A stretch of 64,000 nucleotides of DNA, taken from Citrobacter sp. MGH106 (GTDB lineage Bacteria; Pseudomonadota; Gammaproteobacteria; Enterobacterales; Enterobacteriaceae). Shown here in pieces: positions 1-64,000 of the stretch. The number at the start of each line of letters is the position of its first letter. Position 1 is the first letter of the stretch. The stretch spans positions 3,925,938-3,989,937 of the forward strand of contig NZ_KQ089822.1 in the NCBI RefSeq assembly GCF_001037495.1, read 5' to 3'. The notes under the pieces are model-generated. The model ran no database searches. It was not told the origin of the DNA and was given only the letters and a program-made list of their open reading frames with translations. A program made the position numbers and the translations under genes.

Positions 1-189
1 TTCACTGACTGCCTTCACAAAAAAACGTCAACGCTAATAATTTTTAGCACAGTGTTTCATTTTTGCAACGCAGATCGTTTTATTGATAAGAAAACAAAGA
101 GAGAGGAAGGGATTGTTACCAATTTGCCCTGTTAGTATTTCAATAAAAATAAAACAGAAATATCGTCGAGTAATATCTTCGAATGAAAT

Positions 190-226
190 AAAAAAATGCC
201 GGATAGTGACCCAAGCACTATCCGGC
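190..226 (-). terminator. Rho-independent terminator of mgtA
   Basis: A perfect 11-bp stem (198-208 with 216-226, 7-nt loop) is followed on the minus strand by a run of seven T residues. It lies just past the mgtA stop codon. The stem resembles a REP half-site (GCCGGATA), so it may derive from a REP element. Nothing else is seen in bases 1-189. Confidence 0.85.
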
Positions 227-240
227 AGAGAACTAAAAGA

Positions 241-2949
241 TTATTGCCAGCCGTAGCGACGGCTATAAAAACCTTTCACTAATTGGGTCAATGTCATGTA
301 ACCAGCCAGAATCGCAATCAGCCACGGGAAGTAGCTCAGCGGCAGAGCCTGTAATTGTAAGTAGCTGGCCAACGGTGAGAATGGCAGCGCAATCCCCACC
401 ACCATGACCACCAGCGTCATCAGCATTAACGGCCATGCAGCACGGCTCTGGATAAACGGTACACGGCGGGTACGGATCATATGCACAATCAGCGTTTGCG
501 ACAGCAGACCCACCACAAACCAGCCAGACTGGAACAACGTCTGATGTTCTGGCGTATTGGCATGGAAGACGAACCACATCAGACAAAATGTCAGAATATC
601 GAAGATGGAGCTGATTGGCCCAAAGAACAACATAAAGCGGCCCAGTTCGGCAGGATTCCAGCGCTGCGGTTTTTTGATCTGCTCTTCATCAACGTTATCA
701 AAAGGAATAGCAACCTGGGATACATCATACAGCAGGTTCTGAATCAGTAAGTGCAGCGGCAACATTGGCAGGAAAGGCAGAAATGCGCTCGCCACCAGCA
801 CGCTAAAAACGTTACCAAAGTTAGAGCTGGCGGTCATTTTGATATACTTAAGCATATTCGAGAAGGTACGACGCCCCTCGATGACCCCTTCTTCCAGTAC
901 CATCAGGCTCTTTTCCAGCAGGATGATATCTGCCGCTTCACGGGCAATATCGACCGCACCATCAACGGAGATGCCAATATCCGCCGCACGCAGTGCCGGG
1001 GCATCGTTAATGCCATCGCCCATAAATCCAACCACATGACCTTCGCGTTTCAGCAACGTGACAATGCGCTCTTTGTGCATCGGCGTAAGACGGGCAAACA
1101 GCGTCGTGCTCTGGGCCAGTTGTGCCAGCTCGTCATCGCTTAGCCCTTCAATGCTGCTACCAATAACCACATCGCCCGCATCCAGACCTACTTCGTGACA
1201 GACTTTTGCCGCCACCAGTTCGCTGTCTCCGGTGAGGATTTTCACCGTAATACCGCTGGCCTTCAGCGCCTTCAGAGCCGGAGCGGTGGTCTCTTTCGGC
1301 GGATCGAGGAACGCAATGTATCCTTCGAGGATCAGGTCGGACTCATCAATACGCTGATAATCTCCCTCACGTGCAGGCAGGTATTTGGTCGCCACCGCCA
1401 CCACGCGCAATCCCTGGCGGTTAAGCGTATCGGTAACGCGCTTAACCCGACGCAGCATATTGTCATCCAGCGGAACAATCTCGCCATTGTGACGCACCTG
1501 GGTACAGACACTGAGGATCTCCTGTAGTGCCCCTTTGCACACCAGCTGATGCACATCAGTTTCTTCCGCCACTACCACCGACATCCGGCGGCGCTCGAAA
1601 TCAAACGGGATCTCATCGATTTTCTGCCAGCGGGTAGAGAGCAGGCGGGCCGATTCTTCATCAACACCTTCCAGCACCGCGGTATCCAGCAGGTTTTTCA
1701 GCCCGGTCTGGTAATGGCTGTTCAGCCACGCGGAATGCAGCACATGCTCACTGGGCTTACCGGAGATATCGGTATGATTCTCCAGCACGATTTTGTCCTG
1801 GGTTAGCGTACCGGTTTTATCGGTGCACAGAATATCCATCGCGCCAAAGTTCTGGATGGCATCAAGGTGCTTAACGATAACTTTTTGCTTCGACAGTTTC
1901 ACCGCACCACGCGCCAGCGTGGAAGTGACGATCATGGGCAGCATTTCCGGCGTCAGTCCCACCGCCACAGAAAGAGCAAACAGCGCCGCTTCCCACCAGT
2001 CCCCTTTGGTATAACCGTTGATGATAAGCACAACAGGTGCCATCACCAGCATAAAACGGATCAACAGCATGCTGACGCGGCTGATCCCTTTCTGGAACGC
2101 ATTCTGCTCGCTTTCCTGCTCAGTAACCCGACCCGCCAGTTGTCCAAACCAGGTATTGGCCCCGGTAGAAATGACGATAGCCTGCGCCGTACCGCTCACC
2201 ACGTTGGTGCCCATAAAGCACAGGGTATCGCACTCCAGCGGGTTGCTTTGCTGCGGGTCTCGGCTGTTCGCCACTTTCTCAACCGGCAGTGATTCTCCGG
2301 TAAGCGAGGCTTGCGCCACAAACAGGTCACGCGCCTGAACGATGCGTAAGTCAGCCGGGATCATATCGCCTGCCGCCAGTTTGATAATGTCGCCAGGAAC
2401 AAGCTGGTCGATCGGCAACTCTACCCAGCCGTTTTCTCCTTTCTCGTTGATCACCCGCAGTACCGTGGCGGTGTTGCTGACCATCGCTTTCAGCGCATCT
2501 GCCGCTTTGGTTGAACGCGCCTCCTGCACAAAATTCAGTAACGTAGAGATAGCAACCATCAGGGCAATTACGCCTGCAGCAAACAGATCCTCAGTGGCAT
2601 AGGAAATGCCGCCCAGAATGGTGAGCAAAATATTAAATGGGTTACGGTAACAGACCCACAGATGCACCCACCACGGCAACGGTTTCTGTGCCGGCAACTG
2701 GTTTTCACCGTGTTTCTCACGGGCACTTTCCACTTCAGCGGCGTTCAAGCCTTCAGGATGCGCATCAAACGTTTTCCACAGTGCTTCCTCTTCCATCAGC
2801 GCCATTTTCAGGCAATGTTCGCTCAGGGAAGGTGGGATCGGCGCGCTGGCAACGGCCTGGGCATTGGGCAATGGATCGCGATGCACCAGACGATGCGGCA
2901 AATGACGATTGAGCCGGGCAAACAGCTGGCGGGTAATATTTTTAAACAT
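241..2949 (-). CDS. mgtA: Magnesium-transporting P-type ATPase MgtA
   Basis: P-type (class IIIB) ATPase of the inner membrane that imports Mg2+ when external Mg2+ is low. The 902-residue product matches the Salmonella MgtA length (E. coli has 898). Visible motifs are the actuator TGES, the phosphorylated aspartate in CTDKTGTLT near residue 377, TGDS, and GDGINDAPALR of the hinge. A cation-ATPase N-terminal domain comes first and the C-terminal third is hydrophobic transmembrane helices. The start at 2949 is chosen because AGGGGG sits just upstream and the protein then begins MFKNITRQLF like its homologues; a longer reading frame upstream runs into the leader. A PhoP-box promoter, the MgtL leader peptide and a Mg2+-responsive leader precede it. 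Confidence 0.98.
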   Translation of the reverse strand: MFKNITRQLFARLNRHLPHRLVHRDPLPNAQAVASAPIPPSLSEHCLKMALMEEEALWKTFDAHPEGLNAAEVESAREKHGENQLPAQKPLPWWVHLWVCYRNPFNILLTILGGISYATEDLFAAGVIALMVAISTLLNFVQEARSTKAADALKAMVSNTATVLRVINEKGENGWVELPIDQLVPGDIIKLAAGDMIPADLRIVQARDLFVAQASLTGESLPVEKVANSRDPQQSNPLECDTLCFMGTNVVSGTAQAIVISTGANTWFGQLAGRVTEQESEQNAFQKGISRVSMLLIRFMLVMAPVVLIINGYTKGDWWEAALFALSVAVGLTPEMLPMIVTSTLARGAVKLSKQKVIVKHLDAIQNFGAMDILCTDKTGTLTQDKIVLENHTDISGKPSEHVLHSAWLNSHYQTGLKNLLDTAVLEGVDEESARLLSTRWQKIDEIPFDFERRRMSVVVAEETDVHQLVCKGALQEILSVCTQVRHNGEIVPLDDNMLRRVKRVTDTLNRQGLRVVAVATKYLPAREGDYQRIDESDLILEGYIAFLDPPKETTAPALKALKASGITVKILTGDSELVAAKVCHEVGLDAGDVVIGSSIEGLSDDELAQLAQSTTLFARLTPMHKERIVTLLKREGHVVGFMGDGINDAPALRAADIGISVDGAVDIAREAADIILLEKSLMVLEEGVIEGRRTFSNMLKYIKMTASSNFGNVFSVLVASAFLPFLPMLPLHLLIQNLLYDVSQVAIPFDNVDEEQIKKPQRWNPAELGRFMLFFGPISSIFDILTFCLMWFVFHANTPEHQTLFQSGWFVVGLLSQTLIVHMIRTRRVPFIQSRAAWPLMLMTLVVMVVGIALPFSPLASYLQLQALPLSYFPWLIAILAGYMTLTQLVKGFYSRRYGWQ

Positions 2950-3216
2950 AGGCAGTCCCCCTGCGCCAGTAAACACAGGCGCAGTGAATACATCAGGCAC
3001 AGCAAAGCCTTGCCTGATGGCAATCTAAAATCACAACAGGGACGTCAGAACGTCACTGTCTTACATATCCGGTAAGACAGTGAAAGCAGGCTTACCGGAA
3101 AGGTTTATTTCTCCGTTTCGGGAGAGGGGTGGGATCGGGATCCATACAGCCTCCGGTAAGTGAGTGAGTTGCGCGGCGCATTATACGCAGAAAACCATAA
3201 GGTTCGTGGCAATTAT
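2950..3216 (-). promoter_or_regulatory. mgtA 5' leader (Mg2+ riboswitch / MgtL attenuator)
   Basis: About 265 nt of untranslated leader separate the predicted transcription start from mgtA, the size known for Salmonella. Mutually exclusive pairings are visible. CCGGTAAG on the transcript (3098-3091) can pair with CTTACCGG (3076-3069), while an 11-bp hairpin (3082-3072 with 3064-3054) uses part of the same bases. In Salmonella such switching controls Rho access and elongation in response to Mg2+. The mgtL reading frame overlaps the upstream arm. Confidence 0.85.
3092..3145 (-). CDS. mgtL: MgtL leader peptide
   Basis: A 17-residue reading frame, MDPDPTPLPKRRNKPFR, in the mgtA leader. It closely resembles the Salmonella MgtL peptide, which is proline-rich at the start (P-x-P-x-x-L-P) and basic at the end. 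In Salmonella, translation of the proline codons senses proline-tRNA and Mg2+ status: slow translation changes leader folding and lets RNA polymerase continue into mgtA. The stop codon region overlaps the arm at 3098-3091 of the alternative hairpin, which fits a coupling of ribosome position to RNA folding. It is too short for ordinary gene callers. Confidence 0.9.
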   Translation of the reverse strand: MDPDPTPLPKRRNKPFR

Positions 3217-3222
3217 GGCGGT

Positions 3223-3257
3223 ATGATAAACCACAGTAACTAAACCAAACGTATACA
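3223..3257 (-). promoter_or_regulatory. PhoP box and -10 of mgtA
   Basis: Read on the minus strand: TGTATA (3257-3252), five bases, GGTTTA (3246-3241), then 12 bases to TATCAT (3228-3223). This fits the PhoP direct repeat (T/G)GTTTA-N5-(T/G)GTTTA at 11/12 positions and its usual distance to a -10 hexamer with no good -35. The start site should fall near 3216. Confidence 0.8.
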
Positions 3258-3361
3258 CATTGCCTGAATAACAAAGTAAATAAAGCAGACTTTGCCCATT
3301 GCACTCCACTTGAGTAAAGTTACCCTCTTAATTAAAACTGAATGCGCTACGGGAAAACAGG

Positions 3362-4309
3362 ATGCAGAATCGGCTGACTATTAAAGACATCGCCCGCTTA
3401 AGCGGCGTGGGAAAATCAACAGTTTCCCGCGTTCTCAACAATGAAAGCGGTGTCAGCGAACGCACCCGTGAACGTGTTGAAGCGGTAATGAATCAGCACG
3501 GTTTTTCCCCTTCCCGCTCCGCACGCGCCATGCGTGGGCAAAGTGACAAAGTGGTAGCAATTATCGTCACGCGCCTGGATTCACTTTCAGAAAATCTCGC
3601 CGTCCAGACCATGCTGCCCGCCTTCTATGAGCAGGGTTACGATCCTATTATGATGGAAAGCCAGTTTTCACCTGAACTGGTAGAAGAGCATTTGGGCATG
3701 CTCAGACGTCGCAATATTGACGGCGTGGTACTGTTTGGTTTTACCGGTATTACAGAAGTCATGATCGCTTCCTGGCAGGACTCTCTGGTGCTACTGGCAA
3801 GAGATGCCAAAGGTTTCGCCTCCGTCTGTTATGACGATGAGGGTGCAATCCATACTCTGATGCAACGTCTGTACGGCCGTGAACATCGCCAGATCAGTTT
3901 TCTTGGTGTTCCCCATAGCGATGTGACCACCGGTAAGCGCCGCCATGAGGCTTACCTTGCATTCTGCAAGAAACATAAACTGCATCCTGTTGCTGCTCTG
4001 CCAGGTCTCGCCATGAAGCAGGGTTATGAGCATGCCGCAGATGTCATTACTCCGGAAACCACGGCCCTGGTATGCGCGACGGATACCCTTGCCCTTGGGG
4101 TCAGCAAATATTTGCAGGAGCAGCGGATCGATAATCTGCAACTGGCGAGTGTGGGGAATACACCACTGATGAAATTCCTCCATCCGGAGATCATCACTGT
4201 CGATCCCGGTTACGCCGAAGCCGGACGACAGGCGGCTTTACAGCTGATCGAACAGATCAACGGCCGCAGCGAGCCGCGCCAAATCATCATCCCATCCACC
4301 CTTTCCTGA
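3362..4309 (+). CDS. treR: Trehalose operon repressor TreR
   Basis: LacI/GalR-family repressor of 315 residues, the length of E. coli TreR. The N-terminal helix-turn-helix (TIKDIARLSGVGKSTVSRVL, residues 6-25) is typical, followed by a hinge and a periplasmic-binding-protein-like ligand domain. TreR senses trehalose-6-phosphate, which releases it from the treBC operator. It lies directly upstream of treB in the same direction, with the operator in the 110-bp gap. The stop codon is followed by this regulatory gap, not by an obvious terminator. Confidence 0.97.
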   Translation: MQNRLTIKDIARLSGVGKSTVSRVLNNESGVSERTRERVEAVMNQHGFSPSRSARAMRGQSDKVVAIIVTRLDSLSENLAVQTMLPAFYEQGYDPIMMESQFSPELVEEHLGMLRRRNIDGVVLFGFTGITEVMIASWQDSLVLLARDAKGFASVCYDDEGAIHTLMQRLYGREHRQISFLGVPHSDVTTGKRRHEAYLAFCKKHKLHPVAALPGLAMKQGYEHAADVITPETTALVCATDTLALGVSKYLQEQRIDNLQLASVGNTPLMKFLHPEIITVDPGYAEAGRQAALQLIEQINGRSEPRQIIIPSTLS

Positions 4310-4349
4310 TCGCTTTCTGAGCGTTAATTTGTGATCTTCGCTACGTTTC

Positions 4350-4361
4350 GGGAACGTTCCC
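4350..4361. promoter_or_regulatory. TreR operator upstream of treB
   Basis: A perfect 12-bp palindrome GGGAACGTTCCC, 59 bp before the treB start, of the GalR/LacI-family operator type. A TGTGA half-site at 4330-4334 with a weak partner could be a poor CRP site, since trehalose uptake is catabolite-controlled in E. coli, but the second half matches at only two of five positions. Confidence 0.8.
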
Positions 4362-4419
4362 ATTTTTAAATATTCAACGAAGATATACTCTGACGCCAGG
4401 TCAACAACAGGGCTTAATA

Positions 4420-5838
4420 ATGAGCAAAATAAAACAAGCAGACATCGATCGGCTGATTGAGCTGGTGGGCGGGCGCGACAATATCGCCACGGTGAGTCAT
4501 TGCATCACGCGCCTGCGTTTTGTGCTGAATCAGCCTGCGAACGCCAGGCCGAAAGAGATCGAACAACTTCCGATGGTCAAAGGCTGTTTCACCAACGCCG
4601 GGCAGTTCCAGGTGGTGATTGGCACCGAGGTGGGCGATTACTACAAAGCGCTGCTGGCGACCACCGGACAGGCCAGTGCCGACAAAGAGCAGGCGAAAAA
4701 AGCCGCGCGGCAGAACATGAAATGGCACGAGCAGATGATTTCTCATTTCGCAGAGATCTTCTTCCCGCTGCTGCCGGCGTTGATTAGCGGAGGCTTGATC
4801 TTAGGGTTTCGTAACGTGATCGGCGATCTGCCGATGAGCAACGGCCAGACGCTGGCGCAGATGTATCCCTCACTGAAAACACTTTATGACTTTCTGTGGC
4901 TGATTGGCGAGGCGATTTTCTTCTATCTGCCGGTCGGGATCTGCTGGTCTGCGGTGAAGAAAATGGGCGGTACGCCGATCCTTGGCATTGTGCTCGGCGT
5001 CACGCTGGTTTCCCCGCAACTGATGAACGCCTACCTGCTGGGTCAGCAAGTGCCGGAAGTATGGAATTTCGGCCTGTTTACTATCGAAAAAGTCGGTTAT
5101 CAGGCACAGGTCATTCCAGCTCTGCTGGCAGGTCTGGCACTTGGATTGATTGAAACGCGCCTGAAACGCATCGTCCCGGACTACCTGTATCTGGTGGTGG
5201 TTCCGGTGTGCTCACTGATCCTCGCGGTGTTCCTCGCCCATGCGTTTATTGGTCCGTTTGGCCGCTGGATTGGCGATGGTGTCGCCTTTGCTGTGCGTCA
5301 TCTGATGACCGGCAGTTTTGCTCCGATTGGCGCAGCGCTGTTCGGCTTCCTGTACGCCCCACTGGTGATCACCGGAGTGCATCAGACCACGCTCGCTATC
5401 GACATGCAGATGATTCAAAGCATGGGCGGAACGCCTGTGTGGCCGCTCATTGCGCTGTCGAATATCGCTCAGGCCTCTGCAGTGGTCGGCATCATTATCT
5501 CCAGTCGTAAACATAACGAGCGGGAAATTTCCGTTCCTGCTGCGATCTCCGCTTATCTGGGAGTGACTGAACCGGCAATGTACGGCATCAACCTGAAATA
5601 CCGTTTCCCGATGCTATGCGCGATGATCGGCTCCGGCCTTGCCGGACTGCTGTGCGGTCTGAACGGCGTGATGGCGAATGGTATTGGCGTCGGCGGCTTG
5701 CCGGGCATCCTTTCCATCCAGCCAACCTACTGGCAGGTATTTGGCCTGGCAATGGTTATATCGATTGTTATCCCGATGGTACTGACCTCGTTCATCTACC
5801 AGCGTAAATACCGTCAGGGCACATTACAGATTGTCTGA
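4420..5838 (+). CDS. treB: PTS trehalose-specific EIIBC component TreB
   Basis: Inner-membrane permease of the phosphotransferase system that imports trehalose as trehalose-6-phosphate. The N-terminal EIIB domain carries the phosphorylated cysteine in VSHCITRLRF (Cys28). The remainder is a glucose/sucrose-type EIIC domain with about ten membrane segments and the GVTEPAMYGIN signature. There is no EIIA domain, so phosphate must come from a separate EIIA (Crr in E. coli). It has 472 residues against 473 in E. coli. It is followed 49 bp later by treC. Confidence 0.97.
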   Translation: MSKIKQADIDRLIELVGGRDNIATVSHCITRLRFVLNQPANARPKEIEQLPMVKGCFTNAGQFQVVIGTEVGDYYKALLATTGQASADKEQAKKAARQNMKWHEQMISHFAEIFFPLLPALISGGLILGFRNVIGDLPMSNGQTLAQMYPSLKTLYDFLWLIGEAIFFYLPVGICWSAVKKMGGTPILGIVLGVTLVSPQLMNAYLLGQQVPEVWNFGLFTIEKVGYQAQVIPALLAGLALGLIETRLKRIVPDYLYLVVVPVCSLILAVFLAHAFIGPFGRWIGDGVAFAVRHLMTGSFAPIGAALFGFLYAPLVITGVHQTTLAIDMQMIQSMGGTPVWPLIALSNIAQASAVVGIIISSRKHNEREISVPAAISAYLGVTEPAMYGINLKYRFPMLCAMIGSGLAGLLCGLNGVMANGIGVGGLPGILSIQPTYWQVFGLAMVISIVIPMVLTSFIYQRKYRQGTLQIV

Positions 5839-5887
5839 CTTTTTTTCGGGGCGCAGTTGCGCCCCATCGCATTTGCAGGAAATAACG

Positions 5888-7540
5888 ATGAATATTCCCC
5901 ACTGGTGGCAAAACGGCGTTATCTATCAGATTTACCCCAAGAGTTTTCAGGACACAACCGGTAGCGGCACTGGCGATTTACGCGGTGTGACACAACGTCT
6001 CGACTATCTGCAAAAACTGGGGATAGATGCCATCTGGCTGACGCCATTCTACATTTCGCCGCAGGTTGATAACGGCTACGATGTCGCTGATTACATTTCC
6101 GTCGACCCGGCCTACGGTACGCTGGATGATTTTGACGAACTGGTGGCGCAGGCGAAAACGCGCGGCATCCGTATTATTCTGGATATGGTGTTTAACCATA
6201 CTTCGACGCAACACGCCTGGTTTCGCGAGTCGCTGGATAAAGACAGTCCGTATCGTCAGTTTTATATCTGGCGCGATGGTACACCGGACGCATGCCCGAA
6301 TAACTGGCGTTCAAAATTCGGTGGCAGCGCCTGGGGCTGGCACGCTGAAAGCGAGCAGTATTATCTGCACCTCTTTGCCCAGGAGCAGGCTGACCTGAAC
6401 TGGGAAAACCCGGCAGTGCGCGCGGAGCTGAAAAAAGTCTGTGAATTCTGGGCCGATCGCGGCGTAGATGGACTGCGCCTCGACGTCGTGAACCTTATCT
6501 CCAAAGAGCAGGACTTCCCGAGCGATCCTGACGGTGATGGACGCCGTTTTTATACCGATGGCCCACGCGTGCATGAATTTTTACGCGAAATGAACCGTGA
6601 CGTCTTCACGCCACGTAATCTGATGACGGTGGGCGAGATGTCCTCTACTTCGCTTGCTCATTGTCAGCAATACGCCGCACAGGACGGCAGCGAATTGTCG
6701 ATGACCTTCAACTTCCACCACCTGAAAGTAGACTACCCCAATGGTGAAAAGTGGACACTGGCAAAGCCAGATTATGTGGCGTTGAAAGCCCTGTTTCGCC
6801 ACTGGCAGCAGGGTATGCACGACACCGCCTGGAACGCACTGTTCTGGTGTAACCACGATCAGCCGCGCATCGTTTCACGCTTTGGTGATGAAGGGAAATA
6901 CCGCATACCTGCGGCCAAAATGCTGGCAATGGTGCTGCACGGTATGCAGGGCACACCCTATATCTACCAGGGCGAAGAGATTGGCATGACCAACCCGCAT
7001 TTTCGACAGATTACCGATTATCGCGATGTGGAAAGCCACAATATGTTTGCCGAACTGAATGCCGCTGGGCGTGATGCCGATGAGCTGCTGGCGATCCTCG
7101 CCAGTAAATCCCGCGATAACAGCCGCACGCCGATGCACTGGGATCGTAGCAAACATGCCGGTTTTACGCAGGGGGAGCCGTGGATCAATCTGTGCGACAA
7201 CGCGGCTGATATCAATGTCTCAGCAGCGCTTGATGATGCCGATTCGGTATTTTACGCCTATCAGAAACTGATCGCCTTACGCAAAACTGAACCAGTTATC
7301 ACCTGGGGCGACTACGAGGATCTGTTACCGGAAAGCCCGCATCTGTGGTGCTATCAGCGAGAATGGCAAGGACAGCGGCTGCTGGTCATTGCCAACCTGA
7401 GCGAGACCTTCCAACCCTGGCAACCGATCCATACCGGTGGAAACTGGCGGGTGCTGATGCACAACTATGCCGAGGTCGCCAGCCAGCCCGGGGACATGAC
7501 ATTGCGTCCTTTTGAAGCTATCTGGTGGCTGCAAAAATAG
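5888..7540 (+). CDS. treC: Trehalose-6-phosphate hydrolase TreC
   Basis: Cytoplasmic GH13 alpha-glucosidase that splits trehalose-6-phosphate into glucose and glucose-6-phosphate. The 550-residue protein shows the (beta/alpha)8 motifs: DMVFNHTS, nucleophile Asp199 in GLRLDVVN, general acid Glu250 in VGEMSS, and the NHDQPR stabiliser. The start at 5888 gives MNIPHWWQNGVIYQ, as in E. coli; the frame is open further upstream into the end of treB. It is second in the treBC operon. Confidence 0.97.
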   Translation: MNIPHWWQNGVIYQIYPKSFQDTTGSGTGDLRGVTQRLDYLQKLGIDAIWLTPFYISPQVDNGYDVADYISVDPAYGTLDDFDELVAQAKTRGIRIILDMVFNHTSTQHAWFRESLDKDSPYRQFYIWRDGTPDACPNNWRSKFGGSAWGWHAESEQYYLHLFAQEQADLNWENPAVRAELKKVCEFWADRGVDGLRLDVVNLISKEQDFPSDPDGDGRRFYTDGPRVHEFLREMNRDVFTPRNLMTVGEMSSTSLAHCQQYAAQDGSELSMTFNFHHLKVDYPNGEKWTLAKPDYVALKALFRHWQQGMHDTAWNALFWCNHDQPRIVSRFGDEGKYRIPAAKMLAMVLHGMQGTPYIYQGEEIGMTNPHFRQITDYRDVESHNMFAELNAAGRDADELLAILASKSRDNSRTPMHWDRSKHAGFTQGEPWINLCDNAADINVSAALDDADSVFYAYQKLIALRKTEPVITWGDYEDLLPESPHLWCYQREWQGQRLLVIANLSETFQPWQPIHTGGNWRVLMHNYAEVASQPGDMTLRPFEAIWWLQK

Positions 7541-7556
7541 CTTGCAATTGGTTTTA

Positions 7557-7590
7557 AGCCCGGTGCGTATAGCGCTGCCGGGCTTCTCTG
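7557..7590 (+). terminator. Likely treBC terminator
   Basis: Stem AGCCCGG (7557-7563) with CCGGGCT (7578-7584), followed by a short pyrimidine-rich stretch rather than a strong T run. It sits 16 bp after treC. The next 110 bp up to the FNR sites show nothing further. Confidence 0.55.
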
Positions 7591-7699
7591 CATGCATCCA
7601 GCCTACCCTTCTGTTTTTGTTGAATAATTAATCAGATTTTTCTCACCACAATTTACAATCGGCTGCAGTGCCCGTCATCTGTACGCTCCAGTTTTTACT

Positions 7700-7744
7700 T
7701 TGAGCTACGTCAATAAAAACGTAAACATCCTTGATGCAAATCAC
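7700..7744 (+). promoter_or_regulatory. Two FNR boxes upstream of nrdDG
   Basis: TTGAG-CTAC-GTCAA (7700-7713, 8/10 to TTGAT-N4-ATCAA) and TTGAT-GCAA-ATCAC (7731-7744, 9/10). Their centres are 31 bp apart, the same spacing reported for the two FNR sites of the E. coli nrdDG promoter. They imply a transcription start near 7771 and oxygen-dependent control. Confidence 0.85.
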
Positions 7745-7771
7745 TACATATAGAACTTAAAATGCACTCCG

Positions 7772-7809
7772 ACCCAATATGTTGTATTAATCGACTACAA
7801 TTGCTACAA
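7772..7809 (+). promoter_or_regulatory. NrdR-like boxes upstream of nrdD
   Basis: Two 16-bp elements, ACCCAATATGTTGTAT (7772-7787) and ACTACAATTGCTACAA (7794-7809), resemble the NrdR consensus ACACTATATATAGTGT loosely. Their starts are 22 bp apart, about two helical turns but shorter than the usual NrdR pair. NrdR is the ATP/dATP-sensing repressor of ribonucleotide reductase genes. The remaining leader to the nrdD start (139 bp) holds no gene. Confidence 0.5.
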
Positions 7810-7948
7810 CAACATTTCCCTTCATAGCAGTGGAAATGTGGATAAAAGAGGTCTGGATTGCGAGAAGTCATTGGATAGAAAGATGAATAAACCGATGAAC
7901 GCTCACTAACCTCTGTGGATAACCTGTTCTTATAAATATGGAGTGATC

Positions 7949-10087
<2,139 letters not shown>

Positions 10088-10102
10088 TCCCTCACGGTTT
10101 TA

Positions 10103-10182
10103 TGCCCGGTGGCGCTACGCTTACCGGGCCTACAAACTGTGCATACATTGTAGGCCGGATAAGCAAAACGCCATCCGGCATG
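10103..10182. repeat. REP pair (BIME) between nrdD and nrdG
   Basis: Two inverted REP units: GCCCGGTGGCG...TTACCGGGC (10103-10132) and GTAGGCCGGATAAGC...GCCATCCGGCA (10150-10180). Placed inside the nrdDG transcription unit, they may affect mRNA processing or gyrase binding. Confidence 0.85.
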
Positions 10183-10192
10183 GTTAAGCGAA

Positions 10193-10657
10193 ATGAATTA
10201 TCACCAGTATTACCCTGTCGACATCGTCAACGGTCCCGGCACTCGCTGTACCCTGTTTGTTTCAGGGTGCGTGCACGAATGCCCCGGCTGCTATAACAAA
10301 AGCACCTGGCGGCTAAACTCCGGCCAGCCGTTTACCACAGAGATGGAAGACAAGATCATTGCCGATCTGAACGATACACGGATCCATCGTCAGGGGATCT
10401 CGCTGTCGGGCGGCGATCCACTTCATCCGCAAAACGTGCCGGATATTCTGAAACTGGTACAGCGCATTCACGCTGAGTGTCCGGGAAAAGATATCTGGGT
10501 GTGGACTGGCTACAAACTCGATGAGCTCAATGCCGAGCAAATGCAGGTGGTGGATCTCATCAACGTGCTGGTCGATGGTAAATTTGTTCAGGATCTCAAA
10601 GACCCGGCGCTTATCTGGCGCGGTAGCAGCAACCAGGTTGTGCATCATTTGCGCTAA
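10193..10657 (+). CDS. nrdG: Anaerobic RNR-activating protein NrdG
   Basis: Radical-SAM activase that installs the glycyl radical on NrdD. It has 154 residues, as in E. coli, with the 4Fe-4S ligand motif CxxxCxxC in CVHECPGCYN (residues 26-33) and a short flavodoxin-like radical-SAM core with the SGGDPL SAM-binding segment. The upstream start MNYHQYYPVDIVNG agrees with the family. A REP pair separates it from nrdD, and a hairpin follows it before the convergent accessory operon. Confidence 0.97.
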   Translation: MNYHQYYPVDIVNGPGTRCTLFVSGCVHECPGCYNKSTWRLNSGQPFTTEMEDKIIADLNDTRIHRQGISLSGGDPLHPQNVPDILKLVQRIHAECPGKDIWVWTGYKLDELNAEQMQVVDLINVLVDGKFVQDLKDPALIWRGSSNQVVHHLR

Positions 10658-10663
10658 CACTTC

Positions 10664-10690
10664 AGGCGGATGATGTTCTGTTTTCCGCCT
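10664..10690. terminator. Convergent hairpin between nrdG and the accessory operon
   Basis: Stem AGGCGG (10664-10669) with CCGCCT (10685-10690); TTTT lies inside the loop on the plus strand. It fills the 34-bp gap between the nrdG stop and the stop of the convergent regulator gene, so it can serve both strands. Confidence 0.6.
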
Positions 10691-10691
10691 G

Positions 10692-12605
10692 TCAAAACCG
10701 GCTCACACACTCCATCGCAACTGCTTTGAATTCGTTAAAGTCACGGCAGGTACAGAGTCTTGCCATGGCGCGTTCGCGCAGAAAAGTAACGAAAATATCG
10801 TAGATTGCCATCGCCTCTTCGTACTCGCTTTTGCTGATGGCGAGTAAAAAGATCACGTGTGCGGTTTCATCTCCCCAGGCAATGCCCTGCGGAGCGAGGA
10901 CCGTGTAGACCACCGTTTTCTTGGCCAGCAAACCGAGCGCGTGCGGTAGTGCAATGCCGTCACCCAGCATGGTGCTAACGATGGCCTCACGTTCCACCAC
11001 CGAACTGACAAACTCCGCATCCACAAAACCTTCATCCTGCAACTGATGGCATAGTGTGTTGAACAGCGTCTGTTGATCCATTTGCCCGTCGACAATACGA
11101 AAATGCGTCGCATCGAAGTATTTGTCCAGCATCCATGGGCGGGTCCTGTCCACCAGCACCAGTTTACCAATTTGCTCCAGTTGATAATCTGTTGGAAACG
11201 GCGCAATCATCACTACGGGCTTATCTTTTTCGCTAATTCGCGCAGTAGAGATAACAAAGTCTTCGCTAATACTGTCCCGTTGTTCATAGTCTCGCAGCGT
11301 CACGGTACTTACAATTTCAATCTGTGAATACTTACGCGCCAGCACCGCTTCAATCATCCTTGCCATCGCATTTCCCGCATCACAGACCAGAAGTACACGG
11401 GGCTGTCGTTGGTAACCGATGTTGTAACTACGTTCCAGCCCAACACCAATATGCAGGACAAGGAAGCCAATCTCATTTTCACTGATCGTATACGGGGTGT
11501 ATTTCCCCCATCCCGACACGGCAGCAAGTGTCATGTCCCATGCCATTGGATAGTGCTGTTTAATATTTTCCAGCAGCGGATTAGGGATCATGATCTGGTA
11601 GCGTACCCGGGTGATCATCGTCTTAATATGCGTTAGCAGATCGGCATGCAGTTGCTGGTCATTCAGCAGGTTATAGTTGTACTGGGTGTTGATAAAACGC
11701 AGGATGTAATTAACCAGCGCCTCATCATCGTCAGCATTGATGGCACTGGGGGCGATCTCCTGAACCTGACGGGCAGCAATATGCACCTTCAGCCAGTTTT
11801 CTTCAAAAACGGAAAGCGGTTTATCTGCCAACTGGTGCAATACCGCCGCAATTTCCCGCGTAGCAAGGCACACCGCATGTTCGACTTCTTCTGCGGCGAA
11901 CTCAGGAAGTGGATACCCCTCGCTAATCCTGCGTACCGCCACCGCACAATATAAGCGCAGAAAAAGCTCGCCCTCATCGGTCAGGCTGATATGAAAACGG
12001 GAAAAAATATCCTGTAAAACAGGTTGCAACTGCTGCGGTACGCCAGCATTGAGCGCCTCTTCCATTACCAGCGGATGGGCAGGATCTTGCTGTGCCAGCG
12101 TCCACAGAAGATCGGTCAAACAGGCCCGAATCGCCATCTCGCTACCGAACAGCTTCATTCCATGCCGGGGGCGCGTTTCCAGCGTCAGATGATAACGTTG
12201 CAGGTGTTCACGCACCTCCGCCATGTCATTCTGCAGCGTCGCCCGACTGATGAACCATTCATCAGCTAAATCTTCCAACTTTAGCGAAAAAGCCGATGTC
12301 AGAAAACGGACCACCAGCCAGTGAACCCGTTCCCGGCTGGTACGCGGTATACGCAACAGCTGCTCTGGTTGCTGCGTTTGCAACGCGTGATAACTTGCCG
12401 GATCGTCAATTTTAAGCTGGTAGCCGTTGCCCCGACTGAGAACAAACTGTGCGCCATACTGGGTGAGTAGCGTATTCAGCGCGGTGATATCCGCTCGTAC
12501 AGTACGTGTGGAAACCGACAACCGCTGCGCCAGCTCATCCTGCGGCAGCGCCTCGTTTTGCAGCATGTCAAACAGCTGTGCTAAACGTTGGTTGGGGAAT
12601 CGCAC
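10692..12605 (-). CDS. BglG/MtlR-type regulator with PRD and PTS EIIB/EIIA domains
   Basis: A 637-residue multidomain regulator. Order: DNA-binding winged HTH (residues 5-60, NQRLAQLFDML...LSVSTRTVRADI), a second HTH (about 85-150), PRD1 (about 190-285, His275), PRD2 (about 295-395, His320 and His385), a galactitol-like EIIB domain with Cys408 in VLLVCDAG, and a mannitol/fructose-type EIIA domain with His555 in IALPHAL. Despite the usual BglG antiterminator label, the two HTH domains and lack of a CAT RNA-binding domain point to a DNA-binding activator like MtlR. PTS phosphorylation of the PRD, EIIB and EIIA residues would set its activity. It is the last gene of the nine-gene operon, 21 bp after the aldolase gene, and is its likely regulator. 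Confidence 0.9.
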   Translation of the reverse strand: MRFPNQRLAQLFDMLQNEALPQDELAQRLSVSTRTVRADITALNTLLTQYGAQFVLSRGNGYQLKIDDPASYHALQTQQPEQLLRIPRTSRERVHWLVVRFLTSAFSLKLEDLADEWFISRATLQNDMAEVREHLQRYHLTLETRPRHGMKLFGSEMAIRACLTDLLWTLAQQDPAHPLVMEEALNAGVPQQLQPVLQDIFSRFHISLTDEGELFLRLYCAVAVRRISEGYPLPEFAAEEVEHAVCLATREIAAVLHQLADKPLSVFEENWLKVHIAARQVQEIAPSAINADDDEALVNYILRFINTQYNYNLLNDQQLHADLLTHIKTMITRVRYQIMIPNPLLENIKQHYPMAWDMTLAAVSGWGKYTPYTISENEIGFLVLHIGVGLERSYNIGYQRQPRVLLVCDAGNAMARMIEAVLARKYSQIEIVSTVTLRDYEQRDSISEDFVISTARISEKDKPVVMIAPFPTDYQLEQIGKLVLVDRTRPWMLDKYFDATHFRIVDGQMDQQTLFNTLCHQLQDEGFVDAEFVSSVVEREAIVSTMLGDGIALPHALGLLAKKTVVYTVLAPQGIAWGDETAHVIFLLAISKSEYEEAMAIYDIFVTFLRERAMARLCTCRDFNEFKAVAMECVSRF

Positions 12606-12626
12606 GTCTTTTTCCTCATCAGTCAG

Positions 12627-13367
12627 TTAACCTACACAGGCCCTGGTGATCGCCAGCAGCTGGCGTACATCATCCGGGCGAGTGTTTCCATTCACCCTAT
12701 CAATAATAGAACTATAAATGTGAGGAATGATTTTGCTCACGCCTGCATCAAGCGCTATCTGCAGGATTTCCGCGAAGTTATCCAGGTCAATACCGCCAGT
12801 TGGCTCCAGCCAGAAGTCATGACGGGCGCAGGCTTCGGCCACAGCCTTGTACTCGTTACGGCACTTGAGACCGCCCATCGGGAAGTATTTAATCGAACTG
12901 CCGCCCATGTCTTTGAGCAGGGCGATAGCTGTTTCTAGTGGAACAATGCCATCCGGAGACTGGCTGCTCAGCGGCCCGGTGGAGATTTTGACCATACCAG
13001 GCGTTCCGGTAGGTGACACAAGACCATTGACCACCGTCTCATTCTGCCCCAGCAGCGCACGGCTGGTTGCGACGCCGGTAAAAACCTGGTTTACGTGCTG
13101 TGGCTGTACCTGGCGGGAGATTTCACTGACCATCGCCGACTGGTTGGGATCACCGGCTCCCAGGCCCACAGAGAGCGCATTGTCGATAAGCGCCGCATAT
13201 TCGCGCATATCCGCCACAGCGCTTTCAACATCCGGGTAATTTTTAGAGAGCACGCCGACCAGCACATGACCTTCAGCCGCCGCATAAATATCCCGGGCAT
13301 TCTCTTTGGAACCCGCCAGCACGTTCAGGCAAACGCGATCGCGATAAAAGTTAGGGGTCAGTTTCAT
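12627..13367 (-). CDS. KDGP aldolase family protein (DgaF-like)
   Basis: A 246-residue aldolase of the 2-dehydro-3-deoxy-phosphogluconate type, similar to Salmonella DgaF. It would split 2-keto-3-deoxy-6-phosphogluconate (KDGP) into pyruvate and glyceraldehyde-3-phosphate by a Schiff-base lysine, likely Lys160 in SSIKYFPMGG. The segments EPTGGIDLDNF and GVSKIIPHIYSSIID are typical of the barrel's phosphate-binding end. Its ATG overlaps the stop of the DgaE-like gene as ATGA, so the two are translationally coupled. In D-glucosaminate catabolism DgaE and DgaF act in this order. The substrate here is inferred, not shown. Confidence 0.88.
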   Translation of the reverse strand: MKLTPNFYRDRVCLNVLAGSKENARDIYAAAEGHVLVGVLSKNYPDVESAVADMREYAALIDNALSVGLGAGDPNQSAMVSEISRQVQPQHVNQVFTGVATSRALLGQNETVVNGLVSPTGTPGMVKISTGPLSSQSPDGIVPLETAIALLKDMGGSSIKYFPMGGLKCRNEYKAVAEACARHDFWLEPTGGIDLDNFAEILQIALDAGVSKIIPHIYSSIIDRVNGNTRPDDVRQLLAITRACVG

Positions 13368-14482
13368 GCTCTTTTCTCCTGCCGGGTCACGTCACCAATA
13401 CGACGCGCCACAATCTCCAGTTGTGCGCGATCGACGCTGCGCACATCCGCTTCAATAATCCCTTCGTTGGCTTTATAGCCACGGAAATAAATCGCGTACT
13501 CACCCTGTTTAAGCGCATCAACCAGTTCACCCGTGGCAATACCGGTCACCGCTTCGTCAAACTTAATCTCTGCACGGGCGATGTCGCGTCCTGCGCTATC
13601 CCATACCACGCGGGCGCTAACGCCATTAAAAGTATTCAGCGTATTGATAAATGGTGTCATTTTTTCCACCATTTCCGCGCCGCTCTCTTTCTGCGCGTTC
13701 AGATAGAGTTCAATGGCGCAGGTCAGACCGAGAATGCCTTCTTTGCCGACCTTCATTGCCCTCCCAATACCCGCTGTCTGGCGTTTTACCCACTCGACAT
13801 ACTGAGTTTTGCCGATCACCAGACCGCTGGTTGGCCCTTCAATGGCTTTCGCACCGCTATAAATCACCAGGTCCGCGCCAACACGGTAATAGCATTGCAA
13901 ATCTTCTTCCGCCGCCGCATCGACAATCAGCGGCAAGTTATGCGTACGCGCTACCACTGCGGCCTGCTCCACACTGAGCATGCTTTTCTGCACACAGTGG
14001 TGGGATTTGATATACAGAATGGCCGCCGTGCGTGGTGTAATAGCGGCTGCCAGTTGTGCCGCAGAGCATTCGTTAGCGTAACCCGCCTCCACCAACTTAC
14101 CGCCGCCAAGCGCCACCATGCTGCCAACCGGTGCGCCAAAGTTGACGTTGTGTCCTCTTGGCAGCACGATTTCATTGTTGTCGATTGGCGTAACGTGCAG
14201 ATTTTCCAGCAGCCAGTCACTGTCCTTAACCAACACAGCTGCAACCGACAGGGCAATCCCTGCCGAAGCGCAGGAGACGACCGTAGCCCCCTCTACTTCC
14301 AGTAGCTTTGCGATGTAGTCTCCTGTTTTGTTGACCAGATCTTTCATCTCAAAGTACTGATTCATCCCTTCCATCGCGGCCTGTACTACCTCCGGGCGCG
14401 GCGTGGAAACACCGAGCGCCGTCATGCGACCTGAAGTGTTAATCACCTGTTTTAAATCGTATTTTTCAAAAATCGAAGACAT
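13364..14482 (-). CDS. DgaE-family PLP-dependent ammonia lyase
   Basis: A 372-residue fold-type I PLP enzyme of the SelA-like/DgaE family. Lys212 in IYSGAKAIEGPTSG is the expected Schiff-base lysine, and LIVDAAAEED carries the aspartate that contacts the PLP ring. Salmonella DgaE removes ammonia from D-glucosaminate-6-phosphate to give KDGP. The pairing here with a KDGP aldolase suggests the same end reaction on an aminated sugar-acid phosphate or a related amino acid. The start at 14482 has GGGAG nine bases upstream and overlaps the end of the amidohydrolase gene by 17 bp. A sugar-acid kinase or PTS EII phosphorylating step is not evident in the operon. Confidence 0.88.
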   Translation of the reverse strand: MSSIFEKYDLKQVINTSGRMTALGVSTPRPEVVQAAMEGMNQYFEMKDLVNKTGDYIAKLLEVEGATVVSCASAGIALSVAAVLVKDSDWLLENLHVTPIDNNEIVLPRGHNVNFGAPVGSMVALGGGKLVEAGYANECSAAQLAAAITPRTAAILYIKSHHCVQKSMLSVEQAAVVARTHNLPLIVDAAAEEDLQCYYRVGADLVIYSGAKAIEGPTSGLVIGKTQYVEWVKRQTAGIGRAMKVGKEGILGLTCAIELYLNAQKESGAEMVEKMTPFINTLNTFNGVSARVVWDSAGRDIARAEIKFDEAVTGIATGELVDALKQGEYAIYFRGYKANEGIIEADVRSVDRAQLEIVARRIGDVTRQEKRA

Positions 14483-15599
14483 GTTCTGCGCTCCCTTGTT
14501 CGGTCATATAACCCTTGCCCGCACGTATTGCGGCAAGCGGCACCAGCAGTTGATCTGCCTGTAAGCTGTCGTTTTCTGCATCGACCAGCACGGCTGGCTG
14601 GCGTTTAAGCATAAAGAGGGTGAGATCAGCATCCTGACCGACCTGAAGTCGGCCTTTGTTTTTCAAACGCAGACCGTCAGCAGCATTGGCGGTCACGCAG
14701 TCAATAACCTGCGGTAGCGACATGCCGATGGCGAGAAACTTGGACATCACATTAGCAAGCGAATACACCGGGCCGCTGATGCGATTACGGCAATAGATGT
14801 CTGAGCTGATGGTATGCGGCAGAATGCCTAAACTGATGGCGCGCTTCGCGACCGCAAAGCTCAAGCTGGCGGTGCCGTGCCCGACATCAAGGCGAATACC
14901 ACGCGCGAGAGCCTGCGACACCGAGGCTCGCAGCTCGCCTTCTGGCGTCAGAATGCGGTTCGGTTTGCCGTTGTAACAGTGGGTAATTATATCGCCCGCC
15001 GCCAGGCGTTCGGCAATTTCATCCAGATCCGGCGGGTTATTACCAATATGTACCATCAACGGCAAGTCGCCGTTTTCGGCCTGCATCACTTTGGCATGCT
15101 CCAGCGGCGTAATGCCGTTTTCACCGACCACGCTGCTGCTCATCCGCGCCTTCAGGCCGACGATAAAATCAGGGTAGCGGTTGACCGCCTGTCGCACCGC
15201 ATCGGCATCAATGTTGGCCATGTTCGCCAGTTCATTTTGGGCGATAAGTCCAACGCGAGAGATATTCAGTAGCGCATAAACATCAGTGATCGCTTCACGA
15301 GTCAGCGTGTAAAAATCGTCAATATCATCAGCCCCGGTACTACCCGCATCGACCACCGTGGTGACGCCGGTGGCAATACCGACGCTGTCTGGCTGGTCAT
15401 GATAAATCGGGGATTTCGGGTAGCAGTGGACGTGAGAATCAATCCAGCCTGCGCTGACGTAGCACTCGCCGCGTAAGTCGATGGTTTTCGCCGCCGGGCT
15501 ATCAACGTCGCCCAGCGCCGCAATTTTGCCGTCTTTGAGCGCAATATCGCTCACCGTATCGTCAACCAGACGCGCATGGCGCAGGAGTAAATCAAACAT
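14466..15599 (-). CDS. Amidohydrolase/deacetylase family metallohydrolase
   Basis: A 377-residue member of the EF_0837/AHA_3915 amidohydrolase group. The metal site is visible: HxH in DSHVHC (about residues 55-57), a lysine in VGLKARMS that is probably carboxylated, histidines in MVHIGN and THCYNG, and the catalytic aspartate in TISSDIYC. Such enzymes remove acyl or similar groups; some relatives hydrolyse acetylated alpha-hydroxy acids in vitro. In this operon it would unmask the substrate before the PLP lyase acts. It overlaps the DgaE-like gene downstream and is separated from the DUF4311 gene upstream by a REP element. The true substrate is unknown. Confidence 0.85.
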   Translation of the reverse strand: MFDLLLRHARLVDDTVSDIALKDGKIAALGDVDSPAAKTIDLRGECYVSAGWIDSHVHCYPKSPIYHDQPDSVGIATGVTTVVDAGSTGADDIDDFYTLTREAITDVYALLNISRVGLIAQNELANMANIDADAVRQAVNRYPDFIVGLKARMSSSVVGENGITPLEHAKVMQAENGDLPLMVHIGNNPPDLDEIAERLAAGDIITHCYNGKPNRILTPEGELRASVSQALARGIRLDVGHGTASLSFAVAKRAISLGILPHTISSDIYCRNRISGPVYSLANVMSKFLAIGMSLPQVIDCVTANAADGLRLKNKGRLQVGQDADLTLFMLKRQPAVLVDAENDSLQADQLLVPLAAIRAGKGYMTEQGSAEHVFDF

Positions 15600-15611
15600 C
15601 GTTCTCTCCTT

Positions 15612-15650
15612 TGCCGGACAGGGCTGAGTAATCGCGCTGTCCGGCCTACA
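15612..15650. repeat. REP element inside the accessory operon
   Basis: TTGCCGGACAG...CTGTCCGGCC imperfect inverted repeat with REP-like CCGGCCTAC end, in the 62-bp gap between the DUF4311 and amidohydrolase genes. It divides the operon into a transport-like half and an enzyme half and may stabilise or cut the message there. Confidence 0.75.
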
Positions 15651-15661
15651 AAACAGCAGTG

Positions 15662-16306
15662 TTAGCTAATCGCAATCGGGAAGATTGATCCCAAAATCAT
15701 CGCACCGAGGATCGCCCCGCCAGTGATCGGTTTTTGCCACAGGTAAAACAGCAGCGCACCCGCCAGAGAGCCGATACCGATAGGGATGGAGGCAGTCATC
15801 GCACTGAGAATGATCAACGGCCCAAGGAAGCGACCAGAGGCGTTACCGGCCCCCATCATTACGTCAGCGCCATAGGTCGAGTCGCTCTGATTGATGGTGA
15901 ACTTACGCGCCAGAATGATGATGTAACCAATCGCCAGGCCAATCACCAGACCCGTGACCAACGAGGCGGCAAAGTTCGCTACCGGGAAAATAATGCCCGC
16001 GCCCAGCAACAATGCCGGGACGCCCAGGCCAACACCGGTCTGAATCGCCCCACCGATATCAAGGATCCCTACCAGCGAACCTTCAATGATTCGGGCAAAC
16101 AGGAAACTTGCGCCAAACGCCGCAACCGCGCCGTAGGATCCGGTGTCCATTCCCGCTTTCAGCATCGCCACAAATGCGACTTCGTTAAATGCGCCGATGC
16201 CGTACAGGTAGTACATGTGCGTTCCGGCAAAGACACCGGAGGAGAGCAGGCCAACGAAGATCGGGAACGACCAGTCGGCAAACCAAAAACCTTTATTCTG
16301 TTCCAT
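15662..16306 (-). CDS. DUF4311 family membrane protein
   Basis: A 214-residue, strongly hydrophobic protein with about six predicted membrane segments and many glycines (GSLVGILDIGGAIQTGVGLG, GIGSLAGALLF). It is always seen beside DUF4310, DUF4312 and SFCGS partners, and I infer that it is one half of a two-part inner-membrane transporter. No PTS EIIC motif, Walker motif or binding-protein gene is present. Its start has GGAGGTCA just upstream and the DUF4310 stop lies 11 bp before it. Biochemical function is not known to me. Confidence 0.82.
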   Translation of the reverse strand: MEQNKGFWFADWSFPIFVGLLSSGVFAGTHMYYLYGIGAFNEVAFVAMLKAGMDTGSYGAVAAFGASFLFARIIEGSLVGILDIGGAIQTGVGLGVPALLLGAGIIFPVANFAASLVTGLVIGLAIGYIIILARKFTINQSDSTYGADVMMGAGNASGRFLGPLIILSAMTASIPIGIGSLAGALLFYLWQKPITGGAILGAMILGSIFPIAIS

Positions 16307-16317
16307 GATGACCTCCG

Positions 16318-17094
16318 TTATTTGCCGCTGAGCGAGTTGTGGATCAGTTCGAGCCAGTTCGGCACGGTCAGATGGAAGGATTCGATCATCTTCATATCGA
16401 AGCCGCGGAAGAAGCCGCTCAGGACGAACAACGCGACGATAGCGACCATCATCACTTTGGTGACGTGGTTCCAGCCGCTCTCTTCTACGCCTTTACCAAT
16501 CAGAATACCGAGTACCAGACCCGGTACCGCATTACCCATAATGAGCTGTGCTGCACCACCAAAGACTGTCGCCCAGAAACCGGATTTCTTACCGGCATCA
16601 ATAGCCGCCAGCCAGAAGATCACCGGCATCACGGTATTGACCAGCAGGTTTGCCGCAGGAACCAACACCTTAACAGCGGTAACCTGCAATGCTTCCGGTA
16701 CGGATGAAGCGGTCAAGTTCAGAAAGGTCACGACGATCATGCCGATAACGCCACAGGCAATCGCCATGCGTTTAGGGTCATGCAGCGTTTCACCGACATT
16801 ACGGTTTTTCAGCATCAACGCCGCCGCGCCCCAGTTAGGAATGATGCGGTGATCGACATCCTGAGTGAACGCGCCGGCCGCCACGGATGATGCCCAGGCG
16901 TTGAAGAAGAAACCCAGACCAAATGAGAAGTGAGAAGCCGGATCCCCTTCGCAGGAATTCAGTTCTCCCAGGGTACGAAATGCGCCCATCCCCTGAGTGG
17001 TAGGCGCATGAAACATGCGTGCAGCCCCAGCGCCGACACCCACGCCAACCAGCGCGCCGATGATGAGCGATTTTATTAATATTATCAGGAACAT
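16318..17094 (-). CDS. DUF4310 family membrane protein
   Basis: A 258-residue inner-membrane protein with about six hydrophobic segments, starting directly in a membrane helix (MFLIILIKSLIIGALVGVGV). A conserved-looking polar loop near residues 40-60 reads LNSCEGDPASHFSFGLGFFF, a candidate substrate-binding segment. Together with DUF4311 it probably forms the membrane part of an uncharacterised transporter. AAAAGG eight bases upstream supports the chosen start. Gene spacing of 11 and 22 bp to its neighbours fits a single transcript. Confidence 0.82.
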   Translation of the reverse strand: MFLIILIKSLIIGALVGVGVGAGAARMFHAPTTQGMGAFRTLGELNSCEGDPASHFSFGLGFFFNAWASSVAAGAFTQDVDHRIIPNWGAAALMLKNRNVGETLHDPKRMAIACGVIGMIVVTFLNLTASSVPEALQVTAVKVLVPAANLLVNTVMPVIFWLAAIDAGKKSGFWATVFGGAAQLIMGNAVPGLVLGILIGKGVEESGWNHVTKVMMVAIVALFVLSGFFRGFDMKMIESFHLTVPNWLELIHNSLSGK

Positions 17095-17116
17095 ATTTAT
17101 GCCTTTTAATAGTAAA

Positions 17117-17416
17117 TCAGCGTTGCGTGACGAAATCCACCTTGTCGAGATTGATGGCAGTCACGTTGACGGTCACATCCAGCTCCACGCTGAAAGTGCG
17201 TCTTTCCCGGCGCATAAAGAAGAATAAAAATGCCTCTTTACGCACCGATTCACGCGCTTGAACAACCTGCACATCCTGTGGCTCAATACGCAGTAAGATA
17301 TGCGGCGATGCCTTCATCACCGCAGCCTGAACATGATTCAGGGCATCAGCAAAGGCGCGTGCTTTAGTGTCGCCTTTGCCGGTAACTCTCACCGTCGTGG
17401 TGAATTGCTCTTTCAT
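17117..17416 (-). CDS. DUF4312 family protein
   Basis: A small soluble protein of 99 residues with no signal peptide or membrane segment, alternating beta-strand-like patterns and a basic patch near residue 70 (MRRERRTFSVEL). The family is known only from this type of cluster. The ATG at 17416 is two bases after the SFCGS stop codon, indicating coupled translation; a GTG nine codons upstream is possible but has a poorer ribosome site and would overlap more. I suggest a cytoplasmic accessory subunit of the DUF4310/4311 membrane pair. Confidence 0.78.
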   Translation of the reverse strand: MKEQFTTTVRVTGKGDTKARAFADALNHVQAAVMKASPHILLRIEPQDVQVVQARESVRKEAFLFFFMRRERRTFSVELDVTVNVTAINLDKVDFVTQR

Positions 17417-17418
17417 AC

Positions 17419-17781
17419 TCAAGCGCCGTATTTCTTTTGCCACGCCTGTACCAGACGCTCGCCCAGTTCTTCCTTATCCATAAAGCCAAAGCCCAGCACG
17501 TTGCAGCCTTCGTTAATGGCGGTCACACCCTCATCCACTGAGCGCATGCCGTATTTTGCTTTGTAGCCATATTTGGTCTGCGCAGTGATGGCTCCCGCGC
17601 CGCCGCTGCCACAAAAAGAGATGCCAAAGGTGGCGTTTTCCGCTTTCATAACGTCGCCCAGTTTCATATCTGCCGCCACACCCGGCACCACGACCGCACG
17701 ACCACCAGCTTTCTCAACGCCTGCCGCCACTTTCTGGCCCTTACCCAGACGATCGCCAATCACCACAGTAATCTGTTCCAT
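17419..17781 (-). CDS. Glycine-rich SFCGS family protein
   Basis: A 120-residue soluble protein, MEQITVVIGDRLGKGQ..., named for its ISFCGSGGAGA segment (Cys57). The small alpha/beta look and a single cysteine in a glycine-rich loop recall PTS EIIB proteins, whose phosphocysteine sits in a similar loop, but here the loop is in the middle of the protein and not at the first strand. The segment also resembles the ACNTGAGAA region of E. coli YhfU as I remember it. The start at 17781 has AAGGAGC seven bases upstream; the longer open frame overlaps the PRD gene and lacks this site. Function unknown; possibly a phosphoryl or substrate relay for the transporter. Confidence 0.8.
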   Translation of the reverse strand: MEQITVVIGDRLGKGQKVAAGVEKAGGRAVVVPGVAADMKLGDVMKAENATFGISFCGSGGAGAITAQTKYGYKAKYGMRSVDEGVTAINEGCNVLGFGFMDKEELGERLVQAWQKKYGA

Positions 17782-17791
17782 CTTTTGCTCC

Positions 17792-18112
17792 TTAAAGGTT
17801 ATCTTTCGCGACTTCGAAATGTACCGACAGCAGCCAGGCCTCTTCTTCTGGAAGATTGCCAAACTCAGCTACGACGTCGCGGGCAAGCGCCATTGATTCG
17901 GCAGAAATTTCATCAAATAGGCTGGCATCAACGTCTGGCAAGGGCTCCCCCGTCACCGAGCGGTGCGCCATGGCGCGAACATGCGACGTCAGCATTTGTT
18001 CCTGTACGGCGTTGGGGATGATGTGGCGTTCACGCAACAGGGCATATACCTGCGCCAGCATGCGATCGGCCAGTTCACCAGACGGTGTCACCGGTTCCCC
18101 CATGTCATTCAT
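17792..18112 (-). CDS. Stand-alone PRD domain protein
   Basis: A 106-residue protein consisting of one PTS-regulation domain, with the two expected histidines at His44 (LTSHVRAMAHR) and His98 (LLSVHFEVA). It has no DNA- or RNA-binding domain, so it cannot regulate transcription by itself. It may be a phosphorylation-sensing partner of the operon's regulator or transporter, as YhfY is presumed to be in the E. coli yhf cluster. The start at 18112 is preferred to one 12 codons upstream because CGGAG stands five bases before it. It is the first gene of the operon. Confidence 0.8.
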   Translation of the reverse strand: MNDMGEPVTPSGELADRMLAQVYALLRERHIIPNAVQEQMLTSHVRAMAHRSVTGEPLPDVDASLFDEISAESMALARDVVAEFGNLPEEEAWLLSVHFEVAKDNL

Positions 18113-18198
18113 TGCAACTCCGTTATTCACTCGTTTCACCCCACTCATGGCTATGAGGGTAAACTAGCGGTGGAGGTTAAAAGTTTGTAGCGAGTTGT

Positions 18199-18218
18199 TT
18201 TCCACTTCGAAGTGGAAA
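18199..18218. promoter_or_regulatory. 20-bp perfect palindrome, candidate operator of the accessory operon
   Basis: TTTCCACTTCGAAGTGGAAA is a perfect 20-bp palindrome 86 bp before the first gene of the accessory operon. It has no loop, so it looks like a dimer-binding DNA site and not an RNA hairpin terminator. The operon's HTH-containing regulator is the natural candidate protein. Confidence 0.6.
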
Positions 18219-18282
18219 GGCGAGCAGCGATAGTGATCTGTGCCACAGAAAAGACGGAATTGGCGATTAATAACCAGCATAA

Positions 18283-18298
18283 CGTGATGGGGATCGCA
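18283..18298. promoter_or_regulatory. CRP-like site upstream of the accessory operon
   Basis: CGTGA-TGGGGA-TCGCA matches TGTGA-N6-TCACA at 8 of 10 positions. It lies about 82 bp upstream of the palindrome. Catabolite control of a carbon-source operon would be expected, but the site is not strong. No convincing sigma70 -35/-10 pair or sigma54 promoter was found in 18113-18444. Confidence 0.4.
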
Positions 18299-18444
18299 GG
18301 AGATTGCAGGTAAAGCACAAGCGGAAGGAATAACGGTCTGACGTTAAAAGTTAAAAAATGTGATGGGCATAACGTTTACTTATGGAGGGAATCTGATGGG
18401 TATGTCTTACCCGACCTACGTAGTCTGTAGGCCGGATAAATAAA

Positions 18445-18831
18445 TCAACGGTACTTCTTATGGTAAGCATTGCGGGTGGATTTCAGCTCTTCCGCTACTG
18501 CCTTCGCCTCTTTGACTTTACCTTCGTTCGCCAGTTTTAACGCACCGTCAATCTGACCGATCAACGTGTCAAAACCGTGGCGGAAATCTTTCATCTCCGG
18601 GCTGTCCGGGGATTTGCTTTCCAGCTTCGGCGGCGTTCCTTTTTGTGCGTCCTGTGCGGCTGCACGCATTTTGGTTAACGCACCTTTGAGTTCAGTCGCA
18701 TTATCCGTTTTTTCGACGATCTTCAGGTTATCGTTGAGGATCCCCATGTCGTCTTCGAGATCGGCAGCAAACGCAGAAGAGCCAAGAACCAGCGTTGAAG
18801 CCGCGATGATCGCTAACAGGTGTTTACGCAT
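18445..18831 (-). CDS. cybC: Cytochrome b562
   Basis: Periplasmic four-helix-bundle heme b protein of 128 residues. A signal peptide of 22 residues ends ...SSAFA, giving a mature protein starting ADLEDDM. The two axial heme ligands are present: Met7 and His102 of the mature chain (in RNAYHKKYR). Its electron partner is not known. The gene is a single unit; an ERIC element lies upstream, between it and the co-directional pmbA gene, and REP-like bases follow it. Confidence 0.97.
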
Positions 18832-18868
18832 TGCTCACTTCCTTTTTATTATTAAAAAATAACGCCCG

Positions 18869-18993
18869 ATACCCTAAATAATCCGAGTTGCAGGCAAGCG
18901 GCAAGCGTGTGAATCCCGGCCATTTACATAAGTAAGTGACTGGGATGAACGCGTAAAACCAACACACCTGCAGCTTGAAGTATGAAGGGTATT
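18869..18993. repeat. ERIC element between cybC and pmbA
   Basis: A full-length ERIC/IRU copy of about 125 bp with ATACCC and GGGTAT ends. It contains AAGTAAGTGACTGGGATG, which closely matches the classical ERIC2 core. Its last bases overlap the pmbA stop codon (18992-18994). Confidence 0.9.
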
Positions 18994-20344
18994 ATTGACC
19001 GGCGATCTTCATCTCCGGCAACAGTACAGAACCACACTGTATATTACTGCGCGTTTCAATATCGTTCCCTACGGTCACAATATTGCGCCACATCTCTTTT
19101 AAGTTACCGGCAATGGTAATTTCACTTACCGGATACTGAATTTCACCGTTTTCGACCCAGAAGCCAGCCGCACCGCGAGAGTAATCGCCGGTAATACCAC
19201 TCACGCCCTGCCCCATCAGTTCGGTAACAACCAGGCCAGTGCCCATCTCTTTGAGCAACTGCTCGAAGCTTAGCCCTTGTCCGGGAATACGCCAGTTGTG
19301 AATGCCGCCAGCATGACCGGTGCTTTTCAGCCCCAGTTTACGGGCAGAATAGTTGGTCAACAGCCACTGAGTCAGTACACCATCTTTGATAATGTCACGA
19401 CGCTCGGTACGCACGCCTTCACTGTCGAACGGTGAGGATGCCAGTCCTTTCAACAGATGCGGGTGTTCTTCAATGGTCAGCCATTCCGGCAGGATCTGTT
19501 TGCCCAGTGAATCCAGCAGGAAGGTGGATTTACGATACACCGAGCCGCCTGCAATAGCGCCGACCAGATGTCCAAACAGTCCGGTCGCTACTTCGTTCGC
19601 AAAAATAACCGGTGCTTTCATGGTGGACAGCTTACGCGGCGACAGGCGAGATAAGGTGCGACGGGCACAGTCTGCGCCGACCCACTCCGGCGTTTGCAGA
19701 TCGCCAATTGCACGGCCAATGGTATAGGCATAATCGCGTTCCATATCGCCGTTCTCTTCAGCGATAACGCAGCTGGAAAGTGAATGACGCGTGGAGCAGT
19801 AACCCTGTAGCATGCCATGGCTGTTACCAAAAACTTTGATGCCATAGTGGCTATTAAAACTGCCGCCTTCGGTGTTAGTAATGCGCTTATCGGCCTGTAA
19901 CGCAGCCTGTTCAGCACGCGCGGCCAATTCAATAGCTTCATCAGGCGACACTTCTGCCGGGTGGAACAGATCTAAATCTGGCGCATCAAATGCCAGCAGC
20001 TCTTTATCTGCCACGCCCGCGCACGGGTCCGGCGAGGTGTAACGGGCGATATCCAGCGCGGCCTGCACGGTACGTGCGATAGCCTGCGGGCTTAAATCAG
20101 TGGATGATGCGCTCCCTTTACGGTTCTGGTGATAAACCGTAATGCCAAGAGCACCATCACTATTGAATTCTACGTTCTCCACTTCACCATAACGGGTGCT
20201 GACGCTAATACCCGTGGTCTTGCTTACAGCGACTTCCGCGCCATCCGACTGACCTGACGCTAGCTCCAGTGCTGTCGAGACCGCTTCTTCCAGAATCTTA
20301 CGCTGCGCTTCAACTTGTGAGATTACTTTCATCGCAAATGCCAT
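18992..20344 (-). CDS. pmbA: Metalloprotease subunit TldE/PmbA
   Basis: Cytoplasmic 450-residue member of the TldD/TldE family, equal in length to E. coli PmbA. With TldD it forms a heterodimeric zinc metalloprotease that matures microcin B17 and degrades CcdA and other unfolded peptides. TldE lacks the HExxxH zinc site of TldD, and none is seen here. Sequence from [16 protein letters not shown] to the C-terminal [13 protein letters not shown] is nearly that of E. coli. It is divergent from darP with a 93-bp gap. Confidence 0.97.
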
Positions 20345-20437
20345 AATGTAGAGAGTTTCTCTGAAGTCTAACAGAGAACCGTTTTTCAGTGCGCATCTTA
20401 ACTGGTAACATTAGCCTCTTTTTTTAAGGAGCCTGAC

Positions 20438-20989
20438 ATGACTAAGCAGCCCGAAGACTGGCTCGACGACGTTCCCGGTGATGACATCGAAGACGAAGAC
20501 GATGAAATTATCTGGGTCAGTAAAAGTGAAATTAAGCGTGACGCCGAGGAGTTAAAGCGCCTGGGCGTAGAACTGGTAGAACTGGGGAAAAACGCGCTGG
20601 ATAAAATCCCGCTCGATGCGGATCTGCGTGCCGCCATTGAACTGGCGCAGCGTATCAAGATGGAAGGCCGTCGCCGCCAGTTGCAGCTGATTGGTAAAAT
20701 GCTGCGCCAGCGGGATGTCGATCCTATTCGCCAGGCGCTGGATAAGCTGAAAAACCGTCATAACCAACAGGTTGTGCTGTTTCACAAACTTGAACAGTTG
20801 CGCGATCGTTTGATCGTTGAAGGTGATGACGCGGTAGCAGAAGTACTGAGCCTGTGGCCAAACGCCGACCGTCAGCAGCTTCGTTCTCTGGTTCGCAATG
20901 CGAAGAAAGAGAAAGAAGGCAATAAACCGCCGAAATCAGCGCGTCAGATCTTCCAGTATCTGCGTGAGCTGGCTGAAAACGAAGCATAA
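20438..20989 (+). CDS. darP: Ribosome assembly factor DarP (YjgA)
   Basis: A 183-residue soluble, highly charged helical protein, formerly YjgA, that binds late 50S ribosomal precursors and helps fold the 23S rRNA peptidyl-transferase region. It opens with the acidic stretch [14 protein letters not shown] and continues into basic helices ([18 protein letters not shown]). TAAGGAG seven bases upstream supports the start. It stands alone, divergent from pmbA and convergent with mpl. Confidence 0.95.
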
Positions 20990-21007
20990 TTTCATGCGTT
21001 GAAAGTG

Positions 21008-21082
21008 CCAGATAACTGCGTCAATGCCTTATCTGGCCTACAGTCAATTACATGCCCGGTAAGCGGCCACGCTACCGGGCAT
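21008..21082. repeat. REP pair between darP and mpl
   Basis: Two palindromic units, GATAACTGCG...TTATCTGGCC and TGCCCGGTAAGCGG...CCGCTACCGGGCA-like (21053-21081). They sit between convergent genes and probably also end both transcripts. Confidence 0.8.
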
Positions 21083-21086
21083 TCTC

Positions 21087-22466
21087 TTACTCTTCCTCTT
21101 CTGCTTGTGCTTTCTTCGCCAGACCATCCAACAGTTTTTGATGGATGCCGCCAAACCCGCCGTTGCTCATCACCAGAATGTGATCGCCAGGCTGCGCGGT
21201 TTTCACCACCATATCAGCCAGCGTATCAACATCTCCGCTCCAGTGAGCAGGCTGGACACAGGCTTCTGCTACTTCAGAGACCAACCACGGAATATGTGGT
21301 GGTTGCAGCAGGAATACTTCGTCCGCACGTCCTAACGAAGGTGCCAGATCGTCTTTGCACAACCCCATTTTCATGGTGTTAGACCGAGGTTCCAGCACAG
21401 CAATGATACGCGCCGTACCGCCGACTTTACCGCGCAGTGCCGCGAGGGTAGCCAGAATCGCCGTTGGGTGATGGGCGAAATCGTCATACACCGTCACGCC
21501 ATTAGCTTCACCGCGTAGCTCAAGACGACGGCGGGCATTGATGAACGATCCCAGTGCGTTGGCCGCATCCGCTGGCGTCACACCAACGTGACGGGCCGCC
21601 GCAATCGCCATCAGGCCGTTGTGCATGTTGTGCTCACCCACCAGGCCCCATTTCACAACACCGGCTTTTTCACCGTCCAGCCACACTTCCCACTCGGAAG
21701 CATCAGTAGTCAGTTTTTTCGCCTGCCAGTGTCCCTGCTCGCCGACCAGTTCCTGTTCACTCCAGCATCCCATCGCCATCGTCTGTTTCAGATTGATGTC
21801 GTTTTCCGGGAAGATGATGCGACCCTGACCCGGCACAATACGCACCAGATGGTGGAACTGTTTCTGAATCGCTTTCAGATCGTCAAAGATGTCTGCGTGA
21901 TCAAACTCAAGGTTGTTGAGGATCAGCGTTCGCGGGCAGTAATGCACAAACTTGGAACGCTTATCAAAGAACGCGCAGTCGTACTCATCCGCTTCAATGA
22001 CAAAAAAGTCGCTTTCGCCCAGACGAGCAGAAACCTCAAAATTACCGGGTACGCCACCAATGACAAACCCCGGCTTATAACCGCAGGCTTCCAGAATCCA
22101 GGTCGCCATCCCTGCCGTGGTGGTTTTACCGTGTGTCCCCGCCACCGCCAGTACCCAGCGTTCGCGCAGAACAAAGTCATGCAGCCACTGCGGTCCGGAC
22201 ATGTACGGAATATTCTTCTCAAGCACCGCTTCCACGCACGGATTGCCACGAGTCATGGCGTTACCGATGATCACCAAATCCGGCTGTGGGTCGAGCTGGC
22301 TGGCATCGTAACCCTGAATCAGGTCAATGCCCTGCTTCTCAAGTAAAGTACTCATCGGCGGATACACATTGGCGTCCGAACCCGTTACTTCATGGCCGAG
22401 CGAACGCGCCAGCATCGCCAGACCGCCCATGAAGGTGCCACAAATTCCCAAAATATGAATGCGCAT
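21087..22466 (-). CDS. mpl: UDP-MurNAc:L-Ala-gamma-D-Glu-meso-DAP ligase Mpl
   Basis: Peptidoglycan recycling ligase that joins the tripeptide L-Ala-D-Glu-meso-DAP to UDP-MurNAc using ATP. The 459-residue Mur-ligase family protein has the Rossmann start MRIHILGICGTFMGGLA, ATP-binding loop AVAGTHGKTTTAGM near residue 110, and the C-terminal domain signature YDDFAHHPTA. It is two residues longer than the E. coli enzyme, with an acidic tail EEEE. It is divergent from fbp with a 175-bp promoter gap. Confidence 0.97.
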   Translation of the reverse strand: MRIHILGICGTFMGGLAMLARSLGHEVTGSDANVYPPMSTLLEKQGIDLIQGYDASQLDPQPDLVIIGNAMTRGNPCVEAVLEKNIPYMSGPQWLHDFVLRERWVLAVAGTHGKTTTAGMATWILEACGYKPGFVIGGVPGNFEVSARLGESDFFVIEADEYDCAFFDKRSKFVHYCPRTLILNNLEFDHADIFDDLKAIQKQFHHLVRIVPGQGRIIFPENDINLKQTMAMGCWSEQELVGEQGHWQAKKLTTDASEWEVWLDGEKAGVVKWGLVGEHNMHNGLMAIAAARHVGVTPADAANALGSFINARRRLELRGEANGVTVYDDFAHHPTAILATLAALRGKVGGTARIIAVLEPRSNTMKMGLCKDDLAPSLGRADEVFLLQPPHIPWLVSEVAEACVQPAHWSGDVDTLADMVVKTAQPGDHILVMSNGGFGGIHQKLLDGLAKKAQAEEEE

Positions 22467-22641
22467 ACGTCACTATCCTTTTTTAATCTGGGAGCCATTT
22501 TACGCACATGTCTGGCAAGTGAGAAACGCATTTCAGGATATTCCGTAGTTTGCTGGCGCGATTCACCTGAGCGCGATAGCTGAAATATTTGTTAATATTG
22601 TTGCGGTCGCTTTACTCCACATAAATTGCAGGGAAAGTGTT

Positions 22642-23640
22642 ATGAAAACGTTAGGTGAATTTATTGTCGAAAAGCAGCACGAGTTTTCTCATGCTACCGG
22701 TGAACTCACTGCTTTGTTGTCGGCAATAAAGCTGGGCGCCAAGATCATCCACCGCGATATCAATAAGGCCGGTCTGGTCGATATCCTGGGTGCCAGCGGT
22801 GCAGAAAACGTGCAGGGAGAGGTACAGCAAAAACTCGATCTGTTTGCGAACGAAAAACTGAAAGCAGCACTGAAGGCTCGTGATATTGTCGCAGGCATCG
22901 CCTCCGAAGAAGAAGATGAAATCGTCGTCTTTGAAGGTTGTGAACACGCAAAATATGTCGTGCTAATGGATCCGCTGGATGGCTCATCCAACATCGATGT
23001 TAACGTCTCCGTCGGTACGATTTTCTCTATTTACCGCCGCGTAACTCCTGTCGGCACACCGGTCACGGAAGAGGATTTCCTGCAGCCGGGTAACAAGCAA
23101 GTTGCTGCGGGCTATGTTGTTTATGGTTCATCCACCATGCTGGTGTACACCACCGGTTGTGGCGTACACGCCTTCACCTACGATCCTTCTCTGGGCGTAT
23201 TTTGCCTCAGCCAGGAACGTATGCGCTTCCCGGCAAAAGGAAGCACCTACTCCATTAACGAAGGCAACTACATCAAATTCCCGAATGGCGTGAAGAAGTA
23301 TATTAAATTCTGCCAGGAAGAAGATAAGGCCACTCAGCGCCCGTACACCTCGCGCTATATTGGATCTCTGGTCGCAGATTTCCACCGCAACCTGCTGAAA
23401 GGCGGGATCTACCTGTATCCAAGCACCGCCAGCCACCCGCAAGGGAAACTGCGTCTGCTGTACGAATGCAACCCAATGGCCTTCCTGGCCGAGCAAGCGG
23501 GCGGCAAGGCGAGCGATGGCAAAGATCGTATTCTGGATATCACCCCAGAAAGCCTGCACCAGCGTCGCTCGTTCTTCGTAGGTAACGACCATATGGTTGA
23601 AGATGTAGAACGCTTTATCCGTGAGTTCCCGGACGCGTAA
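22642..23640 (+). CDS. fbp: Fructose-1,6-bisphosphatase class I
   Basis: Gluconeogenic enzyme that hydrolyses fructose-1,6-bisphosphate to fructose-6-phosphate. At 332 residues it is the same length as E. coli Fbp. The metal-binding signature [12 protein letters not shown] lies near residues 112-123, after the acidic EEEDE ligands, and the substrate-binding [11 protein letters not shown] segment is near residue 275. AGGGAAAG before the ATG is the ribosome site. A BIME follows the stop codon. Confidence 0.97.
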
Positions 23641-23666
23641 GCGCAACATCCCGGTCTACACCACGT

Positions 23667-23751
23667 TGTAGGCCGGATAAGCGAAGCGCCATCCGGTACG
23701 ATACGGTAATATTGCCGGATGGCGGCGTAAACGCCTTTATCCGGCCTACAA
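23667..23751. repeat. REP pair (BIME) after fbp
   Basis: GTAGGCCGGATAAGCGAAGCGCCATCCGG and its inverted partner GCCGGATGGCGGCG...TTATCCGGCCTAC form a textbook BIME between fbp and the convergent chemoreceptor gene. Confidence 0.92.
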
Positions 23752-23816
23752 AATCCATAGCCCGATTACGACACTTGCAACCGGAACGCCGCCATCGCCT
23801 CCAACAGCGCATGTGA

Positions 23817-24878
23817 CTACTCTTCCAGTGAGCGAGTAGCCGCCGAAGATTGCTGTACCAACGCTGCATTCTGCTGCGCCGTTTCATCCATCTGACTCAC
23901 TGCAATGTTCACCTGTTCAATCCCGCGGCTCTGTTCCTGGGAAGCGCTGGCAATTTCACGCATTAGTTTAGTCATACGCATAACTTCAGTCGCAATCTCA
24001 TCCATGGTTTCGCCCGCTTGCTGCGCCAGCTCACTTCCTTCTCCCACATGCGTGTGCGAGTCGCTGATTAAGGTACGGATCTCTTTTGCCGCTTCGGCAC
24101 TGCGGCTGGCAAGATTGCGCACTTCTCCTGCTACCACCGCGAAACCACGCCCTTGCTCGCCAGCACGCGCCGCTTCAACAGAAGCATTCAGCGCCAGGAT
24201 ATTGGTCTGAAAAGCAATGCCATCGATTACGCTGAGGATGTCGGCGATACGACTGGAACTCCCGGAAATATCACGCATTTTTTCAATAACGTAGCACACC
24301 ATTTCACTGCCCCGATCGGCGGTATCCGATACAGATTTTGCCATCTGATGCGCCTGTTCCGCGTTTTCCGCATTCTGTTTCACGGTCGCCGTTAGCTCTT
24401 CCATACTGGCGGCGGTCTGTTCCAGCGAGGTTGCGGTGGATTCTGTACGTTGTGCCAGGTGTTGGTTACCTGCGGTCAGTTCGCGACTGCCGAGATCAAT
24501 TTGCGAGCTGGCATCACGTACGCGTTGCACAGAATCACCCAATGCATGACGCATTTCATCCATTGCAGTATTAAGGCGGTTGAATTCGGCACTGGCTGAC
24601 AAGGCAGTAACGGGTGACAAATCGCCCGTCGCCAAACGCTCGAGCTGTTCCACAATGTTATCCAGAGGCTGCAGAAACTTATTTCGCAGCATAAACCAAA
24701 TAACCGCCAGCAAAGCAATGGCAGCCAACATGGATATCCCCATAATACCGTGATAAATCAATGAAGTAATTACACGGGTTGCGGCATAAAGCCCCATCCC
24801 TCCAGTCAGCAACAGAAGAAAAGTCAGCAGAGACAATAACACCAACAAACTTGATCGAATTGAAAGGGATTTTGGCAT
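23817..24878 (-). CDS. Chemotaxis transducer without periplasmic domain, ending at an amber codon
   Basis: A 353-residue methyl-accepting chemotaxis protein. TM1 (about 11-32) and TM2 (about 41-63) are joined by only some ten residues, so there is no ligand-binding periplasmic domain. HAMP (64-115) and the full signalling hairpin follow, with the conserved tip [37 protein letters not shown]. It ends LEE then TAG at 23819-23817. The same frame continues SHALLEAMAAFRLQVS to a TAA at 23766, exactly the usual C-terminal tail, so the TAG probably replaced a CAG codon. The signalling region is intact, so it may still act like the periplasmic-domain-less Tip receptor or be an early pseudogene. A sigma28 promoter lies upstream. 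Confidence 0.85.
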
Positions 24879-24922
24879 CGTTATATTTCCGGTTGTAGGG
24901 ATAAAACAGACCTGTACAGAAC

Positions 24923-24949
24923 CTATCGACTACAACCGGAAAAAGTTTA
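24923..24949 (-). promoter_or_regulatory. Sigma28 (FliA) promoter of the truncated chemoreceptor
   Basis: On the minus strand TAAA (24949-24946), 15 bases, then GTCGATAG (24930-24923), against TAAA-N15-GCCGATAA. The transcribed leader also holds CTACAACCGG/CCGGTTGTAG-type inverted arms (24930-24939 and 24889-24898) of 10 bp. Confidence 0.75.
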
Positions 24950-24981
24950 GGTATTTAAATGTTTTCTATAAAATCATGATG

Positions 24982-25983
24982 TTACTTTGGTGCCGCAGAC
25001 GTGGTAACTCTGGTTACCGGTGAACTCTGACGGTTCTCCCACAACACGGTAAGACCCCGTTGCAAGGCAATAAAAATAAACAATAAAATGCCAATGGCGA
25101 TTTTTGTCCACCATGAACTTAATGTTCCATCAAAATTAATGTAGGTCTGAATCAGCCCCTGAATGGCTACGCCAAACAGGGTTCCTAAAACCGTTCCCAC
25201 TCCGCCGCTCAGCAGCGTACCGCCAATCACCACCGAGGCAATAGCATCCAGTTCTACGCCGACACCTGCCAGTGCATAACCTGCCTGGGTATAAATTGAA
25301 AAAACAATTCCGGCCAGCGTCGCCAACCCGGTAGACAACATATAGATGCGGATTGTCGTACTGCGGGTTGAGATCCCCATCAGGTTGGCAGAGGTGGCAT
25401 TACCGCCGATAGCGTAAACCTGATTGCCAAACCGCGTACGGTGCGCAAGGAATATGCCGATCACCACCACAGCCAGCATCAGCAATCCCATCGCGCTTAG
25501 GCGACCACCGCCGGGAATCTTCCATGCCAGGCTGGAGAGCGTGTCATAAACAGGATGGTTAATCGGGATTGATTCTTCGGAGACCAGATAGCTGACGCCG
25601 CGCAGGAAGAACATCCCCGCCAGAGTAATGATGAATGCCGGGATCTTCAGCGCATCAATTAGCAACCCCATAAACGCGCCGAATGCGCAGCCCATCAACA
25701 GAATCAGGGGGAACGCCAGCAGAGGAGAAATTCCCCAGTAGCCAATGGCCTTTGCCAGAAATACGCCAGTAAAAGCAATCACTGAGCCGACGGAAAGATC
25801 GATCCCGCCAGAGAGAATGACGAAGGTCATACCAACAGCAATGATCCCTAAAAAAGCGTTATCAGTCAGGATATTGCACATCACTCGGGTAGAGGCAAAA
25901 GCCGGGAATTGCGTCAGACAGTAGAGATAGCCCAGCACAAAAACACCGAGTGTGATCATCAACGGTAAATTACGTTTTATCAT
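24982..25983 (-). CDS. yjfF: Galactofuranose ABC transporter permease YjfF
   Basis: Inner-membrane permease of 333 residues (E. coli 331), of the BPD_transp_2 / ribose-type family, with about nine or ten membrane segments and the conserved SGGIDLSVGSV segment near residue 60. It forms the membrane channel with YtfT; YtfR is the ATPase and YtfQ the binding protein of the galactofuranose importer. Its start overlaps the end of ytfT by 14 bp, indicating translational coupling. It is the last gene of the operon. Confidence 0.96.
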   Translation of the reverse strand: MIKRNLPLMITLGVFVLGYLYCLTQFPAFASTRVMCNILTDNAFLGIIAVGMTFVILSGGIDLSVGSVIAFTGVFLAKAIGYWGISPLLAFPLILLMGCAFGAFMGLLIDALKIPAFIITLAGMFFLRGVSYLVSEESIPINHPVYDTLSSLAWKIPGGGRLSAMGLLMLAVVVIGIFLAHRTRFGNQVYAIGGNATSANLMGISTRSTTIRIYMLSTGLATLAGIVFSIYTQAGYALAGVGVELDAIASVVIGGTLLSGGVGTVLGTLFGVAIQGLIQTYINFDGTLSSWWTKIAIGILLFIFIALQRGLTVLWENRQSSPVTRVTTSAAPK

Positions 25984-26992
25984 GACCGCGCACTCCTTTT
26001 ATCAGGCTGATAAAGCGTTGTGACTGCACGACCAGAACACACAACACGACAATGGCTTTGACCACCTGGTTCAGCTCCGGCTGGAAGCCCGAGAGTAAAA
26101 TCCCGGTGTTCATCCCCTGAATAATGAGGGCTCCGACTACCGACAACAGCAGGTTGAAACGCCCTCCCATCAACGAGCCGCCGCCAATGACCACCGCCAG
26201 AATGGCATCTAACTCCAGCCATAATCCGGCATTATTAGCATCTGCCCCACGAATATCCGCAGTGACGATAATTCCGGCAATCGCTGCGCACAGGCCGCTC
26301 AGTACATAGGTGAGCATTACAATGATGCGGGTGTTTACTCCGGCGTTTTTCGCCGCGCGAATATTGATACCTACCGCTTCAATAAACATGCCCAGCGCCG
26401 TTTTGCGGGTCAACAGCCAGAATGCAACCAACGTCAGCAGCGCGATGATCACCGGCGTAGGGAACAGTAACAACGAGCCGCTGCCGAACCACGACAGATC
26501 GGGGGAATTGAAGGTGACGATCTGCCCTGAGGTGATCAATTGCGCAACTCCACGCCCGGCCACCATCAGGATAAGCGTCGCGACAAACGGTTGGATCTTG
26601 AGGATCGCCACCAGAATACCGTTCCACAATCCTGCCAGAATACCGGAGCCTAACGCAGCGAGCAGGACAATAGGTAAACTGTGTCCTGCGACTGTCATCG
26701 CAGCGGTGGTGGCGCCTGCAATGGCCATCACCGCACCAACAGAAAGATCGATACCGCCGGTGGCAATCACCAGCGTCATGCCAATCGCCAGCAGCGCTAC
26801 GGGCGCAGCGCGGTTGAGAATATCAATAGGGCTACCGAACAGGCGGCCGTCCTGCAAAATCACCTGATAGAAGTGCGGTGCTACCAGGCTATCCACCAGC
26901 AACACCAACAGCAGCGCTACCAGCTGTGGCATTCCTTTTGGCCAGCGAAACCGTCGTTTAGGCGGAGTAGATTGGGGGAGAGATTGAGGCAT
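25970..26992 (-). CDS. ytfT: Galactofuranose ABC transporter permease YtfT
   Basis: A 340-residue partner permease to YjfF, with multiple membrane helices and the ATGGIDLSVGAVMAIAGA motif shared by ribose-type permeases. The start at 26992 (MPQSLPQSTPPKRRFRWPKG) matches E. coli YtfT. An open frame eight codons longer begins inside ytfR and is less likely. A short basic N-terminus precedes the first helix, as expected for the inside-positive rule. The order ytfQ, ytfR, ytfT, yjfF is conserved. Confidence 0.96.
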   Translation of the reverse strand: MPQSLPQSTPPKRRFRWPKGMPQLVALLLVLLVDSLVAPHFYQVILQDGRLFGSPIDILNRAAPVALLAIGMTLVIATGGIDLSVGAVMAIAGATTAAMTVAGHSLPIVLLAALGSGILAGLWNGILVAILKIQPFVATLILMVAGRGVAQLITSGQIVTFNSPDLSWFGSGSLLLFPTPVIIALLTLVAFWLLTRKTALGMFIEAVGINIRAAKNAGVNTRIIVMLTYVLSGLCAAIAGIIVTADIRGADANNAGLWLELDAILAVVIGGGSLMGGRFNLLLSVVGALIIQGMNTGILLSGFQPELNQVVKAIVVLCVLVVQSQRFISLIKGVRGHDKT

Positions 26993-27005
26993 CACAATAA
27001 TCTCC

Positions 27006-28508
27006 TTAGGCCGCAATGGCGTTCATAATTGCCAGTACGGACAGTTCAGCCAGTGGGATCTCTGCCACCTGTTTGCGATCGCGCATAATAATGACCCGAT
27101 CGGCATAACCCACCAGCTCTTCCAGTTCGGACGAAATAACCAGCAGAGCGAGGCCATCAGCACACAGCGTTTCGATCAAGCGAATGATCTCTGCATGCGC
27201 ACCGACGTCGATCCCACGCGTCGGTTCATCAAGGATCAAGAACTGTGGTTTAGTCAGTAGCCAGCGTGACAACAGTACTTTTTGCTGATTACCGCCGGAG
27301 AGAAATTCGATCGGCTGTTCGGCGTTCGGCGTACGAATGCCGAGCTGGCGGATAAAGCGCTCGGCGATCTCGTTTTGTTCTTTACGGGGAATGGGCCGCA
27401 GCCAGCCTCGCTGCGCCTGCAGGGCCAGAATGATATTTTCCCGCACCGAAGCAGCGGCAATAATGCCATCCGTTTTCCTGTCTTCCGGGCAAAAGCCGAT
27501 CCCCAGGCACGAGGCCTGATGCGGCGATCGCAGGGTCTGCGGTTTACCTTTGATCAGCGCACTGCCACTGTCGGCAGGTTTAATACCGAAGATCACTTCC
27601 GCCGTTTCTGTCCGCCCCGAACCCAGCAACCCCGCCAGGCCAACGATCTCGCCGGGCCGAACCTGCAAATCAAAAGGTGCGATCGTGCCTTTCTTGCCAA
27701 AATTACTGAATGCCGCCACCGGCTTATCACTCAACAGCGTGCGACCTGCGCGCTGTAACGCATGGGTATCCAGCTCACGACCCAGCATCATTTTCACCAG
27801 TTCGATCTGTGGTAGTTCTCGTGTTTCACGGCACCCAACGAAGCCGCCGTTACGCAGAACGGTGATCCGATCGCTGACCTGATAAACCTGATCGAGAAAA
27901 TGGGTGACGAAAATCAGGCTGACGCCGCGATCGCGCAGATGACGCATTAGTCCAAACAGCATTTCAACTTCCTGGGTATCCAGGCTGGCGGTGGGCTCAT
28001 CGAGGATCAACACTTTTGCGGAGAGATCGATCGCCCGGCAGATGGCGACTATCTGCTGCATCGCCACGGAAAAGCGGTTAAGCGGTTCGCGAACGTCGAG
28101 AGAAAAACCGTAAGAGGCCATCAGCTCTGTCGCACGCTTTTCCATCTGTTTACGTTGCAACAGGCCAAAGCGCCGCGGCTCACGGCCAATAAACAGATTA
28201 TCCGCTACCGACATATTGGGCAGCAGGTTCACTTCCTGATAAACGGTGCCAATCCCCAGTTGCTGGGCGTGGGCGGTATTTTTGGGTGAAATCGTCTGGC
28301 CTTCGAGCCAGATAGTGCCACGATCGGCATGGTAAACGCCGGTCAGCGCTTTGATCAGCGTCGATTTTCCGGCTCCGTTTTCTCCCAACAGCGCCATAAT
28401 CTCGCCACGACGCAAGCTGAAATCCACGTTATCCAGCGCTTTGACGCCGGGAAAGAATTTACTTAATCCTTCGGTTCGGAGGATTTCCTGGTGCTGTTCG
28501 GTGGTCAT
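27006..28508 (-). CDS. ytfR: Galactofuranose ABC transporter ATP-binding protein YtfR
   Basis: A 500-residue double-ABC ATPase of the sugar-uptake class. The first cassette has Walker A GENGAGKST (about residue 40) and Walker B VLILDEPTASLD. The second has a degenerate Walker A (GLLGSGRTE) and an intact LSGGNQQKV signature with FLILDEPTRGID, as is usual for the CUT2 family. The start at 28508 agrees with E. coli; a longer frame runs into a REP element and is rejected. A REP pair separates it from ytfQ. Confidence 0.96.
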   Translation of the reverse strand: MTTEQHQEILRTEGLSKFFPGVKALDNVDFSLRRGEIMALLGENGAGKSTLIKALTGVYHADRGTIWLEGQTISPKNTAHAQQLGIGTVYQEVNLLPNMSVADNLFIGREPRRFGLLQRKQMEKRATELMASYGFSLDVREPLNRFSVAMQQIVAICRAIDLSAKVLILDEPTASLDTQEVEMLFGLMRHLRDRGVSLIFVTHFLDQVYQVSDRITVLRNGGFVGCRETRELPQIELVKMMLGRELDTHALQRAGRTLLSDKPVAAFSNFGKKGTIAPFDLQVRPGEIVGLAGLLGSGRTETAEVIFGIKPADSGSALIKGKPQTLRSPHQASCLGIGFCPEDRKTDGIIAAASVRENIILALQAQRGWLRPIPRKEQNEIAERFIRQLGIRTPNAEQPIEFLSGGNQQKVLLSRWLLTKPQFLILDEPTRGIDVGAHAEIIRLIETLCADGLALLVISSELEELVGYADRVIIMRDRKQVAEIPLAELSVLAIMNAIAA

Positions 28509-28526
28509 GGTTCCCCCTATATCAAC

Positions 28527-28594
28527 TGCCGGATGGCGACGCTCGCATCTTATCCGGCCTACAATACACTCGCCTGTAGGCCGGCCATCCAGCA
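28527..28594. repeat. REP pair between ytfQ and ytfR
   Basis: TGCCGGATGGCGACGC...TTATCCGGCCTAC followed by a second, partly degenerate unit GTAGGCCGGCCATCCAGCA. It lies inside the operon, just after the abundant binding-protein gene, where REPs commonly raise expression of the upstream gene by protecting its mRNA 3' end. Confidence 0.85.
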
Positions 28595-28614
28595 TTGTTC
28601 CTCACGCTAACGAC

Positions 28615-29571
28615 TTAGTAGCCCATGTTTTTCTTCTTCTCTAACTCTTCTTTGGCGGTATCAGGCAGATAGAGGATTGATTTGGTAATGGTCAGCTTCT
28701 CGGGCATCGTGCCGTCTTTTTTGAATTTCTCCAGCGCGTCGAATGCCGGACCAGCCATATTTGGCGTCAGCTCGACGCTGGCGTTGGCTTCGCCGTCAAT
28801 CATCGCTTTATAGATATCCGGTACGCCGTCAATTGAACCGGTGAGAATATCTTTGCCCGGCTTCAGGCCTGCTTCTTTAATCGCCTGAATAGCCCCAATC
28901 ACCATGTCATCGTTATGGGCGTAAACCATGCAGATGTTCTTGCCGTTGTTTTCCGCTTTGATAAAACTTTCCATAACTTCTTTACCTTTACTGCGGGTAA
29001 AGTCTCCGGACTGGGAGCGAATAATTTTGATATTTGGCGCGTTGGCAATGGCTTCAGCAAAGCCTTTTTTACGGTCGATTGCCACGCTGGCACCGACGGT
29101 CCCTTGCAGCTCAACGACGTTACATGGCTTGCCGTTCACTTCTTTAATCAACCAGTCGCCGATTAATTTACCTTCCAGCACGTTATCGGCGGTGACAGTG
29201 GTCATATAGAGAGATTTGTCTTTTACATCGATGGAACGATCGAGCAAAAAGACTGGAATTTCGGCATCTTTAGCTTCTTTTAATACTGGCTCCCAACCCG
29301 TTGCCACGACCGGTGCAATGAAGATGGCATCCACGCCCTGGGCAACGAATGAACGTACTGCTTTAATCTGGTTTTCCTGCTTTTGCTGACCGTCGGCGAT
29401 TTTCAGCGTAATACCGCGCTTCTCGGCCTCGCTTTTCGCCACGTTGGTTTCTGCGGCGCGCCAGCCGGACTCAGACCCGACCTGCGAAAATCCTACGGTT
29501 AAAGGGGCTGCCATTGCCATAGACGACATGGCTGCTGAAACTGCTGTGACTAAAAGTAAGCGCTTCCACAT
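28615..29571 (-). CDS. ytfQ: Galactofuranose-binding periplasmic protein YtfQ
   Basis: A 318-residue periplasmic sugar-binding protein with a signal peptide of 21 residues ending SMAMA. It belongs to the ribose-binding (Peripla_BP_4) fold. It delivers galactofuranose, and weakly galactopyranose, to the YtfRT-YjfF importer. It equals the E. coli length. It is the first gene of the operon, under a CRP-like class II promoter. Confidence 0.96.
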   Translation of the reverse strand: MWKRLLLVTAVSAAMSSMAMAAPLTVGFSQVGSESGWRAAETNVAKSEAEKRGITLKIADGQQKQENQIKAVRSFVAQGVDAIFIAPVVATGWEPVLKEAKDAEIPVFLLDRSIDVKDKSLYMTTVTADNVLEGKLIGDWLIKEVNGKPCNVVELQGTVGASVAIDRKKGFAEAIANAPNIKIIRSQSGDFTRSKGKEVMESFIKAENNGKNICMVYAHNDDMVIGAIQAIKEAGLKPGKDILTGSIDGVPDIYKAMIDGEANASVELTPNMAGPAFDALEKFKKDGTMPEKLTITKSILYLPDTAKEELEKKKNMGY

Positions 29572-29623
29572 AAGTGCGTCCTCGTAGGGTGATTATTGTT
29601 GATTAATAAACAGTCGCGAAAAA

Positions 29624-29665
29624 ACTATAGACAATCGAGCATGTAACGAATTGAGTTACATCACA
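29624..29665 (-). promoter_or_regulatory. CRP-dependent class II promoter of ytfQRT-yjfF
   Basis: The CRP half TCACA (29661-29665) pairs across six bases with ATTGA (29650-29654), 8 of 10 to the consensus. A -10 TATAGT reads on the minus strand at 29629-29624. The site centre is about 41 bp from the predicted start near 29617, the class II spacing. The rest of the ytfQ-ppa gap holds only the ppa promoter. Confidence 0.65.
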
Positions 29666-29833
29666 CTTCAAAAAAGTAAATAAAACGTTAATCACAAGTT
29701 TGTAATCGCTTTCATTACCCTATGAAAAATGCGACTGAACTTATGGATTTTTCTGTCATACAAACAGTGTGAAAAAGAGAAATTCAGAGGAACTAAATCG
29801 AAAAACAAGCGGAGACATTCAGCGCGAGTTGGC

Positions 29834-29839
29834 TATAAT
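29834..29839 (+). promoter_or_regulatory. -10 element of ppa
   Basis: A consensus TATAAT, 42 bp before the ppa start; no good -35 hexamer is seen at 16-18 bp, so the very abundant expression of this gene may rely on other upstream bases. Confidence 0.6.
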
Positions 29840-29881
29840 ACCCGCCACTTGTTTGCCATAGCATATTTAAAGGAAACAGAC

Positions 29882-30412
29882 ATGAGCTTACTCAACGTCC
29901 CTGCCGGTAAAGATCTGCCGGAAGATATCTACGTTGTTATCGAGATCCCTGCGAACGCAGATCCGATCAAATACGAAGTTGACAAAGAGAGCGGCGCCCT
30001 GTTCGTTGACCGCTTCATGTCCACTGCGATGTTCTACCCATGCAACTACGGTTACATCAACCACACCCTGTCTCTGGATGGTGATCCGGTAGACGTTCTG
30101 GTCCCGACCCCGTACCCGCTGGAGCCAGGTTCAGTCATCCGCTGCCGTCCGGTTGGCGTACTGAAAATGACCGACGAATCCGGTGAAGATGCGAAACTGG
30201 TTGCAGTACCGCACACCAAACTGAGCAAAGAATACGATCACATCAAAGATGTGAACGACCTGCCGGACCTGCTGAAAGCGCAGATCACTCACTTCTTCGA
30301 GCACTATAAAGACCTCGAAGCGGGCAAATGGGTGAAAGTTGACGGTTGGGACAACGCAGAAGCTGCTAAAGCTGAAATCGTTGCATCCTTCGAGCGCGCC
30401 GCGAAGAAATAA
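29882..30412 (+). CDS. ppa: Inorganic pyrophosphatase
   Basis: Essential cytoplasmic enzyme that hydrolyses pyrophosphate to two phosphates and so drives biosynthesis. The 176-residue family I protein matches E. coli Ppa. The metal-binding signature is DGDPVDVLV near residues 66-74. Codon use is highly biased (CTG, CGT, GGT), as in strongly expressed genes. The start at 29882 follows AAAGGAAACAGAC; a longer frame upstream runs through the promoter and is rejected. A hairpin terminator follows. Confidence 0.98.
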
Positions 30413-30428
30413 GTTCGCTTGTGCTGAT

Positions 30429-30467
30429 AGCCCTGAACACCATACTCTGGTTAGTAAGGGCTTTTTT
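30429..30467 (+). terminator. Terminator of ppa
   Basis: Stem AGCCCT (30429-30434) with AGGGCT (30457-30462), then six T residues. Confidence 0.75.
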
Positions 30468-30567
30468 ATGTCTGTGCTTTCCCCCTTCCGTTTCCTCACG
30501 CAACCTGCTGGTTCCTTTTTGACCTACCAAATCGGGTAGTCACATTTCATTTATCTTATTTGCGAAT

Positions 30568-30592
30568 AAGATTCGATATCATTATCATTCGC
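30568..30592 (+). promoter_or_regulatory. Fur-like box upstream of the YncE/TonB locus
   Basis: The stretch GATATCATTATCATTCGC contains the Fur hexamer series GATAtc-ATTATC-ATTcgC. The 19-mer at 30568-30586 matches GATAATGATAATCATTATC at 12 positions, with nine consecutive matches (ATCATTATC). It lies 30-55 bp before the first gene, so iron should repress the operon. Confidence 0.65.
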
Positions 30593-30621
30593 AACACGTA
30601 AATAAATGTGAATAAACGTCA

Positions 30622-31692
30622 ATGAACCTCCACAATGTGAAGTCCCTGAAATGCTATTCCGGTGTGGCCTTCGCCACAGCGCTGCTATTTACCACTCTGT
30701 CCGGTTACGCAGGTACGCTGCCTGAGAAAGATTTTCTGACCCGCGATGTCGGTAACGGCGTGTATGAACTGGCGGTTGATGGCCAACAGAATGCACTTTT
30801 TGCTGCCTCGTCGCCGTCGTTTGATAAGGATAAAACCAGTGGGCTGATCTATAAACTCGATCTGGAGAAACTCACCACTACGGAAGTTATTACTACCAGC
30901 CGTCGCGCTTTTGCTACCGCGCTGGATGCAGAAAATCATGTTCTGTATGTCGGAAATACGCTGGAAGGTTCAGTAACGCTAATCGATACCCGCAGCGGTA
31001 AAGAGCTGGCGATACTACAACTGAGCGAGACCAAAAGCCCGAAAGACATTGTCCATACCCGTGAAATGGTGCTCGATAAGCAGCATCACCGTCTGTACAT
31101 TTCCGGCGTCGCAGAAAAAGGAATTGTCTGGGTAGTAGATACGCAAAAGCTTGAAAAAATTGCCACTATTGAAAATATGGGTGAATACCCGACCGGCATG
31201 GCTGTTGATGCCGATAAAGATCGCCTGTATGTCGTTAATGGCAGAAACGAGTTGATTACTCTGGATACCACCAGCCATAAAATTATTAACCGCTTTACCA
31301 TTGAACCTGCCAAAAAACATTTCTTCCTGAATATCGCTCTTGATGCGAAAAATAATCGTGCATTCCTCACCGATCCTGATCTCGCGGACGTACTGGTTGT
31401 CGATATTAATAACGGCAAAGTCATTGCGCCAATTAAGGTAATTAATTCTCTTGCCGTGTTATATAACGAAAAACGTCAGGAAGTTTACATTACCCACCGC
31501 AATGCAAAACAAGTCAGTATTGTGGACAGCAAGACCTATCAGGTGAAACAAAGCATTGAAACCAATGCATTACCAAACAGTCTTGCGCTATCGACAGATG
31601 CTAGCTCCTTGTATGTCAGCGTAAAACAGCCAGAAAAAATGATTGGCGTGAAGCCCGACTATGTGCTGAAAATCGATCTCTCTAAATATTAA
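30622..31692 (+). CDS. YncE-like beta-propeller protein
   Basis: A 356-residue exported protein. A signal peptide of about 30 residues ends GYAG-T, followed by repeated blades of the YVTN/YncE type (LYVGNTLEGSVTLIDTRSGKEL, RLYVVNGRNELITLDTTSHK, EVYITHRNAKQVSIVDSKTY). Length and pattern match E. coli YncE, a periplasmic seven-bladed propeller of uncertain role that binds DNA in vitro and is iron-regulated. In E. coli yncE is next to the TonB receptor gene yncD; here a second such pairing occurs at a different locus. It probably has a role in handling the substrate of the downstream receptor. It is distinct from the yncE locus and sits between ppa and ytfP, where E. coli K-12 has no such gene. 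Confidence 0.85.
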   Translation: MNLHNVKSLKCYSGVAFATALLFTTLSGYAGTLPEKDFLTRDVGNGVYELAVDGQQNALFAASSPSFDKDKTSGLIYKLDLEKLTTTEVITTSRRAFATALDAENHVLYVGNTLEGSVTLIDTRSGKELAILQLSETKSPKDIVHTREMVLDKQHHRLYISGVAEKGIVWVVDTQKLEKIATIENMGEYPTGMAVDADKDRLYVVNGRNELITLDTTSHKIINRFTIEPAKKHFFLNIALDAKNNRAFLTDPDLADVLVVDINNGKVIAPIKVINSLAVLYNEKRQEVYITHRNAKQVSIVDSKTYQVKQSIETNALPNSLALSTDASSLYVSVKQPEKMIGVKPDYVLKIDLSKY

Positions 31693-31710
31693 TAATCAAA
31701 AATCATTCTT

Positions 31711-31741
31711 TCACCTTGTCGCCAAAACGACGACAAGGTGA
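31711..31741 (+). promoter_or_regulatory. Intercistronic 11-bp hairpin
   Basis: TCACCTTGTCG (31711-31721) pairs perfectly with CGACAAGGTGA (31731-31741) across a 9-nt loop, followed by a T-rich stretch. It lies in the 83-bp gap between the propeller and receptor genes and could be an attenuator or mRNA-processing site that sets their expression ratio. Confidence 0.7.
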
Positions 31742-31775
31742 CGTTGTTATTTTTACTTTTCAGGTGTCTTATATT

Positions 31776-33785
31776 ATGAAAACGCGTCAACTTATTACGC
31801 TGACAGGGATCGTTGCACTCTCTGGCGGTGTTATATTCCCCTCACAGGCCGAGGAATTAAGTGAAACTTCTCGCAACAACGAAGATGAAATGGTAATCAC
31901 CGCATCCGGTTTCTCACAACAAAAACGTGAAGCCCCGGCGACCATTTCCGTTATCGATCGTAAAACACTGGATATTCAACCCGACCGTAACATCGGTGAA
32001 GCAATAAAAAATATTCCCGGCGTTTCAGTTACCAACAGCAGCGGTATGAATGCTGGCAGCATTATGATCCGCGGGATGGACCCGTCCTATACCGCATTCA
32101 TGGTCAACAGCGTCAAACAAAACACCGGCGAGTCACGCCCGTACGGACACGATATTGGTACCGAAGCCAACTTCTTACCGCCGATGGAGGCCATTGAGCG
32201 TATCGAGGTTATTCGCGGGCCGATGTCATCGCTGTACGGATCAGATGCCATCGGCGGCGTGGTGAACGTTATCACTAAAAAGCCTTACGGTACAAAGGAC
32301 TGGACGACGGCAATTGCCGCCAATACCTGGCTTCAGGAACACCAGTATCTGGGCAATACCAGCCAGATGAATCTGTTCACTATGGGTCCCATTATCCCTG
32401 ATGTTCTGGGATTAAGCGTGGCGGCAGACTGGCTCGACCGACGCGATGACGATCGCAACAATTACTTTGGCAAGCATAACCGTAAATCCGTGGATATGAC
32501 GCTGGGTCTGGCCGCCAGCGAAAATAACCTGTTCGACCTCAACGTCGTCACCGGTGAACAAGAGAAAAACCGCACCCAGAAACGTGGCGCGCCGTGGTCA
32601 TGGCTGTTCGATCGTAACGCCGTCACCCTCACTCATACCGGCTGGTACGCAGAAGATACCGTCGCGACAACCAATTACATTAACTACGAAAAAGGCCGGT
32701 CAAAATACGTTTACGACGGGCAATCACCGCAGTATGTGCAGATGGAAAACTACGTCGCCAACTCGCAAACCACCATCACTCTCGACAACCACAAGCTGAC
32801 CGTCGGGGCGAATTTTACCCGTGAAGAGTTAAACGACCGCTTTGATGTGGCAAACAAAACGCTGCCGGGTTCAGAACCCGTGACCAAAGTCAGCCGCAAC
32901 GGTTGGGCGCTGTTTGCTGAGGACGGTTGGAGTATTGATGATTTTATCCTGACTACGTCAGCGCGTATGGATCAGGATGATAATTTTGGGACACATATTA
33001 CGCCAAAAATGTACGGCAACTGGGCATTCAGCGATGCCTGGGCGCTGAAAGGCGGCGTTTCCGCAGGGTATAAAAAACCAGAGCTGCGCGCGACCTCCAG
33101 CGACTTCGTCACGCCTTACGGCTCAACTGTGCCTTATCCGTTCCTGACGGTGGGTAATGACGACCTGAAACCGGAGAAAAGCGTTAACTCTGAGCTGGGT
33201 CTCTACTGGACAGGCAATACATTGTCGCTGGATAGCACCGTCTTCTATACCCAATTCAAAGATAAAATTGCCGAGCAAACCATTTGCGAAACCACGGCGA
33301 CAAATCAATGCTCCGTAAATGGTTACAAGGCAGATTCCGTCAGTAAGTACTTCAACGTTAGCGAGGCGGATGTATACGGTGTGGAGCTCAACGCCGACTG
33401 GCAAATCAGCGCGGATATTAAAGCTAACGCCAACTACACCTGGAACCACAGCGAGCAGAAAAGTGGGGTAAATAAAGGCTACGCGCTGAACGATTACCCA
33501 CGCCATATGGCAAATCTGTCACTGAACTGGACGGCAACACAAAGTCTGGACGTATGGAGTACGGTGAATTATCGCAGCAGTAACCGCAACAGTGGCAACA
33601 ACTATAAGTACGATGACTACACGATGGTAGACGTAGGCGTACGCTATAAACTCAATAAAAATACACAGCTGATGGCGGGTATCTACAACCTGCTGGATGA
33701 GGATCCGAAGCTGACTACCGCGTGGAATGAGTCCGCTCAGGTGGAAGGACGTCGCTATAACCTCGGCGCGCGAGTGGAGTTTTAA
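31776..33785 (+). CDS. TonB-dependent outer-membrane receptor
   Basis: A 669-residue outer-membrane gated channel of the catecholate siderophore receptor class (CirA/IrgA/FepA-like). Signal peptide about 1-25 (ends PSQA), TonB box EMVITASG (38-45), plug domain (about 50-165, with IRGMDPSYTAFMVN and ERIEVIRGPMSSLYGSDAIGG), then a 22-strand-type barrel ending in phenylalanine (GARVEF), as needed for BamA-mediated assembly. The start at 31776 is chosen for its signal peptide; the longer open frame begins in the intercistronic hairpin. The Fur-like box suggests iron uptake, and the exact ligand is unknown. A terminator follows. Confidence 0.9.
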   Translation: MKTRQLITLTGIVALSGGVIFPSQAEELSETSRNNEDEMVITASGFSQQKREAPATISVIDRKTLDIQPDRNIGEAIKNIPGVSVTNSSGMNAGSIMIRGMDPSYTAFMVNSVKQNTGESRPYGHDIGTEANFLPPMEAIERIEVIRGPMSSLYGSDAIGGVVNVITKKPYGTKDWTTAIAANTWLQEHQYLGNTSQMNLFTMGPIIPDVLGLSVAADWLDRRDDDRNNYFGKHNRKSVDMTLGLAASENNLFDLNVVTGEQEKNRTQKRGAPWSWLFDRNAVTLTHTGWYAEDTVATTNYINYEKGRSKYVYDGQSPQYVQMENYVANSQTTITLDNHKLTVGANFTREELNDRFDVANKTLPGSEPVTKVSRNGWALFAEDGWSIDDFILTTSARMDQDDNFGTHITPKMYGNWAFSDAWALKGGVSAGYKKPELRATSSDFVTPYGSTVPYPFLTVGNDDLKPEKSVNSELGLYWTGNTLSLDSTVFYTQFKDKIAEQTICETTATNQCSVNGYKADSVSKYFNVSEADVYGVELNADWQISADIKANANYTWNHSEQKSGVNKGYALNDYPRHMANLSLNWTATQSLDVWSTVNYRSSNRNSGNNYKYDDYTMVDVGVRYKLNKNTQLMAGIYNLLDEDPKLTTAWNESAQVEGRRYNLGARVEF

Positions 33786-33801
33786 GCCCTGTAATAAAAC
33801 A

Positions 33802-33821
33802 ACGCCACCCGAGGGTGGCGT
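33802..33821. terminator. Bidirectional hairpin between the TonB receptor and ytfP
   Basis: ACGCCACCC (33802-33810) with GGGTGGCGT (33813-33821), a 9-bp GC-rich stem. It separates convergent genes; T runs are weak. Confidence 0.65.
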
Positions 33822-33828
33822 GTTCATA

Positions 33829-34173
33829 TTAGTACTGGTCTCTGTCTAACCAGTTACCGCTTTCAATCAGCGTTAACCCCTCGACCGGACGTTGGTACAC
33901 GTACATCCATGCACTTCCGTACGGCGTCTGAATTAACTGGCGTGCATACTCGCCGCCTCGCGTACGCAGAGCGTCAAGCTCTGCCAGCGTAGCGTTGTCA
34001 ATACGATAAACTTCCCCGTGTACCGATCCGTTTCCCGGAACTGCGCCTGGATAGTGGCCCAGACTATACAACTGGTAGTTCTCGATATTGAAATCACCCA
34101 GCAACTGGGCGTTGGTCATCCAGTGGCTGTTGCCCTGTTTGCGTCGTAAACTACCGTAGACAAATATTCGCAT
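33829..34173 (-). CDS. ytfP: Gamma-glutamylcyclotransferase-like protein YtfP
   Basis: A small cytoplasmic protein of 114 residues (E. coli 113) of the GGCT-like fold. The nucleotide/glutathione-type loop VYGSLRRKQGNSHW near residues 4-17 is the family signature. The biochemical function is unproven; it may act on gamma-glutamyl groups. It begins two bases after the tamB stop, so it is the third gene of tamA-tamB-ytfP. Confidence 0.93.
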   Translation of the reverse strand: MRIFVYGSLRRKQGNSHWMTNAQLLGDFNIENYQLYSLGHYPGAVPGNGSVHGEVYRIDNATLAELDALRTRGGEYARQLIQTPYGSAWMYVYQRPVEGLTLIESGNWLDRDQY

Positions 34174-34175
34174 TG

Positions 34176-39754
<5,579 letters not shown>

Positions 39755-39894
39755 TCAACAATAAGAGTTGAAAAACAGACGACAACCCAAATATTTCTTA
39801 TGTTTAACTCTAGACGTATTCACACCGTTTATTGTGGGCAAAGACGCGTCTTGTTACAACCTTAACCCAAATGACTGATTTCGGGAGAACGGCC

Positions 39895-40533
39895 ATGAGT
39901 TTATTTGATAAAAAGCATCTTGTTACTCAAGCAGATGCATTACCTGGACGCAACACCCCGATGCCAGTGGCAACGCTGCATGCGGTTAACCAACATTCAA
40001 TGACCAACGTGCCCGACGGTATGGAGATCGCCCTTTTCGCCATGGGCTGTTTCTGGGGCGTAGAACGTTTGTTCTGGTCACTCCCCGGCGTGTACAGCAC
40101 TGCAGCCGGATACACTGGCGGCTATACCCCCAATCCAACCTATCGGGAGGTTTGTTCTGGTGATACGGGCCATGCTGAAGCAGTACGTATCGTCTATGAT
40201 CCGCATGTTATCAGCTACGAACAGCTACTGCAGGTATTCTGGGAAAATCACGACCCGGCGCAAGGTATGCGTCAGGGCAACGATCAGGGTACTCAGTATC
40301 GTTCCGCAATTTATCCATTAACTCCGGAGCAAAATACCGCAGCCCAGGCCAGCCTTGAACGCTTTCAGGCAGCGATGACCGCAGCCGGTGATGATCGCCC
40401 TATTACAACGGAAATCAAAACGGCAACCCCGTTCTACTATGCCGAAGACGATCACCAGCAGTACCTGCACAAAAATCCTTATGGATATTGCGGCATTGGC
40501 GGCATTGGGGTTTGCCTGCCGCCACAAGGATAA
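39895..40533 (+). CDS. msrA: Peptide methionine-S-sulfoxide reductase MsrA
   Basis: Repair enzyme that reduces the S-epimer of methionine sulfoxide using thioredoxin. The 212-residue protein has the catalytic cysteine in [10 protein letters not shown] (Cys52), with the resolving cysteines near the C-terminus ([13 protein letters not shown]). The start at 39895 follows GGGAGAACGGCC and gives [10 protein letters not shown], as in E. coli; an upstream in-frame extension is unlikely. It is divergent from tamA and followed by a terminator. Confidence 0.97.
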
Positions 40534-40587
40534 ATATCAGCCTCTGGCGACTTTACAGTCGCTTACGCTATACTAGCTTCTGAATTT

Positions 40588-40614
40588 ACCGGCTCACTTC
40601 CGCGAGCCGGTTTT
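40588..40614 (+). terminator. msrA terminator
   Basis: ACCGGCTC (40588-40595) pairs with GAGCCGGT (40604-40611), followed by TTTT. Confidence 0.8.
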
Positions 40615-40636
40615 CAATGAATATTCCATTGGATTT

Positions 40637-40762
40637 ATACTCTATGGATTTCGAGTTGCAGAAAGGCGGCAAACTCGTGAATCCCCAGGAGCATAGATAA
40701 CTATGTGACTGGGGTGAATGAGTGCAGCCAACGCATCTGCGGCTTGAAAGACGACGAGTATC
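40637..40762. repeat. ERIC element between msrA and ytfL
   Basis: A full 126-bp copy containing GTGAATCCCCAGGAGC and ATGTGACTGGGGTGAATG, the two conserved ERIC cores, with TATACTC and GAGTATC-like ends. It lies just before the ytfL promoter/leader. Confidence 0.93.
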
Positions 40763-40806
40763 AACTTCTCCCTTCCGAGGATCTGGCCTTAACGGTCGGA
40801 TAAGAT

Positions 40807-42144
40807 ATGTTAAACAGTATTTTAGTCATTCTCTGCCTGATCGCCGTGAGTGCGTTCTTCTCGATATCCGAGATCTCGCTTGCCGCATCACGCAAAATTA
40901 AACTTAAGCTGCTTGCCGATGAAGGCAATATCAATGCACAACGCGTTATGAAGATGCAGGAAAATCCCGGCATGTTCTTCACCGTGGTGCAAATTGGTCT
41001 TAACGCCGTCGCCATTCTTGGCGGTATCGTGGGGGATGCTGCGTTTTCTCCGGCTTTTTACGGCTTGTTCTCGCAATACTTCGCTCCAGAGCTGTCTGAA
41101 CAGTTGAGCTTTATCCTCTCGTTCTCACTGGTAACTGGCCTGTTCATCCTGTTCGCGGATTTAACCCCGAAACGCATCGGTATGATTGCGCCAGAAGCTG
41201 TGGCTTTGCGTATCATCAACCCGATGCGCTTCTGCCTGTTCGTGTTCCGCCCGCTGGTGTGGTTCTTTAACGGCCTGGCAAATAACATTTTCCGCCTGTT
41301 TAAGATCCCAATGGTGCGCAAAGATGACATCACCTCAGACGATATTTACGCCGTGGTAGAAGCTGGCGCGCTGGCGGGTGTACTGCGTAAACAGGAACAT
41401 GAGCTGATTGAAAATGTGTTCGAGCTGGAATCCCGTACCGTCCCGTCTTCCATGACATCACGTGAAAACGTCATCTGGTTCGATCTGCACGAAGACGAGC
41501 AGAGCCTGAAGAACAAAGTTGCGGAACATCCGCACTCCAAGTTTCTGGTGTGTAATGAAGATATCGACCACATCATTGGCTATGTGGACTCCAAAGATCT
41601 GCTTAACCGCGTACTGGCAAACCAGAGCATGGCGCTAAACAGCGGCGTGCAGATCCGCAATACACTGATTGTACCGGATACGCTGACGCTCTCAGAAGCG
41701 CTGGAAAGCTTCAAAACTGCAGGTGAAGACTTTGCCGTCATCATGAACGAGTACGCGCTGGTAGTAGGGATTATCACGCTTAACGACGTAATGACCACGT
41801 TGATGGGTGACTTAGTCGGTCAAGGCCTTGAAGAACAGATCGTAGCACGTGATGAGAATTCCTGGCTGATTGACGGCGGTACGCCGATTGATGACGTGAT
41901 GCGCGTGCTGGATATCGACGAGTTTCCACAGTCTGGCAACTATGAAACTATCGGCGGTTTCATGATGTTTATGCTGCGTAAAATCCCGAAACGCACCGAC
42001 TCGGTGAAGTTCTCAGGCTATAAATTTGAAGTGGTGGATATCGATAACTACAAGATCGATCAGCTGCTGGTGACGCGACTGGACAGCAAACCCAGCGTCC
42101 TGGTGCCGAAACTGCCGGATGCAAAAGAAGAAAGCAAAGCCTGA
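40807..42144 (+). CDS. ytfL: CNNM/CBS-domain membrane protein YtfL
   Basis: A 445-residue inner-membrane protein. It has an N-terminal CNNM (DUF21) region with four membrane segments (about 1-190), paired CBS domains (about 205-325, VIGYVDSKDLLNR and LVVGIITLNDVMTTLMGD) and a CorC_HlyC domain (about 350-435). Members are linked to Mg2+/Co2+ efflux or, for YtfL, cadaverine/putrescine export and acid tolerance. The ERIC element lies upstream. A strong terminator follows. Confidence 0.94.
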   Translation: MLNSILVILCLIAVSAFFSISEISLAASRKIKLKLLADEGNINAQRVMKMQENPGMFFTVVQIGLNAVAILGGIVGDAAFSPAFYGLFSQYFAPELSEQLSFILSFSLVTGLFILFADLTPKRIGMIAPEAVALRIINPMRFCLFVFRPLVWFFNGLANNIFRLFKIPMVRKDDITSDDIYAVVEAGALAGVLRKQEHELIENVFELESRTVPSSMTSRENVIWFDLHEDEQSLKNKVAEHPHSKFLVCNEDIDHIIGYVDSKDLLNRVLANQSMALNSGVQIRNTLIVPDTLTLSEALESFKTAGEDFAVIMNEYALVVGIITLNDVMTTLMGDLVGQGLEEQIVARDENSWLIDGGTPIDDVMRVLDIDEFPQSGNYETIGGFMMFMLRKIPKRTDSVKFSGYKFEVVDIDNYKIDQLLVTRLDSKPSVLVPKLPDAKEESKA

Positions 42145-42167
42145 ATGTCCTGAGTGTAAAAACATCA

Positions 42168-42197
42168 ACGGCTCCTGTTTAAGGAGCCGTTTTTTTA
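42168..42197 (+). terminator. ytfL terminator
   Basis: ACGGCTCCT (42168-42176) with AGGAGCCGT (42182-42190), then seven T residues. Confidence 0.92.
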
Positions 42198-42229
42198 TAT
42201 ACCACTTACACTACTGCATAGCACTTTGG

Positions 42230-42436
42230 TCAAGCCATCTCAGTTTGCAGACGCAAAACCTGACGGTTAACTTCGGACATCACAGAAAAATGCTGTTTGT
42301 CCTTCACTTTTGGGATAAGAATCTTACCCTTATCAAATTCAAAAGCGCCTACATCCTTGATATATAACCGTCCACGAAACAGGATCTTCACGTACTTCGC
42401 CACCTGCAGCGGGTTGTATCGTTGGAAAATTTTCAT
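42230..42436 (-). CDS. ytfK: DUF1107 protein YtfK
   Basis: A 68-residue protein of the DUF1107 family, [27 protein letters not shown].... In E. coli YtfK promotes (p)ppGpp accumulation by SpoT during phosphate and fatty-acid starvation. The start at 42436 has AGGAGACAAC just upstream; a frame 22 codons longer exists but has no ribosome site and lacks similarity. It is encoded opposite to ytfL and ytfJ. Confidence 0.95.
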
Positions 42437-42765
42437 TGTTGTCTCCTGCTGAGCATTACGCCTTTGCGGTACCACAATCGGTCCGACAATACTCAGGCGC
42501 AAATTTTAATGCCCTATGACTATAGACTATCTCTACGATGTTTCCAGCGTGTATAAGTTTATTTACCTTCAGGTTACAATTATTCAGAATTATCTTTTCA
42601 TCCATTCGCTGTCTTCAGTATAAGCCTTCATTTTTCACAGGATTTGTGCGCCCGTCCGCAAACTGGCATCGCACTTGCGGGAAAAAGCATCATTCGCACA
42701 TATGATTAAATTCCAGACCCAAGTGGTCGGATCACCTGCAAAATATAAAGAAAGAAGGAAACACC
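42437..42765. other. Intergenic region between ytfK and ytfJ
   Basis: A 329-bp AT-rich stretch with divergent promoters for ytfK and ytfJ. No gene, repeat or clear operator is seen. GAAAGAAGGAAACACC before ytfJ is its ribosome site. Confidence 0.6.
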
Positions 42766-43323
42766 ATGACCTTACAAAAACTGCTGGCGGTATCATGCCT
42801 GCTGCTACCCATGATGGCCTCCGCACATAAGTTTGAAACCAACCAGCGCGTGCCGCCGGTGGGGATTACCGATCGCGGTGAACTGGTGCTTGATAACGAT
42901 AAGTTTAGTTATAAAAGCTGGAATAGCGCGCAGTTGCCAGGGAAGGTACGCATTGTGCAACACATTGCCGGACGCACTTCTGCCAAAGAGAAAAACGCGA
43001 CGTTAATCGAGGCAATCAAAGCGGCAAATCTGCCGCACGATAAATACCAGACCACCACTATCGTCAATACAGACGACGCCATTCCAGGCTCCGGCATGTT
43101 CGTTCGCAGCAGCCTTGAGAGTAATAAGAAGCTCTATCCCTGGTCACAGTTTATTGTCGACAGTAACGGTGTTGCGCGTAAAGCCTGGCAACTGGATGAA
43201 GAAAGTTCAGCCATCGCGGTACTCGACAAGGATGGCCGTATTCAGTGGGCAAAAGATGGCGCATTGACGCAGGAAGAGGTGCAGCAGGTTATTGCCCTGC
43301 TGCATAAGTTGCTCAGTAAATAG
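42766..43323 (+). CDS. ytfJ: Periplasmic thioredoxin-like protein YtfJ
   Basis: A 185-residue exported protein with a signal peptide ending MASA-HKFE near residue 21. It has a thioredoxin-like fold ([20 protein letters not shown]) but no CxxC, so classical disulfide chemistry is unlikely. Function is not established. Its coding end overlaps the convergent cysQ end by 11 bp. Confidence 0.93.
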
Positions 43324-44053
43324 AGACCCGGAAGCCGGGGTTGAGAAACGATTCACGCGGAGTGTAATCCAGGGGTTTCCCCTGCCAGTCGTGAACGTGC
43401 GCCCCGGCTGCTGCGGCAACAGCGTGGCCTGCGGCAGTATCCCAAACATTGGTTGGCCCAAAGCGCGGGTACAGCTGTGCCTGCCCTTCAGCGACCAGAC
43501 AAAACTTCAGCGACGATCCAATCGACGTGGTCTGATGCTCACCTAATTGTTGCAGATACTCTTTTAGCTCATTGTCAGCATGCGAACGGCTGATCACCAC
43601 CAGCGGTGGACGCGCGTCGCGTACCCGGATTTGTTTGCGCACGCCGTACTCTTCTTTCCACGCCTTACCTTCCGCCGCGCTGTACATCACGTTCATCACC
43701 GGCGCATACACCACGCCCAGAACCGGTTTTCCCTTCTCAATTAGCGCAATATTCACGGTGAATTCGCCGTTACGTTTGATGAACTCTTTCGTTCCGTCCA
43801 GAGGATCAACCAGCCAGTAGCGCTGCCAGTGCTGACGTATATCCCAGCCCGGGGGAGCCTCTTCTGATAAAACCGGAATATCTGGCGTCAGGGCCTGTAA
43901 TCCTTCGAGGATCACCATGTGCGCGGCAATATCCGCCGCAGTGACCGGAGAATCATCCTGCTTGCTGGTGATCTCTATCGGTTTGATTCCATCGTAGACC
44001 TGCATAATGGCATCGCCCGCGTTCCGTGCAAGCTGGCATACATGTTCTAGCAT
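43313..44053 (-). CDS. cysQ: 3'(2'),5'-bisphosphate nucleotidase CysQ
   Basis: A 246-residue inositol-monophosphatase-family phosphatase that removes 3'-phosphate from PAP and PAPS, preventing PAP build-up during sulfate assimilation. The metal-binding motifs are SPVTAADIA (about 36-44), [10 protein letters not shown] (about 82-91) and WDTAAGHAV. It has the same length as E. coli CysQ. The final codons overlap ytfJ on the other strand, and an internally deleted ERIC follows upstream of its start. Confidence 0.96.
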
Positions 44054-44069
44054 TCTCCACCTCGTTTAC

Positions 44070-44136
<67 letters not shown>

Positions 44137-44309
44137 ATCAGTGATGTTAACTCGTTGTTTTACTTATACCCGATCGTCAGGGGATCCGCCAACTGTGATA
44201 GCGTCTGCGGTTTTAAACGCTAACTTCATGTCATGATTCACAGTTCTGTAAGCAAGAAGATTTATATACATTTTCTTTTGTGGCTTAGATCTTAAAAAGG
44301 ATGCCCCTG

Positions 44310-46253
44310 ATGATTAAGTTTAGTGCAACGCTTCTGGCCACGCTGATTGCAGCCAGCGTGAATGCTGCAACCGTCGATCTCCGCATAATGGAAACCACTG
44401 ATTTGCATAGCAACATGATGGATTTCGATTATTACAAAGATACACCAACTGAAAAATTCGGTCTGGTGCGTACGGCAAGTTTGATTAATGCCGCCAGGGG
44501 TGAAGTAAAAAACAGCGTTCTGGTCGATAACGGCGATCTGATTCAGGGCAGCCCTCTCGGTGATTACATGGCGTCCAAAGGGCTTAAAACTGGCGAGACT
44601 CACCCGGTCTATAAGGCGCTCAATACTCTCGATTACGCGGTGGGCAACCTCGGCAACCATGAGTTTAACTATGGGCTGGAGTATCTGCATAAAGCGCTCG
44701 CTGGCGCAAAATTTCCCTACGTTAACGCCAATATCATCGACGTTAAGACCCAAAAGCCGCTGTTTACCCCTTACCTGATTAAAGACACTGAAGTTGTCGA
44801 TAATGAGGGCAAAAAGCAGACACTGAAGATTGGCTATATCGGCTTTGTACCACCACAAATCATGACCTGGGACAAGGCTAATCTCAGCGGTAAAGTGACG
44901 GTGAATGACATTACCGAAACCGCACGTAAGTATGTGCCGGAAATGCGCGAAAAAGGCGCTGATGTGGTGGTAGTGATTGCTCACTCCGGTCTCTCTGCCG
45001 ACCCATACCAGACCATGGCGGAAAACTCTGTTTATTACCTCAGCGAAGTCCCGGGCGTGGATGCGATTATGTTTGGCCACGCTCACGCCGTTTTCCCGGG
45101 TAAAGACTTTGCCAGTATCAAAGGCGCAGATATTACCAAAGGCACGTTAAACGGTATTCCTGCAGTAATGCCAGGCATGTGGGGCGATCATCTGGGCGTG
45201 GTGGATCTGGTACTGAACGACGACAGTGGTAAATGGCAGGTCACCCAGGCGAAAGCCGAGGCGCGTCCCATTTATGACGCGGCGGCTAAAAAATCCCTGG
45301 CTGCCGAGGACAGCAAGATAGTTGAGATCCTGAAAGCCGATCACGACGCCACGCGTGAGTTTGTCAGTAAGCCAATCGGAAAATCTGCCGATAACATGTA
45401 TAGCTATCTGGCATTAGTGCAGGACGATCCGACCGTACAGGTCGTGAATAACGCGCAAAAGGCCTACGTTGAACACTTTATTCAGGGTGATCCAGACCTG
45501 GCAAAACTGCCGGTACTTTCTGCCGCTGCGCCGTTTAAGGTCGGCGGACGTAAAAACGATCCGGCAAGCTTTGTAGAAGTCGAAAAAGGCCAGCTGACTT
45601 TCCGTAATGCCGCCGATCTCTATCTGTATCCGAATACCCTGGTGGTGGTAAAAGCCAGCGGTAAAGAAGTGAAAGAGTGGCTGGAATGTTCCGCCGGGCA
45701 ATTTAATCAGATTGATATTCACAGCAACAAACCCCAGTCGTTAATTAACTGGGACGGCTTCCGTACCTACAACTTCGACGTGATTGACGGCGTGGATTAT
45801 CAGATTGATGTTTCACAACCCGCCCGCTACGACGGCGAGTGCCAGACCGTGAACGCCAAAGCAGAGCGTATTAAAAATCTGACCTTTAACGGTAAACCTA
45901 TCGATCCTGACGCGACCTTCCTGGTAGCAACCAACAACTATCGCGCCTACGGTGGCAAGTTCGCCGGTACCGGCGACAGCCATATCGCGTTTGCTTCACC
46001 GGATGAAAACCGCTCAGTGCTGGCGGCATGGATAGGTGCCCAGACGAAGAGTGCAGGTGAAATTCACCCGGCGGCGGATAACAACTGGCGTCTGGCACCG
46101 ATTCACAGCGATACGAAGCTGTATATTCGCTTTGAAACGTCACCGTCCGATAAGGCAGCTGCGTTTATCAAAGAGAAAAAACAGTATCCAATGAATAAGG
46201 TCGCCACTGATGATATCGGCTTCGCGATTTATCAGTTGGATTTGAGTAAGTAA
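44310..46253 (+). CDS. cpdB: 2',3'-cyclic-nucleotide 2'-phosphodiesterase / 3'-nucleotidase CpdB
   Basis: Periplasmic metallophosphoesterase of 647 residues that hydrolyses 2',3'-cyclic nucleotides and 3'-nucleotides for salvage. A signal peptide of 19 residues (ends SVNA) precedes the calcineurin-like metal motifs [26 protein letters not shown] and [11 protein letters not shown]-terminal 5'-nucleotidase domain follows. The ATG at 44310 is used: AAGGA ends at 44301, eight bases before it, whereas the nearer ATG at 44301 lies inside that site. Confidence 0.96.
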
Positions 46254-46259
46254 TGATAA

Positions 46260-46340
46260 TGCCGGATGACGGCTAACGCCTTGTCCGGCTTAAAAATTGT
46301 GTACGCACACAGGCCGGATAAGCGAAACGCCATCCGGCAA
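46260..46340. repeat. REP pair (BIME) after cpdB
   Basis: GCCGGATGACGGC...GCCTTGTCCGGC and AGGCCGGATAAGCGAAACGCCATCCGGCA between the convergent cpdB and ytfH ends. Confidence 0.9.
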
Positions 46341-46344
46341 CATA

Positions 46345-46731
46345 TCATGCAACCCGCTCTTCCCTCAGCGCCAGAACCTGAGGTAAATTCATTTCAATCC
46401 AGTCCGCCAGTGCAGCAACTTTATCACTCACCTGCTCACCCAACGGCGTGAGACTGTACTCCACATGCGGCGGAACCACCGGATACGACACCCGGTTGAT
46501 AAACCCGTCCTGCTCCAGCGCCTGCAGGGATTGCGCCAGCATTTTTTCACTAACGCCGCCCATCTTGCGACGTAAATCACTGAACCGGTGCGTACCATCA
46601 CGCAGCGCCACCAGAATCAACACGCCCCAGCGGCTGGTGACGTGTTTTAACACCTCGCGGGAGGGACACTGTTCGGCAAATAAGTTGCCGTCACGCAATT
46701 GCTGAGAAAGTGTCGAAGTTGTCATATTCAT
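46345..46731 (-). CDS. ytfH: HxlR-family redox-sensing regulator YtfH (QorR)
   Basis: A 128-residue winged-helix regulator of the HxlR family. The N-terminal cysteine in FAEQCPSREVLKHV (about residue 22) is the conserved redox-reactive residue of this family, followed by the wHTH and SLTPLGEQV wing. It is divergent from qorB, and homologues control such neighbouring quinone reductases in response to electrophiles. AAGGT five bases before the ATG supports the start. The 83-bp gap holds its candidate operator. Confidence 0.93.
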   Translation of the reverse strand: MNMTTSTLSQQLRDGNLFAEQCPSREVLKHVTSRWGVLILVALRDGTHRFSDLRRKMGGVSEKMLAQSLQALEQDGFINRVSYPVVPPHVEYSLTPLGEQVSDKVAALADWIEMNLPQVLALREERVA

Positions 46732-46749
46732 ACTTACCTTTTTGTACGT

Positions 46750-46766
46750 ACTTACTAAAAGTAAGT
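46750..46766. promoter_or_regulatory. Candidate YtfH (QorR) operator
   Basis: Perfect inverted repeat ACTTACT-AAA-AGTAAGT in the ytfH-qorB gap, with further ACTTAC half-sites at 46732-46737 and within TACGTACTTAC. TACTTAC/GTAAGTA-type sites are typical for HxlR regulators. Confidence 0.75.
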
Positions 46767-46814
46767 TTAAGTGCTAGCTTTACTAAACACAAGACAAACA
46801 CCAAGGAGTTCCCC

Positions 46815-47663
46815 ATGATTGCGATTACCGGTGCCACTGGTCAACTGGGCCAACACGTTATTGAAGCCCTGCTGAAAACCGTACCCGCCAGCCAGATTGT
46901 GGCCATTGTGCGTAACCCAGCCAAAGCTACTGCACTCAGCCAACAGGGTATTACCGTCCGTCAGGCGGATTACATCGACGAGGCCGCTTTCACTACAGCA
47001 TTGCAGGGGATCGACAAGCTGCTGCTGATCTCGTCCAGCGAAGTTGGGCAACGTACCCCACAGCATCGCAACGTGATTAACGCGGCAAAAGCCGCCAATG
47101 TGAAATTTATTGCCTATACCAGTCTGTTGCATGCCGACAGCTCTCCGCTGGGGCTGGCAGCTGAACACGTGGAAACCGAGAAAATGCTGGCTGACTCCGG
47201 CATTGCTTATACCCTGCTGCGTAACGGCTGGTATACCGAAAACTATCTGGCCAGCGCGCCAGCCGCGCTGGAGCACGGCGTGTTTATTGGTGCTGCGGGC
47301 GAAGGCAAAATCGCCTCAGCGACCCGTGCCGACTATGCTGCCGCTGCCGCACGCGTCATCAGTGAAGACGGTCACGCCGGTAAGATCTACGAGCTGGCGG
47401 GCGATGAGGGCTGGACCCTGAGCCAACTTGCCGCCGAACTGGCAAAACAGAGTGGCAAAAAAGTGGTGTATCAAAACCTGAGTGAAGCCGATTTTGCCGC
47501 TGCGCTGAAAGGTTTTGGTTTGCCTGCCGGACTGGCGGATATGCTCGCCGACTCTGACATCGGTGCCTCAAAAGGTGGTCTGTTCGACGACAGCCACACC
47601 CTGAGCCAATTAACCGGTCACCCGACAACTTCTCTGGCGGACAGCGTCAAAGGCATCGTGTAA
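46815..47663 (+). CDS. qorB: NAD(P)H:quinone oxidoreductase QorB
   Basis: A 282-residue NmrA-like, atypical short-chain dehydrogenase that reduces quinones with NADPH, guarding against one-electron redox cycling. The Rossmann glycine motif ITGATGQLGQHVI is at residues 4-16. E. coli QorB (YtfG) has 286 residues. The start at 46815 follows AAGGAG; an open frame reaching into the operator is rejected. The divergent ytfH is its probable regulator. Confidence 0.96.
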   Translation: MIAITGATGQLGQHVIEALLKTVPASQIVAIVRNPAKATALSQQGITVRQADYIDEAAFTTALQGIDKLLLISSSEVGQRTPQHRNVINAAKAANVKFIAYTSLLHADSSPLGLAAEHVETEKMLADSGIAYTLLRNGWYTENYLASAPAALEHGVFIGAAGEGKIASATRADYAAAAARVISEDGHAGKIYELAGDEGWTLSQLAAELAKQSGKKVVYQNLSEADFAAALKGFGLPAGLADMLADSDIGASKGGLFDDSHTLSQLTGHPTTSLADSVKGIV

Positions 47664-47743
47664 GTGTTAAAAATCGGTTAATTATGGTGGCATCCCCGCG
47701 TATCCTCTCTGATAATGAAAGACGATGCGTGGGGAGAGAAAAC

Positions 47744-48568
47744 GTGCAAGGTGTACCTGAGCAGTTCATTGATGAGAAAGACAGCGCCCGCTTTCGCCAT
47801 CTGGCGCAGGTTCCGGGCGTTGAGTTGTATCATGCGCACATCTCCCGTTATGCCTTTGAACCACATACCCACGAAGCCTTTGGCATAGGCGCGATTGAAG
47901 CGGGTGCAGAACGGTTTCGCTATCGCGGTACGCAGCACGTTGCTCCTGCCCACTCCGTCGTCACCATGAATCCCGATGAGCTGCATACCGGTGAGGCGGC
48001 AACCGCCGACGGCTGGCGCTATCGGATGGTCTACCTCGAACCTGACCTTCTGGAAGACGTCACCGGGATCCGCCACTGGTGGTTTCATGATGTTACGCGC
48101 CACGATCCGCTACGCTCGTACCAGATCTGTTCACTTATCCACGGCCTGTGGAATACCGAGGATCCGCTGGCGCAAAAAGGGTTACTGCTCGATCTGATTG
48201 ATACATTCCAGCCTCTGGCCCGTCATGCGCCGGTACAACTGGAAGGCGCCCATCGCTTTGAGCGCGTACGCGAATATCTACACGACAACTACATGCACCC
48301 GGTGACGCTCGACGAACTGGCCCGCGTTGCCTCGCTGAGTCCCTGGCATTTTCAGCGCCAGTTCAAATCTCATTTCCACGTCACGCCACACCAGATGCTG
48401 ATGGCGATCCGCCTGTGGCGTGCCAAATGTTTTCTTACTCACGGCATGCCCGCTGCAGATGTCGCCGCAGCGACTGGCCTGACCGACCAGTCGCATCTCA
48501 CCCGCGCATTTACTCATCGTTACGGCATTACGCCTGTACGCTACCAGAAACAGGTTTTTTCGCGCTAA
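47744..48568 (+). CDS. AraC-family transcriptional regulator
   Basis: A 274-residue regulator with an N-terminal cupin-like AraC_binding domain (HAHISRYAFEPHTHEAFGIGAIEAG, about 30-55) and two C-terminal HTH motifs (LDELARVASLSPWHFQRQF and DVAAATGLTDQSHLTRAFTHRYGITPVRY). I choose the GTG at 47744 because GGGGAGAG stands 5-12 bases before it; an ATG 20 codons earlier has no ribosome site. It lies 76 bp upstream of the ytfF transporter in the same direction, so it may control that export gene. No counterpart lies here in E. coli K-12. Confidence 0.88.
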   Translation: MQGVPEQFIDEKDSARFRHLAQVPGVELYHAHISRYAFEPHTHEAFGIGAIEAGAERFRYRGTQHVAPAHSVVTMNPDELHTGEAATADGWRYRMVYLEPDLLEDVTGIRHWWFHDVTRHDPLRSYQICSLIHGLWNTEDPLAQKGLLLDLIDTFQPLARHAPVQLEGAHRFERVREYLHDNYMHPVTLDELARVASLSPWHFQRQFKSHFHVTPHQMLMAIRLWRAKCFLTHGMPAADVAAATGLTDQSHLTRAFTHRYGITPVRYQKQVFSR

Positions 48569-48644
48569 TGCGCAATCTCATACAATACGTGGCCATTTTG
48601 CCTGCCTACACTGCTCGCAATGTTAAGCGATGTGGATGTCAAAA

Positions 48645-49610
48645 ATGATTAGCGGTGTGTTGTATGCCCTGCTGGCCGGGCTGATGTGGGGATTAATTTT
48701 TGTCGGGCCGCTGATCGTGCCGGATTATCCGGCGGTATTGCAGTCGATGGGACGCTATCTGGCGCTGGGACTGATCGCCCTGCCGATCGCCTGGCTGGGC
48801 CGCGGACGTCTGCGCCAGCTGGCGCGTAAAGACTGGATGACCGCACTGACGCTGACGATGATGGGTAACCTGATTTATTACGTTTGCCTGGCCAGTGCGA
48901 TCCAGCGCACCGGCGCGCCGGTCTCAACAATGATCATTGGCACATTACCGGTGGTGATCCCGGTATTCGCCAACCTGCTCTACAGTCAACGTGATGGCAA
49001 ATTATCGTGGTGGCGCTTAGCCCCTGCCCTGGTGCTAATCGGCATTGGTCTGCTGTGCGTGAATATTTCTGAGCTGAATCAGGGACTGCCTGATTTTAGC
49101 GGTTGGAGATACGGTTCCGGTATCGCGCTGGCGCTGGTTTCCGTAGTGTGCTGGGCGTGGTATGCGCTACGTAATGCCCGCTGGCTGCGAGAGAATCCCG
49201 ATAAGCATCCAATGATGTGGGCAACAGCGCAGGCACTGGTAACGCTTCCCGTCTCCCTGCTGGGATACGTTGCGGCCTGTCTGTGGCTAAATGGACAAAC
49301 ACCAGATTTCTCTCTGCCCTTCGGCCCACGTCCGGGCGTGTTTATCGGTCTGATGGTCGCCATTGCGGTACTGTGTTCGTGGGTGGGAGCATTGTGCTGG
49401 AACGTCGCCAGTCAGAAGTTACCAACGGTGATCCTCGGGCCGCTGATTGTCTTTGAAACGCTGGCGGGCCTGCTCTACACCTTTATTTTGCGCCAGGAGA
49501 TGCCGCCGCTGCTGACCCTGAGTGGCATCGTGCTGCTGGCTGTGGGTGTGGTGGTCGCCGTCAGGGCCAAACCGGAAAAACCAAGTGTCGTCGCGGTTTC
49601 ACCATCATAA
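48645..49610 (+). CDS. ytfF: EamA/DMT inner-membrane transporter YtfF
   Basis: A 321-residue drug/metabolite transporter family protein with ten membrane segments in two EamA repeats, equal in length to E. coli YtfF. Its substrate is not known; relatives export small metabolites or amino acids. The start at 48645 (MISGVLYALLAGLMWGL) agrees with E. coli; five further codons upstream are possible. It is likely co-transcribed with the AraC-family gene. A REP pair follows. Confidence 0.92.
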   Translation: MISGVLYALLAGLMWGLIFVGPLIVPDYPAVLQSMGRYLALGLIALPIAWLGRGRLRQLARKDWMTALTLTMMGNLIYYVCLASAIQRTGAPVSTMIIGTLPVVIPVFANLLYSQRDGKLSWWRLAPALVLIGIGLLCVNISELNQGLPDFSGWRYGSGIALALVSVVCWAWYALRNARWLRENPDKHPMMWATAQALVTLPVSLLGYVAACLWLNGQTPDFSLPFGPRPGVFIGLMVAIAVLCSWVGALCWNVASQKLPTVILGPLIVFETLAGLLYTFILRQEMPPLLTLSGIVLLAVGVVVAVRAKPEKPSVVAVSPS

Positions 49611-49612
49611 TG

Positions 49613-49668
49613 TGCTGGATAGTACTGCGCTAATCCGGCCTACAGGATATTTTCTTGTAGGCCGGAGC
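49613..49668. repeat. REP remnant after ytfF
   Basis: TGCTGGATAGTACTGCGCTAATCCGGCCTAC with a partner GTAGGCCGGAGCAG, one unit degenerate. It lies between the convergent ends of ytfF and the chemoreceptor gene. Confidence 0.75.
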
Positions 49669-49673
49669 AGACG

Positions 49674-51227
49674 TTAAACTTTAAACACCGCCACCGTCTG
49701 ATTCAGGCGTGCAGCCTGCTCTTCTAGCGCGGCAGCGGCAGAAGCAGACTCTTCCACCAGCGAGGCATTTTGCTGCGTCACGCGGTCCATCTCAGCAACC
49801 GCCTGACCTACCTGATCAATACCCCGACTCTGTTCATCTGAGGCGGATGCAATCTCACCCATGATGTCAGTCACCCGGCTGACGGCACTGACTATTTCCG
49901 CCATCGTTTCACCGGCTTCATGCACCAGCGCAGTACCGGCGTTGACCCGGTTACCGGAATCATCAATCAGCGCCTTAATTTCTTTCGCCGCCTGGGCGCT
50001 GCGCTGCGCCAGCGTACGCACTTCTCCTGCTACCACAGCAAAACCGCGCCCCTGCTCACCGGCTCGCGCCGCTTCTACCGCCGCGTTCAGTGCAAGAATA
50101 TTGGTCTGGAAGGCAATACCGTCGATAACATTGGTAATTTGCGCAATTTTACTCGAACTGGTGGCGATCTCATCCATAGTGCGCACCACACCATCGACCA
50201 CAGCGCCACCTTTCTGCGCCGTCTGTGAGGCATTTTTTGCCAGACTGGTTGCCTGCCGCGCATTGTCCGCATTCTGTTTCACGGTAGCGGTAAGCTGCTC
50301 CATACTGGCAGCCGTCTCTTCCAGAGAGGCGGCCTGTTGTTCAGTACGGGAAGAGAGATCATTACTACCCGCAGCGATTTCCCCCGCGCCGGTATAGATG
50401 GTATCTGCCCCATCGCGTACGACGCCAACCGTGTTTGCCAGCGCCTGTTGCATATCACGGACATTACGCGCCAGTAGCGCCATTTCATTACTGCCCTCGG
50501 CGCTGATACCGTGGGTCAGATCGCCAGCGGCAATATGGCGGATGTGCCCAATTACCTCATGGAGTGGCCTCAGCAGTACGCGTTGCATGGCTATCCAGCT
50601 GACGACAATAACGGTTATCACGATCAGCATCACCGCGGACAATAGCCAGATAATCTTCTGATAGTCCTTCTCGTTATCCTGTACACCAGCATTTGCCAGA
50701 GCAGATTGCGCAGCGCGCCATTCCTGATAAACCCCCTGCATCGCCGTCTGCTTTTGCTCAGCATTCTGTTTAAACATCTCCTCCAGTTTGCCTTCAGCGA
50801 GCAGCGCATTCATTTTTGCCAGCGTTGCAGAATAGATGCCGTACTGCTCTTCGAGCCGGTCAGCCAGATGCTCATCCAGACCCGGCGTTTCCGGCAAGGC
50901 ATAGTATTTATCGTAATGATCTTTGGCATCATTCAGCAGGCGATTTGCTGTATTCACCAGTTCCTTCAACTGGCCACCGTTAATTTCATTCGCCATCGTC
51001 CCTTGCAAACGCAGCATACCCCGATTGAGCGTGACGCGAGCCTGGTTCAGGCTAATCCAGGCATCAGTAAACTCGGCCACATTCTGGCTGGAAAGCTGAG
51101 ACACGTTAAAGTTTTGCTTGTCGTTATTGAGCGCGCCAATAAAAACGCCTGCGGAAATGAGCTGCATTGCACCCAGGGCGAGTAACACGGTGATAAGTAA
51201 GGTTATCACTTTGATTCGTTTGAACAT
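49674..51227 (-). CDS. Tsr/Tar-like methyl-accepting chemotaxis protein
   Basis: A 517-residue inner-membrane chemoreceptor. TM1 about 8-30, a four-helix periplasmic sensor (31-190), TM2 about 191-215, HAMP, methylation helices and the conserved tip [37 protein letters not shown]. Arg64, Asn68, Arg69 and Arg73 of the sensor stand at the same positions as in Tsr, the residues that bind the amino-acid alpha-carboxylate there, so an amino-acid-like attractant is probable. The C-terminus ends VAVFKV and lacks the NWETF CheR/CheB docking pentapeptide, so it is a low-abundance type that needs help from Tsr or Tar for adaptation. A sigma28 promoter lies upstream. Confidence 0.92.
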
Positions 51228-51267
51228 CTGTTGCCTTTTTATTATGCAGGTATTGTCTGAGGTCTAA

Positions 51268-51294
51268 CTATCGGCAGCAGCGTCCGCTTATTTA
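51268..51294 (-). promoter_or_regulatory. Sigma28 (FliA) promoter of the chemoreceptor
   Basis: TAAA (51294-51291), exactly 15 bases, GCCGATAG (51275-51268), against the FliA consensus TAAA-N15-GCCGATAA. It starts transcription about 35 bp before the gene. Confidence 0.88.
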
Positions 51295-51423
51295 ATCTTG
51301 TGACGCGGTTTTTTTCGCCGTTTTTCCCCTTTTCAATAAGATTCAGCATGTTAAAGAGATAAGAAATTTTCGTGACAACCATCACATAATCCTCTGCCCC
51401 GAAAGGGTTATATCCTTCTCTAT

Positions 51424-51446
51424 AAGTTGCATTTAAAATGCACCTT
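51424..51446. promoter_or_regulatory. NsrR operator of ytfE
   Basis: The 23-bp near-palindrome AAGTTGCATTTAAAATGCACCTT lies 27 bp before ytfE and fits the NsrR pattern AAGATGCATTT-AAATGCATCTT. NsrR is a NO-sensing Fe-S repressor; NO would derepress ytfE. Confidence 0.85.
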
Positions 51447-51472
51447 ATATTATTGAGAATGAGGTAACGGCT

Positions 51473-52135
51473 ATGTCTTATCGCGATCAACCTTTAGGTG
51501 AACTGGCGCTCTCTATTCCTCGCGCTTCGGCACTGTTTCGTAAATACGATATGGATTACTGCTGTGGCGGTAAGCAAACGCTGGCACGCGCTGCCGCACG
51601 TAAAGAGCTGGATGTAGAAACTATCGAAGCACAGCTCGCACAGTTGGCAGAACAACCGCTGGAGAAAGACTGGCGCACCGTAGCGCTGGCAGAAATCATC
51701 GACCATATCATCGTTCGTTATCACGACCGCCACCGCGAACAACTGCCGGAACTGATCCTGCAAGCCACTAAAGTTGAACGCGTTCATGCAGACAAACCTA
51801 ACGTACCACGCGGTCTGGCAAAGAACCTGACCATGCTGCATGAAGAACTGTCCAGCCACATGATGAAAGAAGAACAGATCCTGTTCCCGATGATTAAACA
51901 GGGAATGGGTAGCCAGGCGATGGGACCTATCAGCGTGATGGAAAGCGAGCACGACGATGCCGGTGAACTGGTAGAAGTGATCAAGCACATCACCAACAAT
52001 GTGACGCCTCCGCCAGAAGCCTGCACCACCTGGAAAGCCATGTATAACGGCATTAACGAGTTGATCGACGACCTGATGGAGCACATCAGTCTGGAAAACA
52101 ATGTGTTGTTCCCGCGTGCCCTCGCTGGTGAATAA
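51473..52135 (+). CDS. ytfE: Iron-sulfur cluster repair di-iron protein YtfE (RIC)
   Basis: A 220-residue cytoplasmic di-iron protein that repairs Fe-S clusters after nitrosative and oxidative damage and can reduce NO to N2O. The N-terminal ScdA domain has the conserved cysteine pair CCGG (Cys30, Cys31), and the hemerythrin-like domain has HDRHRE, H-x-x-M-x-x-E-E and SEHDDAGEL iron ligands, with a final [15 protein letters not shown]. Its length equals E. coli YtfE. An NsrR palindrome controls the promoter. Confidence 0.97.
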
Positions 52136-52138
52136 AAA

Positions 52139-52197
52139 GGGCGCCTGAGAGCGCCCTGTTTTACGGAATATTAGAGCCGCATCGCGGCTCTTTTTTT
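52139..52197. terminator. Two hairpin terminators between ytfE and cycA
   Basis: First, GGGCGC-CTGAGA-GCGCCC followed by TGTTTT (52139-52163). Second, AGAGCCGC-ATC-GCGGCTCT followed by six further T residues (52173-52197). The second stem also has TAAT/A residues on the other side, so it may terminate the convergent cycA too. Confidence 0.88.
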
Positions 52198-52198
52198 A

Positions 52199-53608
52199 TT
52201 AGCGTACGCCAGCCATGCGTTTCTTACCGATAAACAGCCAGCCCAGCCCCAGAGCAATGAACCACAGCGGCGTTACGATCAGTGCCTGTCGGGTATCCTC
52301 TTCCAGCGTCAGCAGTACCAGTACAAACACGAAGAACGCCATGCACACCCAGCACATCAGCTTGCCTAACGGCATCTTGTAGATCGATTTCTCATGCAGA
52401 TGCGGACGCTGTTTGCGGTACACCAGGTACGAGCAAAGAATAATGGTCCAGACAAACATGAACAGAATCGCTGATACGGTGGTGATCATGGTGAATGCGC
52501 CAATCACACTCGGGTTAACATACAGCATCACTACGCCGCCCAGCAGGCAGATACAGGAGAACGTCAAACCTTTCGCCGGTACTGCACGTTTAGACAGCTT
52601 GGCGAACGCTTTAGGCGCTACGCCTTCCTGCGCCAGACCAAACAGCATACGACTGGTTGAGAACACACCGCTGTTCGCAGAAGACGCAGCAGAAGTCAGA
52701 ACCACAAAGTTAATCAGGCTCGCCGCTGCCGGTAGCCCTACCAGCACAAACAGCTCAACGAACGGGCTTTTGCTTGGAACAACCGAGCTCCACGGTGTTA
52801 CAGACATAATCACGATCAGCGCGAAAACATAGAACATGATAATACGGATCGGAATCGAGTTAATTGCTCGCGGCAGAGATTTCTCCGGGTCTTTGGTTTC
52901 CGCAGCTGTCGTTCCCACCAGCTCGATACCCACAAACGCGAACACCGCTATCTGGAAGCCAGCAAAGAAACCACTCAGACCTTTCGGGAACCAGCCACCA
53001 TCATTCCATAAGTGCGTAAACGACGCTTCAACGCCGGTTGGCGACTGGAAGTGCGTCAGTACCATCACCAGACCGACAACAATCAGTCCAACAATGGCGA
53101 CGATCTTGATCATGGCAAACCAGAACTCCATCTCACCGAACATTTTAACGGTGGCGAGGTTGAGACTCAGCAGCAGAATGATCACTGCCAGTGAAGCAAC
53201 CCAGTCAGAGAGTCCAGGGAACCAGAATTGCGCATAAGCCGTAATGGCGACAACGTCCGCCATCCCGGTAACTACCCAGCAAAACCAGTAGGTCCAGCCG
53301 GTAAAATACCCAGCCCATGGCCCGAGAAGGTCAGAGGCGAAATCGCTGAAGGATTTGTATTCGAGATTTGAAAGCAACAGTTCTCCCATTGCCCGCATCA
53401 CGAAAAACAACATGAAACCGATGATCATATATACAAAGATGATCGACGGTCCGGCGAGACTGATGGTTTTTCCGGAGCCCATAAACAGGCCCGTGCCGAT
53501 GGCACCACCGATTGCAATAAGTTGAATATGACGGTTTGTGAGATTGCGCCGTAGCGACTGTTCAGACGAACCCTCTTCGTCGGCAACGACTTTTACCTGA
53601 TCTACCAT
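52199..53608 (-). CDS. cycA: D-serine/D-alanine/glycine transporter CycA
   Basis: A 469-residue amino-acid/polyamine/organocation permease with twelve membrane segments, the length of E. coli CycA. It imports glycine, D-serine, D-alanine and D-cycloserine with protons. The family start pattern RNLTNRHIQLIAIGGAIGTGLFMGSG is at residues 21-46. In E. coli its mRNA is repressed by the small RNA GcvB near the start; the CA-rich AACAACACAGACAGG in this leader fits that target type. Confidence 0.96.
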   Translation of the reverse strand: MVDQVKVVADEEGSSEQSLRRNLTNRHIQLIAIGGAIGTGLFMGSGKTISLAGPSIIFVYMIIGFMLFFVMRAMGELLLSNLEYKSFSDFASDLLGPWAGYFTGWTYWFCWVVTGMADVVAITAYAQFWFPGLSDWVASLAVIILLLSLNLATVKMFGEMEFWFAMIKIVAIVGLIVVGLVMVLTHFQSPTGVEASFTHLWNDGGWFPKGLSGFFAGFQIAVFAFVGIELVGTTAAETKDPEKSLPRAINSIPIRIIMFYVFALIVIMSVTPWSSVVPSKSPFVELFVLVGLPAAASLINFVVLTSAASSANSGVFSTSRMLFGLAQEGVAPKAFAKLSKRAVPAKGLTFSCICLLGGVVMLYVNPSVIGAFTMITTVSAILFMFVWTIILCSYLVYRKQRPHLHEKSIYKMPLGKLMCWVCMAFFVFVLVLLTLEEDTRQALIVTPLWFIALGLGWLFIGKKRMAGVR

Positions 53609-53917
53609 GTTTTTTTCTTCCTGTACCTGTCTGTGTTGTTCAGGCTCTACGGCCTTTAATGTGTCTATGATACGACGATCCCGTTAGCAGGACTCATCGA
53701 TATTAGGTAAGAATCGGCGGGATGAATACTAAGATTTAGATATAATGTTAATTTAATGTTTAAAGTGAGTGTCATATCACTCTGATACCGCGAATTAGCT
53801 CACAAAAATACACGCAAGAACGTCATTTGCAAGATAAAATATCGATACTGTTACAACTATAGGTTTTAAAACTAATTTTCCGCTCCCCTCAACCCTGAGG
53901 GGAACAGAAGTCACTGC
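53609..53917. promoter_or_regulatory. cycA leader and fklB downstream region
   Basis: A 309-bp gap between two minus-strand genes. The first ~45 bases carry the cycA ribosome site and the CA-rich GcvB-type segment ACAACACAGACAGG (about 53622-53637, read on the minus strand). The stretch 53700-53880 is AT-rich and must hold the cycA promoter. CCCCTCAACCCTGAGGGG (53884-53901) is a hairpin after fklB that may end its transcript. Confidence 0.55.
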
Positions 53918-54538
53918 TTACAGGATCTCGAGCAGCTCAACCTCGAACACCAGCGTGCTGAACGGAGGAATGGACGCGCCAGCGCCACGCTCGCCATAAG
54001 CCAGTTCCTGAGGAATAGTCAGTTCCCATTTGGAACCCACCGGCATCAGGGTCAGCGCTTCAATCCAGCCTGGGATCACGCCATTAACCGGGAATTCAGC
54101 CGGCTCACCACGAGCGACAGAACTGTCAAACACAGTACCGTCAATCAGTTTACCGGTATAGTGCACACGTACGCGGTCGGTACGCGCCGGAATTGCACCT
54201 TCACCCTGAGTCAGAACACGGAACTGCAGACCAGATTCAGTGCTGTTCACACCGTCTTTCTCACGGTTTTCTTCCAGATATTTGACGCCATCGGCGGCCA
54301 TAGCCTGGAAACGTTCACGACGTACCGCATCTGCACGTTCGTGGATTTCACGCAGTGCGCGGTGCACAACGTCAACAGGCACAGCTGGGTGTTTGCCTTC
54401 CAGCGCATCAGCAATACCAGCGACCAGCGCTTCAGGTAACAGCCCTTCCAGACCGGATTCGCTCAGTTGCTGTCCAACCTGCAAACCAATGCCGTAGCTT
54501 GCTTGCGCTTCGATAGTGTCAAAAGTCGGGGTGGCCAT
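53918..54538 (-). CDS. fklB: FKBP-type peptidyl-prolyl isomerase FklB (FKBP22)
   Basis: A 206-residue cytoplasmic proline isomerase. The N-terminal helical region (about 1-85) drives dimerisation, and the C-terminal FKBP domain carries [18 protein letters not shown]...VIPGWIEAL and [19 protein letters not shown]. The start at 54538 gives [12 protein letters not shown], as in E. coli, after GGAAAT; a longer frame lacks similarity. It helps protein folding and overlaps in function with other isomerases. Confidence 0.96.
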
Positions 54539-54682
54539 CATATTTCCTTTCATCGGATGTAAAGTAGCGGGCAGCATATCAGCCATGCCGCATCCGGTAA
54601 AACTTTGTATCAGGAAGAGATGACAAATCGCGAGGAAAAAGAAACAATGGCTATATTCCGCATCAATATCACGAAAGCGGAT

Positions 54683-54802
54683 GTATACCCTGAAAAATTC
54701 GAGTGCAGGCAGGCGAACGAATCCCGATGAGCTTACATTTATAAGTAATTAGGGTGAGTGAGAGCAGCCAACACACCGGCAACGCGAAGCATGAAGGGTA
54801 TT
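54683..54802. repeat. ERIC element between fklB and ytfB
   Basis: A full-length but diverged copy: TATACCC end, GAATCCCGATGAGCTTACAT, AAGTAATTAGGGTGAGTGAG, and GGGTAT end. It lies within the 336-bp divergent gap; the flanking bases hold the promoters of fklB and ytfB. Confidence 0.88.
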
Positions 54803-54874
54803 ATGACGAACATCATAGCGTTAGCCATCTATACTCTATGATCGAGGAACGATAAGCGGAGCAGGAGGAAAGCC

Positions 54875-55525
54875 ATGCCCGGGCGCTTTGAATTAAAACC
54901 AACCCTGGCGAAAATCTGGCATGCACCGGACAATTTTCGCATTATGGACCCGCTACCGCCTATGCATCGCCGTGGCATCATTGCTGCTGCAATCGTGCTG
55001 GTGATAGGTTTCCTGCTCCCTTCTAATGACTCCAGCGATACTCCAGTGGTCACACGTGATGCACAACTGGATTTCCAGTCGCAATCACAGCCGCCGACTG
55101 AGGCTCAGCTTCAGGCACAGCTGGTTGCCCCGCAAAACGATCCTGGCCAGGTCGCTCCGGTTGCGCCGGAACCGATCCAGGAAGGAGAACCAGACGTACA
55201 GCCGCAGGCTCAACAATCTCAGCCCCAGACGCAGCCTTTTCAGCAGGATAGCGGGATTGACCAGCAATGGCGCACCTATCGCGTAGATTCAGGCAAAACG
55301 CTGGCGCAGGTATTCCGCGATCATAACCTTCCACCAACCGATGTGTATGCTATGGCACAGGTCGAGGGGGCAGGAAAACCGCTGAGTAATCTGAAAAATG
55401 GTCAGATGATACAGATCAGGCAGAATGCCAATGGAGTGGTGACGGGTTTAACTATCGATACCGGTAATGGTCAGCAGGTGCTGTTTACCCGCCAACCCAA
55501 CGGCAGCTTTATTCGCGCACGGTAA
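54875..55525 (+). CDS. ytfB: Cell envelope opacity-associated protein A-like YtfB
   Basis: A 216-residue inner-membrane protein. A cytoplasmic N-terminus with a conserved WHAPDNFR segment is followed by one membrane helix (HRRGIIAAAIVLVIGFLLP, residues 30-48), a proline/glutamine-rich periplasmic linker (about 60-125) and a C-terminal OapA/LysM-like domain that binds glycan. E. coli YtfB localises to the division septum. Compared with E. coli it has a slightly longer QPQAQQSQPQTQ-type linker. Confidence 0.94.
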   Translation: MPGRFELKPTLAKIWHAPDNFRIMDPLPPMHRRGIIAAAIVLVIGFLLPSNDSSDTPVVTRDAQLDFQSQSQPPTEAQLQAQLVAPQNDPGQVAPVAPEPIQEGEPDVQPQAQQSQPQTQPFQQDSGIDQQWRTYRVDSGKTLAQVFRDHNLPPTDVYAMAQVEGAGKPLSNLKNGQMIQIRQNANGVVTGLTIDTGNGQQVLFTRQPNGSFIRAR

Positions 55526-55530
55526 TTTTT

Positions 55531-55600
55531 AGTCCGGGTGGCGACGTCAATGCCTCACCCGGACTGGCATCGGCCTGATAAGCGCCACGTTATCAGGCAT
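55531..55600. terminator. Paired hairpins between ytfB and the DMT gene
   Basis: AGTCCGGGTG (55531-55540) with CACCCGGACT (55556-55565), then GCCTGATAA with TTATCAGGC just inside the end of the DMT gene region. They separate convergent genes and resemble REP-derived terminators. Confidence 0.65.
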
Positions 55601-56540
55601 TCTGTGGTTTGCGCACTTTACTGACCTTATTCACCCACCAAATCCCCGAACAGACCAGCACCAGCGCAACCGCGTATTTCCACTCCAGAATATTCTCGCC
55701 GAGGAAGATCGCCGACAGCACCGCTCCCGAAACGGGAATAAGAAAGTTAAACGGAGCGATCATCCCTACACGATTGTACTTGAGCAAGATGCTCCACAAT
55801 GCGAACGCCACCGAAGAGAGCAGCGTCAGGTAGCCAAGAATCGCCACCGAAGACGAACCGTGTACGGTCAGCGTCCCACCGAAAGCATAGCCCCCGATAA
55901 CCAATGCCAGACCGCCTATCCCCAGTTGATAGCCTGTCATCACCGTCGGATCCACTGTCTGAGAAATACGTTTACCGTAAAGCGTGGCGGCAGAGAGAAT
56001 AAAGGCTGCCAGCACCACCGAGCCATCACCTAACAGACTAAAGCTAAAGTCCATCAGGCCACTGTTAAAGTTCACCACCATCACACCGGTAAAGCCCAGG
56101 ATACAGCCCAGCGCCTTGTTGTAGCTCAGCTTGTCGTTCTGGTAGATAAAGTGGGCCAGCAGTACGCTAAAGAACGTGCCAGTGGCGTTCATGATTGAGC
56201 CTTTCACACCCGTCGTGAACGCCAGACCGATGTAAAAGAAGATGTATTGCAGTGAGGTCTGCGTCAGTCCCAGCAGCGTGAGCTGTCCAAACTGGCGTGG
56301 GCTTAACCTGCCGATAGGTTTACGCTGCATCATAGCCAGCAACAGTAGTAATAATCCCGCAAACAAGAAGCGGTATCCAGCAAAGACAATTTTCGACGGA
56401 ATGTCATCCGTGGCAATCTGGAAGATCTCATACCCGCTTTTTATCGCCGGATAGGCACTTCCCCAGAGCAGGCAGCAGAACGCCGCGCTCAGATAGACTA
56501 CGTTTTTACGCGCAAACAGAGGTTGGTGCGTTGTTTCCAT
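55593..56540 (-). CDS. DMT (EamA) family inner-membrane transporter
   Basis: A 315-residue transporter with ten predicted membrane segments in two EamA halves (YLSAAFCCLLWGSAYPAIKSGYE near the start and PVSGAVLSAIFLGENILEWKYAVALVLVCSGIWWVNK at the end). Substrate unknown; probably export of small organic metabolites. E. coli K-12 has unrelated genes (yjfZ, ytfA) between ytfB and rplI, so this is an accessory or lineage-specific gene. It is separated from rplI by a terminator. Confidence 0.88.
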   Translation of the reverse strand: METTHQPLFARKNVVYLSAAFCCLLWGSAYPAIKSGYEIFQIATDDIPSKIVFAGYRFLFAGLLLLLLAMMQRKPIGRLSPRQFGQLTLLGLTQTSLQYIFFYIGLAFTTGVKGSIMNATGTFFSVLLAHFIYQNDKLSYNKALGCILGFTGVMVVNFNSGLMDFSFSLLGDGSVVLAAFILSAATLYGKRISQTVDPTVMTGYQLGIGGLALVIGGYAFGGTLTVHGSSSVAILGYLTLLSSVAFALWSILLKYNRVGMIAPFNFLIPVSGAVLSAIFLGENILEWKYAVALVLVCSGIWWVNKVSKVRKPQNA

Positions 56541-56633
56541 TCCATCACCACTTTGAAATAATGTTTTATTTTTACGATTATCCCGAAAAGGATAGAGAAT
56601 AGCCAGAGCGAAAAACAGGAGGGGGAGAAAAGC

Positions 56634-56656
56634 AAAACGCCGGCACAGGGCCGGCG
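56634..56656 (-). terminator. Terminator of the rpsF-priB-rpsR-rplI operon
   Basis: CGCCGGC (56638-56644) with GCCGGCG (56650-56656), followed on the minus strand by TTTT. Confidence 0.82.
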
Positions 56657-56683
56657 CTTTTACGCGGTTTTCAGAATAAAAAC

Positions 56684-57145
<462 letters not shown>

Positions 57146-57174
57146 TCAAAGTCGTATTAATGGACCGTGACCGA

Positions 57175-57721
<547 letters not shown>

Positions 57722-57727
57722 CAGAAA

Positions 57728-58141
<414 letters not shown>

Positions 58142-58148
58142 TTATTCA

Positions 58149-58183
58149 GCCTCCTGTCTGGGTCAGCCGAGGCCCGGGGAGGC
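58149..58183 (-). promoter_or_regulatory. S6:S18 leader hairpin of the rpsF operon
   Basis: In the transcript, GCCTCC (58183-58178) pairs with GGAGGC (58154-58149) and encloses CCGGGCCTCGGCTGACCCAGACA with an inner GGG/CCC stem. It sits 26 nt upstream of the rpsF start. This is the position and shape of the S6:S18-binding RNA motif of ribosomal S6 operons, which carries a CCG in its loop or bulge. Confidence 0.65.
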
Positions 58184-58282
58184 AAGGAACGTGTTAAAGG
58201 TCGGCTGAAAAATTGACGCGTAATCATACTTGCGCCTACCGCCAAACACAAGGCGATTGTTCGATTATTTATCATGGCGTCA

Positions 58283-59047
58283 TTAATACATATCCAGCAG
58301 CATTTTGACGCTGATGCAAATGGAGACAATCACAATCATCGGTCTGATGACTTTCTTTCCTCGCGTCAGCACCACCGTGGCCCCCAGACGCGCACCGAGG
58401 GATTGTCCCACGAACATGACCAGCCCCAGCGACCAGATCATTTTACCGCCGAAGATAAAAAACAAAATCGAGGCGATGTTCGATGCCAGATTAATAAAGT
58501 TAGAGTGGATTTGCGCCTTATCGATGCTGTATCCCCAAAGCAGGATATAGCAGAGCGTATAGAAAGAGCCGGCCCCAGCGCCAAGAAACCCATCATAAAA
58601 ACCCACGCACCCGCCGCCGATAAGTGAAAAAAGAAGCAGTGACACCTGCTGTTTTCTTTTCGGTTCACTGAGATTAGGGGCAAATATGAAATAGATGGCG
58701 ACGGCGATAATCAGTACCGGCAGCAACTTTTTTAGCAGGTCCGGCTCAATAAACTGGATTAATGTGGTGCCCAGCGCAGAACCAATAAAGGCAGATAAAA
58801 ATACATATTTGTGTTCCTGAACATTGATATGCCCTCGGCGTAAAAAATAAATCCCGGAGGTGAGCGAACTGCCCAACGCCTGAATTTTATTGGTCGCCAA
58901 TGCGTTGGCCGGCGGCAAACCGGAAATCAACAATGCGCCAATAGAGAGAAACCCACCGCCCCCCGACACTACGTTAATAAAACCAGCTACCAGCGCAACC
59001 ATAAACATAATCAGGAAATAGCTGAAATCCATGAATGAAGTATCCAT
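58283..59047 (-). CDS. TauE/SafE family membrane transporter
   Basis: A 254-residue inner-membrane protein with about eight hydrophobic segments and the family motif GFINVVSGGGGFLSIGALLISGLPPANALATNK. TauE/SafE permeases are thought to export sulfite, sulfoacetate or related organosulfur anions; the substrate here is unknown. The start at 59047 (MDTSFMDFSYF) is preferred because AAGGC precedes it. It stands between rpsF and yjfY, where E. coli K-12 has no permease, and is divergent from yjfY with a 298-bp gap. Confidence 0.85.
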   Translation of the reverse strand: MDTSFMDFSYFLIMFMVALVAGFINVVSGGGGFLSIGALLISGLPPANALATNKIQALGSSLTSGIYFLRRGHINVQEHKYVFLSAFIGSALGTTLIQFIEPDLLKKLLPVLIIAVAIYFIFAPNLSEPKRKQQVSLLLFSLIGGGCVGFYDGFLGAGAGSFYTLCYILLWGYSIDKAQIHSNFINLASNIASILFFIFGGKMIWSLGLVMFVGQSLGARLGATVVLTRGKKVIRPMIVIVSICISVKMLLDMY

Positions 59048-59345
59048 AAGTTTTTGCCTTATAATCATAAAGTTATATTATTTTTTCAGCTCACTATAGA
59101 CGGCGTACTCATTCGGTTAAATTGACCATTTGGTAAGAGGTTATGCCTGGAAAACAGGAATTTTTAACCACAGCGGTAGACATCAGCTAACTGTTAATTA
59201 AAGGAAAGACAGGCATGCGGTAATTTTTTGAACAACTGCATCAGAAATGGTCGCTATCGACTCCGTCGGTAACGGTTAAAATTAAATCAGAAGTTATCTA
59301 CTCACAGGAGAAAGCGAACCAGAGACCGCAGTCGAGGAGGTACAT
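59048..59345. other. Divergent intergenic region between the TauE gene and yjfY
   Basis: AT-rich promoter region of 298 bp. No repeat, operator or small gene could be supported. The last 15 bases carry the strong yjfY ribosome site GAGGAGGTACAT. Confidence 0.5.
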
Positions 59346-59621
59346 ATGCGAGCCCGTGTTTTGACCCTTCTGGCTGTACTTTTGCTCAGTGCAAGTGCAA
59401 CAGCAGCCATCAAGATTGACAATCATCAGGCCAGAAATATGGATGATGTGCAGAGCTTAGGCGTAATTTACATAAACCATAACTTCGCCACTGAAAGTGA
59501 AGCCAATCAGGCCCTGAATGAAGAAACAGATGCTCAAGGCGCTACCTACTACCACGTAATCCTCACCAGGGAGCCAGGTAGTAACGGAAATATGCGCGCC
59601 AGCGCGGATATTTATCGCTAG
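59346..59621 (+). CDS. yjfY: YhcN/BhsA-family (DUF1471) protein YjfY
   Basis: A 91-residue exported protein with a signal peptide of about 20 residues (MRARVLTLLAVLLLSASATA) and one small DUF1471 domain (KIDNHQARNMDDVQSLGVIYINHN..., ending ADIYR). Relatives BhsA and McbA influence biofilm and stress resistance. GAGGAGG in the leader gives a strong ribosome site. A hairpin terminator follows. Confidence 0.9.
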   Translation: MRARVLTLLAVLLLSASATAAIKIDNHQARNMDDVQSLGVIYINHNFATESEANQALNEETDAQGATYYHVILTREPGSNGNMRASADIYR

Positions 59622-59664
59622 CTATCCAGAAATAACCAACGAGAACATTGCCACAGTTTGACTT

Positions 59665-59689
59665 GCCCCCTTCATTGGGGGCTTTTTTT
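59665..59689 (+). terminator. yjfY terminator
   Basis: GCCCCC-TTCATT-GGGGGC followed by seven T residues. Confidence 0.93.
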
Positions 59690-59755
59690 GCAGTAAAACG
59701 CATCCGGAGCTGATCGATAACATCCCCTGAAAGCGTTAGCTCCGGAGCGTTTTGT

Positions 59756-60442
59756 TTATTTCTGTCCGTAATAGGCGTTCGGGCCGTGCTTACGCATGAA
59801 GTGTTTGTTCATCAGGTAGTCATCAATGGGATTGAGGCATGGGTTGATGCCGCGCGCAATCCACGCCATCTTCGCCACCTCTTCCATCACCACTGCGTTA
59901 TGTACCGCCTCATGGGCAGTTTTCCCCCACGCAAACGGACCGTGCTGATACACCACCACACCTGGGGTATGCAGCGGTTCAACGTCCCCCAGAGTTTCAA
60001 TGATGACCTTGCCGGTGTTCAGCTCATATTCGCTCTGTACCTCTTCTTCGTTTAACGCCCGGGTGCAGGGAATATCGCCAAAGAAATAATCCGCATGCGT
60101 AGTGCCAAGTGCTGGGATCGCCAGCCCCGCCTGCGCCCATGCCGTCGCATGGGTTGAGTGGGTATGCACCACGCCGCCGAGCGACGGATAGCGGCGGTAC
60201 AGTGCCAAATGCGTCGCAGTATCAGAGGAAGGACGATAACGCCCTTCCACCACGTTCCCTGTCATATCGACCACAACCATATCGTCTGCGGTCATGGCCT
60301 CATAAGCAACACCGCTGGGTTTGATCACTACCCACCCGCGTTCGCGGTCGATGCTACTCACGTTACCCCAGGTAAAAGTCACCAGTCCGTAGCGCGGCAA
60401 ATCCATGTTGGCATCGAACACCTGCTGTTTAAGCTTTTGCAT
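59756..60442 (-). CDS. ulaF: L-ribulose-5-phosphate 4-epimerase UlaF
   Basis: Last enzyme of the L-ascorbate pathway: converts L-ribulose-5-phosphate to D-xylulose-5-phosphate, which enters the pentose phosphate pathway. The 228-residue class II aldolase-like protein has the zinc histidines in [15 protein letters not shown] (about residues 95-97) and a later HGPFAWG histidine. Its ATG overlaps the ulaE stop by one base (TAATG). An inverted repeat at 59703-59746 after the stop is a weak terminator candidate. Confidence 0.97.
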
Positions 60443-61296
60443 TACGCCGCCTCCACCAGACCAACGCTTGCCATACGCGCTTTCACCCAATCACGCGCTT
60501 TCGCCACTTCTCGTGCCGGATCATCTGCCGTTTCACTCCACATCTCAATCAGGTATGGCCCGCAATACCCACTCTGCTTGAGTGTCGCAAAACAACGTTC
60601 GAAATCCACCACGCCCTCGCCAAACGGCACGTTTTTGAACACACCGGGTTTGGTGTCTTTAACGTGTACCGCCACGATATGTCCTATCCCGGCCTGTAAT
60701 TCCATCTGCACGTCGTTATCCCACGCCGACAGATTGCCAATATCAGGATAAAGCTGGAACCAAGGATTGTTCAGGTAGTGCGCATAACCCAGCGCCTTGC
60801 TGATCGAGTTCATCAGGGGATAATCCATAATCTCCATCGCCAGCGTCACCTGAGCACGACTCGCCATTTCCACGCTCTCTTTCAGCCCATCGCGAAAACG
60901 ACGACGCGTTTCGTTATTGGCCTTCTGGTAGTAAACGTCGTAACCCGCCAGTTGGATCACGCGAATGCCAATATCCTGAGCAAATCGGATCGCTTTACGC
61001 ATGATCTCCAGTCCCTGGTCACGCACCGCGTCATCTTCGCTACCGAGCGGAAAACGACGATGCGCACTCAGGCACATGGAAGGGACACGCACACCGGTTT
61101 CGGCAATCGCACTTACCAGCGCCAGACGCTGCTCACTGCTCCAGTCCAGGCGCGCCAGGCGGTCGTCTGTTTCATCAACAGACATCTCAACAAAATCAAA
61201 ACCCAGTTCTCTGGCAAGCTTCAGCCGCGTTTGCCAGCACTCCCCGACGGGAAGCGCTTTTTCATAGATACCGAGCGGGATCTGTTTCGACAACAT
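60442..61296 (-). CDS. ulaE: L-xylulose-5-phosphate 3-epimerase UlaE
   Basis: A 284-residue TIM-barrel sugar-phosphate epimerase (xylose-isomerase-like fold) that converts L-xylulose-5-phosphate to L-ribulose-5-phosphate. Visible metal and catalytic residues lie in [11 protein letters not shown] (Glu about 155), [19 protein letters not shown] and LIEMW. It has the E. coli length. The 9-bp gap from ulaD and 1-bp overlap with ulaF show one transcript. Confidence 0.97.
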
Positions 61297-61305
61297 AACC
61301 GCTCC

Positions 61306-61956
61306 TTAGCCCCAAAGTTGGGCGATGGAACGTTTGAACTGACGAGCAGCTTCTACCGGTGAGGCTGCATCACGAATGCTGCGACCGGCGATAAAAACAT
61401 GGATTGGAATGCCTTTGAACAACGGTAGATCCTCCAGCGCCAGACCGCCGGTAACGGTGACTTTGAAGCCCATATCGGCCAGACGTTTGATGGCACTGAT
61501 ATCTGCGTCCCCCCACGCCACACCTGCGGCCTGTGCATCGCGACTACGGTGATACACAACCTGTCCAATGCCCGCGTCACGCCATTCCTGCGCCTGTTCC
61601 CAGGTCCAGTAACCGGTCAGTTCAATCTGTACATCGCCATTGAATTCTTTCGCCACATCCAGCGCACCTTTGGTGGTGTTGATATCCGCACAGCAGATCA
61701 CAGTCACCCAGTCAGCGTTGGCTTCAAAGCACATACGAGAAAGAATTTTGCCTGCATCGGCAATTTTGGCATCCGCCAGTACGATTTTATGCGGATACAG
61801 CGCTTTAAGATCGCGAACCGCACGCACGCCTTCAGCGACACAGAGAATCGTACCAACTTCAATGATGTCCACTTCATCTGCAATCAGGCGTGTTGTTTCA
61901 TACGCGGAAGCCATCGTTTGATTATCCAGCGCTACCTGCAACATAGGTAATGACAT
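61306..61956 (-). CDS. ulaD: 3-keto-L-gulonate-6-phosphate decarboxylase UlaD
   Basis: A 216-residue orotidine-5'-phosphate decarboxylase superfamily barrel. It decarboxylates 3-keto-L-gulonate-6-phosphate to L-xylulose-5-phosphate. The conserved D-x-K-x-x-D signature is in [12 protein letters not shown] (Asp about 62, Lys about 64, Asp about 67). The start at 61956 ([12 protein letters not shown]) agrees with E. coli UlaD and follows AAAGGAACAC; the longer frame into ulaC is rejected. Confidence 0.97.
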
Positions 61957-61969
61957 TTTAGTGTTCCTT

Positions 61970-62437
61970 TTAAGCAGCCGCCGCAGTGGCGTTATCAATT
62001 AAATCCAGTACTTCCTGCGCGGTGCGGCAGGCACGTAAACGATCAAAATTAGCTTCATCTTCAAACAGATTAACAATCTGCATGATGCCAACCTCCTGAT
62101 GCGTGTTGGCATCCACTGCCGCCATGGTGATCAGAATATCAACCGGGTCGTTATCTTCATGGTTAAACACCAGCGGTGTTTTCAGCGTAACCAGGGCAAA
62201 CCCGGTTTTCTTCACACCTTCCTCCGGGCGGCCATGAGGCATAGCCAGACCAGGTGCTATCACAAAATACGGGCCAAACTGCTCTACGCCGTCGAGAATC
62301 GCCTGGTAGTAACGCGGTTCGACAACATCGGCCTTAACCAGCAGATCGACGCCCAGCTTTACGGCTTCCTGCCAGGTGCTGGCATCAGCCTGCAAAAGGA
62401 TGGCGTTATTGTCCGCTAATGAATCACGTAATTTCAT
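61970..62437 (-). CDS. ulaC: PTS L-ascorbate EIIA component UlaC
   Basis: A 155-residue cytoplasmic mannitol/fructose-type EIIA (E. coli 154). The phosphorylated histidine is in [12 protein letters not shown] (about His68). It passes phosphate from HPr to UlaB. It lies between ulaB and ulaD with gaps of 9 and 13 bp. Confidence 0.97.
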
Positions 62438-62446
62438 ATGGCGTCC

Positions 62447-62752
62447 TTACTTCACATCCTGCGGAAAATGTTCTTTGATCACTTCCAGCAGCTTTGGACC
62501 AAAATCGGCTGGCGATAGCATATTGCGTACGCCAACGACATATTTGTTGCCGGAAACAGTGATTTCACCGGCGATATGGGTAGAGGCGATGATGATATCT
62601 GCGCCGCTCAGCTCGCTTTTGTATTCGCCCACCGCGCAACTGTTCACCGTATGGTCAATATTTGACTGGGTTAAAAACTGATCCACTTTCATTTTCATGA
62701 TCATGGAACTGCCTTGCCCATTGCCACACACAGCCAGAATACGTACGGTCAT
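62447..62752 (-). CDS. ulaB: PTS L-ascorbate EIIB component UlaB
   Basis: A 101-residue EIIB protein whose phosphorylated cysteine is Cys9 in [13 protein letters not shown]. It takes phosphate from UlaC and phosphorylates L-ascorbate imported through UlaA to L-ascorbate-6-phosphate. It has the E. coli length. Confidence 0.97.
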
Positions 62753-62767
62753 AATCGGAACTCCTTA

Positions 62768-64000
<1,233 letters not shown>

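Follow-up and report, generated by a model that had tools for sequence, protein, structure and literature searches.

Known EII permeases fall into a few superfamilies. A close counterpart of the operon described here is the dga operon of Salmonella (DgaR, DgaABCDEF), which serves D-glucosaminate; as far as the cited articles describe it, a DgaE-family lyase and a DgaF-type aldolase are encoded downstream of the transport genes, no kinase is included, and the operon is PRD-controlled (PMC4987338; PMC9529869). In the Ong pathway of Pseudoalteromonas, which serves oxidised chitin, N-acetyl-D-glucosaminate is reported to be deacetylated and deaminated to a KDG compound (PMC9537276); this pathway has an SSS transporter, a D-aminoacylase-type OngB and KdgK, includes no PTS, and places phosphorylation last. 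A further relative is the hypothetical cluster EF_0829–EF_0839/AHA_3910–3917, seven families of which correspond to TIGR03577–TIGR03583.

The operon studied here consists of nine genes, all on the minus strand between positions 10692 and 18148 of the window, the 64,000-nucleotide stretch of Citrobacter sp. MGH106 DNA that was analysed. It shares the above features with the dga operon but has, in place of the mannose-family PTS DgaABCD, four proteins of no recognised transporter type: SFCGS, DUF4312, DUF4311 and DUF4310, hereafter the quartet. It also differs in its regulator (Mga/PRD/EIIA instead of a LevR-like sigma-54 activator), in possessing a deacylase, and in its lyase, which scores 373 bits against the DGL equivalog, short of the cut-off of 600. 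Separate dga loci with DgaABCD exist in two genomes (G166 and G370, loci L163 and L164). Since the quartet stands in the usual place of a phosphate-driven sugar importer, it may hide an unrecognised importer class. If so, a PTS-powered importer without a recognisable EII protein would be an additional permease class, six protein families now labelled hypothetical or DUF would gain a function, and a pathway by which gut and environmental bacteria use an acylated amino-sugar acid would be defined.

Operon Organization

Families were assigned to the nine open reading frames by two family-profile scans with curated cut-offs (Table 1). The hydrolase and lyase genes overlap by 17 bp and the lyase and aldolase genes by 4 bp (ATGA), SFCGS and DUF4312 are 2 bp apart, and the remaining intergenic gaps are 7, 22, 11, 62 and 21 bp. 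The ORF map and computed gaps thus bear out the initial annotation, which had described nine same-strand genes with such overlaps, and the gene identities given there agree with families scoring above the curated cut-offs. Neither scan returned an EIIC, ABC or binding-protein family for any of the nine proteins, as expected from the earlier statement that no recognised transporter is encoded. The operon had also been called uncharacterised, which is correct, but it is not undescribed: all seven models TIGR03577–TIGR03583, a set of hypothetical equivalogs at NCBI whose names derive from E. faecalis EF_0829–EF_0839 and Aeromonas AHA_39xx, are matched above cut-off. From comparison with an annotated Klebsiella homologue, the probable start of the small PRD gene is a GTG at 18130 and not the ATG at 18148.

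Table 1. Features of the operon and its control region (window positions)
Feature	Family or sequence	Positions	Strand	Basis
CRP-like site, putative	TGTGGCACAGATCACT	18232..18247	-	upstream alignment and 80-locus consensus
20-bp perfect palindrome, putative operator for the operon's PRD regulator	TTTCCACTTCGAAGTGGAAA	18199..18218	.	uniqueness and conservation
Small stand-alone PRD protein	TIGR03582	17792..18148	-	profile scan
SFCGS glycine-rich protein	TIGR03577/PF14272	17419..17784	-	profile scans
DUF4312 small protein	TIGR03578/PF14189	17117..17416	-	profile scans
DUF4311 membrane protein, candidate permease subunit	TIGR03580/PF14188	16318..17094	-	profile scans
DUF4310 membrane protein, candidate permease subunit	TIGR03579/PF14187	15662..16306	-	profile scans
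EF_0837-like amidohydrolase/deacylase (metallohydrolase)	TIGR03583	14466..15599	-	profile scan
DgaE-family PLP ammonia-lyase	TIGR01437	13364..14482	-	profile scan
KDPG-type aldolase, DgaF family	TIGR03581/PF07071, NF047796	12627..13367	-	above cut-offs
Regulator	HTH_11, Mga, two PRDs, IIB-like stretch with C408, EIIA_2 with H555	10692..12605	-	profile scans (Pfam for HTH_11, Mga, both PRD stretches and EIIA_2)

Distribution and Conservation

All nine genes are present in 79 of the 80 fetched Enterobacterales loci, the exception (L077) stopping at a contig edge, and the order and strand of the genes present are identical in 80/80; this conservation of content and order exceeds chance. All nine genes also occur, in the same order, on bat Bartonella plasmids. 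In Enterococcus faecalis (L015) the counterparts are rearranged: the regulator comes first, a Lac-type EIIC, a 99-aa protein, MupG and a PfkB kinase are added alongside the quartet, and the aldolase is unannotated and matched as two pieces. Conservation relative to E. faecalis is 73% for SFCGS, 71% for DUF4310, 67% each for DUF4311 and the aldolase, 52% for the lyase, about 48% for DUF4312 and 46% for the hydrolase; judged from these values, the quartet core is better conserved between phyla than most of the operon's enzymes. The importer, if real, would reach from enterococci and Bartonella plasmids to the 69 of 149 sampled Enterobacteriaceae genomes in which DUF4310 was found, and in a set of 398 genomes the same 12 hold both DUF4310 and the aldolase family. 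No near match was found in E. coli by megablast (20,395 records, 5,426 genomes), a search that would miss more distant copies; viral contigs searched for DUF4311 and SFCGS relatives yielded none, and no mention of the Salmonella locus tags STM4442–4447 was found in the literature. Many relatives encode a lactonase whose first residues are signal-peptide-like (45/80 loci), a start that suggests a periplasmic origin of the free acid.

The Quartet and the Small PRD Protein

Residue conservation was counted only in sequences that were free of internal stops and at least 80% as long as the window protein. DUF4311 has five invariant histidines (H29, H55, H82, H105 and H252; 78/78), and SFCGS an invariant C58 (57/57 distinct sequences), while no His or Cys is conserved throughout 70 distinct DUF4312 sequences. 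Searches of the PDB gave no match for DUF4311, a single one for DUF4310 (E 2.2) and three weak ones for DUF4312 (best E 0.12); the AlphaFold model of DUF4311 failed (pLDDT 40). None of the quartet proteins matched an EII family in Pfam, and when the small PRD protein and the quartet were compared by hhalign with shallow profiles of Gut A/E/B, Man A–D, Ula and Lac components, the best quartet value was a probability of 3.5 (SFCGS with ManB). Hhalign likewise did not support DUF4311/DUF4310 as relatives of EIIC/EIID-Man, Gut, UlaA, Lac-type EIIC, GntP or KdgT. A hhalign probability of 99.4 between DUF4310 and the aldolase was spurious: in Aeromonas locus L017 the DUF4310 start runs into the aldolase end, and the signal disappeared once this locus was removed.

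SFCGS is possibly, if weakly, RpiB/LacAB-like. A GI..CGSG/CGTG loop, which holds the invariant Cys, aligns with these isomerases, as does a C-terminal helix, but the score against Pfam LacAB_rpiB (E 0.011, 16.1 bits) is below the gathering cut-off of 24.7. Pairwise hhalign with RpiB gave E 7e-4 and a probability of 26, and a PDB HMM search matched 2vvr at E 0.24. For the predicted SFCGS model (pLDDT 66, pTM 0.69), RpiB chains made up 10 of the 50 VIA-align matches listed, with Z 6.2–7.5 over 108–111 of 120 residues, and tRNA-synthetase and response-regulator domains scored alike; the best Foldseek match, to another protein, had E 0.031, and none reached 0.001. A relationship to EIIB-Gut, considered for its similar Cys motif, was rejected (hhalign probability 0.2, Cys not aligned).

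By sequence and profile comparison, the small protein belongs to the PRD homology group. It matched the solved PRD 3nuf by phmmer (E 1.7e-13) and the regulator's first PRD by hhalign (probability 87.6), and it scored 14.5 bits against Pfam PRD, under the cut-off of 23. Residues H56, R63, E103, H110 and E112 (ORF numbering) are invariant, H56 and H110 being retained in 79/79 aligned homologues.

Enzymes and Proposed Route

The operon is proposed to import and degrade an acylated 2-amino-2-deoxy-aldonate. The membrane permease would consist of DUF4311 and DUF4310, joined on the cytosolic side by the subunits SFCGS and DUF4312, and the system would take phosphoryl groups from EI/HPr and deliver the substrate inside as a 6-phosphate. 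The EF_0837-like hydrolase would then strip the acyl group, loss of ammonia and water, catalysed by the DgaE-like lyase, would leave a KDPG-type keto acid, from which the aldolase would yield pyruvate and glyceraldehyde-3-phosphate. We regard this whole account, from PTS-fed phosphorylating import to aldol cleavage, as having an even chance of being right. The best guess for the substrate, tentatively, is N-acetyl-D-glucosaminate or a stereoisomer or acyl variant of it. A link to a genome's own LPMO was not apparent: DUF4310 occurs in 14/27 LPMO-positive and 55/122 LPMO-negative genomes (Fisher p 0.53), and the genome of the window lacks an LPMO_10 match.

Hydrolase residues H56, H58, K150, H184, H207 and D267 are kept in 95/95 distinct sequences. 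The lyase falls within its family model TIGR01437 (603 bits), and the aldolase exceeds the cut-off of 300 for DgaF NF047796 with 391.8 bits. In the lyase, K212 and the cluster R303/R334/R348 are conserved; the DGL authors put the three arginines near the substrate phosphate (PMC9529869). The cluster is also present in kinase-bearing cassettes and in 8t7j, which has no assigned substrate, and thus does not discriminate between cassette types. The operon had been reported to lack a kinase, and indeed no PfkB match was found in 80/80 quartet loci. Of the two ways then proposed to fill this gap, phosphorylation by the transporter has become likelier than entry of the substrate as a phosphate. A third, later phosphorylation by the host, had not been considered: the genome encodes KdgK (KDG kinase, 524.9 bits), so that the operon could do without a kinase of its own.

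Transporter Replacement, PTS Linkage and Alternative Readings

Lyase and aldolase genes of this type occur with various transporters. DgaE and the aldolase accompany a mannose-type IIABCD without a cassette kinase in L. paracasei, L163 and L164, GntP (an H+ symporter) with a PfkB kinase in Priestia, and a Lac-type PTS with MupG and a kinase in C. difficile. The quartet takes the DgaABCD position of dga-type operons and the GntP position of Priestia, a context that supports the uptake role proposed in the initial annotation; we consider transport by the quartet probable.

Genetic linkage to EI/HPr, a trait of PTS permeases, was found on two related Bartonella plasmids, where an HPr-EI gene follows the nine genes after 64 bp on the same strand; none was seen by the operon in the 80 Enterobacterales loci. 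As a control, a recognised EIIC lies within one gene in 8/8 inspected plasmid records with related EI fusions. The Rhizobium glucitol (Gut) PTS (L115), also on an alphaproteobacterial plasmid, likewise ends in an HPr-EI gene directly after its permease genes, but its IIA, IIB and IIC are recognised and none is similar to the quartet; located through a glucitol search, this case is not independent. Soluble PTS subunits also carry a conserved His or Cys that can be phosphorylated; candidates for such residues are H56 and H110 of the small PRD protein and C58 of SFCGS, and DUF4312 has none. With the Bartonella gene and the EIIC control, the PTS link is better supported than when it was first suggested, and dependence of uptake on the PTS appears rather likely. 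Phosphorylation in the course of uptake is evenly balanced, and the Bartonella HPr-EI could alternatively serve only the PRD regulator; this linkage makes the PTS question directly testable. The locus, then, is real, and it probably encodes an importer, which may be a PTS permease new in sequence type. A specific form of that class, which we consider unlikely, would use the small PRD protein (H56/H110) for EIIA, an RpiB-like SFCGS carrying phosphate on Cys58 for EIIB, and DUF4311/DUF4310 with DUF4312 as a membrane part unrelated to known EIIC/EIID; in that form, phosphoryl transfer would have recruited a regulatory domain and the fold of a sugar isomerase.

No sequence kinship to EIIA, EIIB, EIIC or EIID, another trait of PTS permeases, was found for the quartet in Pfam or with the shallow hhalign profiles, which favours the most serious competing reading: a non-phosphorylating, ion-driven importer, with the free acid deacylated, deaminated and then phosphorylated by a host kinase such as KdgK, the PTS acting through the PRD regulator only. 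The presence of KdgK in the host agrees with this, as does the Ong pathway, in which deacetylation and deamination of GlcNAc1A precede phosphorylation (PMC9537276). Nevertheless, the Priestia symporter cassette comes with a kinase, unlike the quartet loci, Bartonella ties the operon to HPr-EI, and the lyase retains its phosphate-site arginines, non-discriminating as these are; we consider this reading rather doubtful. A role of the quartet other than transport is improbable, with SFCGS as a sugar-phosphate isomerase or binding protein, DUF4310/DUF4311 as another membrane complex, and the substrate entering by another carrier: SFCGS does share a sequence motif with RpiB and shows a weak resemblance to its fold, but the nine genes include no other transporter, and the quartet holds the DgaABCD position and has a conservation among the highest in the operon. 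Least credible is an organophosphate exchanger that admits a phosphate ester without phosphoryl transfer, which would suit the missing kinase in 80 loci and the lyase Arg cluster but leaves the Bartonella HPr-EI neighbour without a reason and sits poorly with the free acid suggested by the lactonase.

Control Region

In the preferred, PTS-fed account, the PRD regulator would respond to the phosphoryl chain's state by acting at the palindrome. Allowing up to three mismatches, the window and the genome as a whole contain a single copy of this element, and across the 80 loci it is perfect in 61, with one mismatch in 17, two in one and three in one. Its distance to the start is 68–70 bp in 77/80 loci. 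The putative site just upstream, which resembles the CRP consensus, is also conserved, and conservation of the control region continues upstream as far as about 18250. A promoter scan found 5 sites against 5.6 expected, and a terminator scan 17 against 9.0 expected, most of them within genes. Second copies of the palindrome with 2–3 mismatches, six in all across the loci, were taken as chance; they share one coding-like context past nrdG, at the place expected for nrdD.

Operon Organization and Distribution

The operon consists of nine genes in the order small PRD (a stand-alone PRD protein), SFCGS, DUF4312, DUF4311, DUF4310, hydrolase, DgaE-family lyase, aldolase, and PRD regulator. The initial annotation had placed all nine on one strand with several overlaps, and the ORF positions and computed gaps bear this out. 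Seven of the proteins match NCBI hypothetical-equivalog models (TIGR03577–TIGR03583), the lyase matches TIGR01437, and the regulator contains HTH, Mga, PRD, and EIIA_2 domains. The flanks are nrdG on one side and the cytochrome b562 gene on the other, in an enterobacterial genome of 4.95 Mb in two contigs; DUF4311 of C. portucalensis A60 is 100% identical to that of the window. In one Klebsiella locus (L016), an annotated RelB/RelE-type toxin-antitoxin pair lies between the regulator and nrdG.

A genome-collection scan retained 80 loci out of at least 498 confirmed stretches, all from Enterobacterales by record title. All nine genes are present in 79 of these and the order is the same in all 80, with a lactonase gene between aldolase and regulator in 45. 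DUF4310 occurs in 12 of the 398 genomes of a phylum sample, the aldolase family being found in the same 12, and in 69 of the 149 genomes of a family sample. Among annotated plasmid-collection records, six match DUF4310 (two Klebsiella, two Bartonella, one Enterococcus faecalis, and one Aeromonas caviae). The A. caviae operon is damaged by a deletion that leaves the first part of DUF4310 joined to the last part of the aldolase gene, and no hydrolase or lyase match was obtained at that locus. The operon is real, widespread, and undeciphered.

Coordinates of the features discussed
Sequence	Position	Strand	Feature
Window (Citrobacter sp. MGH106, NZ_KQ089822.1)	10692–18148	minus	Nine-gene operon
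Window	18199–18218		Palindrome upstream of the small PRD gene
L015 (E. faecalis)	14959–15258		99-aa protein between EIIC and MupG
L016 (Klebsiella)	16669–17185		RelB/RelE-type pair
L017 (A. caviae, NZ_AP026896.1)	about 9800–10350		Damaged operon
L118 (Klebsiella pneumoniae plasmid NZ_CP098173.1)	3983–7676		IIB-Gut domain fused to a four-carbon-acid kinase

In the open-licence PMC literature, no paper was found on the SFCGS–DUF4312–DUF4311–DUF4310 quartet, a candidate importer, nor, as far as our searches reach, any earlier proposal for the transporter half. The catabolic half had already been suggested by E. faecalis papers. A Tn-seq study proposes that EF0839 and EF2975 process amino sugars to pyruvate and glyceraldehyde-3-phosphate, with possible fitness effects (PMC7701990), and an in vivo screen describes an EF0839/EF2975 promoter as active in urine (PMC2912369).

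Probable Link to the Phosphotransferase System

Two Bartonella sp. isolates, HY406 and HY761, carry the nine genes in the order of the window, and 64 bp downstream comes a gene whose 671-aa product has HPr and enzyme I (EI) domains and no EIIA domain. These operons reside on plasmids of about 55 kb from bat-derived Bartonella and adjoin the type VI secretion gene tssA. As a control, we inspected the neighbors of eight related EI fusion genes, hand-picked for being annotated from the 60 listed among 193 plasmid matches: all eight have a recognized EIIC (ptsG, nagE, or fructose type) adjoining or one gene off, and the five scanned also carry EIIA, which the Bartonella protein lacks. A further case, found via a glucitol search, is a glucitol PTS of Rhizobium, which is likewise followed by a gene beginning with HPr and EI. 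Given these neighborhoods, the position of the EI fusion beside the quartet speaks for phosphoryl transfer; the recipient would be the transporter or, in a less simple reading, the PRD regulator only. Most likely, the operon combines a Dga-like pathway with a putative PTS-dependent importer that is new in sequence type.

Among distinct aligned homologs, mostly close relatives with real depth coming from Bartonella and Enterococcus, H56 and H110 of the small PRD (79/79), C58 of SFCGS (57/57), five histidines of DUF4311 (78/78), and H326 and C408 of the regulator (85/85) are invariant, the regulator EIIA H555 is kept in 84 of 85 (the exception being E. faecalis), and DUF4312 retains no His or Cys.

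A solved stand-alone PRD, 3nuf, is a relative of the small PRD. DUF4310 and DUF4311 have no sequence relatives in the PDB, and structure prediction gave no usable model of DUF4311. SFCGS, whose predicted model is middling (pLDDT 66, pTM 0.69), is likely RpiB-like: the two align over the Cys loop (Pfam E 0.011; hhalign pairwise E 7e-4, probability 26; PDB HMM 2vvr E 0.24), and RpiB chains make up 10 of 50 VIA-align rows at Z 6.2–7.5, scores that unrelated families also reach.

Transporter Exchange and Possible Source of the Phosphate

Plasmid records holding the same lyase and aldolase show different transporters. The Lacticaseibacillus paracasei cassette has a mannose-family PTS and no internal kinase; that of Priestia has a hydrolase, a PfkB kinase, and a GntP symporter; that of Clostridioides combines a Lac-type PTS with MupG, hydrolase, and PfkB kinase; and that of E. 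faecalis joins the quartet to a Lac-type EIIC, MupG, hydrolase, and PfkB kinase. Two PfkB queries found no match in the 80 quartet loci. A putative role of the quartet in supplying its own phosphate fits this comparison, although KdgK, the KDG kinase, is encoded elsewhere in the host genome. Two genomes carry the canonical dga operon in addition to the quartet operon.

The 99-aa E. faecalis protein has no Pfam match, and its position suggests a candidate for the missing EIIB. Separately, the K. pneumoniae plasmid fusion gene (L118) adjoins a KdgT permease, an IIA-Gut protein, and RpiB; this joining of PTS domains with a non-PTS permease is perhaps another unorthodox phosphorylating system.

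Catalytic Residues and Candidate Substrate

H56, H58, K150, H184, H207, and D267 of the hydrolase, which we take to be the amidohydrolase metal-ligand set, are kept in all 95 distinct sequences. The nearest solved entries are 8wzy, 2ics, and 2ogj, and Ornelas et al. (2013) reportedly worked on its group (cog3964). The lyase alignment retains the proton-donor His as well as three Arg assigned by Phillips and co-workers to the vicinity of the phosphate group in D-glucosaminate-6-phosphate (PMC9529869). Since 8t7j carries the same three Arg, this set supports, but falls short of proving, a phosphorylated substrate.

The N-terminus of the lactonase resembles a signal peptide by eye; the free acid would thus arise outside the cytoplasm. 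N-acetyl-D-glucosaminate, a known nutrient of the Ong pathway (PMC9537276), fits every step as a candidate substrate. Operon carriage showed no association with LPMO genes (p = 0.53).

Control Region

The palindrome is perfect over 20 bp, has a CRP-like site upstream, and is the sole copy in the genome at ≤3 mismatches. It recurs in 80/80 loci with ≤3 mismatches and in 78/80 with ≤1, at a nearly fixed distance. No counterpart was found in E. faecalis; Aeromonas retains it with two mismatches, and the Bartonella match, at 67 bp, differs at five positions and has identical outer arms. We read it as the putative operator of the PRD regulator.
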